Shown one piece after another: positions 1-42,146 of a DNA stretch of 42,146 bases. The DNA comes from a virus. Position numbers and translations under genes: made by a program. The DNA lies in the IMG/VR virus record IMGVR_UViG_3300024346_000158, positions 1 to 42,146 of that record, one strand, 5' to 3'. The notes under the pieces are model-generated. The model was not told where the DNA came from. It did not search any database and saw only the letters and a list, made by a program, of their open reading frames with translations. Positions within the stretch are counted from its first letter, which is position 1. The number at the start of each line of letters is the position of its first letter.

Positions 1-113
1 AGTTGAATCGCTAACTGTTTTGCACCATAAAGGTCACAAGCTTCAGTCTTCTTTATTTCAACTCTCTTATTGTTATAGAAAGCAATCCATCCTGCAAACG
101 TTTCGTTATTCAT
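1..113 (-). CDS. Partial small phage protein (N-terminal 37 residues)
   Basis: The leftward gene starts with ATG at 113 and runs off the left edge of the window. Its start overlaps the stop of the upstream gene by one base (TAATG), and a strong GGAGGTGA ribosome binding site sits just upstream. The visible protein begins MNNETFAGWIAFYNNKRVEI and is rich in charged residues. I do not recognise a family. The overlap and the ribosome binding site make it a real gene, although its length is unknown. Confidence 0.7.
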   Translation of the reverse strand, partial: MNNETFAGWIAFYNNKRVEIKKTEACDLYGAKQLAIQ

Positions 114-274
114 TACTTCACCTCCACATTGTCGACCCAAGCAACATCACGCTCAAGGTTGTTCATTCGGTAGTTCAGGGCAGCAACAAGACTGTCGAAC
201 TTCATATCATTGATCAACTGATCGTTGACAACATTGCGTAGAACATAGTAGTAGTCAGGTTTTGCGTTCATCAT
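113..274 (-). CDS. Small hypothetical phage protein, 53 aa
   Basis: The frame opens with two ATG codons (274 and 271) behind a GAGAGAGAAG ribosome binding site and closes with TAA, which overlaps the next leftward start. The protein begins MMNAKPDYYYVLRNVVNDQL and has no Cys and no membrane segment. A good sigma70-type promoter lies directly upstream (306-333), so this is the first gene of a leftward early operon. The function is unknown. Confidence 0.75.
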   Translation of the reverse strand: MMNAKPDYYYVLRNVVNDQLINDMKFDSLVAALNYRMNNLERDVAWVDNVEVK

Positions 275-305
275 AATAACTTCTCTCTCTGTCTAATGAG
301 GTACT

Positions 306-333
306 ATTATAACATATATGAAGATATTGTCAA
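306..333 (-). promoter_or_regulatory. Leftward sigma70-type early promoter, extended -10
   Basis: On the minus strand TTGACA (333-328) is followed by 16 bases and TATAAT (311-306). TG stands one base before the -10, making it an extended -10 promoter. It reads toward the gene starting at 274 and is back to back with the rightward promoter at 399. Confidence 0.8.
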
Positions 334-398
334 TGGCTTCATTAGACTATTTGGTTATAAACTCGATGGTGTTATGCTATTTTGTTCTATTAATATTG

Positions 399-427
399 TT
401 GACATTTGTTTCTAAAAGAAGTATAAT
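399..427 (+). promoter_or_regulatory. Rightward sigma70-type early promoter, class A leader
   Basis: TTGACA (399-404), a 17-base spacer and TATAAT (422-427) form a consensus promoter. The leader that follows carries TGTACAAATTGAG (431-443) and then GAGAGAGAA. The same leader recurs at 21046 and 21640, which defines a family of early promoters in this phage. Confidence 0.85.
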
Positions 428-459
428 AGCTGTACAAATTGAGTTGAGAGAGAATTATT

Positions 460-663
460 ATGATTGAAGTTGGTGATGTTGTCTATTGTAACTGGGGTGC
501 GATGCATCCGACCGAAGAACTTGCTGTTCTCAAGATCGACGGTGATCGTATGTGGTGTGAAGGTGGGTTTACTATGTTACTTGCCGACTTGCGTGATATG
601 AATGAGAACTACCGCAGTCCTATCGGTGTCTACAAAATAGATACTAACAATGTATATGCTTGA
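460..663 (+). CDS. Hypothetical early protein, 67 aa
   Basis: This is the first gene after the consensus promoter at 399, with GAGAGAGAA as its ribosome binding site. The protein starts MIEVGDVVYCNWGAMHPTEE and looks like a small beta-rich domain: V-G-D-V-V-Y near the start, then alternating hydrophobic strands. There are two cysteines (about residues 10 and 33) and no clear metal motif. The function is unknown; it is a typical small early T4-like gene. Confidence 0.75.
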   Translation: MIEVGDVVYCNWGAMHPTEELAVLKIDGDRMWCEGGFTMLLADLRDMNENYRSPIGVYKIDTNNVYA

Positions 664-672
664 GGAATCATA

Positions 673-822
673 ATGTACGTAATGAATCTTGAATGGATTG
701 ACAGCTTAGGTGAGAGACACATTGTGTGGAACGTGGCCAATCCCGAAAAAATGAAGCGTGACCTCATTGCCCTCAATGTTCCGGAAGAGAACATCGAAAT
801 ATACGAGAAAGATGTTTCTTAA
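673..822 (+). CDS. Small hypothetical protein, 49 aa
   Basis: ATG at 673 lies nine bases after the previous stop, with GAGGAATC as the ribosome binding site. The 49-residue product starts MYVMNLEWIDSLGERHIVWN and ends in an acidic tail. It appears cotranscribed with the genes on either side. No family is recognised. Confidence 0.65.
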   Translation: MYVMNLEWIDSLGERHIVWNVANPEKMKRDLIALNVPEENIEIYEKDVS

Positions 823-848
823 TTTAATATTCTAATGGAGAATAAAAT

Positions 849-1076
849 ATGTCTATGACGATAGAGCTAGATAGTGACCAGACCGATGAGATAATTCGAA
901 CGGAAATGCGATTTATGATTGAATGTTTCGAACGCGACTTGGAAGAACGTAGGCAGGGTAAGGGTATGGGTATCTTTGACTCAGACCCTGAACAGGATGT
1001 TATGTACATCATCAAACAGATAGAAGCATTCAAGTTGGTGTTGGATTGGTGTGGTGGTGACGTACACCCCGAATAA
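849..1076 (+). CDS. Hypothetical acidic protein, 75 aa
   Basis: ATG at 849 follows TGGAGAA. The protein is helical and acidic (many E, D and R residues in the first 40) and ends in WCGGDVHPE. No domain is recognised. It is the last gene of the 460-1076 early unit; a new promoter follows at 1102. Confidence 0.7.
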   Translation: MSMTIELDSDQTDEIIRTEMRFMIECFERDLEERRQGKGMGIFDSDPEQDVMYIIKQIEAFKLVLDWCGGDVHPE

Positions 1077-1083
1077 ATTTCAT

Positions 1084-1131
1084 TTATTTTTGAAATAAGT
1101 ATTGACAAGTAATGGAAACATGTGTTATACT
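1084..1131 (+). promoter_or_regulatory. Early promoter with upstream inverted repeat
   Basis: TTGACA (1102-1107), 18 bases and TATACT (1126-1131) with an extended TG make a promoter for the DUF932 gene. Three bases before the -35 box is the inverted repeat TTATTT-ttg-AAATAA (1084-1098). The same repeat at the same distance precedes the promoter at 8312, which suggests a shared operator or an upstream activating element. Confidence 0.75.
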
Positions 1132-1174
1132 AGCGGTATAAATTAAATTGTTAACTAAAAGAGAGAACTTTATT

Positions 1175-2125
1175 ATGAACAATCCTATCCTTCAAATCGA
1201 AACTTCTGCTACTGTTGGTAAATGCCCTTGGGGTATCGGTACCGAGGTATCCAACGACCTAACTCCTATCCAGATGATGCAGAAAGCAGGCGTCGACTGG
1301 ACAGTTGAGAAAATCCCTTCATTCGTACACCATAACGGTGAGCAAATTGCCACTGGTATGGAGGCACTCGTCCGCTCTACTGACTCTAAAGTACTGACTC
1401 AAGTCGGTGGTAACTGGAATCCAGTTCAAAACGAACAGGCATTCGAATTCTTCAATGATTACTGCTCTGCCGGTGATATGGAAATGAGTTCTGCGGGTTC
1501 TTTGAAAGATGGTAAGATGGTCTACGCATTGGCCAAGGTCAAAGAGTCGTTCGATATCCTTGGTGGTGACCAAGTTGATTCCTACCTTCTATTCTCTAAC
1601 CCACATGAGTACGGTAAGTCAATTGACATTCGATTCACTCCGGTTCGAGTAACCTGTATGAACAGTCTTGCTCTTGCTCTAAATCGTACTTCGGTAAACT
1701 CAACCAAGATTAATCACCGTAAGGCATTCGATGCTGAACAGGTTAAAGTCACTATGGGTCTTGCCCACGAGAAGTTTGACCAATACAAAGTAATGGCAGA
1801 GTTGTTATCAAAACGACAGTTCACTGCTGCTACTCTGATTCAGTACTATAACTCTCTATTCCCTTCACAGTCTCCTGCTGCTGAAGTTAAGACTTACAAT
1901 GACCTTGCTCCAAATGCGAAGAAGGCGTTTGAGTTGTTAGAAACCCAGCCAGGCGCTGAGTACGGTCGTGGTTCATGGTGGCAGGCATTCAACTCTGTTA
2001 CCTACTTAACTGACCACCAGTTGGGTCGTACTGCCGATGGTCGAATGACTTCTGCGTGGTTCGGTGCTAACCAAGTCAAGAAAAAGAGAGCTGCTGAACT
2101 TGCTGTTGAAATGGCGGCGGCATAA
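1175..2125 (+). CDS. DUF932 phage/plasmid-like protein, 316 aa
   Basis: The protein matches the DUF932 (TIGR03299, phage/plasmid-like) family. It has the N-terminal LTPIQMMQKAGVDWTVEK block, then VGGNWNPVQNEQAFEFFNDY, then a glycine-rich GSLKDGKMVYALAKV segment, and RFTPVRVTCMNSLALAL in the middle. The family is widespread on plasmids and phages, but its biochemical role is not established. I chose ATG 1175 over a TTG nine codons upstream because GAGAGAAC lies at the right distance. The gene has its own promoter (1102-1131), so it is probably made in quantity early in infection. The next gene overlaps by one base (TAATG). Confidence 0.85.
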   Translation: MNNPILQIETSATVGKCPWGIGTEVSNDLTPIQMMQKAGVDWTVEKIPSFVHHNGEQIATGMEALVRSTDSKVLTQVGGNWNPVQNEQAFEFFNDYCSAGDMEMSSAGSLKDGKMVYALAKVKESFDILGGDQVDSYLLFSNPHEYGKSIDIRFTPVRVTCMNSLALALNRTSVNSTKINHRKAFDAEQVKVTMGLAHEKFDQYKVMAELLSKRQFTAATLIQYYNSLFPSQSPAAEVKTYNDLAPNAKKAFELLETQPGAEYGRGSWWQAFNSVTYLTDHQLGRTADGRMTSAWFGANQVKKKRAAELAVEMAAA

Positions 2126-2505
2126 TGAACTTGATACGCAATGCAATTCAAACTCCCGATGGTACGATTCTCGAATCGTATCACCGGCATGACCATAAAA
2201 CTCATATCGACGCAAACGGTAAAGAATATATGATTGATGGTGGATTATCTTATATCCGAACTTCGGTACACGACGATCAGTTATCTTTGGCACTCTACGA
2301 TGATGAAGCCCATGAAGTACAACGAAATTTAATTAAGTGGGGTTCTTATGGTATCAATGGCGATCAACCCATACACTTCGAAACTGTCGCAAAAATGGAT
2401 ACTGATCATATTAAAAACGTATTGGAACACTGTAAAAATGTTGCACCGGCGATTCGTCAGTGTATGGCTGAAGAACTCCGCCGTCGACTTTCGGAGAACA
2501 AATAA
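2125..2505 (+). CDS. Conserved T4-like phage protein, 126 aa
   Basis: The start overlaps the DUF932 stop (TAATG) and the stop overlaps the next start, so translation is coupled on both sides. The N-terminus (IRNAIQTPDGTILESYHRHD, then DANGKEYMIDGG) is a pattern I recognise from conserved hypothetical proteins of many T4-like phages. It is His-rich near the start (H21, H23, H27). The C-terminus is a basic helix ending RRRLSENK. The function is unknown. Confidence 0.75.
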   Translation: MNLIRNAIQTPDGTILESYHRHDHKTHIDANGKEYMIDGGLSYIRTSVHDDQLSLALYDDEAHEVQRNLIKWGSYGINGDQPIHFETVAKMDTDHIKNVLEHCKNVAPAIRQCMAEELRRRLSENK

Positions 2506-2969
2506 TGAATGGTTTTAGAAAATTACAAAAGAGATTGTCCGAAGAAGGTTGGTATGTGGGATGGAACTTGCCCTGCTGTCAGAGTTGTGCATGGGCGGAA
2601 CTTCCTGATGAGTTTGAGGACGGCACTGAAATCGACTTTCACAAAGTGTTGTTCAATCACAGTCAAGATTGTGAAGTAGATCATGACTATGAAGACTGTG
2701 AAGAATGCCAAGGAGAGGGTTGCGATACCTGTGAGGGCGAAGGATGTATCATGACACTTCTCGAAGAAGGCCAGTTTGATGAGAGTGTGTCTGGTTTTAT
2801 CTGTCACACACCTGAGCAACAAGACGACAGCACGTTCTGCTTTTCTGGTAGTAAGGAAGGCGTAAAGAATCTAAAAGCAATCATTCCCATTATTGAGGAG
2901 TGTGGTTGCACAATAAACTGGAATAAGAAAGGCGACAGTCGTCCAACTATTAGTTGGGCACAGAAATGA
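2505..2969 (+). CDS. Cys-rich protein with DnaJ-type zinc motif, 154 aa
   Basis: The protein opens with an amphipathic helix and CCQSCAW (about residues 24-29), resembling the start of DUF6891-type proteins (moderate confidence). Residues 64-80 contain CEECQGEGCDTCEGEG, which matches the CxxCxGxG repeats of the DnaJ zinc-binding domain. The rest is acidic, and the last 25 residues are W and K rich. Function is unknown; zinc binding is an inference from the motif. It is translationally coupled to both neighbours (TAATG, ATGA). Confidence 0.75.
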   Translation: MNGFRKLQKRLSEEGWYVGWNLPCCQSCAWAELPDEFEDGTEIDFHKVLFNHSQDCEVDHDYEDCEECQGEGCDTCEGEGCIMTLLEEGQFDESVSGFICHTPEQQDDSTFCFSGSKEGVKNLKAIIPIIEECGCTINWNKKGDSRPTISWAQK

Positions 2970-3169
2970 AAATATTTTTCGTAGACGCTTGGGACATCGA
3001 TGCTGATCGGTTATCTCAACGATTTGTTCTTCGGAGTCCGAGTTTTGAAGAAGCTCGAAAGAAGGCACTTGAATGTTCTTCTTATGAAATTGACTATTTG
3101 GTACGTGGGGAAGTCCAATCGTTCATTGCCAACCACTTCCCTAACCTAGAGGATATTAATGATGTTTGA
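2966..3169 (+). CDS. Hypothetical protein, 67 aa
   Basis: The ATG at 2966 overlaps the previous stop in ATGA, which is preferred over a frame-open ATG four codons upstream. The product begins MKIFFVDAWDIDADRLSQRF and contains a helix with FEEARKKALECSSYEID. The family is unknown. Confidence 0.7.
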   Translation: MKIFFVDAWDIDADRLSQRFVLRSPSFEEARKKALECSSYEIDYLVRGEVQSFIANHFPNLEDINDV

Positions 3170-3323
3170 TGTATTATGTTTTGTGTTATCCGCAGCGCTT
3201 ATAATTTTATCTGGGTGGGGAGTTATAATATCCAACGAAATTATAGAGGAACGTAGAGAAAATCGCCGCAACGGTACACACGATTACTACGGTAATAAAA
3301 TTGATGATGGGGACGACCGATGA
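3159..3323 (+). CDS. Small single-span membrane protein, 54 aa
   Basis: The gene overlaps both neighbours (11 bases upstream, ATGA downstream). Residues 2-27 form one hydrophobic segment (FDVLCFVLSAALIILSGWGV), followed by a charged tail with EERRENRRNG and an acidic end. It is probably an inner-membrane protein with its tail in the cytoplasm. No family is recognised. Confidence 0.7.
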   Translation: MMFDVLCFVLSAALIILSGWGVIISNEIIEERRENRRNGTHDYYGNKIDDGDDR

Positions 3324-3526
3324 ATATTGAGCTCGATCAGTTTGTCGATCAAATTGTGGTGGATTCACTCAGTCAGTGGTTGGACTGGGTTCGCGAAGAG
3401 TTGTCGAGTTACGATACAGTGGTGTCTAAAAATGTCGATGAGACCGAACACGAAAAGGAGGAACTGCGCAAGGACATTTACGCACTCGAACGCGTTCTAT
3501 CTTATTACCGCCCACGGGCGGCATAA
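3320..3526 (+). CDS. Hypothetical helical protein, 68 aa
   Basis: The start overlaps the previous stop (ATGA). The product is almost all helix, with LSQWLDWVREELSSYD and then a charged coil ending YYRPRAA. It has no cysteine. The function is unknown; it lies in the same coupled operon as 2125-4998. Confidence 0.7.
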   Translation: MNIELDQFVDQIVVDSLSQWLDWVREELSSYDTVVSKNVDETEHEKEELRKDIYALERVLSYYRPRAA

Positions 3527-3527
3527 G

Positions 3528-3710
3528 ATGCCGACATACAGTTATAAATGCAAGGAATGTGAACACCAATTCGACGTATGGCAAAGTATGTCGGACGATA
3601 AATTGACCGACTGTCCGGAGTGTGCGAAGAAATCTCTTGAGAAGGTAATTACAGCGACCGGTGGATTCCATCTAAAAGGTAATGGTTGGTTTAACACTGG
3701 AGGATATTGA
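3528..3710 (+). CDS. FmdB-type zinc ribbon protein, 60 aa
   Basis: The sequence MPTYSYKCKECEHQFDVWQS, followed by CPEC and GGFHLKGNGW, is the standard layout of the FmdB/CxxC-CxxC regulatory zinc-ribbon family. C8, C11, C34 and C37 should bind one zinc. Members are small DNA-binding or regulatory proteins found in bacteria and many phages, and their targets are mostly unknown. ATG 3528 follows the upstream stop by one base. Confidence 0.9.
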   Translation: MPTYSYKCKECEHQFDVWQSMSDDKLTDCPECAKKSLEKVITATGGFHLKGNGWFNTGGY

Positions 3711-3712
3711 TT

Positions 3713-4147
3713 ATGGCGTACGCGAGAAAAACCTGTTATACTTGTGGTATGAGCAAACCAAGTAATTACATGCAACAACGTGTAATGAAAACAAGTACTG
3801 GTCAAAGTCAAGATGAATTGACTTTCGGAACTTGGTTTGGTCTTTGGTTCGGAATTAAAGTCTCTAGAACGAGAATCAAACGAAGATTTTTCGCGAACAA
3901 TCGCCGTGGCTATAAACGCAAATCTCCTCGATGGGTATGTTCTGACAACCAATGTAACACCACTATTAATGGGGAATATCTAGGTAATAGTAATGGGGTT
4001 TCTGGAGAAGGATTCTTCGGTCGAATCGTCGATTCTGTTCTTGGATTCTTCAAACAGTCCTTCCTTGTAATTAGTTCTTTCATAATTGCTATGGCCATTT
4101 GGATTGTCTTCGGGTACTTCTTTATATTTGCACTATCTTTAACTTGA
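3713..4147 (+). CDS. Membrane protein with N-terminal CxxC, 144 aa
   Basis: The N-terminus has CYTC (residues 8-11) and a second pair, CSDNQC (about 76-81), so a small zinc ribbon may form. The middle is basic (RIKRRFF, RRGYKRK). Residues 113-143 form a hydrophobic segment, probably one or two membrane helices. ATG 3713 is chosen over the TTG at 3707 because GGAGG fits its spacing. The function is unknown. Confidence 0.7.
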   Translation: MAYARKTCYTCGMSKPSNYMQQRVMKTSTGQSQDELTFGTWFGLWFGIKVSRTRIKRRFFANNRRGYKRKSPRWVCSDNQCNTTINGEYLGNSNGVSGEGFFGRIVDSVLGFFKQSFLVISSFIIAMAIWIVFGYFFIFALSLT

Positions 4148-4156
4148 GTATTGATT

Positions 4157-4480
4157 ATGAATAACGATTACTATCCCGACAATTGGGTCGTTTTGAAAAT
4201 AGAGAAGGGCCATACTCCCACAATATATAAAGTACTAGCCGGATGGAGTGGTGGATATACCACCGCCGACAGTTGGCGAATGAACTCGGGAATTGTCAGG
4301 TCAGAAAGGAAAGGCGATTACTGGCAATTTTATGGACGTTCCGGAAGTTGTTATGTATGTCACAAAACTCAGTATCAACTCAGAATGAACAGTGCTGGCA
4401 TATATAATGAACTGAAAAAACAGTTCGGGGATATGGTAGAGATCCTGCCTGAAGATACAGATTGGGAGAGTTTAGTATGA
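4157..4480 (+). CDS. Conserved phage hypothetical protein, 107 aa
   Basis: ATG 4157 follows a short gap after the previous stop; the stop overlaps the next start (ATGA). The protein begins MNNDYYPDNWVVLKIEKG. It contains YKVLAGWSGGYTTADSWRMNSG and a YCH-rich segment (GSCYVCHKTQY, about 64-74). The pattern GWSGGY..SWRxNSG is familiar from T4-like phage proteins of unknown role. Confidence 0.75.
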   Translation: MNNDYYPDNWVVLKIEKGHTPTIYKVLAGWSGGYTTADSWRMNSGIVRSERKGDYWQFYGRSGSCYVCHKTQYQLRMNSAGIYNELKKQFGDMVEILPEDTDWESLV

Positions 4481-4998
4481 AAGTATTTATAGGTGGTTTT
4501 CCAAAACATCGCTGGTATCATAACTGGTTGTTCGAGAAGTTTGGCTATGAGAATAAACAAAAGGTCTACGTCAAGATTGATAAATATGATACGTGGAATA
4601 TGGATACTACTCTAGCACATATAGTTATTCCAATGCTCAAGCAGTTACGAGACGAGAAAAATGGAAACCCGATCGTAGATATGGAAGACCGCCCTGACCA
4701 TTTGATTGGAACTATTCCGAAAGTTTACAATGTTGACGAGTTTCACCTTGAAGCATGGGACTGGGTACTTGGAGAAATGATCTTTGCATTTGAATCAAAA
4801 CATGATAACTGGGAAGAACAGTTTCAATCTGGTGAGCACGATATTGACTGGACACCAAGAGAAGATGGTATGACCGAGTTGGTCAATGGCCCGAACCACA
4901 CATTTGAAGTGGATCTAGAAGGCTTGGAGGCTTATCAAAAACGCATTAATAACGGCTTTCGATTATTCGGAAAGTACTACGAAGGATTATGGGACTAA
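4477..4998 (+). CDS. Widespread phage protein of unknown function, 173 aa
   Basis: The protein contains KYDTWNMDTTLAHIVIPMLK (residues 37-56) and WDWVLGEMIFAFES in the middle. These are the signature segments of a family common to T4-like and other phages, for which no function is known. The start at 4477 overlaps the previous stop (ATGA), so it is preferred over an upstream ATG at 4462. The length is usual for the family. Confidence 0.8.
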   Translation: MKVFIGGFPKHRWYHNWLFEKFGYENKQKVYVKIDKYDTWNMDTTLAHIVIPMLKQLRDEKNGNPIVDMEDRPDHLIGTIPKVYNVDEFHLEAWDWVLGEMIFAFESKHDNWEEQFQSGEHDIDWTPREDGMTELVNGPNHTFEVDLEGLEAYQKRINNGFRLFGKYYEGLWD

Positions 4999-5001
4999 GG
5001 T

Positions 5002-5160
5002 ATGAGTAAGAGTAAGTTAGTTATAAGTTTCGATGACGGCATAACAAAGGTCATTCATGAACATGATGGTGAGGGGACTTGGAATGAACACATGCAAGCA
5101 ATGATCAATTTTCTTCGTGGTCTAGGGTACGACATTCCCAAAGCGGAAGACAGGGTATGA
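5002..5160 (+). CDS. Small hypothetical protein, 52 aa
   Basis: ATG 5002 follows the previous stop by three bases (AAGGT upstream) and the stop overlaps the next start (ATGA). The product begins MSKSKLVISFDDGITKVIHE and is helical toward the end. No family is recognised; the coupled spacing supports it as real. Confidence 0.65.
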   Translation: MSKSKLVISFDDGITKVIHEHDGEGTWNEHMQAMINFLRGLGYDIPKAEDRV

Positions 5161-5390
5161 ATGGATGTAATATATCAAAAGTAGTCATTGACGTTGAAGC
5201 AGCAAAGACGGAGGCTTCCATTCGACAGAAATTGATTGAAATGGGATGGACACCTCCTCTAAATGATGTGACTCGTGTTGAGGTTATTGATCATACTGGA
5301 CGTGCTTATACTCATTACCTGAAACCCGGCACAGAGGCGTCCATCAATATGCAAGATGATAATAGAACAATGAAGATCTTTATCCAATGA
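5157..5390 (+). CDS. Hypothetical protein, 77 aa
   Basis: The gene is coupled on both sides by ATGA overlaps. The sequence reads as a helix (AAKTEASIRQKLIEMGW), then two beta strands (RVEVIDHTGRAYTHY), then KIFIQ. No cysteine motif or membrane segment is present. The function is unknown. Confidence 0.7.
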   Translation: MNGCNISKVVIDVEAAKTEASIRQKLIEMGWTPPLNDVTRVEVIDHTGRAYTHYLKPGTEASINMQDDNRTMKIFIQ

Positions 5391-5626
5391 TGAAGACCGT
5401 TCTATTATTAATAATTTGCACGATAGTCTGGACAGTCGCAACTATTAAGATAGAAAATGAATATATAATAGTATTGGCAGAAAAAGATGCTGCTTTTAAT
5501 AAACAGAGAAATCTGGTCTACCAATATGAATCTGTTTTCCGTAGATTAGTACTAGATTGTCAAGACGGTCGAAACCTAATCATACAGAAGAAAATATATA
5601 AATGTTATTTGCTCAGTAAGGTATAA
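5387..5626 (+). CDS. Small protein with N-terminal membrane anchor, 79 aa
   Basis: Residues 4-21 (TVLLLIICTIVWTVATIK) form a membrane helix or an uncleaved signal. The remaining 55 residues are charged and helical, so the protein is probably an inner-membrane anchor with a periplasmic or cytoplasmic coil. The start overlaps the previous stop (ATGA). It could be an inhibitor or a spanin-like part, but nothing specific supports either. Confidence 0.7.
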   Translation: MMKTVLLLIICTIVWTVATIKIENEYIIVLAEKDAAFNKQRNLVYQYESVFRRLVLDCQDGRNLIIQKKIYKCYLLSKV

Positions 5627-5629
5627 ATT

Positions 5630-6064
5630 ATGGCACATATTACCCGTAAGGAAGTATTCGAAATATTTGCGGAATACAACAAAGCTACTGACCGTGATGG
5701 TCGACTAAATGTTTTGAAAAAGTATTCCGACCATATTGCTTTCTTAGATGTCCTACGCGGAACATTTGACGACTCCCTTGTCTTTAATCTGCCGGAAGGC
5801 AAACCCCCATACACAGAATCTTTACCGGAATCGGTACCTTCAACTTTGTTGAAAAAACATCGAGAGTTTGGGATATTCGTCAAAGGCACTAAAGGCGATC
5901 AACTACCCGCGTTTAAACGCGAAAACAAATTTATCCAACTTCTCGAATCGGTTCATCCCGAAGATGCGAAGTGTGTGTTAAAAATGGTGGCTAAAGAACC
6001 ACCTTGTCGTTACTTAACTAAAAAACTAGTACAGGAGGCATTTCCAAATCTAATCAAATCATGA
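5630..6064 (+). CDS. DUF6433-like phage protein, 144 aa
   Basis: The C-terminal half carries KRENKFIQLLESVHPEDAK (residues 99-117), CRYLTKKLVQEAFP (about 127-140) and an LPEGKPPY segment near 54. I recognise these from a conserved T4-like and cyanophage family (DUF6433 type). The function is unknown. The first 45 residues are helical. It is the last gene of the long coupled run from 1175. Confidence 0.75.
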   Translation: MAHITRKEVFEIFAEYNKATDRDGRLNVLKKYSDHIAFLDVLRGTFDDSLVFNLPEGKPPYTESLPESVPSTLLKKHREFGIFVKGTKGDQLPAFKRENKFIQLLESVHPEDAKCVLKMVAKEPPCRYLTKKLVQEAFPNLIKS

Positions 6065-6096
6065 TCTACAACTTAAACTAACTAAGGAATAATCAT

Positions 6097-6241
6097 ATGT
6101 CAAATTTAGAGAAGCAGTTGTGTGCCGCAGTGCGGCGAAGAAATTCATTATCAGAGCGGACGAGTTACCGAGGGGTACCAACCATCCAGAGTTATTTAAC
6201 TTACTGATAAGGAGGTGATGCATCTCTTCAAGAACGTATGA
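6097..6241 (+). pseudogene. Decayed small zinc-ribbon-like gene (frameshift plus stop)
   Basis: An ATG at 6097 with an AAGGA ribosome binding site opens a 36-codon frame that reads MSNLEKQLC and then turns into Arg-rich nonsense. In the +1 frame the sequence reads sensibly from about 6122: VPQCGEEIHYQSGRVTEGYQ, PSRVI, a TAA stop at 6197-6199, LTDKEVMHLFKNV and the final TGA (6239-6241). One frameshift near 6121-6130 and one nonsense change would therefore restore a protein of about 48 residues with a CxxCG-like start. The lesions could be real decay or sequencing errors. Alternatively, the 36-residue frame may itself be the product. Confidence 0.45.
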
Positions 6242-6289
6242 GTGAGATTCTTGTCGTATTGATTGATTAAAATATAGGATGATTGTATA

Positions 6290-6532
6290 ATGCCACAGTA
6301 TGATTTTAAAAACACCGAAACTGGGGAGACACAATGCGTGTTTCTCCAGATTTCACAATATGATGATTGGCGAAAAGACAATCCACTTTGGGAACGTTAC
6401 TACCCCATAGGTTCAGCGCCTAGTCTAGTATCCGGCACCAAGTCCGCTCTGAGAATTGCGGGTTCTGGTTGGCAGGAACATCTAAACACTATCAAAAAGA
6501 AGTCCGGTAAGGGCAACACCATCAATACTTAA
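6290..6532 (+). CDS. Conserved phage protein, 80 aa
   Basis: The product starts MPQYDFKNTETGETQCVFLQ, then ISQYDDWRKDNP, and ends with a basic tail. The PxYxFKNxxTGE opening is shared by many small T4-like phage proteins and recalls an FmdB-type fold without its cysteine pairs. AGGAT precedes the ATG. The function is unknown. Confidence 0.75.
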   Translation: MPQYDFKNTETGETQCVFLQISQYDDWRKDNPLWERYYPIGSAPSLVSGTKSALRIAGSGWQEHLNTIKKKSGKGNTINT

Positions 6533-6545
6533 TAATGGAAATATA

Positions 6546-6845
6546 ATGTTACTTAATGAATTAATTGAAAAGACCATAGACTGGCATCACGCCCGTAACT
6601 TAATTGACGGAGCGAATGACAAAGACCAATATATGAAACTCATACAAGAATGCGGTGAGTTATCCGACAGTATCTGCAAACAACAAGATATCAAAGACGA
6701 CATCGGCGACATTATGGTTGTGTTGATTAATATTGCCGAGAGAAATGGAGTTACCCTTGAAGAATGTTTGGCCGTGGCGTATGATGATATCAAAGACCGT
6801 AAAGGAAAAATGGTCGATGGTGTCTTCATTAAGGAAGAGAAGTAA
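6546..6845 (+). CDS. MazG-like nucleotide pyrophosphohydrolase, 99 aa
   Basis: The protein fits the all-alpha NTP pyrophosphatase (MazG-like) family. It has QECGELSD (E35, E38) and KDDIGDIMVVLINIAERNG (D52, D55), the two halves of the ExxE...(E/D)xxD metal site. Members hydrolyse NTPs or dNTPs to the monophosphate and pyrophosphate. Phage versions are thought to adjust nucleotide pools or (p)ppGpp. A second MazG-like gene is at 25956. The lysozyme gene follows four bases downstream. Confidence 0.85.
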   Translation: MLLNELIEKTIDWHHARNLIDGANDKDQYMKLIQECGELSDSICKQQDIKDDIGDIMVVLINIAERNGVTLEECLAVAYDDIKDRKGKMVDGVFIKEEK

Positions 6846-6849
6846 ACCG

Positions 6850-7293
6850 ATGAACCGTGAATCCGTATTCCAACAACTAAAAATTGATGAAGGAGTCGTC
6901 TATGAAGTCTATCTCGATCACCTCAACTACCCTACGTTCGGCGTGGGTCACCTTATCAAGGAAAGTGACGGCGAGTTCGGCTATAAGGTCGGAACAAAAA
7001 TATCCCCCGAGAGAGTTGCAGAAGCATTCGACCAAGACCTCGACATCGCAATCTCCGAATGTGTTGTACTATACGGAGAACGGTTTGATTGTCTACCAGA
7101 CGAAGTCCAACAAATCTTGGTTAATATGATGTTTAACCTAGGTAGACCAAGACTAAGTAAGTTCAAGAAGATGAATGAAGCAATTGAACGAGGTGACTGG
7201 AAAGAAGCTGCAAAGGAAGGTAGAGATTCGCGTTGGTATGATCAGGTCGGATTTAGAGCCCAACGATTAATGAAAAGGTTAGAAAATGTCTAA
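6850..7293 (+). CDS. e: T4-type lysozyme (GH24 endolysin), 147 aa
   Basis: The protein is a glycoside hydrolase family 24 lysozyme that cuts the N-acetylmuramic acid to N-acetylglucosamine bonds of peptidoglycan at host lysis. The catalytic triad of T4 lysozyme (E11, D20, T26) is present as E14, D23 and T29 in KIDEGVVYEVYLDHLNYPTF, followed by GVGHL. The C-terminal helices include MMFNLGRPRL and SRWYDQVGFRAQRLM, matching the T4 fold. No signal peptide is present, so it needs a holin for release. ATG 6850 matches the family's start; upstream in-frame ATGs lie inside the MazG-like gene. The next gene overlaps by eight bases. Confidence 0.92.
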   Translation: MNRESVFQQLKIDEGVVYEVYLDHLNYPTFGVGHLIKESDGEFGYKVGTKISPERVAEAFDQDLDIAISECVVLYGERFDCLPDEVQQILVNMMFNLGRPRLSKFKKMNEAIERGDWKEAAKEGRDSRWYDQVGFRAQRLMKRLENV

Positions 7294-8134
7294 GAACGCT
7301 ATATTTCAGTACATGATTGTAAGTGATGCCGTGGATTCACGGGGCCCTATTAAGGGGTATGATGGAACACGTTCCTCGTTATATAAAGAAATCGCAAGTA
7401 TCTCTCGTCAGTCCTTCGAACAGTATGCCAACTTTATTGGTGCAGATCATATCTACTCTGATGAACGTGTGACTACCAAGGGTCACGGTTGTTCTACCTC
7501 AATATTGCATGAATGTGCACGTATCTGGTTAGACCCCATCTTCGATCAATACGAAGACGTTTTATTCGTGGATACTGATATCATCGTCAATACCACCGAG
7601 AACATTTTTGACCACACTCAGAGTGGCGCTGACGTGTATGGGGTTCTAGAATCCGATTTCGTAACCGCTACCGGTGGTGGATACAACTCATGGGATTTTA
7701 ATTCAGAGACATACATGAACTTCTGTCGAAAGTTTGAGATGCACGACTGTCCTATCGTCCCCGTGATGCCACCTAATCGTCCGTCTAAGATACTTATCAT
7801 GAATACGGGCGTAGTCATATGGACTAAACAGGCACGTCTCAAAGCGCGAGAAATGTTTGACAAATGGGAAGATTGGTGTTATACTGGAGACTTCCACATG
7901 TCAATCATGAATGACCAACCGTACATCTCAGCGCAGTTCATGAAACACGAATTCGATGTTGAGACTATTGATACGACTTGGAACGACAGTCCACACTACA
8001 AGACCGAAGAAGAGTTCTTCGCGAAGGCCAAGTTCTGTCACTATACCGGTGGTGAATGGAAGGTTGACATGTTACGACATTGGAACGACCAACGATATAA
8101 AGTCAAAATGTGGGAGAGGTCATTAGTACCATGA
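7286..8134 (+). CDS. GT8-like glycosyltransferase, 282 aa
   Basis: The protein has a GT-A nucleotide-sugar glycosyltransferase layout. There is an N-terminal Rossmann-like half with LYKEIASISRQSFEQYA, a metal-binding VDTD motif (residues 95-98) within DVLFVDTDIIVN, an MNTGVVIWTK segment, and HYTGG near the C-terminus, as in glycogenin/GT8 enzymes. It would transfer a sugar from a nucleotide donor; the acceptor is unknown. It is the first of four glycosyltransferase-like genes in the 7-17 kb block. A small gene overlaps its stop (ATGA). Confidence 0.75.
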   Translation: MSKNAIFQYMIVSDAVDSRGPIKGYDGTRSSLYKEIASISRQSFEQYANFIGADHIYSDERVTTKGHGCSTSILHECARIWLDPIFDQYEDVLFVDTDIIVNTTENIFDHTQSGADVYGVLESDFVTATGGGYNSWDFNSETYMNFCRKFEMHDCPIVPVMPPNRPSKILIMNTGVVIWTKQARLKAREMFDKWEDWCYTGDFHMSIMNDQPYISAQFMKHEFDVETIDTTWNDSPHYKTEEEFFAKAKFCHYTGGEWKVDMLRHWNDQRYKVKMWERSLVP

Positions 8135-8292
8135 TTGATGCTGACGACGTATTTAGAATATTGGACGAAGAACATCAGAAGTGTTTGACATCTATACAGG
8201 AACTCTCTGGTGGAAACGGAAACCTCTATGTTCTGGCTCAAAATATAGCATTGTTACAGAGTCTACGTAAAAGAATAGAAGAACTTATTTAA
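8131..8292 (+). CDS. Small helical protein, 53 aa
   Basis: ATG 8131 overlaps the stop of the glycosyltransferase (ATGA), with GGGAGAGG upstream. The product is one or two acidic helices (MIDADDVFRILDEEHQKCLT, then LLQSLRKRIEELI), possibly a coiled coil. The function is unknown. Confidence 0.65.
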   Translation: MIDADDVFRILDEEHQKCLTSIQELSGGNGNLYVLAQNIALLQSLRKRIEELI

Positions 8293-8293
8293 G

Positions 8294-8340
8294 TTATTTT
8301 AGAAATAAGTGTTGACAAACCCTCTCAATTGTATTATAAT
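8294..8340 (+). promoter_or_regulatory. Consensus early promoter inside an inverted repeat
   Basis: TTGACA (8312-8317), 17 bases and TATAAT (8335-8340) form a perfect consensus promoter for 8375. Upstream is TTATTT-tag-AAATAA (8294-8308), the same inverted repeat at the same spacing as before the promoter at 1102. The -10 box and start site lie in the loop of a 13-bp inverted repeat (8317-8370). Confidence 0.85.
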
Positions 8341-8374
8341 ACCTAGGTATTTTGACGATTGAGAGGGTTTTTTT
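8317..8374 (+). terminator. Terminator-like hairpin spanning the promoter and RBS
   Basis: AAACCCTCTCAAT (8317-8329) pairs perfectly with ATTGAGAGGGTTT (8358-8370), and a run of seven T (8368-8374) follows. RNA read through from upstream would fold into a long-loop terminator-like hairpin that also hides GAGAGGG, the ribosome binding site of the gene at 8375. RNA started at the internal promoter begins after the left arm, so it cannot form the hairpin. The loop also holds the 12-bp palindrome ATACCTAGGTAT (8339-8350). Confidence 0.7.
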
Positions 8375-8536
8375 ATGGAGTATGATGATTCGAGAGTTCA
8401 CGAGGCTGTCAGTTGGCATATCTATTGTCAGGACAATCCTGATTGGTGTAATCTCAAACGAGAGTTAGGGGATATGGGGTATACTGAAGATGAAATCTTC
8501 GAGATACTACTGAATGTACGTGAAGGAGTTTTGTGA
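8375..8536 (+). CDS. Hypothetical early protein, 53 aa
   Basis: ATG 8375 stands directly after the T-run, with GAGAGGG seven bases upstream. The product (MEYDDSRVHEAVSWHIYCQD onward) is acidic and helical, with two cysteines. The function is unknown. It is read from a strong early promoter whose hairpin would silence it in read-through RNA. Confidence 0.7.
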   Translation: MEYDDSRVHEAVSWHIYCQDNPDWCNLKRELGDMGYTEDEIFEILLNVREGVL

Positions 8537-8537
8537 A

Positions 8538-9119
8538 GTGAAAGATAAAGTAATATTAGTAGATTGTGATGGCGTTATTCTCGACTGGGTATATGCCTTT
8601 GAGCAATGGATGAAAAGACATGAGTATTTGCCATTGGTAGATGCCCCTTCGTGTTATGCTATGGATGTGGCCTATGGTTTAGAAAGAAAGGAGATGAAGA
8701 AACTGATTCGTATGTTTAACGAGTCTGCCTCTATCCGAAAGATTCCTCCTCTTCGTGATGCGATCAAGTATATCAAGAAGTTACATGAGGAACACGGTTA
8801 TGTGTTCCATGCGATAACAAGTCTGAGCGACGATCAGTATGCTCAACATCTACGCACCAAAAACCTAATCGAGTTATTTGGCCCAACTGTCTTTGAGAAG
8901 TACGTCTATCTCGACACTGGAGCTGATAAGGACGACGCATTAGAACCTTATCGCGGCACTGGATGTTATTGGGTAGAAGACAAACCAGAGAATGCCCTTG
9001 TCGGTAAGAATCTTGGACTCAACGCCTACTTGATGGCTTGGGAATATAACGCGCACGAATACAATGTGCCTCGCGTCGTCAACTGGAAACAAATGTATGA
9101 GAAGATAGTCGGTGTATAA
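8538..9119 (+). CDS. HAD-superfamily phosphatase (nucleotidase-like), 193 aa
   Basis: The DCDGVILDW motif near the N-terminus holds the nucleophile Asp and the general-acid Asp of HAD phosphatases. ITSLSDD (about residue 92) is motif II, and WVEDKPENA (about 147-155) carries the acidic metal-binding motif. The overall length resembles 5'(3')-deoxyribonucleotidases, but the substrate could also be a sugar phosphate, given its place in a sugar-enzyme block. I prefer the GTG start at 8538, nine bases after AAGGAG and two after the previous stop, over ATG 8514, which has no ribosome binding site. Confidence 0.8.
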   Translation: MKDKVILVDCDGVILDWVYAFEQWMKRHEYLPLVDAPSCYAMDVAYGLERKEMKKLIRMFNESASIRKIPPLRDAIKYIKKLHEEHGYVFHAITSLSDDQYAQHLRTKNLIELFGPTVFEKYVYLDTGADKDDALEPYRGTGCYWVEDKPENALVGKNLGLNAYLMAWEYNAHEYNVPRVVNWKQMYEKIVGV

Positions 9120-9122
9120 ATA
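9115..9122 (+). promoter_or_regulatory. T4-type late promoter
   Basis: TATAAATA overlaps the stop codon of the HAD gene and lies 28 bases before the carbamoyltransferase start. It matches the T4 late -10 consensus exactly, implying late expression of 9151 onward. Confidence 0.75.
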
Positions 9123-9150
9123 ATCGTTTAATAGTATTCAAGGGTGAATG

Positions 9151-10674
9151 ATGAGAAAGTATGTAGGGTTTAGTGAGCACTATCACGACAGTGGTTTTGC
9201 GATCATTGATGAGTCAGGTAAGGTAGATTTCGCTACTCACGGCGAACGATATTCTAAGAAGAAGAATGATCCTCTTATCCCCGATGAACTCTGGGATATG
9301 GTATCAGATGAAGACCATGTATCATTCTATGAAGACCATACGGTTAAGTTCGATATGCGCGGAGGGACTGGAGTAAAAGGAAGCACCGATCATTTAGCTA
9401 AACGACCGGAAACCGCAGAAGAAACATTCAGTCGTATGATTATTCCCGATAGTCTGACGTACGATGTCAACCATATGCACCATGAGTCACATTGTGCGGC
9501 TGCATTCTACACGCGTCCGTGGGACGACAAACATGATACAGTCCTTGTGTCAATCGACGGTGTCGGTGAGTTACAGTGTGCTACCATCATGGATAGCAAC
9601 TTTAATCTCATCAAAGAATGGCAATACCCTAAGTCCGTTGGTCTCGTCTACACGACAGTTACCAAGTTCCTTGGACTACGTCCACTCGAAGATGAGTACG
9701 TGGTCATGGGCCTGTCGGCCTATCACAACACCTCGGCCGAGTCGAAAGCAATTACCGACTGGTTGATTGCATGGTGGGAGGACTTATCAGACTTAGCACC
9801 GGAATTGCACTATGGTATCGCAGTCGGTGATGCGGAGAATTCCCAACGAGAAAAAGACCGGCGTCAATTCCGTGAAGAGTTACGTGCGAAGGTGAAAGCA
9901 GTAGAAGACAAAGTTGCCGCACGTGCGGTACAAGACTTCGCAGATTATGCGATTATGCAGATTATGACCGAAGCTGCTAAGTATGGTAAGAAATTATGTT
10001 ACTCTGGGGGTTGTGCGCAGAATGTTGTAATCAACTCACGTCTATTTGAATTGTTCGATGAAGTCCACATTGCATGTTCGCCAACAGATGCTGGTTCTGG
10101 TCTGGGTACTGCTGCGATGTCTTGGGCAAAAGCAACCGGTAAAGATAAACTAATATGGAGTCCATATAGTGGATATGATATACAACGACCTATTAACCCG
10201 ACTGAAGTTGTCGACCATCTTCTTAGTCACAAGTACTGCGGAATCGCTAATGGCCGTGCTGAGTTTGGCCCTCGTGCACTTGGTAATCGCTCTTTAATCG
10301 CGGACGTACGATTCGATATACAGGACACTGTCAACACGATTAAACGTCGACAGAAATATCGTCCATTCGCACCAGCTATCCTAGAAGAGTTCGCAGATGA
10401 ATACTTCGAAGGGCCTATGAACGAGTATATGCAGTTTACGTCAATTGCGAAACACGACTATGCGCCTGTCACTCACGTAGATGGCACCGCTCGTGTCCAA
10501 ATTGTCAAAAAAGATTGTGAGTCGGTATTCCGTAAAGTTATTGAAGAATATTATGAAAGAACTGGAGTACCAATGTTACTAAATACATCATTGAACATTC
10601 GTGGCCGTCCTATGGTCAACGATGAACATGACGCAGAGTTATGGGAACAGAAATATAACGTTAGAGTATTCTAA
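9151..10674 (+). CDS. TobZ/NodU-family carbamoyltransferase, 507 aa
   Basis: The protein has both domains of O-carbamoyltransferases that use carbamoyl phosphate and ATP. The Kae1-like N-terminal domain has YHDSGFAIIDESGKV, GERYSKKK, a metal-binding HMHHESH (about 106-112) and SGGCAQNVVINSRL (about 284). The C-terminal YrdC-like domain has GRAEFGPRALGNRSLIADVR (about 366-385) and LNTSLNIRGRPMV near the end. Family members carbamoylate antibiotic sugars, Nod factors and, in one reported phage-type group, 5-hydroxymethylcytosine in DNA. The acceptor here is unknown. A late promoter precedes it. ATG 9151 fits AAGGG better than ATG 9148. Confidence 0.9.
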   Translation: MRKYVGFSEHYHDSGFAIIDESGKVDFATHGERYSKKKNDPLIPDELWDMVSDEDHVSFYEDHTVKFDMRGGTGVKGSTDHLAKRPETAEETFSRMIIPDSLTYDVNHMHHESHCAAAFYTRPWDDKHDTVLVSIDGVGELQCATIMDSNFNLIKEWQYPKSVGLVYTTVTKFLGLRPLEDEYVVMGLSAYHNTSAESKAITDWLIAWWEDLSDLAPELHYGIAVGDAENSQREKDRRQFREELRAKVKAVEDKVAARAVQDFADYAIMQIMTEAAKYGKKLCYSGGCAQNVVINSRLFELFDEVHIACSPTDAGSGLGTAAMSWAKATGKDKLIWSPYSGYDIQRPINPTEVVDHLLSHKYCGIANGRAEFGPRALGNRSLIADVRFDIQDTVNTIKRRQKYRPFAPAILEEFADEYFEGPMNEYMQFTSIAKHDYAPVTHVDGTARVQIVKKDCESVFRKVIEEYYERTGVPMLLNTSLNIRGRPMVNDEHDAELWEQKYNVRVF

Positions 10675-11003
10675 TGACCGAAAATGTACAACTGATAAAG
10701 AAGAAGATTGAACTAGAAGTTGAATTCGATACCACCGAGAAACCGGTGGTGGCAAACCAGTTTCAACGATGGTTAGATCTCGCCGAGGTCTTAGATGCAT
10801 ATCGTCTATTTCCTCGGGCCTTTATTAGCGTGTACATGTATCTATTGATACAGACCGTGGATTGGTTTATGACTATACCCGACCCAAACGCATCTCAGGC
10901 TGGATTGATATCGGTGGTTGTGGGTGCAGGCGCGGCATGGTTCGGTCTATACACTTCTACTGGGTCTGGACGTAGCAGTAAAAAATCATCTACTGGACAG
11001 TAA
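10674..11003 (+). CDS. Putative holin or holin-like membrane protein, 109 aa
   Basis: The start overlaps the carbamoyltransferase stop (TAATG). Two hydrophobic helices are visible: about 49-67 (AFISVYMYLLIQTVDWFMTI) and about 75-94 (AGLISVVVGAGAAWFGLYTS). They are joined by PDPNASQ and followed by a basic Ser-rich tail. The WFMxxPDPxxxQAGxxSVVVGAGAAWFG pattern is common in small phage membrane proteins usually annotated as holins. It would make holes in the inner membrane for the lysozyme at 6850. A second holin-like gene lies at 15460. Confidence 0.65.
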   Translation: MTENVQLIKKKIELEVEFDTTEKPVVANQFQRWLDLAEVLDAYRLFPRAFISVYMYLLIQTVDWFMTIPDPNASQAGLISVVVGAGAAWFGLYTSTGSGRSSKKSSTGQ

Positions 11004-11882
11004 ATGAAACCTTCTGAATTGGTAACTTGGCGAGGAACGCCTGGCGTCGGTGACTTTATGTGGGCACTGAATTCGTGTCACAGATATGCAGCCGACTATA
11101 ACATAAGAAAGATAAACTTAGAGTTTCATTGGGAACATGATGAAGACTACTTACATCATTTCGAAGACCCCGAAACAATTATCGAGAGACTGAACTATAT
11201 TCACAGTTTCTATCATCAAAAGGAACGTGTAGAAGTTCATCACGTGTTCAATGCTCAGGGTCGATACCGAGACTGGAAGTTTGACGATGATGTTATTTTG
11301 GAAAAGAATGGAGAACGTAGAATCGCTGCAATCCAAAGAGACAAAGCGAGATTTTGGTTCCAGTCTGGGGCGTATACTGATGAGAGCGGTGGCACAGTTC
11401 CCAATAGTGATTGGATCATGCGCAAGGATGCAATGCGGGAAATCGTACCAAATCGTTTAGTGTTTTGGAGACCGACTTGGAATGCGGAACAACCGCGTAC
11501 TTGGAAACGTCTCTTCACGCAATCTGATTGGGATATAGCTATTCAATTGTTGAAGGATCGAGGATTCGACTGTCACGAGATATCCTATAGAACGCCCGTA
11601 TCCGAAGCGGTCTATCTAATATCTACGTCTAGATTGGTATTGTGTTACGATGGTATTTGGCATTATTTGGCGAAGAACTTCGCAAGACCTCTCGCTGTAG
11701 TTAGTTCGGAGGGAGTCACTAGATACCATACTCCTAATGCACTACGATTACATTCTCAACACGAATACAAAGATAAAAATGTTTGGTGGTGGTTGGAGAA
11801 TGTCGAAATTCTTCTGGGACACACCAAACAAAAAGCAGTTAAATATGAAAGGGGATTTGAAGAATATTATGGAAATGACTAG
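11004..11882 (+). CDS. GT9/heptosyltransferase-like protein, 292 aa
   Basis: The N-terminus (TWRGTPGVGDFMWALNSCHR) resembles the phosphate-loop start of GT-B glycosyltransferases of the ADP-heptose type. The C-terminal VYLISTSRLVLCYDGIWHYL followed by AKNFARPLAVVSS matches the part where GT9 enzymes bind donor sugar (an Asp, then H-x-A near the end). Between them lies a divergent region rich in charged residues. The assignment rests on these two patterns only, so another GT-B family is possible. The start follows the previous stop directly. The last 14 bases overlap the radical SAM gene. Confidence 0.55.
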   Translation: MKPSELVTWRGTPGVGDFMWALNSCHRYAADYNIRKINLEFHWEHDEDYLHHFEDPETIIERLNYIHSFYHQKERVEVHHVFNAQGRYRDWKFDDDVILEKNGERRIAAIQRDKARFWFQSGAYTDESGGTVPNSDWIMRKDAMREIVPNRLVFWRPTWNAEQPRTWKRLFTQSDWDIAIQLLKDRGFDCHEISYRTPVSEAVYLISTSRLVLCYDGIWHYLAKNFARPLAVVSSEGVTRYHTPNALRLHSQHEYKDKNVWWWLENVEILLGHTKQKAVKYERGFEEYYGND

Positions 11883-12855
11883 AGAAACATTCAGGATTGA
11901 TAGGGCAGTAATTGAAGTAGCCGGCGGTTGTAACTATTCATGCTCAATGTGTCCACAAGATTTACGTGAAGGTGGACGACATAAAGGGTTCCGCCGCATC
12001 ATGAAACTCGATGAGTTCGAGAAGTATGTCGCAGACTGCGCACAGTATGGACTGAACGTGGTCAACCTAGACGGTTCCGGTGAAGCCACGATGGCGAAGA
12101 ACCTTCCCGAATATATTAAGGTAGTGAAGAAGTACGGCGCTAAGGCATTCATCTTCTCTAACGGATTTAAGATGGAAGGTCAGTACATGCGCGACTGCGT
12201 CGACGCTGGTCTGGACTTCTATCGATTCTCTTTCATCGGTGCAGATGAAAAGGATTATAGCAAATGGATGTATAATGCAATTGGTGGCCACTATGCACAA
12301 ATCCGTCGTAACATCGAAGAGATGGTTGCGTACGTCAAAGAGTCGGGTTCGGACTGTGTAGTATCTACCTACCACCTAATCACAAACAACAATAACATTG
12401 ACGAGGAACTAGAGAAGTACAAGACCTTGGTTGATGAACTAGGCGTCAAGACCGAGATATGGAAGATGCATAACTGGTCTGGCGCTTGGGATATTGGTGA
12501 TAACGCACGTAAAGGTAAGATCAAGACTTGTGGCCGACCATTCTCTCCGGATGTAGTAATCCGTGCCGGTGGTCTTGATAAGAAGACCGGTGCTGTACAT
12601 CCATGTTGTCAGGTTCTTGGTCGAGATGAAGAGGCAGTTCTTGGTCACTGTTCCGAAGATAATATCGCAGACATCTTTTTTGGTGAAGAGTACGAGACTC
12701 TACGGGAACAACACCGAACCGGAGATTATCCAGATTTCTGTAAGAGTTGCGACTTCTTGATCGAAGACCCCGAAGTTCTGGTATATACGAATCACGAACG
12801 AGATTTGATGAAGATGCATGGCACAAACTTCACACTCAATGATTATCGTGACTAA
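11869..12855 (+). CDS. Radical SAM enzyme with SPASM-like C-terminus, about 328 aa
   Basis: CNYSCSMC (C21, C25, C28) is the CxxxCxxC motif that binds the [4Fe-4S] cluster and S-adenosylmethionine. NLDGSGEATM and FSNGFKM follow as the expected beta-strand motifs. The C-terminus has a further cysteine set (HPCCQVLG, LGHC, CKSCDF), as in SPASM domains with auxiliary clusters. Such enzymes modify peptides, sugars or other small substrates. The start is uncertain: the frame is open from 11737, and ATG codons at 11800, 11845, 11869 and 11875 are candidates. I take 11869 because it overlaps the previous stop and precedes the conserved domain by 20 residues. Confidence 0.85.
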   Translation: MEMTRETFRIDRAVIEVAGGCNYSCSMCPQDLREGGRHKGFRRIMKLDEFEKYVADCAQYGLNVVNLDGSGEATMAKNLPEYIKVVKKYGAKAFIFSNGFKMEGQYMRDCVDAGLDFYRFSFIGADEKDYSKWMYNAIGGHYAQIRRNIEEMVAYVKESGSDCVVSTYHLITNNNNIDEELEKYKTLVDELGVKTEIWKMHNWSGAWDIGDNARKGKIKTCGRPFSPDVVIRAGGLDKKTGAVHPCCQVLGRDEEAVLGHCSEDNIADIFFGEEYETLREQHRTGDYPDFCKSCDFLIEDPEVLVYTNHERDLMKMHGTNFTLNDYRD

Positions 12856-12863
12856 TTAATAGT

Positions 12864-12871
12864 TATAAATA
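12864..12871 (+). promoter_or_regulatory. T4-type late promoter
   Basis: TATAAATA lies just after the radical SAM stop and 120 bases before the next gene. It gives a leader of about 105 bases that contains four inverted repeats (12894-12961). Confidence 0.75.
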
Positions 12872-12893
12872 TAGTCAACTTATAACCGTTTTA

Positions 12894-12961
12894 TCTCTGG
12901 CCAGAGAAATCGCACGTGCGGTATAAGGACAATACACTGCCTCCGAGGCAGACGAACGTTC
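12894..12961 (+). other. Structured leader: four successive inverted repeats
   Basis: The leader holds TCTCTGGCCAGAGA (12894-12907), CGCACGTGCG (12911-12920), CTGCCTC-c-GAGGCAG (12937-12951) and GAACGTTC (12954-12961). GAGGAAA, the ribosome binding site of 12984, follows. The repeats could be protein-binding sites on DNA, hairpins that stabilise the mRNA, or a translational switch. Nothing in the sequence decides between these. Confidence 0.6.
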
Positions 12962-12983
12962 AAGAATAACGAGGAAATAACAA

Positions 12984-13679
12984 ATGTCAGATCTATACGT
13001 AGAAGTATTAGGCGACAAATTCTTAGTAGGAAGCTTCAAATCCGGTACAGACATGTTACAGAATATGTATGGCATGTACTTGTCTATGGAATTTGAACGT
13101 ATCCAAAGTAATATCAATACAGCTGTTAATGGAACAGATTTGGGTTGGAATCGACTACATTCTACACATCTGGGGTTTTCAATTCTAGATGACCGCCACA
13201 CAGTTGGATCTCTAGTCGGCGGTACTGTGCAAGGAACTGTTTCTACAAACGATATTATCCGTGTGAAAAGAGACTATAAAGATGTATTGGTTCATTGTTG
13301 GAGAGAACATTCTCCTGAAATGACTTGGGATGATTTCATCAAATCCTCTATGGGATACTCATTGGTACAAGCTTTCGAAACCAGTCAGAGAGTACTAACC
13401 TACAATGGCGTCATTAAATACGAAAACTTGGTAAACGACCCACAGAAAGTCTTGACTGCACTAGTTGATAAAATGTCACCACGTTGGGTTAACGGCACAA
13501 ATGTTATTAAACAAACTACCGTGAATCTCAGAACTATCGAAAAGGTCATTGAAGGTTCGAAGATCCGAGAACTTCGTCAAAATCCAGATTCGATGTACTT
13601 AGAAAAAGTTGGCGTCTATGCTGAATGGATCACTCCAGAACAAGCAGAGCACGTAGATGCATTTGTAGCATCATTATAA
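12984..13679 (+). CDS. Sulfotransferase-like protein, 231 aa
   Basis: Residues 16-25 (GSFKSGTDML) resemble the PAPS 5'-phosphosulfate loop of sulfotransferases (family pattern PKSGTTWL). Residues 93-110 (RVKRDYKDVLVHCWREHS) resemble the 3'-phosphate motif, and TWDDFI with VIKYENLVNDPQKVLTALVD (143-162) matches the typical C-terminal region. It may transfer sulfate to a sugar or protein, though several positions are not canonical. It has its own late promoter and structured leader, and is followed by a terminator, so it forms a single-gene late unit. A structural protein is the alternative, given that strong unit. Confidence 0.55.
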   Translation: MSDLYVEVLGDKFLVGSFKSGTDMLQNMYGMYLSMEFERIQSNINTAVNGTDLGWNRLHSTHLGFSILDDRHTVGSLVGGTVQGTVSTNDIIRVKRDYKDVLVHCWREHSPEMTWDDFIKSSMGYSLVQAFETSQRVLTYNGVIKYENLVNDPQKVLTALVDKMSPRWVNGTNVIKQTTVNLRTIEKVIEGSKIRELRQNPDSMYLEKVGVYAEWITPEQAEHVDAFVASL

Positions 13680-13699
13680 TTAGTTGGTCATGAATAAAG

Positions 13700-13724
13700 G
13701 CGGACGCAATGTCCGCTTTTTTTT
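13700..13724 (+). terminator. Rho-independent terminator
   Basis: GCGGAC, a five-base loop and GTCCGC are followed by eight T. It ends the sulfotransferase-like unit. The ATTATGAGGTA just after it acts as the ribosome binding region of 13738, and the same arrangement is found after the terminator at 24697. Confidence 0.85.
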
Positions 13725-13737
13725 ATTATGAGGTACT

Positions 13738-14385
13738 ATGAAAGCTTTCGTCATTACCATTAAAGGTCACGAAAAATCCGAACAGGTCGCTGATAGATGT
13801 ATACAGACCGCAAAAGACTTCGGGTTAAATGTTGTTAAATTTGATGCGATAACTCCTGCCGATGACATAACGTCCATTTGCGCACGAGAAGTTATCCCAA
13901 TGAATAGATTCGTTGGCCAATACTCCCGTCTAGAAAACTCCGTATCAGCTTTCCTATCCCACTACTCCTTATGGAAAAAGTGTTTTCAACAAAACGAACC
14001 GTTCATTATATTTGAACACGATGCGGTAGTGAACAATCCTATCCCCACAACATTACCAAAATATGTTGGAAACATAGGAAAACCTTCTTACGGAAAGTTT
14101 GTTACGCCTTCTAATGGGTGGGGAAAGTTGACATCCAAACCCTACTTCCCTGGCGCACACGCGTATATCGTAACTCCCCAAGGTGCTAAACTCCTGATCG
14201 ATGCAGCACCATTCAATGCAATGACTACCGATATCTACCTATCACTATCACGATTCGACTGGTTGGAAGAATATTATCCTTGGTCGGCAGAAGCACAGGA
14301 CACATTCACCACAATTCAAAATGTCACGGGGTGTCTCGCTAAACACAACTATGACTCGAACTATGACATAGAAGATGTTAGTTAA
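13738..14385 (+). CDS. GT25-type (LPS) glycosyltransferase-like, 215 aa
   Basis: The protein starts MKAFVITIKGHEKSEQVADR, as GT25 enzymes do. It has AFLSHYSLWKKC (71-82) and IFEHDAVV (91-98) in place of the usual G-C-x-x-SH and EDD motifs, then FPGAHAYIVTPQGAKLLID. Family members transfer galactose or similar sugars to lipopolysaccharide cores. The acceptor here is unknown. The middle Asp of EDD is His here, which may alter metal binding. The end of the gene overlaps the first copy of a palindromic repeat (14377). Confidence 0.75.
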   Translation: MKAFVITIKGHEKSEQVADRCIQTAKDFGLNVVKFDAITPADDITSICAREVIPMNRFVGQYSRLENSVSAFLSHYSLWKKCFQQNEPFIIFEHDAVVNNPIPTTLPKYVGNIGKPSYGKFVTPSNGWGKLTSKPYFPGAHAYIVTPQGAKLLIDAAPFNAMTTDIYLSLSRFDWLEEYYPWSAEAQDTFTTIQNVTGCLAKHNYDSNYDIEDVS

Positions 14386-14490
14386 CTAACAAATTATATT
14401 ACTCAGGAAAAGTGTTAGTTAACTAACAAATTATATTACTCAGGAAAAGTGTTAGTTAACTAACAAATAAATAAATGTTAGTTAACTAAC
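14377..14490 (+). repeat. Four-copy palindromic tandem repeat (operator-like)
   Basis: The 14-bp perfect palindrome GTTAGTTAACTAAC occurs at 14377-14390, 14414-14427, 14451-14464 and 14477-14490. The first three lie 37 bases apart, as part of a 37-bp unit that continues with AAATTATATTACTCAGGAAA. The last spacing is 26. The final unit supplies the AGGAAAA ribosome binding site of the GroES-like gene, so the unit seems to have been copied from that gene's own leader. The first copy encodes the end of the GT25-like protein. Confidence 0.9.
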
Positions 14491-14511
14491 AAATTATATT
14501 ACTCAGGAAAA

Positions 14512-14781
14512 ATGATGAAAGTTTTACATAATAACGTTTTAGTTACACAACAAAAAGACCAAGACACTACTACCGCAAGCGGTTTAATTATCAGTGGAGT
14601 TAAACCCACGGGGCATAAACCAGCCAAGGTGATTAGTATGAGTCTTGAAGTTGCTCAATTGATGACTATCTCAGCGGGTAGCACGGTATACTTCGATTGG
14701 AGTAAAGCCATGGCAGTAGAATTGGATGGCTTACAATGCGCCGTGATTGATTATGACGACATTAAGTTGATTGTCGACTGA
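14512..14781 (+). CDS. GroES-like co-chaperonin (gp31 analogue), 89 aa
   Basis: The 89-residue protein follows the GroES/Cpn10 pattern: KVLHNNVLVTQQ as strand one, a DTTTASGLIISG mobile loop (18-29), KPAKVISMS, ISAGSTVYFDWSKAMAVELD and a final DYDDIKLIVD. It would cap host GroEL to fold phage proteins such as the capsid protein, as T4 gp31 does. The mobile loop keeps the S/A-G-L/I-I-I contact sequence for GroEL. It lies behind four palindromic repeats and has AGGAAAA as its ribosome binding site. The next gene overlaps by one base (TGATG). Confidence 0.82.
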   Translation: MMKVLHNNVLVTQQKDQDTTTASGLIISGVKPTGHKPAKVISMSLEVAQLMTISAGSTVYFDWSKAMAVELDGLQCAVIDYDDIKLIVD

Positions 14782-15449
14782 TGGTAACAGTATGTTGCGT
14801 TCTTTGGGGAGATAAGTTCTCTGAAGACTATGTCCGCAATCTGAAGGCTGGGGTTGAAAGAAACACTACGGTACGTCACAAGTTCGTGTGTCTAACTGAT
14901 AGACATATAGATGGAGTGGACACTAAGTTTCTGAAACCCGGCCTTACTGGTTGGTGGAACAAGTTGCAATTATTTGATGGCGACATCTACGGTAGGATCG
15001 TCTACCTAGATCTAGATACATTGATAGTAAACAACATAGACTGGTTGTTGAACTACAACGGTGGATTCATGGGCATAGAGGATCTTGGTGCTGCGCGACA
15101 ACCTTTATTGCGCGATAGACTGCAAAGTGGTGTCATGGCATGGAACTCCGACTCTATGGATTGGGTCTATAAAGAGTTCGTGTTTAAGAAGGACACCGCT
15201 GTTCGAGAGTTCCGAGGAGATGGCGAATATCTCAATTCGGTCATATCCAATCGCAATTTTCTACAACGCATATACCCAAACCAATTGAAGTCATATAAAT
15301 ACGATGTATATCCCGACAATATCGGAAACGTTTCGATAATATGTTTCCACGGGAGACCGAGTATAATACAATCTATGTCAGAGTCTATTACCACCCCCGT
15401 GCGCACATACGAAGCACAGGAATGGGTTAAAAACTACTGGCGACAATAG
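14781..15449 (+). CDS. GT-A glycosyltransferase-like protein, 222 aa
   Basis: The start overlaps the co-chaperonin stop. VYLDLDTLIVNN holds the metal-binding DxD (D77, D79) of GT-A enzymes. GWWNKLQLF lies before it, GVMAWNSDSMDWVYKEF follows, and a His in ICFHGRPS lies near the C-terminus, as in GT8-like families. It probably transfers a sugar from a nucleotide donor. It is similar in layout to 7286 but shorter. Confidence 0.75.
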   Translation: MVTVCCVLWGDKFSEDYVRNLKAGVERNTTVRHKFVCLTDRHIDGVDTKFLKPGLTGWWNKLQLFDGDIYGRIVYLDLDTLIVNNIDWLLNYNGGFMGIEDLGAARQPLLRDRLQSGVMAWNSDSMDWVYKEFVFKKDTAVREFRGDGEYLNSVISNRNFLQRIYPNQLKSYKYDVYPDNIGNVSIICFHGRPSIIQSMSESITTPVRTYEAQEWVKNYWRQ

Positions 15450-15459
15450 GAGAGATGTG

Positions 15460-15927
15460 ATGTTGAGTGGTGTTTTAGGTTCCTTAATTGGATTTGGTGG
15501 TGCAATCGTCCCCGCGATAACCGACCATTTCAAATCAAAACAAAATCAAGAATTTGAATTAAAAAAGATGGAAAGAATGGCAGAACTCGCAGCTGCGGGT
15601 TATGACCATGAGATCAAAAAGTTCCAAGAGATGGGACTTCATGAAGAACAGAAGGCATTGCTTGCCCACGATACCGCTATCTCGGCGGGTACTGGATTTA
15701 TGTCAGCTTTGCAAAAGTCGGTAAGACCCGTAATAACGTACGCATTCTTCTTACTTTTTGCCATCATCGAAATTACACTTCTGATGAATGCGTTAGAACA
15801 AGGGACTGACTTCAAGGCAGCTATCCAAATTTTATGGGATGAAGACACTAAGGCAATCTTTTCTGCAATCGTATCATTCTGGTTCGGTTCACGTGCAATC
15901 GAAAAATCAAGAGGTCTTGTCAAGTGA
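15460..15927 (+). CDS. Holin-like three-helix membrane protein, 155 aa
   Basis: The N-terminal helix (LSGVLGSLIGFGGAIVPAIT) is followed by a charged coil (residues 25-70) and then two hydrophobic helices at about 92-112 and 130-147. RPVITYAFFLLFAIIEI, FWFGSRAIEKSRG and the overall length resemble the GTA-type three-helix holin family. I chose ATG 15460 over GTG 15457 because AGGAG fits its spacing. Together with 10674 the phage has two candidate holins. Confidence 0.7.
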   Translation: MLSGVLGSLIGFGGAIVPAITDHFKSKQNQEFELKKMERMAELAAAGYDHEIKKFQEMGLHEEQKALLAHDTAISAGTGFMSALQKSVRPVITYAFFLLFAIIEITLLMNALEQGTDFKAAIQILWDEDTKAIFSAIVSFWFGSRAIEKSRGLVK

Positions 15928-16289
15928 TCGCTAAGAGGAGCCAACATTATGTCTACAAAGCTAAAATTCTTAGATGGGTTGACGGTGACACTGTTGACGT
16001 TGATATTGATCTTGGGTTCGGTATCATTTATTCTAATCAACGCGTTCGTTTATACGGCATCGATGCTCCTGAATCTCGTACCAAAGATCTCGAAGAAAAG
16101 ACACTTGGTAAGAAAGCAAAGGCCTTTGCCGAAAAATACGCACCCGAAGGAAAAATAGTTACCTTACAGACACAGTTAGATTCTAAAGGAAAGTATGGTC
16201 GTATTCTAGGACTTATAATAATCGACGAAACTATCAACTTGAACTTGTTGATGGTATCCGAAGGTATAGCTAGGAAGTACGAGGAATGA
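15924..16289 (+). CDS. Staphylococcal-nuclease-like endonuclease (thermonuclease), 121 aa
   Basis: The protein is a SNase-fold nuclease. VDGDTVDVDI (D20, D22), VRLYGIDAPE (R42, E50) and KGKYGRILG (R93) match the calcium and catalytic residues D21, R35, E43 and R87 of the staphylococcal enzyme. It would cut DNA or RNA, perhaps host nucleic acid. No signal peptide is present. The start is GTG 15924, overlapping the previous stop (GTGA); no ATG is available in frame before the domain. Confidence 0.88.
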   Translation: MIAKRSQHYVYKAKILRWVDGDTVDVDIDLGFGIIYSNQRVRLYGIDAPESRTKDLEEKTLGKKAKAFAEKYAPEGKIVTLQTQLDSKGKYGRILGLIIIDETINLNLLMVSEGIARKYEE

Positions 16290-16630
16290 AGCTAGGGATC
16301 ATAATTTTCTTGACGGCGATCATCCTCGTCAGTTGTTCCGATAACAAGTCTACTATACCACAGACCCATAATGCCGAAAACCAAGACTTCATTGTCAATG
16401 TTATGACATTCGAATCCGAGTCGGCATTAAACAAATATATTGAAGAGAACAACTTAGAAACTCGTCAGGTGCAAGGTCTAGCTAGATGGCTCATCACTAC
16501 GGAATCAAAGGTAGTTAAGAGATGTGATATATATGTCGTGAAACCAAAAAGTTCTAGGGACAACAGTACCTTCACCACTTGGGGACATGAATTGGTACAT
16601 TGCATCTATGGGTCGTTCCATAAGGATTAA
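16286..16630 (+). CDS. Lipoprotein with HExxH metallopeptidase motif, 114 aa
   Basis: The N-terminus is a lipoprotein signal with LVSC as lipobox (C17). The end holds HELVH (101-105) and a further His at 112, which together fit a zinc site. The mature protein would be anchored to the inner or outer membrane and could cut a periplasmic or cell-wall protein. It could instead be a small o-spanin-like lipoprotein that carries the motif by chance, but the usual spanin proline-rich region is absent. The start overlaps the nuclease stop (ATGA). Confidence 0.65.
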   Translation: MKLGIIIFLTAIILVSCSDNKSTIPQTHNAENQDFIVNVMTFESESALNKYIEENNLETRQVQGLARWLITTESKVVKRCDIYVVKPKSSRDNSTFTTWGHELVHCIYGSFHKD

Positions 16631-16635
16631 GTTAT

Positions 16636-17259
16636 ATGAGAGTAAACGTTTTAGGTAATGGCAGCCACGCGAATATGTTCGAACGTGGTACAGATGGATT
16701 GTTGTTGGTATGTAATATGCCTCCTATGGAACTAGACAAGGATGAAGTCTACGGTTCTTGTATGGTCGACTTCAAGATGATGCAGTCTTTGACCGAAGGG
16801 TCTGTACAATTAGATATGTATGATTGGATTCTAGGTACGCGTCCTCGCAAATGGATGGAGACTCACGGCGCTTTCTATATGAAGTACTCACAGAACATCA
16901 AAGGGTTTCATACACACATTCCAGTCTACGCTCAATTGCCTGGGCACACTCTCGCGCAGGCGGCGACGAACTATAGTTGCGGACACATGGCAGTAGACTA
17001 TGCTTGTCGAGTCATGAAAGCGAAAGAAGTGCACTTGTATGGGTTCGACTCGATGTTCGATATGAATCTAGAGAGTTTCACCGATAACTTCCTGAAGAGC
17101 GATAGGAGCGCATTAAACACTCATCGCATGGCAAGTAATTGGAGACCTATCTGGGGTAAGTTTTTCCGAGAATTCGAACAGACCGAATTTTTCATACATC
17201 ACAGTCACGAAAATTTAAAGTTTGTAAAACCGTCCAATGTTACAGTTGTGTTAGGATAA
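16636..17259 (+). CDS. MptE/sialyltransferase-like (DUF115-type) protein, 207 aa
   Basis: The protein begins with a Rossmann-like MRVNVLGNGSHANMFERG and ends with VHLYGFDSMFD (residues about 135-145). GHMAVDYACRVMKAKEVHLY is typical of proteins related to DUF115/MptE and the bacterial CST-type sialyltransferases. A role in sugar or nucleotide transfer is an inference. It follows the lipoprotein by six bases and closes the plus-strand accessory run together with 17265. Confidence 0.5.
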   Translation: MRVNVLGNGSHANMFERGTDGLLLVCNMPPMELDKDEVYGSCMVDFKMMQSLTEGSVQLDMYDWILGTRPRKWMETHGAFYMKYSQNIKGFHTHIPVYAQLPGHTLAQAATNYSCGHMAVDYACRVMKAKEVHLYGFDSMFDMNLESFTDNFLKSDRSALNTHRMASNWRPIWGKFFREFEQTEFFIHHSHENLKFVKPSNVTVVLG

Positions 17260-17264
17260 ATTAA

Positions 17265-17420
17265 ATGATAGATCGATTAAAAGAAGTGTGGTCAAATATT
17301 TGGCCCGAAATTAAAGAATTTGCAGTATATACCGCGTACGATTTCAAGAAAGTTTGGGAACTATACCCGAACGTTTTGTGCTGGTGCGCTATGGCAGGCA
17401 TATTACTTTTCTGGATGTAA
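17265..17420 (+). CDS. Small C-terminal-anchored membrane protein, 51 aa
   Basis: ATG 17265 lies five bases after the previous stop, with GGATAAA as the ribosome binding site. The first 35 residues are helical and charged (MIDRLKEVWSNIWPEIKEFA), and the last 13 (CWCAMAGILLFWM) form a short hydrophobic anchor. It may be a small lysis or membrane accessory. Its TAA stop forms part of the A-run of the opposite-strand terminator. Confidence 0.65.
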   Translation: MIDRLKEVWSNIWPEIKEFAVYTAYDFKKVWELYPNVLCWCAMAGILLFWM

Positions 17421-17442
17421 AAAAAGGGCACCGAAGTGCCCT
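17419..17442 (-). terminator. Leftward rho-independent terminator
   Basis: On the minus strand AGGGCAC-TTCG-GTGCCCT is followed by seven T. It ends the leftward gene 17463-18329 and overlaps the stop of the converging gene 17265. Confidence 0.85.
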
Positions 17443-17462
17443 ATCCTTGTCGGGGATATTCG

Positions 17463-18329
17463 TTAGAATACTTTGACGGTTCTTTTCAAAACGTCCAATT
17501 CCTCTGGACTAGCGCCATTCTTTTTAATCTCAGAATCCCATAGTGAACGGTTAGACCATACAACGTCTAGGTCGACAGTCACACTCTTCTCAACGCCATT
17601 CTTCCACTTAGAAGGCATCGGCGCACCATAGTATAGGTCTACCAGTTCAAACCCCTCTGTACATAAGGGCGCAAACAACTGACGTACACGGTCTACCGAG
17701 AATGATACATTTCCGTCAACCTTCGGACATCCTAGGAAAACTACTGCGTCGAACTTCTCGACATTTTCGGCAGAGATTGCAAAATTATCTGAAGTCATGC
17801 CATGCTTGTACTGAGTTGTGGTAGCCAACGTTTTCAATCCAGCGGCCCTGTACATAGAGTGCATGAGACCACGGTGGTGTGTCTCGGGAGGACGACATAC
17901 TGAAAAGGTTCCCTTATATCCCATCGCCTTATGAAGTAATGGAAGGAATTGGACTATAATGTTCTGGTCGGCTACAGAGTGGAGTTGATCACGCTCTTCG
18001 GGCATAATATCAATTACTCGACCAGCGAATTTATCCAACACCCAACTTGATTGTCCACTGTTGAAGTGGCCGACAAATAGGATATTTTGATACTCTCGGT
18101 GCTTTAAGAGGTTGAGTAACATGGGTACTCGGTTCACGGCCTCTTCTACGACATTGATATGATCATCGGCGTACTTCAAGTACATGCCGGCGTCACGAGT
18201 CTCTGTATTGATCTGTCCGCTCAATTTGCGAACAATGTGATCTTTCTCACTACCGAGTATAAATTGATAGAGCGATTGACCGTCATGTTTATGACGTAAA
18301 ATTAGTTCTCGTTCTAGATTAAAAAACAT
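17463..18329 (-). CDS. Leftward late protein of unknown function, 288 aa
   Basis: The gene follows 18333-18599 by three bases with AAGGGAAAC as the ribosome binding site and is cotranscribed from the late promoter at 18608. A central strand-loop-helix, NILFVGHFNSGQSSWVLDKF, followed by GRVIDIMPEERD, looks like a Rossmann-type nucleotide-binding or methyltransferase-like fold, and FDAVVFLGCPKV comes later. I do not recognise the family. It may belong to the sugar block or be a virion accessory. Confidence 0.7.
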   Translation of the reverse strand: MFFNLERELILRHKHDGQSLYQFILGSEKDHIVRKLSGQINTETRDAGMYLKYADDHINVVEEAVNRVPMLLNLLKHREYQNILFVGHFNSGQSSWVLDKFAGRVIDIMPEERDQLHSVADQNIIVQFLPLLHKAMGYKGTFSVCRPPETHHRGLMHSMYRAAGLKTLATTTQYKHGMTSDNFAISAENVEKFDAVVFLGCPKVDGNVSFSVDRVRQLFAPLCTEGFELVDLYYGAPMPSKWKNGVEKSVTVDLDVVWSNRSLWDSEIKKNGASPEELDVLKRTVKVF

Positions 18330-18332
18330 TGG

Positions 18333-18599
18333 TTAGTTTCCCTTGTAAATATTTTGTATGTGGGTTTCAAATTCTTCAATCTTCTCAAGACGGTTGGGCC
18401 ATAAGATATATTCCTTCTCAGGTTTGCTTTTAAGATTATTAAGCAATGGTTGTATGGCATTGTACAGGTTGTCTAGACGATCCTGTAGGTCAAATGAAGA
18501 CTCGTTAATTGCCTCAGCTTCAGCTTTGATGTGTTGAACTGCTTCGAGTTCGTCCTCATCTACAAGCGTAAATCCAAAGTCGAATATAGTATTGTCCAT
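18333..18599 (-). CDS. Conserved T4-like late protein, 88 aa
   Basis: The product begins MDNTIFDFGFTLVDEDELEA and has LNNLKSKPEKEYILWPNRLE in the second half. This pattern is conserved in small T4-like marine-phage proteins of unknown role. I take ATG 18599: it starts the conserved part and lies just after TATAAATA, whereas the longer frame would begin upstream of that promoter. No ribosome binding site is visible, and the predicted transcript starts within a few bases of the ATG, so the mRNA may be nearly leaderless. Confidence 0.8.
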   Translation of the reverse strand: MDNTIFDFGFTLVDEDELEAVQHIKAEAEAINESSFDLQDRLDNLYNAIQPLLNNLKSKPEKEYILWPNRLEKIEEFETHIQNIYKGN

Positions 18600-18607
18600 A
18601 TGATTAG

Positions 18608-18615
18608 TATTTATA
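18608..18615 (-). promoter_or_regulatory. Leftward T4-type late promoter
   Basis: TATAAATA on the minus strand lies nine bases before the ATG at 18599 and serves the two leftward genes 18333 and 17463. Its position puts the transcript start at about 18601. Confidence 0.75.
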
Positions 18616-18626
18616 TAAAAAAAAGG

Positions 18627-18731
18627 TTGACACAGCAGGGGTTCTTTGATATAATCTATTATCCAAATAGGGGGGGATATATACCCAAAATTTGGTAGTC
18701 TATTAACATACATCTATTTAGACATTATAAT
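18627..18731 (+). promoter_or_regulatory. Two tandem rightward early promoters
   Basis: The first is a perfect consensus: TTGACA (18627-18632), 17 bases, TATAAT (18650-18655). The second is TTAACA (18703-18708), 17 bases, TATAAT (18726-18731). Both read toward 18748. Between them lies a possible hairpin (18663-18695). Confidence 0.8.
18663..18695 (+). other. Inverted repeat with a run of seven G
   Basis: CCAAAT (18663-18668) pairs with ATTTGG (18690-18695), and GGG can pair with CCC (18684-18686) inside. Seven consecutive G (18670-18676) are unusual for this AT-rich context. It lies in the leader of the first tandem promoter and could attenuate transcription or bind a regulator. Confidence 0.45.
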
Positions 18732-18747
18732 ACTTGAGGTTTTTGAT

Positions 18748-19044
18748 ATGATGCACGGTAATATGAGAACATATGCTTCAGGACGCAAGAAATCATATGA
18801 CGCTTGGTCGACCAAGAAGAAGACTCCTCCTAAGTTCGAGCCATTGGAAGTGAAAGTAGAACCCTACCGAAGGGATACCATAGTTTATAAGTCTGTCGAT
18901 AACGGTACTCTAAGTACCCATAGGAAGGAAAGAACAAACTATACCGGAACTCTGGTCAAGGGCATATCGACTATGCACAAGTCCAATGCGGTACCGATCA
19001 TTGATTCTCAAGAAGCCATTGATCATGCGAATATGCGTCGATAA
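18748..19044 (+). CDS. Basic hypothetical protein, 98 aa
   Basis: The gene follows two tandem early promoters with GAGG as its ribosome binding site. The protein is rich in Lys, Arg and Thr (RTYASGRKKSYDAWSTKKKT near the start) and has no cysteine. It could bind nucleic acid, but no domain is recognised. Confidence 0.7.
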   Translation: MMHGNMRTYASGRKKSYDAWSTKKKTPPKFEPLEVKVEPYRRDTIVYKSVDNGTLSTHRKERTNYTGTLVKGISTMHKSNAVPIIDSQEAIDHANMRR

Positions 19045-19100
19045 TGTATAACAACACTATACCATATAACATAATGTTCTTAAAAAGCATGAATTAAGTG

Positions 19101-19129
19101 TTGCTTATTGTAGTTACCAGTGATATAAT
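19101..19129 (+). promoter_or_regulatory. Early promoter, class B leader
   Basis: TTGCTT (19101-19106), 17 bases and TATAAT (19124-19129) are followed by GTTACCTAATTGATTGAGAG. The same leader follows the promoter at 22345 and, with small changes, those at 23222 and 25055. Confidence 0.75.
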
Positions 19130-19160
19130 AGTTACCTAATTGATTGAGAGAGTATATATT

Positions 19161-19325
19161 ATGAATGAAGTTGATAAGATGGTTGCCCTGATAGAGGCCA
19201 AAGGTGAGAGTCCTTCCTACACTGTAGGTTACCTAACGGGTATGATGAGAACACTAGCTAGAAAATATCCAGAAGTGATGGAAGAAGTCATCGCCACTGT
19301 TGATTGGATGGAGTCAGAAGCATAA
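19161..19325 (+). CDS. Small hypothetical protein, 54 aa
   Basis: ATG 19161 follows GAGAGAG of the class B leader. The product (MNEVDKMVALIEAKGESPSY onward) is helical with an acidic end, and contains GYLTGMMRTLARKYPEV. The next gene overlaps its stop by one base. The function is unknown. Confidence 0.7.
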   Translation: MNEVDKMVALIEAKGESPSYTVGYLTGMMRTLARKYPEVMEEVIATVDWMESEA

Positions 19326-19735
19326 TGTATAGTATTCAAGGTCGTCACGCCAAACCAGAGATCGTTGAAGAGTACGTCGCCCGTCTTATGGGTGCGTTGA
19401 AGATTCACCGATTCACTTCGCGAATGGTCACTATCAAGTTCAAGACTCAACTTGATAACTCTGCGCAAGGTCTATGTGAAGGTGACGTGGACTATGCTGA
19501 AATCCAGATCGCTAGACGTGACCAGTCATTCCTAAAACAAATGCAGGCACTCGCTCATGAGATGGTTCACGCTCGCCAGTTCCTTCGCGGTGAGTTGACT
19601 GCTGTCGGTGTCTGGAAATGGAAAGGTCGTAACGCTGACAACTATGCTTACACCAACCAGCCATGGGAGAAAGAAGCGTATCGTCTAGAACGTGAACTCT
19701 TCCTCGATTGTTTCCCTTTTGAAATGATGGATTAA
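19325..19735 (+). CDS. HEMVH zinc metallopeptidase-like protein, 136 aa
   Basis: ALAHEMVHARQFLRGE holds the zinc-binding HExxH (H78, E79, H82). The following NQPWEKEAYRLERELF (111-126) probably supplies a third acidic ligand, as in SprT/WLM-type small metallopeptidases. The substrate is unknown; phage members of this type are common. ATG 19325 overlaps the previous stop (TAATG). Its paralogue is at 22764. Confidence 0.75.
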   Translation: MYSIQGRHAKPEIVEEYVARLMGALKIHRFTSRMVTIKFKTQLDNSAQGLCEGDVDYAEIQIARRDQSFLKQMQALAHEMVHARQFLRGELTAVGVWKWKGRNADNYAYTNQPWEKEAYRLERELFLDCFPFEMMD

Positions 19736-19942
19736 TTACTTGACGTAGAGAGTAATTGTCGATGGATCGACTTTGGTCGGTATACAGTAAGCGCCCACCA
19801 TATTGTTATGATGGACGTTCGTATGTTTTCCGTGTACTATAGCATGAGCATATTCTTGACACACATTAATGCTAGCGAAGTACATATCATTAGATACGAT
19901 GACTCCCTTTAACATCACTGTCAGAACGAATGCGTGTATCAT
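19736..19942 (-). CDS. Small exported or membrane protein, 68 aa
   Basis: The start overlaps the stop of the leftward gene above it (ATGA). The N-terminus (MIHAFVLTVMLKGVIVSNDM) is hydrophobic, like a signal or a short beta-rich start. C28 (INVCQEYAHAIV) and C53 (AYCIPTKV) could form a disulfide. The pattern recalls small late proteins of T4-like phages. Its stop lies directly after the end of the converging gene 19325-19735. Confidence 0.65.
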   Translation of the reverse strand: MIHAFVLTVMLKGVIVSNDMYFASINVCQEYAHAIVHGKHTNVHHNNMVGAYCIPTKVDPSTITLYVK

Positions 19943-20418
19943 TGTGGCCAGATACTGTACATGAAAGAAATTAAAAGATATAGGAAGTACCCAAGAGCAC
20001 CTATCATTGAAATGTTTATCGTGTTACTAATAAGATTCTTTCGTTTACGTTCCTGAGCATAGATCGTCTTTTCTCGTTGTTCGCGAATCTTTCTACGCAT
20101 CTCGATAAGTTCTTGATAACCAGATGGGCCATATGCGTAAGTTAACAGACTTCTTAGTTCAGCTTCTTGTTGCTGAATCTTTTTCTCTTGGATGAGTGTG
20201 TTGAGAGCTTCTTCTTCTACTGATGTCCTATCTACCAATTTTCGAAATAGTGGAGGATTTAATGCTCTGCGTTTAGCTTCGTTGAAATCGGACACGGCTG
20301 AGTACCACTTGCCCATCTGGCCAAAGGTATCTTCCACGTCACGTCCCATAGCAACCATTTTTTGAACAGTCTTGAACGCAGATGTTGCCATAGCTACAGC
20401 TGTTATAGGGTCGATCAT
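19939..20418 (-). CDS. Conserved late phage protein with C-terminal anchor, 159 aa
   Basis: The protein begins MIDPITAVAMATSAFKTVQK, has RRALNPPLFRKLVDRTSVEE and a long coiled coil with RRKIREQREKTIYAQERKRK, and ends in a membrane helix (about 131-155). This layout is known from a family near the late genes of many marine T4-like phages, with no proven role; the coil plus anchor could suit an inner-membrane spanin. It has its own late promoter (20455) and AGGTG as ribosome binding site. Confidence 0.75.
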   Translation of the reverse strand: MIDPITAVAMATSAFKTVQKMVAMGRDVEDTFGQMGKWYSAVSDFNEAKRRALNPPLFRKLVDRTSVEEEALNTLIQEKKIQQQEAELRSLLTYAYGPSGYQELIEMRRKIREQREKTIYAQERKRKNLISNTINISMIGALGYFLYLLISFMYSIWPQ

Positions 20419-20454
20419 ATTACACCTAGTTTTTTTTATTATTAGTGTATCTGA

Positions 20455-20462
20455 TATTTATA
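20455..20462 (-). promoter_or_regulatory. Leftward T4-type late promoter
   Basis: TATAAATA on the minus strand lies 37 bases before the start at 20418 and drives the pair 20418-19736, which sits inside an otherwise early region. Confidence 0.75.
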
Positions 20463-20497
20463 ATTTGAAAGGTCTGGTCTAAGAATATCAATTGAAT

Positions 20498-20563
20498 GAA
20501 TAGTGACTATTCATGAAATAAATGACGAATAGTATTGACTATTGCTTTAAACGCGAGTATAAT
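20498..20563 (+). promoter_or_regulatory. Early promoter with GAATAGT operator-like repeat
   Basis: GAATAGT-g-ACTATTC (20498-20512) is an inverted repeat, and a third half-site (CGAATAGT) abuts the -35 region. TTGACT (20535-20540), 17 bases and TATAAT (20558-20563) follow. Nearly the same 43-base block lies before the promoter at 25055, with exactly the same distance (37 bases) from repeat to -35. Confidence 0.8.
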
Positions 20564-20590
20564 AGGGACTTATTAGATAGAGGTGATATT

Positions 20591-20971
20591 ATGTTTTATG
20601 TTATGACGATCAGTACCAATCTCCGCAAGGCTGGCCCTTACGTAACTAAGTTGCAAGCGTATGAAGCGCAAGATACTTTCCCGAATCCGAATTCGTTATG
20701 TGTCGCTCATGCTAAGATGGACACCATTGTCTATCATTCGAAGTTTGCTAGAGTCGGTGAAACTATTCGTTGGAGAACTGGATTGCAGACCCAAGAGGGT
20801 ACTGTATCATTTATTCACCGTGACCTTCCGACTGCTTCTGAAAAAGTTAACGCTGACTTCTATATTATCCAAACTGAGAAAACTACTGTGTCACTAAACA
20901 GTAACGCGATGGAACATCTGGAGGTAGAGAACCTATCTACGGGAATTTGTTTCGCGGAAATGGTCGCGTAA
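20591..20971 (+). CDS. Hypothetical early protein, 126 aa, paralogous to 21376
   Basis: ATG 20591 has GAGGTGA as its ribosome binding site and is preferred to the ATG at 20522, which lies upstream of the promoter. The N-terminal half (MFYVMTISTNLRKAGPYVTK onward) looks like a short alpha-beta domain. The C-terminal half (RVGETIRWRTGLQTQEGTVS to HLEVENLS) aligns with the whole of the 66-residue protein at 21376. The function is unknown. Confidence 0.75.
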   Translation: MFYVMTISTNLRKAGPYVTKLQAYEAQDTFPNPNSLCVAHAKMDTIVYHSKFARVGETIRWRTGLQTQEGTVSFIHRDLPTASEKVNADFYIIQTEKTTVSLNSNAMEHLEVENLSTGICFAEMVA

Positions 20972-20979
20972 ATATCTGA

Positions 20980-21003
20980 TGACCAACACTTCTCGGTTGG
21001 TCA
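20980..21003 (+). other. Hairpin after 20591-20971
   Basis: TGACCAAC and GTTGGTCA pair around an eight-base loop. CGTTTA follows rather than a T-run, so it would be a weak terminator or an mRNA end stabiliser. A similar but smaller CGTGAC/GTCACG pair lies after the gene ending at 21576, again followed by GTTTA. Confidence 0.5.
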
Positions 21004-21013
21004 CGTTTACCGC

Positions 21014-21042
21014 TGGTGTTTTCAAAAGAAGTATTGTATAAT
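21014..21042 (+). promoter_or_regulatory. Early promoter with weak -35, class A leader
   Basis: TATAAT (21037-21042) is followed by GGTTGTACAAATTGAGATGA, the class A leader. The -35 position reads TGGTGT, far from consensus. The upstream block (GGTCACGTTTA, then GTGTTTTCAA) is repeated before 21608, so an activator may replace the -35 contact. Confidence 0.55.
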
Positions 21043-21076
21043 GGTTGTACAAATTGAGATGAGAGAGTAATTGATT

Positions 21077-21376
21077 ATGACTAGATTCAACAAAGAAGAA
21101 TTCACTTGGGACGGTATGTACTTAATGTATCGTGGTGCTCACACTCAGAGCGTCAACATGGAAGTAGCAAGACCTGACTGTCACGCATCATGGCACGGTA
21201 AGCCACAACCAACTTTCATAGCGCGATTCAAGTACGGTTCTAAACCTTGGAAGTCGTGGGTCAACTATTTAGTTAAGACCACTACTGTTGAAGAGTATAT
21301 CAGATTGAGTGAAGAATCCTCTCCGCTGGCAGCGATGGAAACTCTTGGTTTCAAACCACGTAAGAGGAGAGCATAA
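21077..21376 (+). CDS. Hypothetical early protein, 99 aa
   Basis: ATG 21077 follows GAGAGAG; the TTG at 21071 is less likely. The protein starts MTRFNKEEFTWDGMYLMYRG and has HASWHGKPQPTFIARFKYGS in the middle, so it is Trp, His and aromatic rich, with a basic C-terminus (KPRKRRA). The next gene overlaps the stop by one base. The function is unknown. Confidence 0.72.
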   Translation: MTRFNKEEFTWDGMYLMYRGAHTQSVNMEVARPDCHASWHGKPQPTFIARFKYGSKPWKSWVNYLVKTTTVEEYIRLSEESSPLAAMETLGFKPRKRRA

Positions 21377-21576
21377 TGTACGGTTCAGTTGGCGAGACAA
21401 TTCAATGGGACACTCCTCGTGGTGTCCTTTCAGGTCAGATAGTGTTTGTTCATGAAGACATTGCGGGCGATGGTGTTGACTACTACGGTCTTCAAACAGG
21501 CCCTAACCCTATGGATAGACATTTTCTTGATAGTGACACGATGTCACAGATGAATGTGGTGAATCTCTCTGCGTGA
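21376..21576 (+). CDS. Small paralogue of 20591 C-terminal domain, 66 aa
   Basis: The start overlaps the previous stop (TAATG). SVGETIQWDTPRGVLSGQIV, then FVHEDIAG, YYGLQTG and NVVNLSA align with the second half of the 20591 protein. It looks like a single small beta-barrel domain. The function is unknown; it probably arose by local duplication. Confidence 0.75.
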   Translation: MYGSVGETIQWDTPRGVLSGQIVFVHEDIAGDGVDYYGLQTGPNPMDRHFLDSDTMSQMNVVNLSA

Positions 21577-21607
21577 CTATTTTCTTTGTTTGGGTCACGT
21601 TTATGCC

Positions 21608-21636
21608 TTGTGTTTTCAAGAGAAGTGTGAGATAAT
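21608..21636 (+). promoter_or_regulatory. Early promoter with class A leader
   Basis: GATAAT (21631-21636) is followed by GGTTGTACAAATTGAGATGA, as at 21046. The -35 position reads TTGTGT. The block starting with GGTCACGTTTA is shared with the promoter at 21014. Confidence 0.5.
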
Positions 21637-21665
21637 GGTTGTACAAATTGAGATGAGGGTTGATT

Positions 21666-21884
21666 ATGTCTGAAGTTACTTATGTTGTTCGATGTGCCAA
21701 AACCGATAAACCACTTGCTGGTTTCTTCACCCCATGTTATGATCGCCAAACGGCGTTCGTTTACCAACAGCAACTCGAAAGTTATGGGTATGAAAATACC
21801 TATGTTGTTGTCCGTAAAGAAAGTACCGAGGTAGCTGGTACGTACCAAGAGCGTGAAATCTTCAATACTGAGGTAACTGTGTAA
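21666..21884 (+). CDS. Hypothetical early protein, 72 aa
   Basis: ATG 21666 follows GATGAGGG of the leader. The product begins MSEVTYVVRCAKTDKPLAGF and is alpha-beta in pattern, with FVYQQQLESYGYENTYVVVR. The next gene overlaps its stop by one base. The family is unknown. Confidence 0.72.
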   Translation: MSEVTYVVRCAKTDKPLAGFFTPCYDRQTAFVYQQQLESYGYENTYVVVRKESTEVAGTYQEREIFNTEVTV

Positions 21885-22093
21885 TGGATATGCCTATGAC
21901 CGTTTATAAGAATAAGACTGAGAACACCATGACCTACTACTACAACCCCACGAAGGATGTGTTTGTTAACAAGATGGAGTTTCTATTGCTTAACGGTGAT
22001 GTCGATTGTATTGTTGTTGACGATACTCTGACTGCCCAAGAAGTTGATGTAGTGTTCGGTGAAATCTACGGAGAAAAATATGAGTACGCTTAG
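21884..22093 (+). CDS. Hypothetical early protein, 69 aa
   Basis: The start overlaps the previous stop (TAATG). The product begins MDMPMTVYKNKTENTMTYYY and has a hydrophobic, acidic C-terminal half (DCIVVDDTLTAQEVDVVFGE). It overlaps the next gene by 14 bases. No family is recognised. Confidence 0.7.
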   Translation: MDMPMTVYKNKTENTMTYYYNPTKDVFVNKMEFLLLNGDVDCIVVDDTLTAQEVDVVFGEIYGEKYEYA

Positions 22094-22340
22094 TCTCGAA
22101 GAAGCGTGTCACTTTCTGTGGCGCGAAGAACTCACGAATTGGGGTGAGTATGACTACGTCCCGAACCACACATATATTAGTAAGGGTACCGACCTTGTTG
22201 GATTCGTGGCTCGCGGTACGGGCATTATTACGATGTTCAATACGCCCAAGAAGTCTTGGTCAGTGTCGCGACGCAAGTTCCGCAAGTTAAACCGAAAGGA
22301 AATAAAAGCGCATATTGATATGCAAAAATGTTCTAAGTAG
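22080..22340 (+). CDS. Basic hypothetical protein, 86 aa
   Basis: ATG 22080 follows GGAGAAAA. The protein begins MSTLSLEEACHFLWREELTN and has a strongly basic second half (KKSWSVSRRKFRKLNRKEIK), so nucleic acid binding is possible. The overlap of 14 bases with the previous gene is typical of the region. The function is unknown. Confidence 0.7.
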   Translation: MSTLSLEEACHFLWREELTNWGEYDYVPNHTYISKGTDLVGFVARGTGIITMFNTPKKSWSVSRRKFRKLNRKEIKAHIDMQKCSK

Positions 22341-22344
22341 TCTG

Positions 22345-22372
22345 TTGACTTTGTCGACAATTATGTTATAAT
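22345..22372 (+). promoter_or_regulatory. Early promoter, class B leader, extended -10
   Basis: TTGACT (22345-22350), 16 bases and TATAAT (22367-22372), with TG one base before the -10, are followed by GGTTACCTAATTGATTGAGA. It drives 22406 and 22764. Confidence 0.82.
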
Positions 22373-22405
22373 GGTTACCTAATTGATTGAGAGAGAGAGA
22401 TGATT

Positions 22406-22771
22406 ATGAATTTTCCTACTGCGTTAAATGACTTCCGTGACTATGTTCATAGTTTCTATGGTAGAGATGGTATCTATGACCTCGGTTGTGGTATCCCTGA
22501 TATCGAAGAAGCCATCATCCAGTACGCTGTGAGGTGTATGGACATTGCTGATCATTGGGGTGGCGGTGACTCTGTTGACCGTGAACGTGTTCGTGCGATC
22601 CTCGAAGACATGGGGTTCGAAGAGATCAAAAGGGCGGAGATCGGTAACCTAATGAATGACCTCGTTATGTTGATCGAGGCCAAAGAGTGTTACAATGAGA
22701 CGTACTACAACAGTGAGTACCAAAGAATCACCACAAGCTTGCTGGGTTGCGCGAGACCTGATAATGTATAA
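22406..22771 (+). CDS. Hypothetical early protein, 121 aa
   Basis: ATG 22406 fits the GAGAGAGA leader better than ATG 22400. The product is mostly helical and acidic (IPDIEEAIIQYAVRCMDIAD, then ERVRAILEDMGFEEIKRAEI). No domain is recognised. The next gene overlaps by eight bases. Confidence 0.7.
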   Translation: MNFPTALNDFRDYVHSFYGRDGIYDLGCGIPDIEEAIIQYAVRCMDIADHWGGGDSVDRERVRAILEDMGFEEIKRAEIGNLMNDLVMLIEAKECYNETYYNSEYQRITTSLLGCARPDNV

Positions 22772-23213
22772 TTTAGATATTCGAGGTACTACCAGTCAAA
22801 AGTTGTTGGACTATGTTGGACGAGTATATAGTCACCTAGGATTGGACGAGTTCGAAGAGTGTTTGTTTGATGTAGATTTCAAACCTCGTTGTGATGGCGA
22901 TGCCGGCGGTTACTGTAATGCTGACGATGGACAGGTTTTTGTTGAACTTGCGCGAAGTGACTCCGAAGGTAGAATACCTATGGAAGACCTGATGGTGAAT
23001 ATTGCTCACGAGATGGTTCACGCAAAACAAATGGCGTCTGGTCGTCTTATCAATAATGGATTCGTTTTGAGAACAAACGATGAGGGCGATACTTGTTTGA
23101 CTACGAAGCAGACCTTTGATGGTGTTGAGTATGTCAGTGTCGCCTATAAAGACCATCCTTGGGAACACGAGGCGTACGGCACTGAACGCGAAATTTATTT
23201 AACATGTAAGTGA
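22764..23213 (+). CDS. HEMVH zinc metallopeptidase-like protein, 149 aa
   Basis: NIAHEMVHAKQMASGR holds HExxH (H82, E83, H86), and HPWEHEAYGTEREIY (131-145) supplies the probable third ligand. It is a clear paralogue of the 19325 protein: HEMVHA(R/K)Q and (H/Q)PWE(H/K)EAY are shared. It is longer because of an extra Cys-containing segment (about 43-51). It may be a SprT/WLM-type peptidase; the substrate is unknown. ATG 22764 begins the part that aligns with the paralogue. Confidence 0.75.
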   Translation: MYNLDIRGTTSQKLLDYVGRVYSHLGLDEFEECLFDVDFKPRCDGDAGGYCNADDGQVFVELARSDSEGRIPMEDLMVNIAHEMVHAKQMASGRLINNGFVLRTNDEGDTCLTTKQTFDGVEYVSVAYKDHPWEHEAYGTEREIYLTCK

Positions 23214-23221
23214 TAACTGTA

Positions 23222-23251
23222 TTGACAAGTAATTGAAACGTGTGGTATAAT
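23222..23251 (+). promoter_or_regulatory. Early promoter, class B-like leader
   Basis: TTGACA (23222-23227), 18 bases and TATAAT (23246-23251) are followed by AGATACCTAATTGAGTTGAT. The spacer (AGTAATTGAAACGTGTG) is almost identical to that of the promoter at 1102. Confidence 0.8.
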
Positions 23252-23283
23252 AGATACCTAATTGAGTTGATAGAGAATATATA

Positions 23284-23829
23284 ATGAATATTTTTAGATT
23301 GCATGATGACCCTACAGTATCAGCTGAGATGATGTGTGATAAACACGTGGTCAAAATGGTTACCGAGTATGGCCAACTATTGTCTACTGCGCACCGTATA
23401 CTTGATGGTGAACAGTATCTGGATCGCACTAAGAATGGCAGTAAGATTAAACGTTGGAGACTTGCAGGTGACGCACAAGAACGTCTCTTGTACAAGGCAT
23501 CTCACGTGAATCACCCATCAAACATCTGGTGTCGTGAGAATGACAAGAACTATCGTTGGTTGTACAAACACTTTAAGGCCTGTGCGAAAGAGTATGAATA
23601 TCGTTATGGACGTGTTCATAAGACCTATACAGATTTAGGTTCCATGTTGTGGTTCGCACCTAAGAATATCAAACTGACCGCATATGAGTCAGTGATGCCA
23701 CAATGTATGCCGGACGAATGTAAGAAAGATAATGTCGTCGAAGGTTACCGTAACTACTACCGTACAGAGAAACAATACTTTGCAAAATGGACTAAACGTG
23801 AAACGCCAACTTGGTTTATATGTTCTTAG
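23284..23829 (+). CDS. Conserved phage protein of unknown function, 181 aa
   Basis: The sequence has MNIFRLHDDPTVSAEMMCDK, then HVVKMVTEYGQLLSTAHRIL, SHVNHPSNIWCRE, EYRYGRVHKT and a C-terminal YRNYYRTEKQYFAKWTKR. I recognise this as a family present in many T4-like and other phages. It has conserved Cys, His and aromatic positions that could form an active site, but no function is established. The leader GATAGAGAA is its ribosome binding site. Confidence 0.82.
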   Translation: MNIFRLHDDPTVSAEMMCDKHVVKMVTEYGQLLSTAHRILDGEQYLDRTKNGSKIKRWRLAGDAQERLLYKASHVNHPSNIWCRENDKNYRWLYKHFKACAKEYEYRYGRVHKTYTDLGSMLWFAPKNIKLTAYESVMPQCMPDECKKDNVVEGYRNYYRTEKQYFAKWTKRETPTWFICS

Positions 23830-23833
23830 ATTG

Positions 23834-23950
23834 ATGCTGGTCTTTTGGTTAGCGTTTAGTGTGGACAATGATGATGATCTCTATGGTGTGTTGTCCAGCA
23901 TCCGCAGACTCAATGAGTGTAAAATAATCTATAAGGAAGGTTCATTATGA
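23834..23950 (+). CDS. Small hypothetical protein, 38 aa (uncertain)
   Basis: A short frame starts at ATG 23834, just after the previous stop, and ends in TGA overlapping the next start (ATGA). The product begins MLVFWLAFSVDNDDDLYGVL. The ribosome binding site is weak. The overlap with 23947 is the main support; it may simply be a leader that couples translation. Confidence 0.45.
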   Translation: MLVFWLAFSVDNDDDLYGVLSSIRRLNECKIIYKEGSL

Positions 23951-24162
23951 ATTTGATTGGTCAACAAGTACATAGTTACTATGGTACTAATCGACCCGAG
24001 GTTTCTGGCGTTATATATGGTCATAAAGGAACCAACATTGTTCTCATTCGTTGGGATGATGGTGAACGCGAAGAAATTAATGTACACTTAATTCATCACG
24101 TGGGGTATCGCAATTCTCATGGTTCGCAACACGGTGTATTTTTCAGCGAGGTTTTTCAATAA
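23947..24162 (+). CDS. Hypothetical protein, 71 aa
   Basis: AAGGAAGG precedes ATG 23947. The protein (MNLIGQQVHSYYGTNRPEVS onward) is beta-rich with a repeated hydrophobic pattern and HLIHHVGYR, suggesting a small SH3-like barrel. It overlaps the next start by one base (TAATG). The function is unknown. Confidence 0.72.
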   Translation: MNLIGQQVHSYYGTNRPEVSGVIYGHKGTNIVLIRWDDGEREEINVHLIHHVGYRNSHGSQHGVFFSEVFQ

Positions 24163-24584
24163 TGGAAAAGATTGTTAAATTGAACTATGACCGTAAAGTT
24201 AGATACATCTTCGACAAGGATACGTTGGAATGTGAACGACTATGTGAAATTGTGATGGAACACTATGGTCAGTTCTTGAATCCCCCGCATGGATGGGATA
24301 TGGCCGTCCATAGGTTGTTTATGAAAGAGTTACGGAGTTGTGGTCTATCTGTCGATGAGTTTATCTCGAAGGAATATCCCCAAGCGCAGAAAAGTGTAAC
24401 GAAACCTAAAAAGAAGCCGCAGATAACTGTCGAGGAAGAGGTTCCTAAGAAGAAACCTGTACCGCCTAAAAAGGCTCCGGTAACGAAACCTACTACGGTC
24501 AAACGAAAGACGATCGGAGCTGCGCCGCCGAAGAAGAAGAAACCGACTATCAAGAAGAAAACAATCGTTAAAAAAGTTAAATAA
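24162..24584 (+). CDS. Protein with histone-like Lys/Pro tail, 140 aa
   Basis: Residues 1-70 form a globular part (MEKIVKLNYDRKVRYIFDKD, then HYGQFLNPPHGWDMAVHRLF). Residues 76-140 are a low-complexity tail of KKP, KKKPVPPKK and KKTIVKKV repeats, like the C-terminal tails of histone H1 and bacterial H1-like proteins. The tail suggests binding to DNA or RNA by charge. The globular part is not recognised. Confidence 0.72.
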   Translation: MEKIVKLNYDRKVRYIFDKDTLECERLCEIVMEHYGQFLNPPHGWDMAVHRLFMKELRSCGLSVDEFISKEYPQAQKSVTKPKKKPQITVEEEVPKKKPVPPKKAPVTKPTTVKRKTIGAAPPKKKKPTIKKKTIVKKVK

Positions 24585-24588
24585 ATGC

Positions 24589-24617
24589 TTGACTATTGGT
24601 TCCATAACATGTATAAT
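24589..24617 (+). promoter_or_regulatory. Early promoter with a terminator in its leader
   Basis: TTGACT (24589-24594), 17 bases and TATAAT (24612-24617) lie 95 bases before 24712. The transcript reaches a terminator (24635-24697) before that gene, so it makes either a small RNA of about 75 bases or an attenuated mRNA. Confidence 0.78.
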
Positions 24618-24634
24618 GGGGACTGTGATTTGGT

Positions 24635-24697
24635 GATGGGGTGGTGAGTTCGAAAACTGCTACTGACTGCTATGTTTCACTCCCCATCTGTTTTTTT
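24635..24697 (+). terminator. Leader terminator or attenuator
   Basis: GATGGGG (24635-24641) pairs with CCCCATC (24682-24688), and GTGA with TCAC inside. TG and seven T (24691-24697) follow. The hairpin lies between a strong promoter and the next gene. The loop contains GTTCGAAAAC, which looks like a T-arm piece, but the span is only 54 bases, so it is not a tRNA. Confidence 0.7.
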
Positions 24698-24711
24698 ATT
24701 ATGAGGTATGT

Positions 24712-25023
24712 ATGCACAAGTTTATAAGTTTGCAAGGTCACGTTACGGCCACCTATGATGAGTTAGTACAAGCATTGGGTGAACCTGATTATATGATTAG
24801 TGCCGAGGATGTGGAGGACAAGGTTACGACCGAGTGGTGTTTCAAGGGATACGACTGGGCCGGAGAAGAGATCTCCATTACTGTGTATGACTGGAAGAAC
24901 TTGGATAATGGCATTGACTGCCGAAGTGGAGAACCCCACCGATGGCACATTGGCGGTACCATGAAGTGTGCGGTAGATGTTGTGCTTGGTCGTTTGGGAC
25001 GTTGGGATAACTCTGGTGAATAG
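24712..25023 (+). CDS. Hypothetical early protein, 103 aa
   Basis: ATG 24712 follows ATGAGGTATGT, the same ribosome binding arrangement as before 13738. The product begins MHKFISLQGHVTATYDELVQ and has WCFKGYDWAGEEISITVYDW, then PHRWHIGG. It is Trp rich and looks like a compact alpha-beta domain. The function is unknown. Its stop overlaps the inverted repeat of the next promoter. Confidence 0.75.
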   Translation: MHKFISLQGHVTATYDELVQALGEPDYMISAEDVEDKVTTEWCFKGYDWAGEEISITVYDWKNLDNGIDCRSGEPHRWHIGGTMKCAVDVVLGRLGRWDNSGE

Positions 25024-25082
25024 TGACTATTCATAAAATAAATGGCGAATAGTGTTGACTATATTTGAAATTGTGTTATAAT
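25018..25082 (+). promoter_or_regulatory. Early promoter with GAATAGT operator-like repeat
   Basis: GAATAGT-g-ACTATTC (25018-25032), TTGACT (25055-25060), 16 bases and TATAAT (25077-25082) with extended TG make a second copy of the promoter block seen at 20498. The leader then reads AGTACCTGATTTGATTGACT, a class B variant. Confidence 0.82.
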
Positions 25083-25118
25083 AGTACCTGATTTGATTGA
25101 CTACTGAGAGAATATGTT

Positions 25119-25673
25119 ATGAATGATTTGATTGCTCGTTACGAAGAACAGGGTCTTACCCTTACTATGAACGAAGAGACTATGATCGCTCTTTGTCAAC
25201 GTCCTGCTCCACGCGCCCGTCTTGGTGTCAAGAATGAGTTCCATGTCCGTTACCGTACTGTTGAACGTATGTTCGAAGCCTGCGCTGAGTTCATCGACAA
25301 TCGCATTGCCGTTAAAAAGTATCGTGAAGATCAGAAGGTTGCTCAGAAAATCAAAGCGGTACAACTTGCTGCTGCTGTTAAAGTCGGTGACATCTTCGTT
25401 GACTCTTGGGGTTACGAACAGACTCAAGTTGATCTCTACCAAGTCGTCGCGAAACCTACTGCGAAGACTGTGATCGTTCGTGAGATTGCGTGTGAGACTG
25501 TCGAAGGTTCCGAAGGACATATGTGTCGCAATGTTCGCGCTGTTCCTAATGCCTTCGTCGGTGAAGAGATGAAGAAACGTCTGGACAACTACGGCGGTTT
25601 CAAGACTTCTTCTTACTCTTGCGCCCGTCCTACTACTGCGGAAGCAGTACACTACAACAGCTGGTACTACTAA
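25119..25673 (+). CDS. Conserved phage/plasmid-type protein, 184 aa
   Basis: Residues 90-130 (VGDIFVDSWGYEQTQVDLYQ, then VVAKPTAKTVIVREI) match a conserved stretch seen in phage and plasmid proteins that often travel with DUF932 genes. A DUF932 gene is present at 1175. The N-terminal 80 residues are helical, and the C-terminal end is Tyr rich. The biochemical role is unknown. GAGAGAAT is the ribosome binding site. Confidence 0.75.
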   Translation: MNDLIARYEEQGLTLTMNEETMIALCQRPAPRARLGVKNEFHVRYRTVERMFEACAEFIDNRIAVKKYREDQKVAQKIKAVQLAAAVKVGDIFVDSWGYEQTQVDLYQVVAKPTAKTVIVREIACETVEGSEGHMCRNVRAVPNAFVGEEMKKRLDNYGGFKTSSYSCARPTTAEAVHYNSWYY

Positions 25674-25702
25674 TTAATTAATTGAGAGAGAGAATATATA
25701 TT

Positions 25703-25954
25703 ATGTTTAAATTTGTTGCTAAACCAAAACTGACTAACCGTCTCGATGAACAAGAATTCGTTAACGAGAACCCAAAACTTGCCGCGATGGCTGCGGTAGA
25801 GTTTCTGAATGACTACAACAAGTTAGGAAAAAAGTTCGAAGACAAGAATGGACAATATGTCCCTGCTCTGAAAGGCGAAGACTGGGTCATGGTGGGCAAG
25901 TTATCTCTTCCCGAGGGACTGTACTTCCGTGATAACAACCTGAAAGGACTTTAA
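25703..25954 (+). CDS. Hypothetical protein, 83 aa
   Basis: ATG 25703 follows GAGAGAGAGAA. The protein begins MFKFVAKPKLTNRLDEQEFV and has a helix (NENPKLAAMAAVEFLNDYNK). It is probably part of the 25055 operon. The next gene starts one base after its stop. No family is recognised. Confidence 0.7.
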   Translation: MFKFVAKPKLTNRLDEQEFVNENPKLAAMAAVEFLNDYNKLGKKFEDKNGQYVPALKGEDWVMVGKLSLPEGLYFRDNNLKGL

Positions 25955-25955
25955 T

Positions 25956-26234
25956 ATGTTGACCCATAATGACAGTACTACTGAACTCCTTACGATCCTT
26001 CAAGAAGAGTGTGCTGAAGTTATTCAGATGGCGTCTAAACTAAAACGATTTGGTCAAGACCCTGATACTCTTGAACGGTTCGTTAAAGAACTCGGTGACC
26101 TTCAGTGTATGATTGACCTCTGCCAAGAATATGACCTCGTGTCTTTCGAAGAAATTGTAAAGTACTCGGACGAAAAACGAGAGAAACTTAAAATCTGGTC
26201 TAATGTAGTGGTGGGAGATTATGAAGATGCGTGA
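25956..26234 (+). CDS. MazG-like nucleotide pyrophosphohydrolase, 92 aa
   Basis: The protein has EECAEVIQMASKLKRFG (E17, E18, E21) and VKELGDLQCMIDLC (E45, D48), the EExxE...ExxD metal site of MazG-like all-alpha pyrophosphatases. It would hydrolyse a nucleoside triphosphate to the monophosphate. It is a distant relative of the MazG-like protein at 6546 rather than a recent copy. The next gene overlaps its end. Confidence 0.85.
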   Translation: MLTHNDSTTELLTILQEECAEVIQMASKLKRFGQDPDTLERFVKELGDLQCMIDLCQEYDLVSFEEIVKYSDEKREKLKIWSNVVVGDYEDA

Positions 26235-26355
26235 TAAACCTAAGAATCCAGTTGCGAAGTATGCTCGGAAGTATAATGTTGCGGCGGTTCATGTTGACCG
26301 TAAGAAGGAATCTAAAAAAACTGGCAAATATTTCTTGACACGAGATAAGGAATGA
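26221..26355 (+). CDS. Small basic phage protein (DUF7230-like), 44 aa
   Basis: ATG 26221 overlaps the end of the MazG-like gene, with GGGAG upstream. The product begins MKMRDKPKNPVAKYARKYNV and is strongly basic. The NPVAKxxRxxN...DRKK pattern is typical of a small phage family of unknown function (DUF7230-like). A consensus promoter overlaps its end (26335-26363). Confidence 0.7.
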   Translation: MKMRDKPKNPVAKYARKYNVAAVHVDRKKESKKTGKYFLTRDKE

Positions 26356-26363
26356 TGTATAAT
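26335..26363 (+). promoter_or_regulatory. Promoter-like sequence inside coding DNA
   Basis: TTGACA (26335-26340), 17 bases and TATAAT (26358-26363) match consensus exactly. The -10 box overlaps the ATG of 26362, so transcripts would start inside that gene and could only supply 26598 and later genes, including gp33. It may be a real internal promoter or chance. Confidence 0.5.
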
Positions 26364-26598
26364 GAGTACCTCTAAAGCAATGAGATACGCGATGATTCGT
26401 CGCGCAGCAATGAATGTGCAGAAAGCACAACACAAATCGAAAGTAATCAAATCTAATTTGTTACTTGCGAAAGAAGTCGAAGCTATTGACCGCGAAGACT
26501 ACAAGTCCAACATTAGTTGGCATGATACTGACAAATTCGTCAACTATCATTTTAATGATGTATACCAAGCTAACAACAAAGATGAGGAATGGAACTGA
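26362..26598 (+). CDS. Basic hypothetical protein, 78 aa
   Basis: AAGGA lies ten bases before ATG 26362. The first half is basic and helical (MSTSKAMRYAMIRRAAMNVQ); the second half is acidic with W and H residues. No domain is recognised. The next gene overlaps its stop (TGATG). Confidence 0.7.
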   Translation: MSTSKAMRYAMIRRAAMNVQKAQHKSKVIKSNLLLAKEVEAIDREDYKSNISWHDTDKFVNYHFNDVYQANNKDEEWN

Positions 26599-26900
26599 TG
26601 GCTGAATTAACAAATCTGATCGACTTGGGTCGATATCCAAAGAATGAAGTAGAACTGATTGCGCGAGAGTTCTTGCGTATCGTATATATCGAGTCTCTTC
26701 AAGATTATGCAGAAGAAGTGCAGAAACGATCGAAAGATGAGTCTGATGATGGTAAGATGGTCAAGAATATGGAAACTGCTCTTTCCCATATCGAAAATGT
26801 CATTGTCATGCTCGATGGCAACGAAGACTTTTTGAAGTTTATCCACGCTGAGGGAAGTGATGCGGATGCTGAAGAGGAAGGTGAATATGACCGATTCTAA
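26598..26900 (+). CDS. Acidic hypothetical protein, 100 aa
   Basis: ATG 26598 overlaps the previous stop (TGATG); ATG 26589 is the alternative. The protein is helical and acidic and ends in a very acidic tail (SDADAEEEGEYDRF). It could mimic nucleic acid by charge or bind a basic partner, but no family is recognised. Confidence 0.7.
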   Translation: MAELTNLIDLGRYPKNEVELIAREFLRIVYIESLQDYAEEVQKRSKDESDDGKMVKNMETALSHIENVIVMLDGNEDFLKFIHAEGSDADAEEEGEYDRF

Positions 26901-27171
26901 AACGTTCGAATATGATGCACTCATGGAAACGCTCAAGAGTAACATTCTAGAAGTGACTTTCACTAAGGTTAATGGCGAAACACGAGTTATGCCTTGTACC
27001 TTGGTCGCTAATTTGTTACCTGTTAGCGAACAACCTAAAGTGTTAGAGACTAAAGTCGATTCCTCTGTGACCGTCAATAAGTCTGTAATTCGCGCATACG
27101 CAATCGACAAGCAAGCATGGCGTTCTTTCAAAGTAGAGAATGTTCTGTCGGTTGGGGTAATTGGTGAGTAA
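26887..27171 (+). CDS. WYL_2 (DUF2693-like) Sm-like barrel protein, 94 aa
   Basis: LKSNILEVTFTKVNGETRVM, followed by PCTL, and then DKQAWRSFKVENVLSVGV near the end match the T4-like WYL_2/DUF2693 family. These are predicted to have an Sm or SH3-like beta-barrel and may bind ligands or nucleic acid. The role in infection is unknown. The gene lies directly before gp33, overlapping it by eight bases. Confidence 0.8.
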   Translation: MTDSKTFEYDALMETLKSNILEVTFTKVNGETRVMPCTLVANLLPVSEQPKVLETKVDSSVTVNKSVIRAYAIDKQAWRSFKVENVLSVGVIGE

Positions 27172-27406
27172 AAAAGCAGAGAACGCTGCGAACTTCTTAG
27201 ACAGAAAAGTCTTCTCTTTCGAGATAGAGGAATTTGTCTATAAACACAAGATGTCGTACATGGATACCATTGTACACTTGTGTGAAGTAAAGGGATTAGA
27301 GATCGAGGATATAAAAAAGTATCTTACTGTTTCGATACTTGATAACCTTGAATCTGAAGCTCGTTCTTTAAATTTTCTCCCAAAACTCAATACATTGGAC
27401 GTATAA
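27164..27406 (+). CDS. 33: Late promoter transcription accessory protein gp33, 80 aa
   Basis: FSFEIEEFVYKHKMSYMDTI, then VHLCEVKGLEIEDIKKYLTV and a final LNFLPKLNTL follow the gp33 pattern of T4-like phages. gp33 binds the beta flap of host RNA polymerase and links it to the sliding clamp, so that gp55-containing polymerase fires at TATAAATA late promoters. GTG 27164 lies about seven bases after GGGG and is preferred over TTG 27161. Its stop is embedded in the late promoter of gp32. Confidence 0.82.
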   Translation: MSKKAENAANFLDRKVFSFEIEEFVYKHKMSYMDTIVHLCEVKGLEIEDIKKYLTVSILDNLESEARSLNFLPKLNTLDV

Positions 27407-27409
27407 ATA
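27402..27409 (+). promoter_or_regulatory. T4-type late promoter of gp32
   Basis: TATAAATA spans the stop of gp33 and lies 87 bases before the gp32 start. The leader contains two hairpins (27414-27451) and an AU-rich stretch. Confidence 0.75.
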
Positions 27410-27413
27410 GTAG

Positions 27414-27451
27414 TGCCCTAGAGGCAATCACATACTATGCCCATTGAGGCA
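27414..27451 (+). other. Tandem hairpins in the gp32 leader (possible autoregulatory operator)
   Basis: TGCC-ctaga-GGCA (27414-27426) and TGCC-cattga-GGCA (27438-27451) are each followed by AATCA. The second loop's ATTG can pair with CAAT further on (for example 27450-27453 or 27458-27461), giving a possible pseudoknot. An unstructured A/U stretch leads to the start codon. T4 gp32 represses its own translation by binding a leader pseudoknot and adjacent AU-rich RNA, so a similar operator is likely. Confidence 0.5.
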
Positions 27452-27495
27452 ATCAATACAATTGTTTATATTTAAGTTAATAATAGGAAAATACT

Positions 27496-28443
27496 ATGTC
27501 ATTTGCAAATTTAAAGTCCAAATCAATGGACATCTCCAAACTCGTATCTGCTGCTCAAGAAGCATCTGGCGGCGGAAACACCAACGCGAACAAATACCAA
27601 GACGATCGTAAGTGGAAACCCACTGTCGACGACTCTGGCAACGGTTATGCCGTGATTCGTTTCCTGCCTGAAGTGCAAGGCAGCGACATCCCATTCGTTC
27701 GTTATTGGGATCATGCCTTTAAAGGCCCAACCGGTCAGTGGTACATCGAACGTTCATTGACTACACTGGGTCAGAACGACCCGTTAGGCGAACTAAACTC
27801 ACGTCTGTGGAACTCTGGTATCGAAGAAGATAAAGAGACCGCACGTCGTCAGAAACGTCGCCTGCACTACGTCACTAACATTCTCGTGGTTAATGATCCT
27901 GCAAATCCTGCCAACAATGGCAAGGTAATGATTTACGAGTTCGGTAAGAAAATCTTTGATAAGATCATGGACATGATGCAACCAGAATTTCCTGGCGAGA
28001 CACCGGTCAACGTATTCAATTTCTGGGAAGGTGCGGACTTCGAACTGAAGATTCGTAATGTTGCTGGATATCGAAACTACGACAAGTCTGACTTCAAATC
28101 ACCATCACCTCTTTTGGGTGGCGATGATACTAAGTTGGAGTCGGTGTATAATTCAATGTATGATCTAAATGAATTCACTCAACCGAATTTCCCAAATGCA
28201 TTTGACCCTAATTGGTTCAAGTCTTATGATGACCTGAAAGCTAAGTTGGATACAGTATTGGGTGTTGCTACTGGAAACGGTGCGACTCTAAAGAATGAAG
28301 CCCTCAGTCAATCAGCGGAAGCTGCTCCTGCACGTGAACGGTCTGAACCGACCATCGTATCTGCCCCCGCACCTTCAGCACCTGTTGCTGATGCATCTGA
28401 TGATACTCTATCGTACTTTGCTCAGATGGCTGCAGAACAATAA
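27496..28443 (+). CDS. 32: Single-stranded DNA-binding protein gp32, 315 aa
   Basis: The protein covers single-stranded DNA in replication, recombination and repair and binds other replisome parts through an acidic C-terminus. The N-terminus has FANLKSKSMDISKL, similar to the basic LAST motif for cooperative binding. The core includes YAVIRFLPEVQGSDIPFVRY, and WYIERSLTTLGQNDPLGE stands where T4 has its zinc-binding CPVC. No cysteine is present in the whole protein, so this gp32 lacks the zinc site. The tail (270-315) is Ala/Pro/Glu rich and ends DDTLSYFAQMAAEQ. A UUCG terminator follows. Confidence 0.92.
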   Translation: MSFANLKSKSMDISKLVSAAQEASGGGNTNANKYQDDRKWKPTVDDSGNGYAVIRFLPEVQGSDIPFVRYWDHAFKGPTGQWYIERSLTTLGQNDPLGELNSRLWNSGIEEDKETARRQKRRLHYVTNILVVNDPANPANNGKVMIYEFGKKIFDKIMDMMQPEFPGETPVNVFNFWEGADFELKIRNVAGYRNYDKSDFKSPSPLLGGDDTKLESVYNSMYDLNEFTQPNFPNAFDPNWFKSYDDLKAKLDTVLGVATGNGATLKNEALSQSAEAAPARERSEPTIVSAPAPSAPVADASDDTLSYFAQMAAEQ

Positions 28444-28476
28444 ACCGTCCTTCCATCCTCCTAGGTATGGCGTTTA

Positions 28477-28501
28477 GGGACTCTTCGGAGTCCCTTTTTT
28501 T
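28477..28501 (+). terminator. Rho-independent terminator after gp32
   Basis: GGGACTC-TTCG-GAGTCCC is followed by seven T. It terminates gp32 transcription between converging genes. Its T-run overlaps the last bases of the leftward tape measure gene. Confidence 0.9.
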
Positions 28502-30116
28502 ATGTTCTGGTTCCCATCATAGGGTCGAACATATCCGCGACTAGGAGAGAACCTCCGCTATTATGAATGTTCGAACTGTTGTTAATATTATTGACCTTGG
28601 TCGAACTGTCTACTGCCATTGCTGTCATAGCCATAGCGGTCTTACTTTGTTCTTTTTGTGTCTCATTGAGTGTTTGACTACTGTTGTTGGGTGTTGATTT
28701 CTGTATGTCTTGAGACTTTTGGCCGCCTGTCGCTTCTGATATATCAGTCGCAGAAACCTTTGGTGCAGAAGATATGGCCGAAATCTTATTACCAATCTCT
28801 TCCATAGGAAGTCCTTTCAGACCAACCCCAAAATCCATCTCACTAATACCGTCGAACCAACCTTCTCCAAACTTTCCGCCTTTCCACATGGCGTCAAAGA
28901 GATTTATACTTCCCGCAATAGACTTGGCAAAGTTCTCCATCTGTTCATTGATATTATCCTGATCAACTTCGATGTCGTTAAGACCCTCAATCGAAGACGT
29001 TAAGTTGCTTATTGTTGTGGAAACTTCTTCGATACCCGAAAATTTACTCGCATCAATACCTTCTAACTTCTTCAAAGAACGTGCCGTTTTACTGAAGACA
29101 TCTTCATCACCACGACTGAATAATGAACCTATCATATCCATGATAGAACTTAATCCGCTCGACCCAAATAATGCCAGCATTCCTCCAGCAATAGATTTCA
29201 TTCCATCACCGACCACTAACATATTCGAACCGTCTAGTGAAGATAATGGGTTTAACCCTGCTGCAAGGTTGATCATCATTGTGGACATGCCTTCGCCTGT
29301 CACACCCGCTTTAGCTAAAATATCGCCTATACCAGCAATTGCGCCAAAGAATCCCGCCAGACCAACACCCAATACGGGAAGACCTGCGGCCGCAACGACA
29401 GCAAGAGGGGAAGCAGCTAGTGCAACAATAGCACCGAGAGCAATCATCGATTTGTCGTCAAATGCATTTAGTCCCGTCGCGAAGGATACCATCATGGTGG
29501 TGAGTCCGGTACCACTTATTTTCAAAAGCTCAGCGCCTTTATCGCCCAATGCAAGACCCGCAAAAAATCCACCCAAACCAGCACCGAAGAATGTCATCCT
29601 CGCGGCACCCGCTAGACTGCCAAACTTCGCTCCAATTGCAGCGGCTACACCCATCTTTATGAGTCCATCGGTGGGGGTTTCTGCAAATGCTTCACCAAGA
29701 GTGATCATGTTCTTCTTAGTGGACTGCATATCGGCACCAATCATTGCTTGCGCCGTATCACCTAATGATAGACCAGTAAAGAATGCTCCGATACCAAAAC
29801 CTAACGCACCGAGTCCCGCCGCCATACCGGCGCCCTTGGCAGCAATACCAAGACCTCCAGCAAGAGCAGCTCCCATCATGCCGGGCTTTTTGTCGGCTTT
29901 GTCGGCCCTGGCGGGCCCGGCCGACGGGGCGGACTTGCCAGATGCCGCAGCTGCGGTTTGCGATTCTTTCTTAGCTTCGAGATCGTCTAGTTTACTTTGT
30001 TCATCCAGTATTTTTCGGGCGTTGAGAGATTCCGAGATTGTGCGAATATCGGTTTTTATATTAACGAGAGTTTCGTTACCGTTGCGGACGGCATCAGTTA
30101 GGTTTTTTATTGACAT
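28500..30116 (-). CDS. 29: Tail tape measure/baseplate hub protein (gp29-like), 538 aa
   Basis: The protein starts with a coiled coil (MSIKNLTDAVRNGNETLVNI onward), then a linker rich in Ala, Lys and Ser. A long hydrophobic Gly/Ala-rich region (about residues 80-280) has several membrane-like helices, and the end is Ser/Asn/Thr rich. This is the layout of a tape measure protein, which sets tail length and passes into the host envelope. It lies directly after the gp26/gp51 chaperone pair, as lambda H lies after G/GT. T4 gp29 has 590 residues. The assignment rests on position and composition rather than specific motifs. Confidence 0.75.
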   Translation of the reverse strand: MSIKNLTDAVRNGNETLVNIKTDIRTISESLNARKILDEQSKLDDLEAKKESQTAAAASGKSAPSAGPARADKADKKPGMMGAALAGGLGIAAKGAGMAAGLGALGFGIGAFFTGLSLGDTAQAMIGADMQSTKKNMITLGEAFAETPTDGLIKMGVAAAIGAKFGSLAGAARMTFFGAGLGGFFAGLALGDKGAELLKISGTGLTTMMVSFATGLNAFDDKSMIALGAIVALAASPLAVVAAAGLPVLGVGLAGFFGAIAGIGDILAKAGVTGEGMSTMMINLAAGLNPLSSLDGSNMLVVGDGMKSIAGGMLALFGSSGLSSIMDMIGSLFSRGDEDVFSKTARSLKKLEGIDASKFSGIEEVSTTISNLTSSIEGLNDIEVDQDNINEQMENFAKSIAGSINLFDAMWKGGKFGEGWFDGISEMDFGVGLKGLPMEEIGNKISAISSAPKVSATDISEATGGQKSQDIQKSTPNNSSQTLNETQKEQSKTAMAMTAMAVDSSTKVNNINNSSNIHNSGGSLLVADMFDPMMGTRT

Positions 30117-30121
30117 TGCTG

Positions 30122-30307
30122 TTAATATCCTTTTTGTCTAGACCTCTCGGTCTTTTCTTTTATATCATCAATCAACATAGTCAAATAAATCTCCCTCTCC
30201 CAAGGTAACATACTTTCCACATCATCTAAAGAATAATTGAAGTTATTCAGTAGTTGAAAGTTAACTTGATAGTAGTTAGCCAAAGTGTCATGCGAGAGGT
30301 TTACTAA
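30122..30307 (-). CDS. 51: gp51-like extension reached by -1 frameshift from gp26
   Basis: In the -1 frame relative to gp26 a 61-codon frame runs from the slippery site to TAA (30122-30124). The sequence (LVNLSHDTLANYYQVNFQLL, later SLDDVESMLPWEREIYLTML) matches my memory of gp51 baseplate hub assembly catalyst of T4-like phages. No ATG or GTG with a ribosome binding site is near its start, so it is most likely made only as a gp26-gp51 fusion of 296 residues. A separate start at an internal TTG is the alternative. Confidence 0.8.
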   Translation of the reverse strand, partial: LVNLSHDTLANYYQVNFQLLNNFNYSLDDVESMLPWEREIYLTMLIDDIKEKTERSRQKGY

Positions 30308-31011
30308 AAAAAATCATCCATGCCTTTTAAGACTCTATTCGAAGTCTCCCCGCATGAAGTACATTTATAGTCTATGTTCTTTTGTACACTTGGTATGTTG
30401 TTAACAAAATCAGCCAGTTTCGTGAACTGATCGGGACTCATTGATTCAATAAAATTGATTATCTCTTCTCGTGACTCATCCTTTACCGAAAACCGTTCTT
30501 CTTCTGTCTGGATAGAGTCCATGCACATGATCAACAATTCGATAAGAGATTCTGTCACACTGGTGCCTTCGAGCATATTAGGGTTGTCTACCAACTCTTG
30601 GTATGTCGGGAACCGCATTTTCACACTTACATCTTTTGTAACTTTAATAAGAGTTGGTTTAATATCGCCTTCAACTTTTACATCCGAAAGGTCTACGTCA
30701 ACTTCGTTGCTTTCAGAACAAGCTGAACACGGTAGTACGATCTTGGTACTTTCTCCTACCGACTTAACACGAATGTTGGTAAATACATAATCTACATCGA
30801 ACGTAGATAGTTCATTTTCTAACGGTTGTTCTACACACGAATGTATAGTTTTAACGATTGCTCGTAACAGACCCTTTCTATCTTGAGTCTCTAAAGCAAT
30901 CAATAAGTTTTTCTGTTCTTTCACTAAGAACGGACGAAATGTAACGGACTGTCCGGTCGAAGGTATTGTCAGAGCATAAGTTGGTGAGTCATTCAGTCTT
31001 GGTAAAGCCAT
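30304..31011 (-). CDS. 26: Baseplate hub assembly protein gp26, 235 aa
   Basis: The protein begins MALPRLNDSPTYALTIPSTG and has VTFRPFLVKEQKNLLIALET, as T4-like gp26 proteins do (T4_baseplate family). Two CxxC pairs (CSAC about 115-118; CTSC about 220-223) probably form a zinc ribbon. It acts in assembly of the baseplate hub and tape measure and is probably a tail assembly chaperone. The frame ends in GATTTTTTTTAG; the run of eight T directly before the UAG stop is the slippery site for gp51. Confidence 0.85.
   Translation of the reverse strand: MALPRLNDSPTYALTIPSTGQSVTFRPFLVKEQKNLLIALETQDRKGLLRAIVKTIHSCVEQPLENELSTFDVDYVFTNIRVKSVGESTKIVLPCSACSESNEVDVDLSDVKVEGDIKPTLIKVTKDVSVKMRFPTYQELVDNPNMLEGTSVTESLIELLIMCMDSIQTEEERFSVKDESREEIINFIESMSPDQFTKLADFVNNIPSVQKNIDYKCTSCGETSNRVLKGMDDFF
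30307..30313 (-). other. Slippery heptamer for -1 frameshifting
   Basis: On the minus strand the gp26 codons read GAT TTT TTT TAG, so T-TTT-TTT is a perfect X-XXY-YYZ heptamer followed directly by a stop. A -1 shift gives TTA GTA AAC and opens the gp51 frame. AAAAGG stands about ten bases upstream and could act as an internal Shine-Dalgarno stimulator. No strong downstream hairpin is obvious. Confidence 0.8.
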
Positions 31012-31038
31012 TATCTATCCTATATTATATAATAATAA

Positions 31039-31770
31039 TTAAATTAGTCCACCTAAGTTTAGTCCCAACAGACCACTTAATAATGAACGTTTATCTTCTG
31101 CTACTTTCCAGTCAGTGTATGAGAACTGAACTGTGAATTCTACTAAACCATCCGCTTCGTTTGTTAACTGTATAGCCTGAAACGTAGTTGGGAAGGCATC
31201 CAATAGTTCTACTGTATATATAGAAGACCCACCCAAGTCGAAATTGAGGTCGAAGGGCCCGATATCGAATCCAAACCTTGCTTGGGGTTTCATCAATTGA
31301 TGGATCTTAATTGATTTGGCGTATCCATTTTCGCCTAATTTATACCCAACTTCCCCAACGTCCAATCCATCGGGCACGGTTTTAGTCTCTTTCTTTTCGC
31401 CGTCAGGCCCTTCGACCTTCTCACTTTCTTCGGCAGGAACTTCCTTTGTTTTCTTGGCGGTGAACTGATCACCTACCATCAACTGTCTCCAAGTATCAAA
31501 ATACTTCTTGACGCCATAGTCATTCAATACATGGAACGTCATAGAGATATCGTCGACTAAATATCCACTGACAATCTTTTCGTTATGGATGCCGATAGCA
31601 CGATCTAACGTGGTGATCTGTTTTCCTGGCATATCCACTGATTTACAGAGAACATTTAACGCACGTGATCCAGCTCCCTTCATTGGAGGTAGTGTGACCA
31701 TATACTGATTGGCCATTGCAATACCGTTCTTCGATATTATTCGACCCTTTAGTTCTTCTATTGACGACAT
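31039..31770 (-). CDS. 54: Tail tube initiator/tube-like protein (gp54-like), 243 aa
   Basis: The sequence has NQYMVTLPPMKGAGSRALNV, then LCKSVDMPGKQITTLDRAIG, VDDISMTFHVLNDYGVKKYF with DTWRQLMV, and YTVELLDAFPTTFQAIQLTN near the end. This matches the tail tube family (gp19/gp54). The tube-initiator role is inferred because gp48 is next to it on the other strand and no sheath is present. An acidic Lys/Glu insertion lies at about 108-132. It follows 31774 by three bases. Confidence 0.7.
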   Translation of the reverse strand: MSSIEELKGRIISKNGIAMANQYMVTLPPMKGAGSRALNVLCKSVDMPGKQITTLDRAIGIHNEKIVSGYLVDDISMTFHVLNDYGVKKYFDTWRQLMVGDQFTAKKTKEVPAEESEKVEGPDGEKKETKTVPDGLDVGEVGYKLGENGYAKSIKIHQLMKPQARFGFDIGPFDLNFDLGGSSIYTVELLDAFPTTFQAIQLTNEADGLVEFTVQFSYTDWKVAEDKRSLLSGLLGLNLGGLI

Positions 31771-31773
31771 TTA

Positions 31774-32364
31774 TTATTCACCTATCATTTTTTTAGAGTC
31801 TGCATAGACTTTCTTAGAGTTCGCCTTGCGGAACTGTGCCGTCGGGAGGAATGTGGCAATCTCCCACTCTGGTGCCGGTACTAATGCAAACTTACTTTTT
31901 ACGTGTGAATTCAAATAGTGTTTGAGACACGGTTTGTAGTACTTGAATTTCGATGCACGAGCGAGTAACTCATAAGTCATTTTAAAACGTGTAGTATCGT
32001 TATACTTATTGTTAGTGGTAATCTCCAACAACCCATCTAACATCTTAGCGCGTAAGATAGGAGGTAGGTAGTGAAGGTTCAATCCTAGGAATCCGCCTTC
32101 TGCGGGCCCGACGACGACCACTAAAGGAAACGTATCGTAGTATGGCAACGTTTCTTTATGCTTAGGGTCGTAGAAGAACATGTACATACCACCGACGATC
32201 TCTCGACCCGTCACTTTCAACGGTTCTTCTTTCATCAATGCTTCGCGATTGATGCTGCGGAGATTCTTAACCTTACTTTGGAACCATGCGCGAGACTCTT
32301 TGGTGCGAGGTGTAATACCAGCACGAAATGCCTGTAGTTCTAATCGGTTAAATATGTTAGACAT
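31774..32364 (-). CDS. 2: T4-like virion protein, possible DNA end protector gp2, 196 aa
   Basis: The sequence has SRAWFQSKVKNLRSINREAL, MYMFFYDPKHKETLPYYDTF, PLVVVVGPAEGGFLGLNLHY with LPP, and WEIATFLPTAQF. These are the signature of a conserved marine T4-like protein usually called gp2 (DNA end protector). The adjacency to gp4 fits T4, where genes 2 and 4 are neighbours. T4 gp2 is longer (about 270 residues), so the name is tentative. It has its own late promoter at 32406. Confidence 0.55.
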   Translation of the reverse strand: MSNIFNRLELQAFRAGITPRTKESRAWFQSKVKNLRSINREALMKEEPLKVTGREIVGGMYMFFYDPKHKETLPYYDTFPLVVVVGPAEGGFLGLNLHYLPPILRAKMLDGLLEITTNNKYNDTTRFKMTYELLARASKFKYYKPCLKHYLNSHVKSKFALVPAPEWEIATFLPTAQFRKANSKKVYADSKKMIGE

Positions 32365-32405
32365 AATATTCCTGTTTATATGCGATCATTAAGACCGATC
32401 ACTTC

Positions 32406-32413
32406 TATTTATA
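32406..32413 (-). promoter_or_regulatory. Leftward T4-type late promoter
   Basis: TATAAATA on the minus strand lies 42 bases before the start at 32364. It probably drives the operon gp2-like, gp54-like, gp26/gp51 and gp29, as no other late promoter is seen in that run. Confidence 0.75.
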
Positions 32414-32419
32414 CAGGAA

Positions 32420-32932
32420 CTATTTCTTCTTCTTACGAAAGGGGGCTAGTTTTTTTAATGGTTTCTTGGCACGAATACTTTGAGTGGATTTGGGCATGAT
32501 ACCCATAGCGGTAAGTTCTTTCTCTGTCCATACTTCAAAATGATGTCCTCGACTGTCGGCATATTCTTTCGCGGCCTTCCATTTGGACTGGTTCTTTATG
32601 AAAGTGAGTCCTTCATTCAGAAGCGTTTGACGGGTCTTCCCCTGTTTACGTTCGGGCCGCAGGGTTTCTTTGTGAGGTTTGACTTCTACAATAACTATTC
32701 TTCCAGACTTATATTTGATTACAAAATCCGTAAAGTATCGGTGAAGTTTCTTATCAGTCTCGCATATATACGGTATTACTAACTCCTCGGACATCCACTG
32801 TTCTACTTCCGGATTAATATCACACCACTTCATGACATGACGTTCCCACATGCTTCGGTAGACCACATTCTCCACGTCGCCGGCATACTTGTGCGGATTT
32901 GTGGGTTTGTATCTTCCTTTATGAGTTCGCAT
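32420..32932 (-). CDS. 4: Head completion protein gp4 (TnsA-like nuclease fold), 170 aa
   Basis: The protein begins MRTHKGRYKPTNPHKYAGDV and has YRSMWERHVMKWCDINPEVE, HRYFTDFVIKYKSGRIVIVE with VKP, and NQSKWKAAKEYADSRG. These match T4 gp4 (gp50/65), needed to finish filled heads before tail joining. The D...ExK arrangement resembles the TnsA/PD-(D/E)XK nuclease core. ATG 32932 is chosen over earlier ATGs because it lies just after the late promoter at 32962; the tail is Lys rich. Confidence 0.85.
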   Translation of the reverse strand: MRTHKGRYKPTNPHKYAGDVENVVYRSMWERHVMKWCDINPEVEQWMSEELVIPYICETDKKLHRYFTDFVIKYKSGRIVIVEVKPHKETLRPERKQGKTRQTLLNEGLTFIKNQSKWKAAKEYADSRGHHFEVWTEKELTAMGIMPKSTQSIRAKKPLKKLAPFRKKKK

Positions 32933-32944
32933 TTGTACTACACG

Positions 32945-32969
32945 TATAAATAGAGTAATCATATTTATA
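32945..32969. promoter_or_regulatory. Divergent late promoter pair (gp48 right, gp4 left)
   Basis: TATAAATA at 32945-32952 reads right to gp48 (ATG 32986), and TATAAATA on the minus strand at 32969-32962 reads left to gp4 (ATG 32932). The two boxes face so that their transcripts overlap by about 20 bases at the 5' ends. The two units are therefore switched on together. Confidence 0.8.
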
Positions 32970-32985
32970 CTAAAGGTTATTCCCA

Positions 32986-34140
32986 ATGTCAAATCGAGAT
33001 GACGTGACAAAGACGGTAGAGTCGAAATCTACTGCTCAGCCAGCACCGGCAAATGTTATCAGTTTGTTACAATACCCACTAGAAGACCAATTGAAGAGTC
33101 AACAAAGACGATATGGCGCTCAGATATCTTTTCAACTTGTCCAGATAAAACCTGTTGAAGTTAAAGGCGGCGGCGGAGCACTTGCCGATGCGGTCAAGAA
33201 GGCTAGTACAACTGTTGATGAACAGGGTCTGGCGGCCGCAGCGGGAACTGCGCTTCAGGCAGCCGGTGAGTATATCGTCGATAAAGTATCGGAAGCAGCA
33301 AGTGGTGTCTACAACTACGTGGCGGGCACTTCTGATACTGCCGAAACAAAGTCCGAGGTTGCTGGAACACCAGCTCCCACCGAAGATACGTCTGATATTT
33401 CGGTACAGGATAGGGAAGAGACTCAATTAAATCAATATATCAAACTATACCTACCCGTAGCATTTACGGTAAACGATTCCTTAAACTATAGTGACACGGA
33501 TTTAGGAACACTTGGCGCAACTGCATTGGGTGTTATGAACGCGGGTGGTAGTGCAACTAAGGCAATTTCTGCCGGTCTGACCGAGGGATTAAAATCTATC
33601 GGAGACTTTGCTTCGGGTGCAGCGACAGGGGATATGGCTAGAGTTGGTCTACTACGTGCAGCTAAGTTACCTGGCATACCCGAGGAACTTAGAGCAGCTA
33701 CTTCTATTGCGGGTGCAGTGACACTTAACCCTAATACCCGTGCAATGTTCAAGGGTGTTGGCGCGAACAGAGAATTTACATTTCAGTTTAAGTTTTTGCC
33801 TAAGAGTAAGGACGAAGCTGAGATGGTCAAACAAATTATCAAGAAGTTTAGAACACACGCATACCCGATATCTATAAACGCAGGGGGTATTAGCGTCGGT
33901 TACAAATATCCAGAATTGTTTAATATATCCATTAAATACAATGGACGCAATATTGAAGGCGAAGATGGGGTTGACGTTGGTACTAAGATAAAGAACTGTT
34001 TTCTGAAAACAATATCTACCAACTATAACTCTTCGGCCATGTCATTCCATGCGGACGGTAATCCAACAGAAATTGATATGACCTTAACTTTCGTCGAAGA
34101 AAGAACTCTCACTAGGAAAGATATTGAGGAAGGTTTCTAA
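32986..34140 (+). CDS. 48: Baseplate tail tube cap gp48, 384 aa
   Basis: The C-terminal third has LNPNTRAMFKGVGANREFTF, FQFKFLPKSKDEAEMVKQII and KKFRTHAYP, the signature of T4-like gp48, which caps the baseplate and starts the tail tube. The N-terminal region is a less conserved, Ala-rich segment (45-150). T4 gp48 has 364 residues. The gene has its own late promoter and overlaps gp53 by one base (TAATG). Confidence 0.85.
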   Translation: MSNRDDVTKTVESKSTAQPAPANVISLLQYPLEDQLKSQQRRYGAQISFQLVQIKPVEVKGGGGALADAVKKASTTVDEQGLAAAAGTALQAAGEYIVDKVSEAASGVYNYVAGTSDTAETKSEVAGTPAPTEDTSDISVQDREETQLNQYIKLYLPVAFTVNDSLNYSDTDLGTLGATALGVMNAGGSATKAISAGLTEGLKSIGDFASGAATGDMARVGLLRAAKLPGIPEELRAATSIAGAVTLNPNTRAMFKGVGANREFTFQFKFLPKSKDEAEMVKQIIKKFRTHAYPISINAGGISVGYKYPELFNISIKYNGRNIEGEDGVDVGTKIKNCFLKTISTNYNSSAMSFHADGNPTEIDMTLTFVEERTLTRKDIEEGF

Positions 34141-34886
34141 TGTCATATTTCAAAAATTTCCCTAAAATATTCTACACGTTCGGCGATGGTAGTGAAAGTG
34201 TACTCACGCAGAATATAACTGCTTACGCTGAAGTCTTGGATGAAGTGAAATCGGCTGCATCATTCTATCAAGATTATTATATTAGAGATGGGGAGAGACC
34301 TGATCACGTAGCTACGGTATTATATGATAATCCGGAGTTACATTGGGTATTCTATTTGATGAACGATAAGATCCGTGAACGAGGGTGGCCACTAAAAAAT
34401 AGTGAACTTGCTACTAAGATTTTAGAAGACTTTCCGAACATTACTTTAATTGCCGATGATCCTGAGTTATATAATAAATTTCAGGTCGGTCAATTTGTCG
34501 TAGGGTTCACGGCCGACCCTGATGAACCAACTGCCGCCGCGAAAATCATACACCGAGACCTTTCTCTGGGACAAATAATCATAGAAGTTTTCAATGGTTC
34601 TTTCACTAACGTCACACACGTGACCAGTCAGACCATTTCCGGTTATGAAACGATTGATCGGGTAACTGTAGTGAACGAGTATAATGCCCCACATCATTAT
34701 GTTAATGCTGATGGTGAATGGGTGGACATAAATCCATTCGAAGGCCCTTCAGAATTCGACATTCCGGTTACTAATGCCGAACACTATATCTATGAAAATG
34801 ATGCAATGCGTCAGATACAAGTGTTGCGACCAGCTAACGTTAATCAGGTTATCAAAGCATTCCGTGATGCGGTGAAAAGTCAATGA
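34140..34886 (+). CDS. 53: Baseplate wedge protein gp53, 248 aa
   Basis: The protein begins MSYFKNFPKIFYTFGDGSES, has YYIRDGERPDHVATVLYDNP, then ELHWVFYLMND and WPLKNSELATKI, as gp53 of marine T4-like phages does. gp53 is part of the wedge and binds neighbouring wedges together. The middle (about 110-170) holds a beta-rich insertion compared with T4. It overlaps the next gene (ATGA). Confidence 0.85.
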   Translation: MSYFKNFPKIFYTFGDGSESVLTQNITAYAEVLDEVKSAASFYQDYYIRDGERPDHVATVLYDNPELHWVFYLMNDKIRERGWPLKNSELATKILEDFPNITLIADDPELYNKFQVGQFVVGFTADPDEPTAAAKIIHRDLSLGQIIIEVFNGSFTNVTHVTSQTISGYETIDRVTVVNEYNAPHHYVNADGEWVDINPFEGPSEFDIPVTNAEHYIYENDAMRQIQVLRPANVNQVIKAFRDAVKSQ

Positions 34887-36196
34887 GTGGTGCATCACCA
34901 AGTGCGGTAGACCACGCTACCGATATTGCTTATAGAGTGATCTTGTCTTCGGGCAAGATATCTAAGCCTATCGACATTAGTGTAATGGTCACGGACATTG
35001 ATATCTTTGAACATATAGAGAAACCCTATTTGACTGGGGTCGTTGGGTTTTTGGATTCGACTGATGTTCTCGGGTCTACCGATTTCGGCGGTGGAGAAAA
35101 ATTAGAAATCACCTTGAGCTCTGACCAGATCGATGGTGCAACTATTGTCAAGACCTTCTACATTGATACTATAATGTCTAGTGTTAAGGGCAATGATAGT
35201 AATGAGTATATCATATTTCATATTATAGAAGACATTGGTTATGAATCGAATTTGCGCAATGTCAACAAGTCATATACTGGCAAAGCGTCAAAGATACTAG
35301 CATCTATATGTTCTGAATATTTTGAAAAGAAGAAGTGTTTGTCGACAGCGAATGATTCCCATGAAATGAAAGTCATTGTTCCTAATCTAACGCCACTAGA
35401 TGCAATGTGTTGGATCAAAAACAAAACCACCACTGAAGATGGTTACCCGTTCTACTTGTTTTCTGCGCTTCAAGTTAAGGATTTGGTATTCATGGATCTA
35501 GAGTCCTTGATGAAAGCCGCTCCCTCGAACCGTAATGCTCCATTCACGTATGCTCAGGCTGATGTTGGTGATGTTGATATTGATCACTCGCAGAAACGTA
35601 GAACGATATTGAGTTATAGTTATTCCAAAACAGAAAATCTGTTCAATCTTATCGCTGCGGGTCATATTGGGGCTAGACATCAATTCTTCGACGTGACCGA
35701 AAACTATATGACTCCTATAAAGTTTGATGTAACGAAAGACGTTATCGGTAAACTAGAATCTAGCAACATCGTGAAAGATAAACCATTATATTCGAATGAA
35801 TACCGATTGAGGGGAATATCTTTTAACGACATTGAAAGTCGAGTGACTTCACAGATTGGCGGAACTAGTGCTTATGAAAATCATAAGACGTTTTCAGAAC
35901 GAGATACCGAAGGTATGTATCGGTTGGATGTTGCTGGACGTTCTATGTCAGCTTTGATAAAGAAGTCTCCACTGTCCTTTGTTGTAAACGGTATCGACTT
36001 CTTTAAGGAGGGTTCGCACAATACCCTCGGCAGAAAGTTGCGACTTAGATTCCTGAGTAATAGTGAAAATGAAGATAATCCTTTTGACACACAGAAGTCG
36101 GGGGACTATTTAATATTCTCTGCGAAACACTCAATTAAAAAAGAGGGGTATCATATCTCTCTAACGGGCGTTAAATTAGATAATGGTGAAGTGTAA
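34883..36196 (+). CDS. 27: Baseplate hub protein gp27-like, 437 aa
   Basis: The protein lies between gp53 and the gp5-like spike and has the length of a hub ring protein (T4 gp27, 391 residues). SKPIDISVMVTDIDIFEHIE, with KPYLTGVVGFLD, and LNLIAAGHIGARHQFFDVTE are consistent with the tail hub fold. The hub links tail tube to spike and binds gp5. The family call relies on position and these patterns; some phages call it a gp5-gp27 hub partner. The stop overlaps the next start (TAATG). Confidence 0.7.
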   Translation: MSGASPSAVDHATDIAYRVILSSGKISKPIDISVMVTDIDIFEHIEKPYLTGVVGFLDSTDVLGSTDFGGGEKLEITLSSDQIDGATIVKTFYIDTIMSSVKGNDSNEYIIFHIIEDIGYESNLRNVNKSYTGKASKILASICSEYFEKKKCLSTANDSHEMKVIVPNLTPLDAMCWIKNKTTTEDGYPFYLFSALQVKDLVFMDLESLMKAAPSNRNAPFTYAQADVGDVDIDHSQKRRTILSYSYSKTENLFNLIAAGHIGARHQFFDVTENYMTPIKFDVTKDVIGKLESSNIVKDKPLYSNEYRLRGISFNDIESRVTSQIGGTSAYENHKTFSERDTEGMYRLDVAGRSMSALIKKSPLSFVVNGIDFFKEGSHNTLGRKLRLRFLSNSENEDNPFDTQKSGDYLIFSAKHSIKKEGYHISLTGVKLDNGEV

Positions 36197-36816
36197 TGAT
36201 ACCAAATAGTTATATAGACTTTTACGGTGACCAAACTCGTTGGTTTATTGGTGAAGTAGTTGACAACTCAGAAGACCCTTTAAAGTTGGGTAGAGTTAAA
36301 GTCAAGGTGTTCGGTGTATATGATGATATCGATAAGGATGACCTACCTTGGGCCCAAATTGTAGTACCGGTCACTCAAGGTATACATGAAGGTAATGGAC
36401 AGAACTTGGGTCTCCTCGTTGGTACGCAAGTGTTCGGTATATTCATGGACGGTAAGAGTTCACAACTGCCTATGGTAATTGGTACCGTGCCTAAAGAAGG
36501 CGACACCAACTCCAAGGCTGAAAAGAACTACCCATTCAACAAGGTCTACGAAACAGAGTCCGGACATTATAAAGAATATGATGATAAGTCTGGCGCTGAA
36601 CGTATTAAAGAACATCATATGACGGGCACTTTCTATGAGATGCAAGCCGATGGATCTATTCTGACTCACATCACCAAAGACAACTACTCGGTAGTCCTCG
36701 GCGACGAAGACGTGCGTATCACGGGCAACGTGACAGTTAGTGTCGGTGGAAACGTAAACCTAGTTGCGGGTGGTACAGTCTCTATCAATGCAGCCAGTAT
36801 TAAACTGAATTCATAA
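36196..36816 (+). CDS. 5: Baseplate spike protein gp5-like without lysozyme domain, 206 aa
   Basis: Residues 12-60 (RWFIGEVVDNSEDPLKLGRV, then KVKVFGVYDD and LPWAQIVVP) are the OB-fold domain of gp5/gpV spikes. The C-terminal part (about 155-206, for example VRITGNVTVSVGGNVNLVAG) is a short beta-helix that forms the tip. T4 gp5 (575 residues) carries a GH24 lysozyme between these; here it is absent. Local cell wall cutting must then come from another protein, or is not needed. The stop overlaps the next start (TAATG). Confidence 0.88.
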   Translation: MIPNSYIDFYGDQTRWFIGEVVDNSEDPLKLGRVKVKVFGVYDDIDKDDLPWAQIVVPVTQGIHEGNGQNLGLLVGTQVFGIFMDGKSSQLPMVIGTVPKEGDTNSKAEKNYPFNKVYETESGHYKEYDDKSGAERIKEHHMTGTFYEMQADGSILTHITKDNYSVVLGDEDVRITGNVTVSVGGNVNLVAGGTVSINAASIKLNS

Positions 36817-38015
36817 TGGTGATACAACTGCCCGAGATCAAACTGGAACTTCCGTGTCCAGATTCGTTACTTCCTACCAAAGCGGAGTTGGTGCAGTTCT
36901 ATAACGATATTGCTATGATACCTAGTAAGCTGAAGGCATACTTGGCATCGAATCCAGATTCCGACGAGGAACTGAAATTAAAGATAGAAGAAACCATCAA
37001 AAAAATAGAAGAGTTCATGGAACAACAAGAAGTTCTTCTATCCCCTTGGTGGCAAGGCGGTACGGTACGTAACTGGCAGAAGGAAGCCAATGATGCGTGG
37101 TCGGAACTGATTGACGAGTTTCATATATACGTTCCGGTAAAGATGCTTGAACTCATCGGCGAAGTGATACCGTTGAATTTTACAGTATCCGTGATGGGTA
37201 TAGAAGTTGACCTGTTGACCATACTGGAGAAGGACGAACAAGAACGTCTCAAACTTGAAATCACCGAGAAGGTGGATCTTTATTATGCCATGATTCCCGA
37301 AGAATATCAATACTATAAAGGAGAGTTTGGCGTCGAGTGTGATGAGTGGAAGGGAAAACTCACTTGGTCATATTTTAAAAACGAGTTGGTGAAGTGGTGT
37401 ACTAACCTACTACTCTCAGCCTTCGAAGAATTGATTGACGTATTCAAAGAAATATGGGACACCTTGGGTCTTCCTAGTCCACCTACTCTATTAGAGTTTG
37501 ACGTAGAAACATGGATACGTGCGCAGATAGATCAGTTCAAACAAGAGGCCGAAGATTTCGCTAAAGATATTGAAGATAAGTTAACCCAACTCAAGGAAGA
37601 TCTCGATTCTTTATCGGGAGATTCCCAAGGAGATAACGGGAACTTTATCAAGGAAGAGATAGCTAAACTAGAGAAAGAGTTTGCTGAGTTTAGTGTTGAA
37701 GGATACATCATCGAACAACTCAGAGAGGTATCGTTATTTGGTGTACCACTACTGGATATTATTGGGGGTGAGATTGAGACTAATGTGGAATGTCCGGAAG
37801 ACCAGATAAACGAACTGGTACGTGCGGCCCGAGATTGGTTCGCACAATGGCAAAAAGAATTGATTAACGTGTGGATCAAGAAGATCGAATCATTTTTGAG
37901 TGCTATCGGGTTAGGTTCTGTGATGGAACCACTGACACTAACATTCTGTGACGTATTGGAGTTAATCGGGGTTCCAATGACAATAGATTTAAGCTTACCC
38001 GAATTAACTGTATAA
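36816..38015 (+). CDS. Unknown coiled-coil structural protein, 399 aa
   Basis: The protein is mostly helical and very acidic, with heptad-like segments (for example DEELKLKIEETIKKIEEFME at about 49-68) and many Trp residues. Cysteines occur near both ends (LELPCPDSLLPTK; LTLTFCDVLE). It lies in the baseplate operon between the gp5-like spike and gp25. It may be a second spike part, a fibre anchor or a chaperone. I do not recognise a family. Confidence 0.7.
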   Translation: MVIQLPEIKLELPCPDSLLPTKAELVQFYNDIAMIPSKLKAYLASNPDSDEELKLKIEETIKKIEEFMEQQEVLLSPWWQGGTVRNWQKEANDAWSELIDEFHIYVPVKMLELIGEVIPLNFTVSVMGIEVDLLTILEKDEQERLKLEITEKVDLYYAMIPEEYQYYKGEFGVECDEWKGKLTWSYFKNELVKWCTNLLLSAFEELIDVFKEIWDTLGLPSPPTLLEFDVETWIRAQIDQFKQEAEDFAKDIEDKLTQLKEDLDSLSGDSQGDNGNFIKEEIAKLEKEFAEFSVEGYIIEQLREVSLFGVPLLDIIGGEIETNVECPEDQINELVRAARDWFAQWQKELINVWIKKIESFLSAIGLGSVMEPLTLTFCDVLELIGVPMTIDLSLPELTV

Positions 38016-38018
38016 ATA
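38011..38018 (+). promoter_or_regulatory. T4-type late promoter of gp25
   Basis: TATAAATA overlaps the stop of the preceding gene and lies 25 bases before the gp25 start. It supplements read-through from 32945. Confidence 0.75.
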
Positions 38019-38042
38019 GTCTATAAAGAGTTTGAGAGTCCA

Positions 38043-38483
38043 ATGGCAAAAGCATTTTCTATAGAAGACGGTAACTTGATGAACGCTTCACTGGTGACTT
38101 CAGTGAAACGTCTGCATAGTGATATCGACTGTTCGTTCGAAGCAAAACCTTCTGGTGACATATACAAGAAGACAGATGCTGCAGCGGTAAAACAGGCAAT
38201 CAAAAATCTTCTCATGACTAATAATGGAGAACGGCCCTTTCGATCTACATTCGGCGGCAATCTGCAAAGTTTATTATTTGCATTGGATACCGAACTTGAT
38301 GAAAGTGATATCGCTCGCGCAATAAAACACGCAATAACGAAGTATGAGCCTCGTGCAATCGTTAATCGTGTTAACGTAAAAATGAATTCAAATTTCAATT
38401 CAGTTGATGTCACTGTAATATTTCAACTGGTAACTACATTAGAAACATTGTCACTGAATGTTACCGTAGCAAGGATAAGATAA
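38043..38483 (+). CDS. 25: Baseplate wedge protein gp25 (GPW/gp25 family), 146 aa
   Basis: The protein has AVKQAIKNLLMTNNGERPFR, then STFGGNLQSLLFALDTELDE and a C-terminal beta region, matching the GPW/gp25 family. It is a small wedge protein at the sheath-baseplate joint. It is longer at the C-terminus than T4 gp25 (132). GAGAG precedes the ATG; gp6 follows directly. Confidence 0.92.
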   Translation: MAKAFSIEDGNLMNASLVTSVKRLHSDIDCSFEAKPSGDIYKKTDAAAVKQAIKNLLMTNNGERPFRSTFGGNLQSLLFALDTELDESDIARAIKHAITKYEPRAIVNRVNVKMNSNFNSVDVTVIFQLVTTLETLSLNVTVARIR

Positions 38484-40334
38484 ATGACTATAAAAACTTC
38501 GGACTTGGATTTTAACAATATCAAGTCTAGTCTAAAAACAGCTCTGATGCAAAAACCAGAGTTTGCAGACTACAACTTTGAGGCGAGTGGATTATCCAAT
38601 ATACTAGATGTGTTGGCCTACAATACTCATATTAATGGGTTGACCGCTAATATGGCGATCAACGAGTCGTTTCTCGCATCTGCGCAATTACGATCGTCTG
38701 TGGTAAGTCACGCAGAGACTCTTGGGTACTATCCATCGTCAGCTACCGCTTCGACAGCTACTGTTAAGGTCACTGCAACAATTCCCAATGGCCCCGAGAC
38801 TCTAGTCTTACCATCGAATTATGTGTTTACCGCAGACGTTGACGGTGTCAGTTATACATTCAGAACTCGTAGGGAATATACTGCATATAACGATAATGAT
38901 ACGTATGTGTTCCAATCGAGTGCAGGGTCTACCGACGTTATTGTAGTAGAAGGTAAACCTAGAGTTAAAACTTTTTATGTCGGCCCTACTACCGACACTC
39001 CGGTATATGTCATACCAGACGAAAACATGGACACTACGACTATGCTTGTCGAGGTCTATGACAATTTCACGACCATTGACCATGTAGTATACAGTAATAT
39101 CAATAACGTGGCAACAATTAATTCAGAGTCTACCATATACATAGTGCGTGAATCATCTAACGGACAGTATGAATTATTCTTCAGTGATGGTAATGTATTG
39201 GGGAAGAATCCTGTTGCTGGTAATAAAATCGTAGTTCGATACATCTCTTCGGTCGGGGCAGTTGCCAATGGCGCATTAGGGTTTTCGACATCATCTCTCA
39301 ATGGGGTCGCTCTTACAGTAGAGACCACATCGGAATCTTCGGGTGGTTCTCCTAAAGAAACCATTCAGTCCATAAAGATGAATGCGCCCCGAGCATTCTC
39401 GGCTCAACAACGTTTGGTGACCGCAGAAGATTATCGGGCATTGATAATGTCCAACTTCGGAGCATACCTTGACGACGCTGTATCTTGGGGCGGTAATGAT
39501 AACATACCTCCACAATATGGCAAGGTCTTTGTATCACTTAATTTCAAGGACGGTTTGAGCCAACCAATCGTGGATCTAGTTAAAACATCTATTAAAAATG
39601 ATTTGACTAACAATCTTTCTATTATGTCTATCGACACAGAATTTGTCGATCCCCAATATACTTATCTAGAACTCTTGACGAATTTTAACTTCGACCCTAG
39701 TCAGACAGATCTGTCCGCTGAATCTATCGAAGTTGAGATACAAAACACCATCGTCAATTATGCACGAACCAACTTAAATATGTTCGATTCGGTATTCCGT
39801 AGATCGAATCTACTCTCAATCATTGACAATATTAGTCCAGCTGTATTGAACTCTAAGATGACAGTTAAGGGTCAACAACGCATTGAACTAGATAAGATGT
39901 TGAGTGACTTACTCATTGCATCTGGCGGTACAGTAACAGAGTTGAACCAAGAATTCAAGGTGAACTTCCCATTTGCTCTCAGTCAACCAGACGATAGAGA
40001 ACATGTTATCACAACGTCTATATTCAAATATAACGGTGTCAATTGTGTAATTAAGAATGAACTGGGTTCCACCAGACTACAAGTATTCGACCTAACTAAT
40101 AACGTGCGGTTGACGAACGTCGGTTCATACAATGCATCAAAAGGAACCGTGAGCATTTTGGGTGTCAAGTTTAGTTCAACTTCAGATTACTCGGGAACTG
40201 CTATGAAAGTATCTGCGCTTCCTGCTAACCAAAGTACATTGCGACCTCTCAGAAATTATATCATTGACATTGATACAGACAAGTCTTTCACTAAGGCAAT
40301 CATCGATTATCAGACAACTAGAAGTACATTATAA
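38484..40334 (+). CDS. 6: Baseplate wedge protein gp6, 616 aa
   Basis: The N-terminus (SSLKTALMQKPEFADYNFEA, then ILDVLAYNTHINGLTANMAI with NESFLASAQLRSSVVSHAET) is the signature of T4-like gp6, the wedge ring that controls baseplate opening. T4 gp6 has 660 residues. The middle has the J-like fold pattern (RAFSAQQRLVTAEDYRALIM). It starts directly after the gp25 stop, and its own stop overlaps the next gene (TAATG). Confidence 0.92.
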   Translation: MTIKTSDLDFNNIKSSLKTALMQKPEFADYNFEASGLSNILDVLAYNTHINGLTANMAINESFLASAQLRSSVVSHAETLGYYPSSATASTATVKVTATIPNGPETLVLPSNYVFTADVDGVSYTFRTRREYTAYNDNDTYVFQSSAGSTDVIVVEGKPRVKTFYVGPTTDTPVYVIPDENMDTTTMLVEVYDNFTTIDHVVYSNINNVATINSESTIYIVRESSNGQYELFFSDGNVLGKNPVAGNKIVVRYISSVGAVANGALGFSTSSLNGVALTVETTSESSGGSPKETIQSIKMNAPRAFSAQQRLVTAEDYRALIMSNFGAYLDDAVSWGGNDNIPPQYGKVFVSLNFKDGLSQPIVDLVKTSIKNDLTNNLSIMSIDTEFVDPQYTYLELLTNFNFDPSQTDLSAESIEVEIQNTIVNYARTNLNMFDSVFRRSNLLSIIDNISPAVLNSKMTVKGQQRIELDKMLSDLLIASGGTVTELNQEFKVNFPFALSQPDDREHVITTSIFKYNGVNCVIKNELGSTRLQVFDLTNNVRLTNVGSYNASKGTVSILGVKFSSTSDYSGTAMKVSALPANQSTLRPLRNYIIDIDTDKSFTKAIIDYQTTRSTL

Positions 40335-41257
40335 TGTCGGAAGCAAGAGTAGATCAGCATAGAAGACACGTAGAATTAAATAAGGGCACAGTACAGAATC
40401 TGTTACCCGAATACTTTTTGGGCGAATACCCGAAACTAGTCGAATTCTTAGAAGCTTACTACGAATACTCAGAAGTCGACTCTGTAGATAGTTTTGTCAA
40501 TCAGATACATGACCTATTCAAGATAAAAAGTATTACAAGTACGTCGTTGACGAATTTGGATAAGATCATCGCCGATATTGGCAATGGTCTCCAATCCTCT
40601 TCGTTCTTCCAACAGCCAAGACTTATGGCACGTCTCCTTGCTAACTTCTATCGTGCGAAGGGTACACAGATATCAGTAGAACAATTCTTTCGTGCATTCT
40701 TTAATGAATCAATTTCTATCGAGTATCCCAAGAGAAATATAATCATCGTGGGCGAATCTAAAATAGGTTTCGAGTCACAACGATATATTCAAGATGATAA
40801 GAGATATCAGATATTCTCTATTCTTTTGAAAACGGGTTTATCTAAAGTAGATTATGAATCACTGTACCTCTTGTTTGCTCACCCAGCTGGTTTCTACTTG
40901 TCCGCTGATGTGGTAACGGTCGGTACCGCCGAAGTAGGCCTTCGAGCGGGACTTCCTAACGATCCATTAGAGGTTGTTGCGACTGGTCTCCAAATAGAAG
41001 GTTTTGCTGAACCAATGATGTCCGCTTTCGGTTTCAATACATTGATTATGTCTGATCCGAGTGGAGACACAACCGGTAGTACCGAGACGCTCGACAGATA
41101 TGCGGACGTGTCTTTGGATATACTTAATACCGAATTTGGAACTTTGGCTGGAGTGACCAATCAAGATTCCCCAACACTAGACGATGATACAATGGTATTA
41201 TCAACTGAATATGAGACTATGGATGCGGTACGGGAGAGCCCAAACCCATCCACATAA
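40334..41257 (+). CDS. Baseplate wedge-type structural protein, 307 aa
   Basis: The N-terminal part has LLPEYFLGEYPKLVEFLEAY, then YEYSEVDS, MARLLANFYRAKGTQISVEQ with FFRAFFNE. This pattern is shared by marine T4-like proteins encoded after gp6, which act as wedge or fibre-attachment proteins in the place of T4 gp7/gp8. The last 90 residues are Ser, Thr and Asp rich and probably extended. I could not assign a T4 number with confidence. Confidence 0.7.
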   Translation: MSEARVDQHRRHVELNKGTVQNLLPEYFLGEYPKLVEFLEAYYEYSEVDSVDSFVNQIHDLFKIKSITSTSLTNLDKIIADIGNGLQSSSFFQQPRLMARLLANFYRAKGTQISVEQFFRAFFNESISIEYPKRNIIIVGESKIGFESQRYIQDDKRYQIFSILLKTGLSKVDYESLYLLFAHPAGFYLSADVVTVGTAEVGLRAGLPNDPLEVVATGLQIEGFAEPMMSAFGFNTLIMSDPSGDTTGSTETLDRYADVSLDILNTEFGTLAGVTNQDSPTLDDDTMVLSTEYETMDAVRESPNPST

Positions 41258-41262
41258 TAGTA

Positions 41263-41270
41263 TATAAATA
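41263..41270 (+). promoter_or_regulatory. T4-type late promoter of the fibre gene
   Basis: TATAAATA lies just after the previous stop and 35 bases before the ATG at 41298, so the fibre gene has its own late promoter. Confidence 0.78.
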
Positions 41271-41297
41271 GACTAAAGAATTTAGGATTATTGAATA

Positions 41298-42146
41298 ATG
41301 CCAAAACAAACATTATTTCTTGGTAATGCTGGTAACGATGGAACAGGTGATACCCTTCGTCAAGCAGGACAGAAAATCAACTACAACTTTGATGAGATCT
41401 ATAGTCTTGTACTATTGGGTCTTTCGGGTAGTGGTGCGACTCTAGATTCTGGATGGCGAGACTTTGTCCTAAATGTGTTAGATTCGTCAGAATTTGTAAA
41501 ATACGACCAAATGGTCACTGCGATAAGCACAGGCACTTTTGGTATTAATTCTCGTATAGATTCTATCGATGGTCAGTTGATTGTCGGTTCTCAGTGGTAT
41601 GTCGATCTACAATCCTCTCTTCAGATAGAAGGTGGAGTCGATTCGTCATTCGTTCTTAATGCAGTAGCTGGTGCAGAACAACGACTAGAAACATTAATCG
41701 AACAAGACAGTAATGGGTTCACAATACTTTCACAATCCATTGACTCGGTCAGTACTAAATTAGACCTTATCGATGCAGCTCTTGGAGTACGTATCGGTGC
41801 AAACACTGCTGCGATCTCTACACTTTCCTCAAGCATCATCGATAGTGCAGGCATACTTGCTATACAAGCTTCCGCGATAGATTCTTTGGGAGCAGATTTG
41901 ATTATCCTGAGAAATGTCGATTCGGATATCATACAAACTACCACTGTCAACGCGAATGCGATCAATGCGCTTAATCTTACCGTATACGATGATAGCACTG
42001 GTCTGTCATCTATAGCCAGTCGCGTTATCGCACTAGAGAATGGTATCACTGTAGATATTAACTCTGATACAATCGCAAGTATTCAAAGTGCGGTAGAAGA
42101 AAACATCGGTAGTCGAATTGATGTAAACAGCGATGGCATTATACTG
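41298..42146 (+). CDS. Tail fibre-type structural protein, N-terminal 283 aa (partial)
   Basis: The protein begins MPKQTLFLGNAGNDGTGDTL, then RQAGQKINYNFDEIYS, the anchor seen at the N-terminus of many marine myovirus fibre proteins. It then turns into a long trimer-type coiled coil with repeating I-D-S/L-x-S motifs (SRIDSIDGQL, SQSIDSVSTK, SSSIIDSAGI, ASAIDSLGAD). The frame is open to the right edge, so the full length is unknown. It would attach to the baseplate and bind the host or carry a receptor-binding tip. Confidence 0.8.
   Translation, partial: MPKQTLFLGNAGNDGTGDTLRQAGQKINYNFDEIYSLVLLGLSGSGATLDSGWRDFVLNVLDSSEFVKYDQMVTAISTGTFGINSRIDSIDGQLIVGSQWYVDLQSSLQIEGGVDSSFVLNAVAGAEQRLETLIEQDSNGFTILSQSIDSVSTKLDLIDAALGVRIGANTAAISTLSSSIIDSAGILAIQASAIDSLGADLIILRNVDSDIIQTTTVNANAINALNLTVYDDSTGLSSIASRVIALENGITVDINSDTIASIQSAVEENIGSRIDVNSDGIIL

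Follow-up and report, generated by a model that had tools for sequence, protein, structure and literature searches.

A consensus sigma-70 promoter enclosed by a terminator-like hairpin that buries the ribosome-binding site: a candidate gate for own-promoter-only expression in phages

The close packing of phage genes creates a real problem when polymerase runs on from genes of one timing class into those of another. How might a gene be kept silent on RNA arriving from upstream and still be made from a promoter of its own? The question is raised by a 63-base stretch of a 42,146-base IMG/VR virus fragment from a marine phage (the window, by which we mean the whole fragment analysed), in which a promoter and a stop signal for transcription share their bases with a ribosome-binding site (RBS). 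The named record nearest to the window is Phage C48C1 (Kyanoviridae), with 73% identity over 65% of the queried stretch. An element of this kind would solve run-on in about 60 bases with no protein needed.

The promoter, TTGACA-17-TATAAT on the plus strand (8312–8340), matches the sigma-70 consensus at 12 of 12 positions, with the -35 at 8312–8317, a spacer of 17 nt, the -10 at 8335–8340 and a predicted start site at about 8346–8348. We call it early-type, a label that here refers solely to the sigma-70 consensus. The window contains six perfect TTGACA-N15-19-TATAAT sites where 0.04 are expected, and only the site at 8312–8340 is enclosed by a strong hairpin that contains a Shine-Dalgarno sequence (SD) and is accompanied by a T-run. 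The left arm of this hairpin (8317–8332, plus strand) begins at the final base of the -35 and fills the promoter spacer, upstream of the predicted start, and covaries with the right arm (8355–8370, plus strand), which holds the SD GAGAGGG (8361–8367) of the open reading frame (ORF) at 8375. The original prediction had described a perfect 13-bp inverted repeat (8317–8329 with 8358–8370) that encloses the -10 and expected start of a consensus promoter and carries the RBS of 8375 in its right arm. We find all of these parts in place, and the repeat extends to 16 bp with one G-U pair (8317–8332 with 8355–8370). Seven T had also been said to follow the repeat. The T7 tract is indeed present (8368–8374, plus strand), where it doubles as the putative terminator tract and the spacer between the SD and the ATG at 8375, but three of its T (8368–8370) pair with 8317–8319 within the stem, which leaves four free. 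With six G-C pairs in the 16-bp stem and a U-tract directly after it, the hairpin has the composition of an intrinsic terminator. It is missing from the terminator scan of the window because that scan permits loops of 3–8 only, and at Rfam gathering thresholds the window gave no match. In read-through RNA only, the loop is predicted to be closed by an inner stem, AATAC/GTATT (8338–8351, plus strand; 8338–8342 paired with 8347–8351), which takes in the last bases of the -10 together with the predicted start near 8347. This inner stem is kept in the relative L031 although the loop there has changed from CTAG to CTGC.

Predicted folds agree with the proposal that RNA from upstream would fold and that RNA from the internal promoter would lack the left arm. 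Read-through RNA (8312–8377) has a predicted energy of -27.0 kcal/mol (z -6.85, as stable in 0 of 200 shuffles) and an SD unpaired probability of 0.00, whereas RNA starting at 8347, being without the left arm, is predicted to have no excess structure (z +0.93) and an SD unpaired probability of 0.50. Overall, the corresponding predictions are 0.00–0.01 for read-through RNA and 0.36–0.81 for RNA from the gene's own start, with L015 as the single weak case (0.33 versus 0.40).

Is the pairing itself preserved among relatives? Eight distinct versions of the orthologous site have 92% of their cells paired, and 10 of the 13 pairs are altered on both sides among these versions. The figure for pairing is inflated because the right arm, being an SD, is rich in purines in any case, a bias that the re-pairing and shuffle controls address. 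Cells with a double change, counted in registers set per sequence and hence biased towards structure, number 24 as compared with 9.9 in shuffles (as high in 0 of 500), and slid registers give far lower counts. For this comparison the arms were aligned alone; MAFFT applied to whole elements misregisters them. All hairpin-bearing orthologues have a run of T6–T7. Both stem and T-run are gone in L029, L024, L104 and C48C1, and in L109 the T-run is broken and the stem weak, so that at the orthologous site the two are kept or lost jointly. The promoter persists without the hairpin in C48C1 and L029 (fold z about 0). Among 71 distinct promoter-plus-RBS leaders, drawn from loci chosen by protein homology, four stems between spacer and leader score at least 15 as compared with 0.29 on re-pairing. 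The top of that list consists of the window site, its orthologues and L096, and no others stand out. The observation is far above chance.

The gene behind the element (8375–8536, plus strand) encodes a 53-aa protein without a Pfam or PHROG match. A degenerate peptide scan found no relatives of this protein, and the homologues aligned here, from eight relatives, were identified by position instead. The second gene of the unit (8514–9119, plus strand) encodes a 5'-nucleotidase-like (NT5C) protein (Pfam PF06941, E 1.6e-5; PHROG 420). What follows the element varies among relatives: a 53–64-aa protein, another small protein in L015 and L218, or the nucleotidase directly in L031. Upstream of the element on the same strand lie genes for a phage lysozyme (endolysin) and a GT8-like glycosyltransferase. 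The T4-type late box TATAAATA occurs 12 times in the window as compared with 2.9 expected, and an exact copy on the plus strand (9115–9122) stands directly before a carbamoyltransferase gene at the downstream edge of the early-type unit. Most relatives have a late box on the same strand about 2.7–3.0 kb upstream of the element and another 0.8–1.1 kb downstream, the downstream box being present in nearly all of them; upstream in the window there is only TATAAATG at 5597, as compared with the full late box in relatives. Late-type boxes on either side, on one strand, would thus set an early-type unit between late-type units.

We consider it quite probable that this arrangement works as a gate through which the gene is made from the enclosed promoter and not from upstream RNA. 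Polymerase coming from the endolysin and glycosyltransferase genes, whose transcripts are presumably late, would copy both arms, and the incoming RNA would fold into an intrinsic terminator with its U-tract ending just before the ATG. Read-through RNA that leaked past would still have its SD buried in the stem, termination acting first and RBS burial taking care of the leakage. Transcripts from the enclosed sigma-70 promoter would start between the arms and would form no hairpin, escape termination and leave the SD free, so that production of the two-gene unit 8375–9119 would be confined to the time when that promoter is active. The start site, the termination, the translational block and the early/late timing of this gate are inferred from sequence, the timing being drawn from the class of the promoter. 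That such a switch would keep 8375 under its own promoter, the central idea of the original prediction, gains support from the covariation, the predicted openness of the SD, the joint loss of stem and T-run and a late version of the device in relatives (below). Against the gate stand a loop of 22–28 nt, long for a terminator though shortened by the inner stem, and the fact that the upstream late box of the window is TATAAATG only.

RBS-sequestering hairpins are established in the leaders of T4 genes e, soc, 49 and I-TevI and of Aeh1 mobE (PMC3014915, PMC2988022), and the T4 genes under such control are all late genes (PMC2988022). The element had been likened to T4 gene e with an early-type promoter in place of a late one, an apt comparison. 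As at gene e, the SD lies within the 3' arm of a hairpin predicted to be stable, upstream transcripts would bury it, and the gene's own transcripts (predicted start near 8347) would lack the 5' arm; the T4 e leader folded likewise has a predicted z of -3.8. In T4, however, the late promoter silences late genes on early and middle RNA and the e leader is without a U-tract, whereas the promoter enclosed in the window is the sigma-70 consensus TTGACA-17-TATAAT and the hairpin is in addition a candidate terminator. Lacking a late promoter inside its hairpin, the element falls outside the gene-e set as described. It may best be read as T4 gene e in mirror image with a terminator added, the reverse of the textbook case in that it would silence early-type genes on incoming late RNA and not late genes on early RNA.

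The late version is found in relatives, where upstream late TATAAATA promoters are also enclosed by SD-burying hairpins, without a T-run (L137:755-815, L031:2013-2069, L020:1968-2027, L015:1449-1508, L026:1846-1902, L025:120-180 and L098:155-214). In L137, for example, a 13-bp hairpin surrounds the late box at 781. Eight of 43 late leaders score at least 14 as compared with 0.43 on re-pairing, and the hairpins mostly lie about 2.7–3 kb upstream of the early element. None was seen at the corresponding gene of the window (5387). These late-promoter hairpins match the T4 gene-e type (PMC3014915, PMC2988022) and, as that type does, enclose a late promoter, which the element of the window does not. 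Judged by its predicted hairpins, the clade employs the trick with both promoter classes, and the sigma-70 version at the window site adds a putative terminator.

Two other systems invite comparison. In T4-type phages, promoter-early stem-loops (PeSLs, cited in PMC4503421) reportedly combine a terminator stem-loop with an early sigma-70 promoter at gene boundaries. The element likewise joins an early-type sigma-70 promoter to the stem-loop of an intrinsic terminator, but its geometry is different from that in the first 50 kb of RB49, where at three clear composites (47732, 45322 and 34481) the whole terminator precedes the promoter and the SD is free. A further RB49 composite, at 3201 (L164, about 3150–3204 on the minus strand), has a 13-bp terminator-like hairpin whose loop contains the -10 and which leaves the SD outside; it may be intermediate between PeSLs and the present element. 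No composite that buries the SD was seen in those 50 kb. As to copy number, the 42-kb fragment has one element, the PeSL trait compared being many copies that serve as recombination points. The transposases of IS10 and IS50 are protected from external transcription in that read-through RNA buries the RBS and RNA from the native promoter does not. The element resembles them in this burial and differs in having a putative terminator, which they lack, and in their mobile-element context. In the literature searched, in which PeSLs were represented by citation only, we came across no account of a sigma-70 promoter lying inside an RBS-burying terminator.

Does the arrangement recur? The exact element was not found in viral contigs. 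When these were scanned for a promoter, an SD and a T5 run, with no hairpin required, at least 52 clusters emerged, at least eight of them with strong stems (score at least 17) as compared with 0.11 on re-pairing. With a pyrimidine run in the spacer added to the pattern there are 30 viral clusters, 23 of which have a stem (4.5 expected on re-pairing) and 11 a strong one at the strict cut-off (0.04 expected); relatives of the window site account for five of the stem-bearing clusters and for none of the strong ones. Applied to bacterial genomes, this pattern yields 85 clusters, 23 with a stem (15.2 expected) and six with a strong one (0.26 expected). Bacterial loci L299, L341, L346, L356, L365 and L372 show a strong stem between spacer and leader and then a T-run. 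A comparison with scrambled hexamers is biased, part of the loci having been fetched by the same pattern, and the re-pairing tests take its place. The strict pattern, which demands exact hexamers and is escaped by weaker versions, was absent from 13 named records (T4, RB49, phi1, KVP40, nt-1, Aeh1, P-SSM2, syn9, T5, HTVC008M, C48C1, XacN1 and Vibrio phage 2.275.O). Genes behind the recurrences encode a metallophosphoesterase, a dUTPase, a deaminase, a sigma-factor-like protein and an RNA ligase, names that, save for annotated records, are readings of the translations. Among named phages it is present in Staphylococcus phage vB_SscM-1, ahead of the RNA ligase gene, and in Pectobacterium phage CBB near 14,180. 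In CBB, one copy of the gene that the element precedes has a structural-protein annotation, which counts against the gate and implies that 'early' need not apply everywhere. L250:1592-1655 and vB_SscM-1 30666-30732 are 82.6% identical over 67 nt, in the element only and at otherwise unrelated loci, which may reflect shared motifs or a moved cassette. The trick, as predicted from its stems, recurs with different letters in related and unrelated phages. On balance we favor the view that this is a widespread and repeatedly evolved element, in which a single hairpin would be promoter spacer, terminator and RBS lid at once and give early-type genes among late ones strict own-promoter-only expression, beside a late-promoter version in the clade. 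Given its recurrence in unrelated phages, it would serve as a signature by which gene-timing boundaries can be searched for in phages that have not been cultured.

Termination could be all that the hairpin does. The upstream unit would then have a space-saving, PeSL-like terminator merged with the promoter that follows, and the RBS would be buried incidentally, because the T-run lies right against the ATG. Such a design would fit the co-occurrence of T-run and stem at the window site, the upstream ORFs of the recurrences, which often end 3–15 nt before the -35 as at a compact gene boundary, and the existence of promoter-terminator composites in RB49, one of which holds the -10 within its terminator loop and leaves the SD outside. 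However, in L093, L096, L136 and L145 a stem that buries the SD surrounds a sigma-70-type promoter in the absence of a T-run (L096 z -5.7), and the late versions of relatives also bury the SD without one. Since burial without a T-run is seen with both promoter classes, it appears to be selected by itself in the clade, and we regard termination as the sole function as unlikely. For the gate, these T-run-less variants suggest that RBS burial counts by itself; that T-run and stem go together at the window site suggests that termination also counts.

The repeat might instead act as DNA, its arms forming the two halves of an operator to which a repressor or looping protein would bind; they do lie on either side of the -10, and several relatives have in common the palindrome ACCTAGGT at the start site. 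A binding protein, though, requires sequence and not complementarity. Here the arm sequence varies among relatives while complementarity is kept, unrelated phages have little arm sequence in common, and the T-run would be left unexplained. An operator thus seems very improbable, and on the covariation and re-pairing controls we rejected both this explanation and chance. Equally hard to credit is a mobile recombination cassette, in which genes are swapped behind a ready-made promoter and regulation is secondary. This account has in its favor the different genes that follow the element at the orthologous site (the 53–64-aa protein, that of L015 and L218, and that of L031) and the match of the L250 and vB_SscM-1 elements without a match of their flanks. 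Homologous recombination depends on sequence conservation, which the diverging arms do not show, and the vB_SscM-1 match may stem from shared hexamers, SD and T-run.

Three further features of the window deserve mention. Immediately 5' of the -35 on the plus strand lies an AT-rich TATTTTAGAAATAAG stretch (8295–8309) that resembles an UP element; it is similar in nearly all orthologous elements and recurs at about 1090 in the window. Such TATTTTNNAAATAAG-like stretches (8295–8309, about 1085–1100) precede many sigma-70-type promoters of the clade and may be UP elements or activator sites. At 24589–24712 a strong promoter is followed by an attenuator-like leader with GATGGGG...CCCCATC, a T7 run and ATTATGAGG; as a candidate attenuator we discarded its hairpin (24623–24712), which is no stabler than shuffles (z -0.57). 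Lastly, a short repeat array at 14376–14491 contains several copies of the 16-nt palindrome TGTTAGTTAACTAACA, which are possible protein-binding sites.
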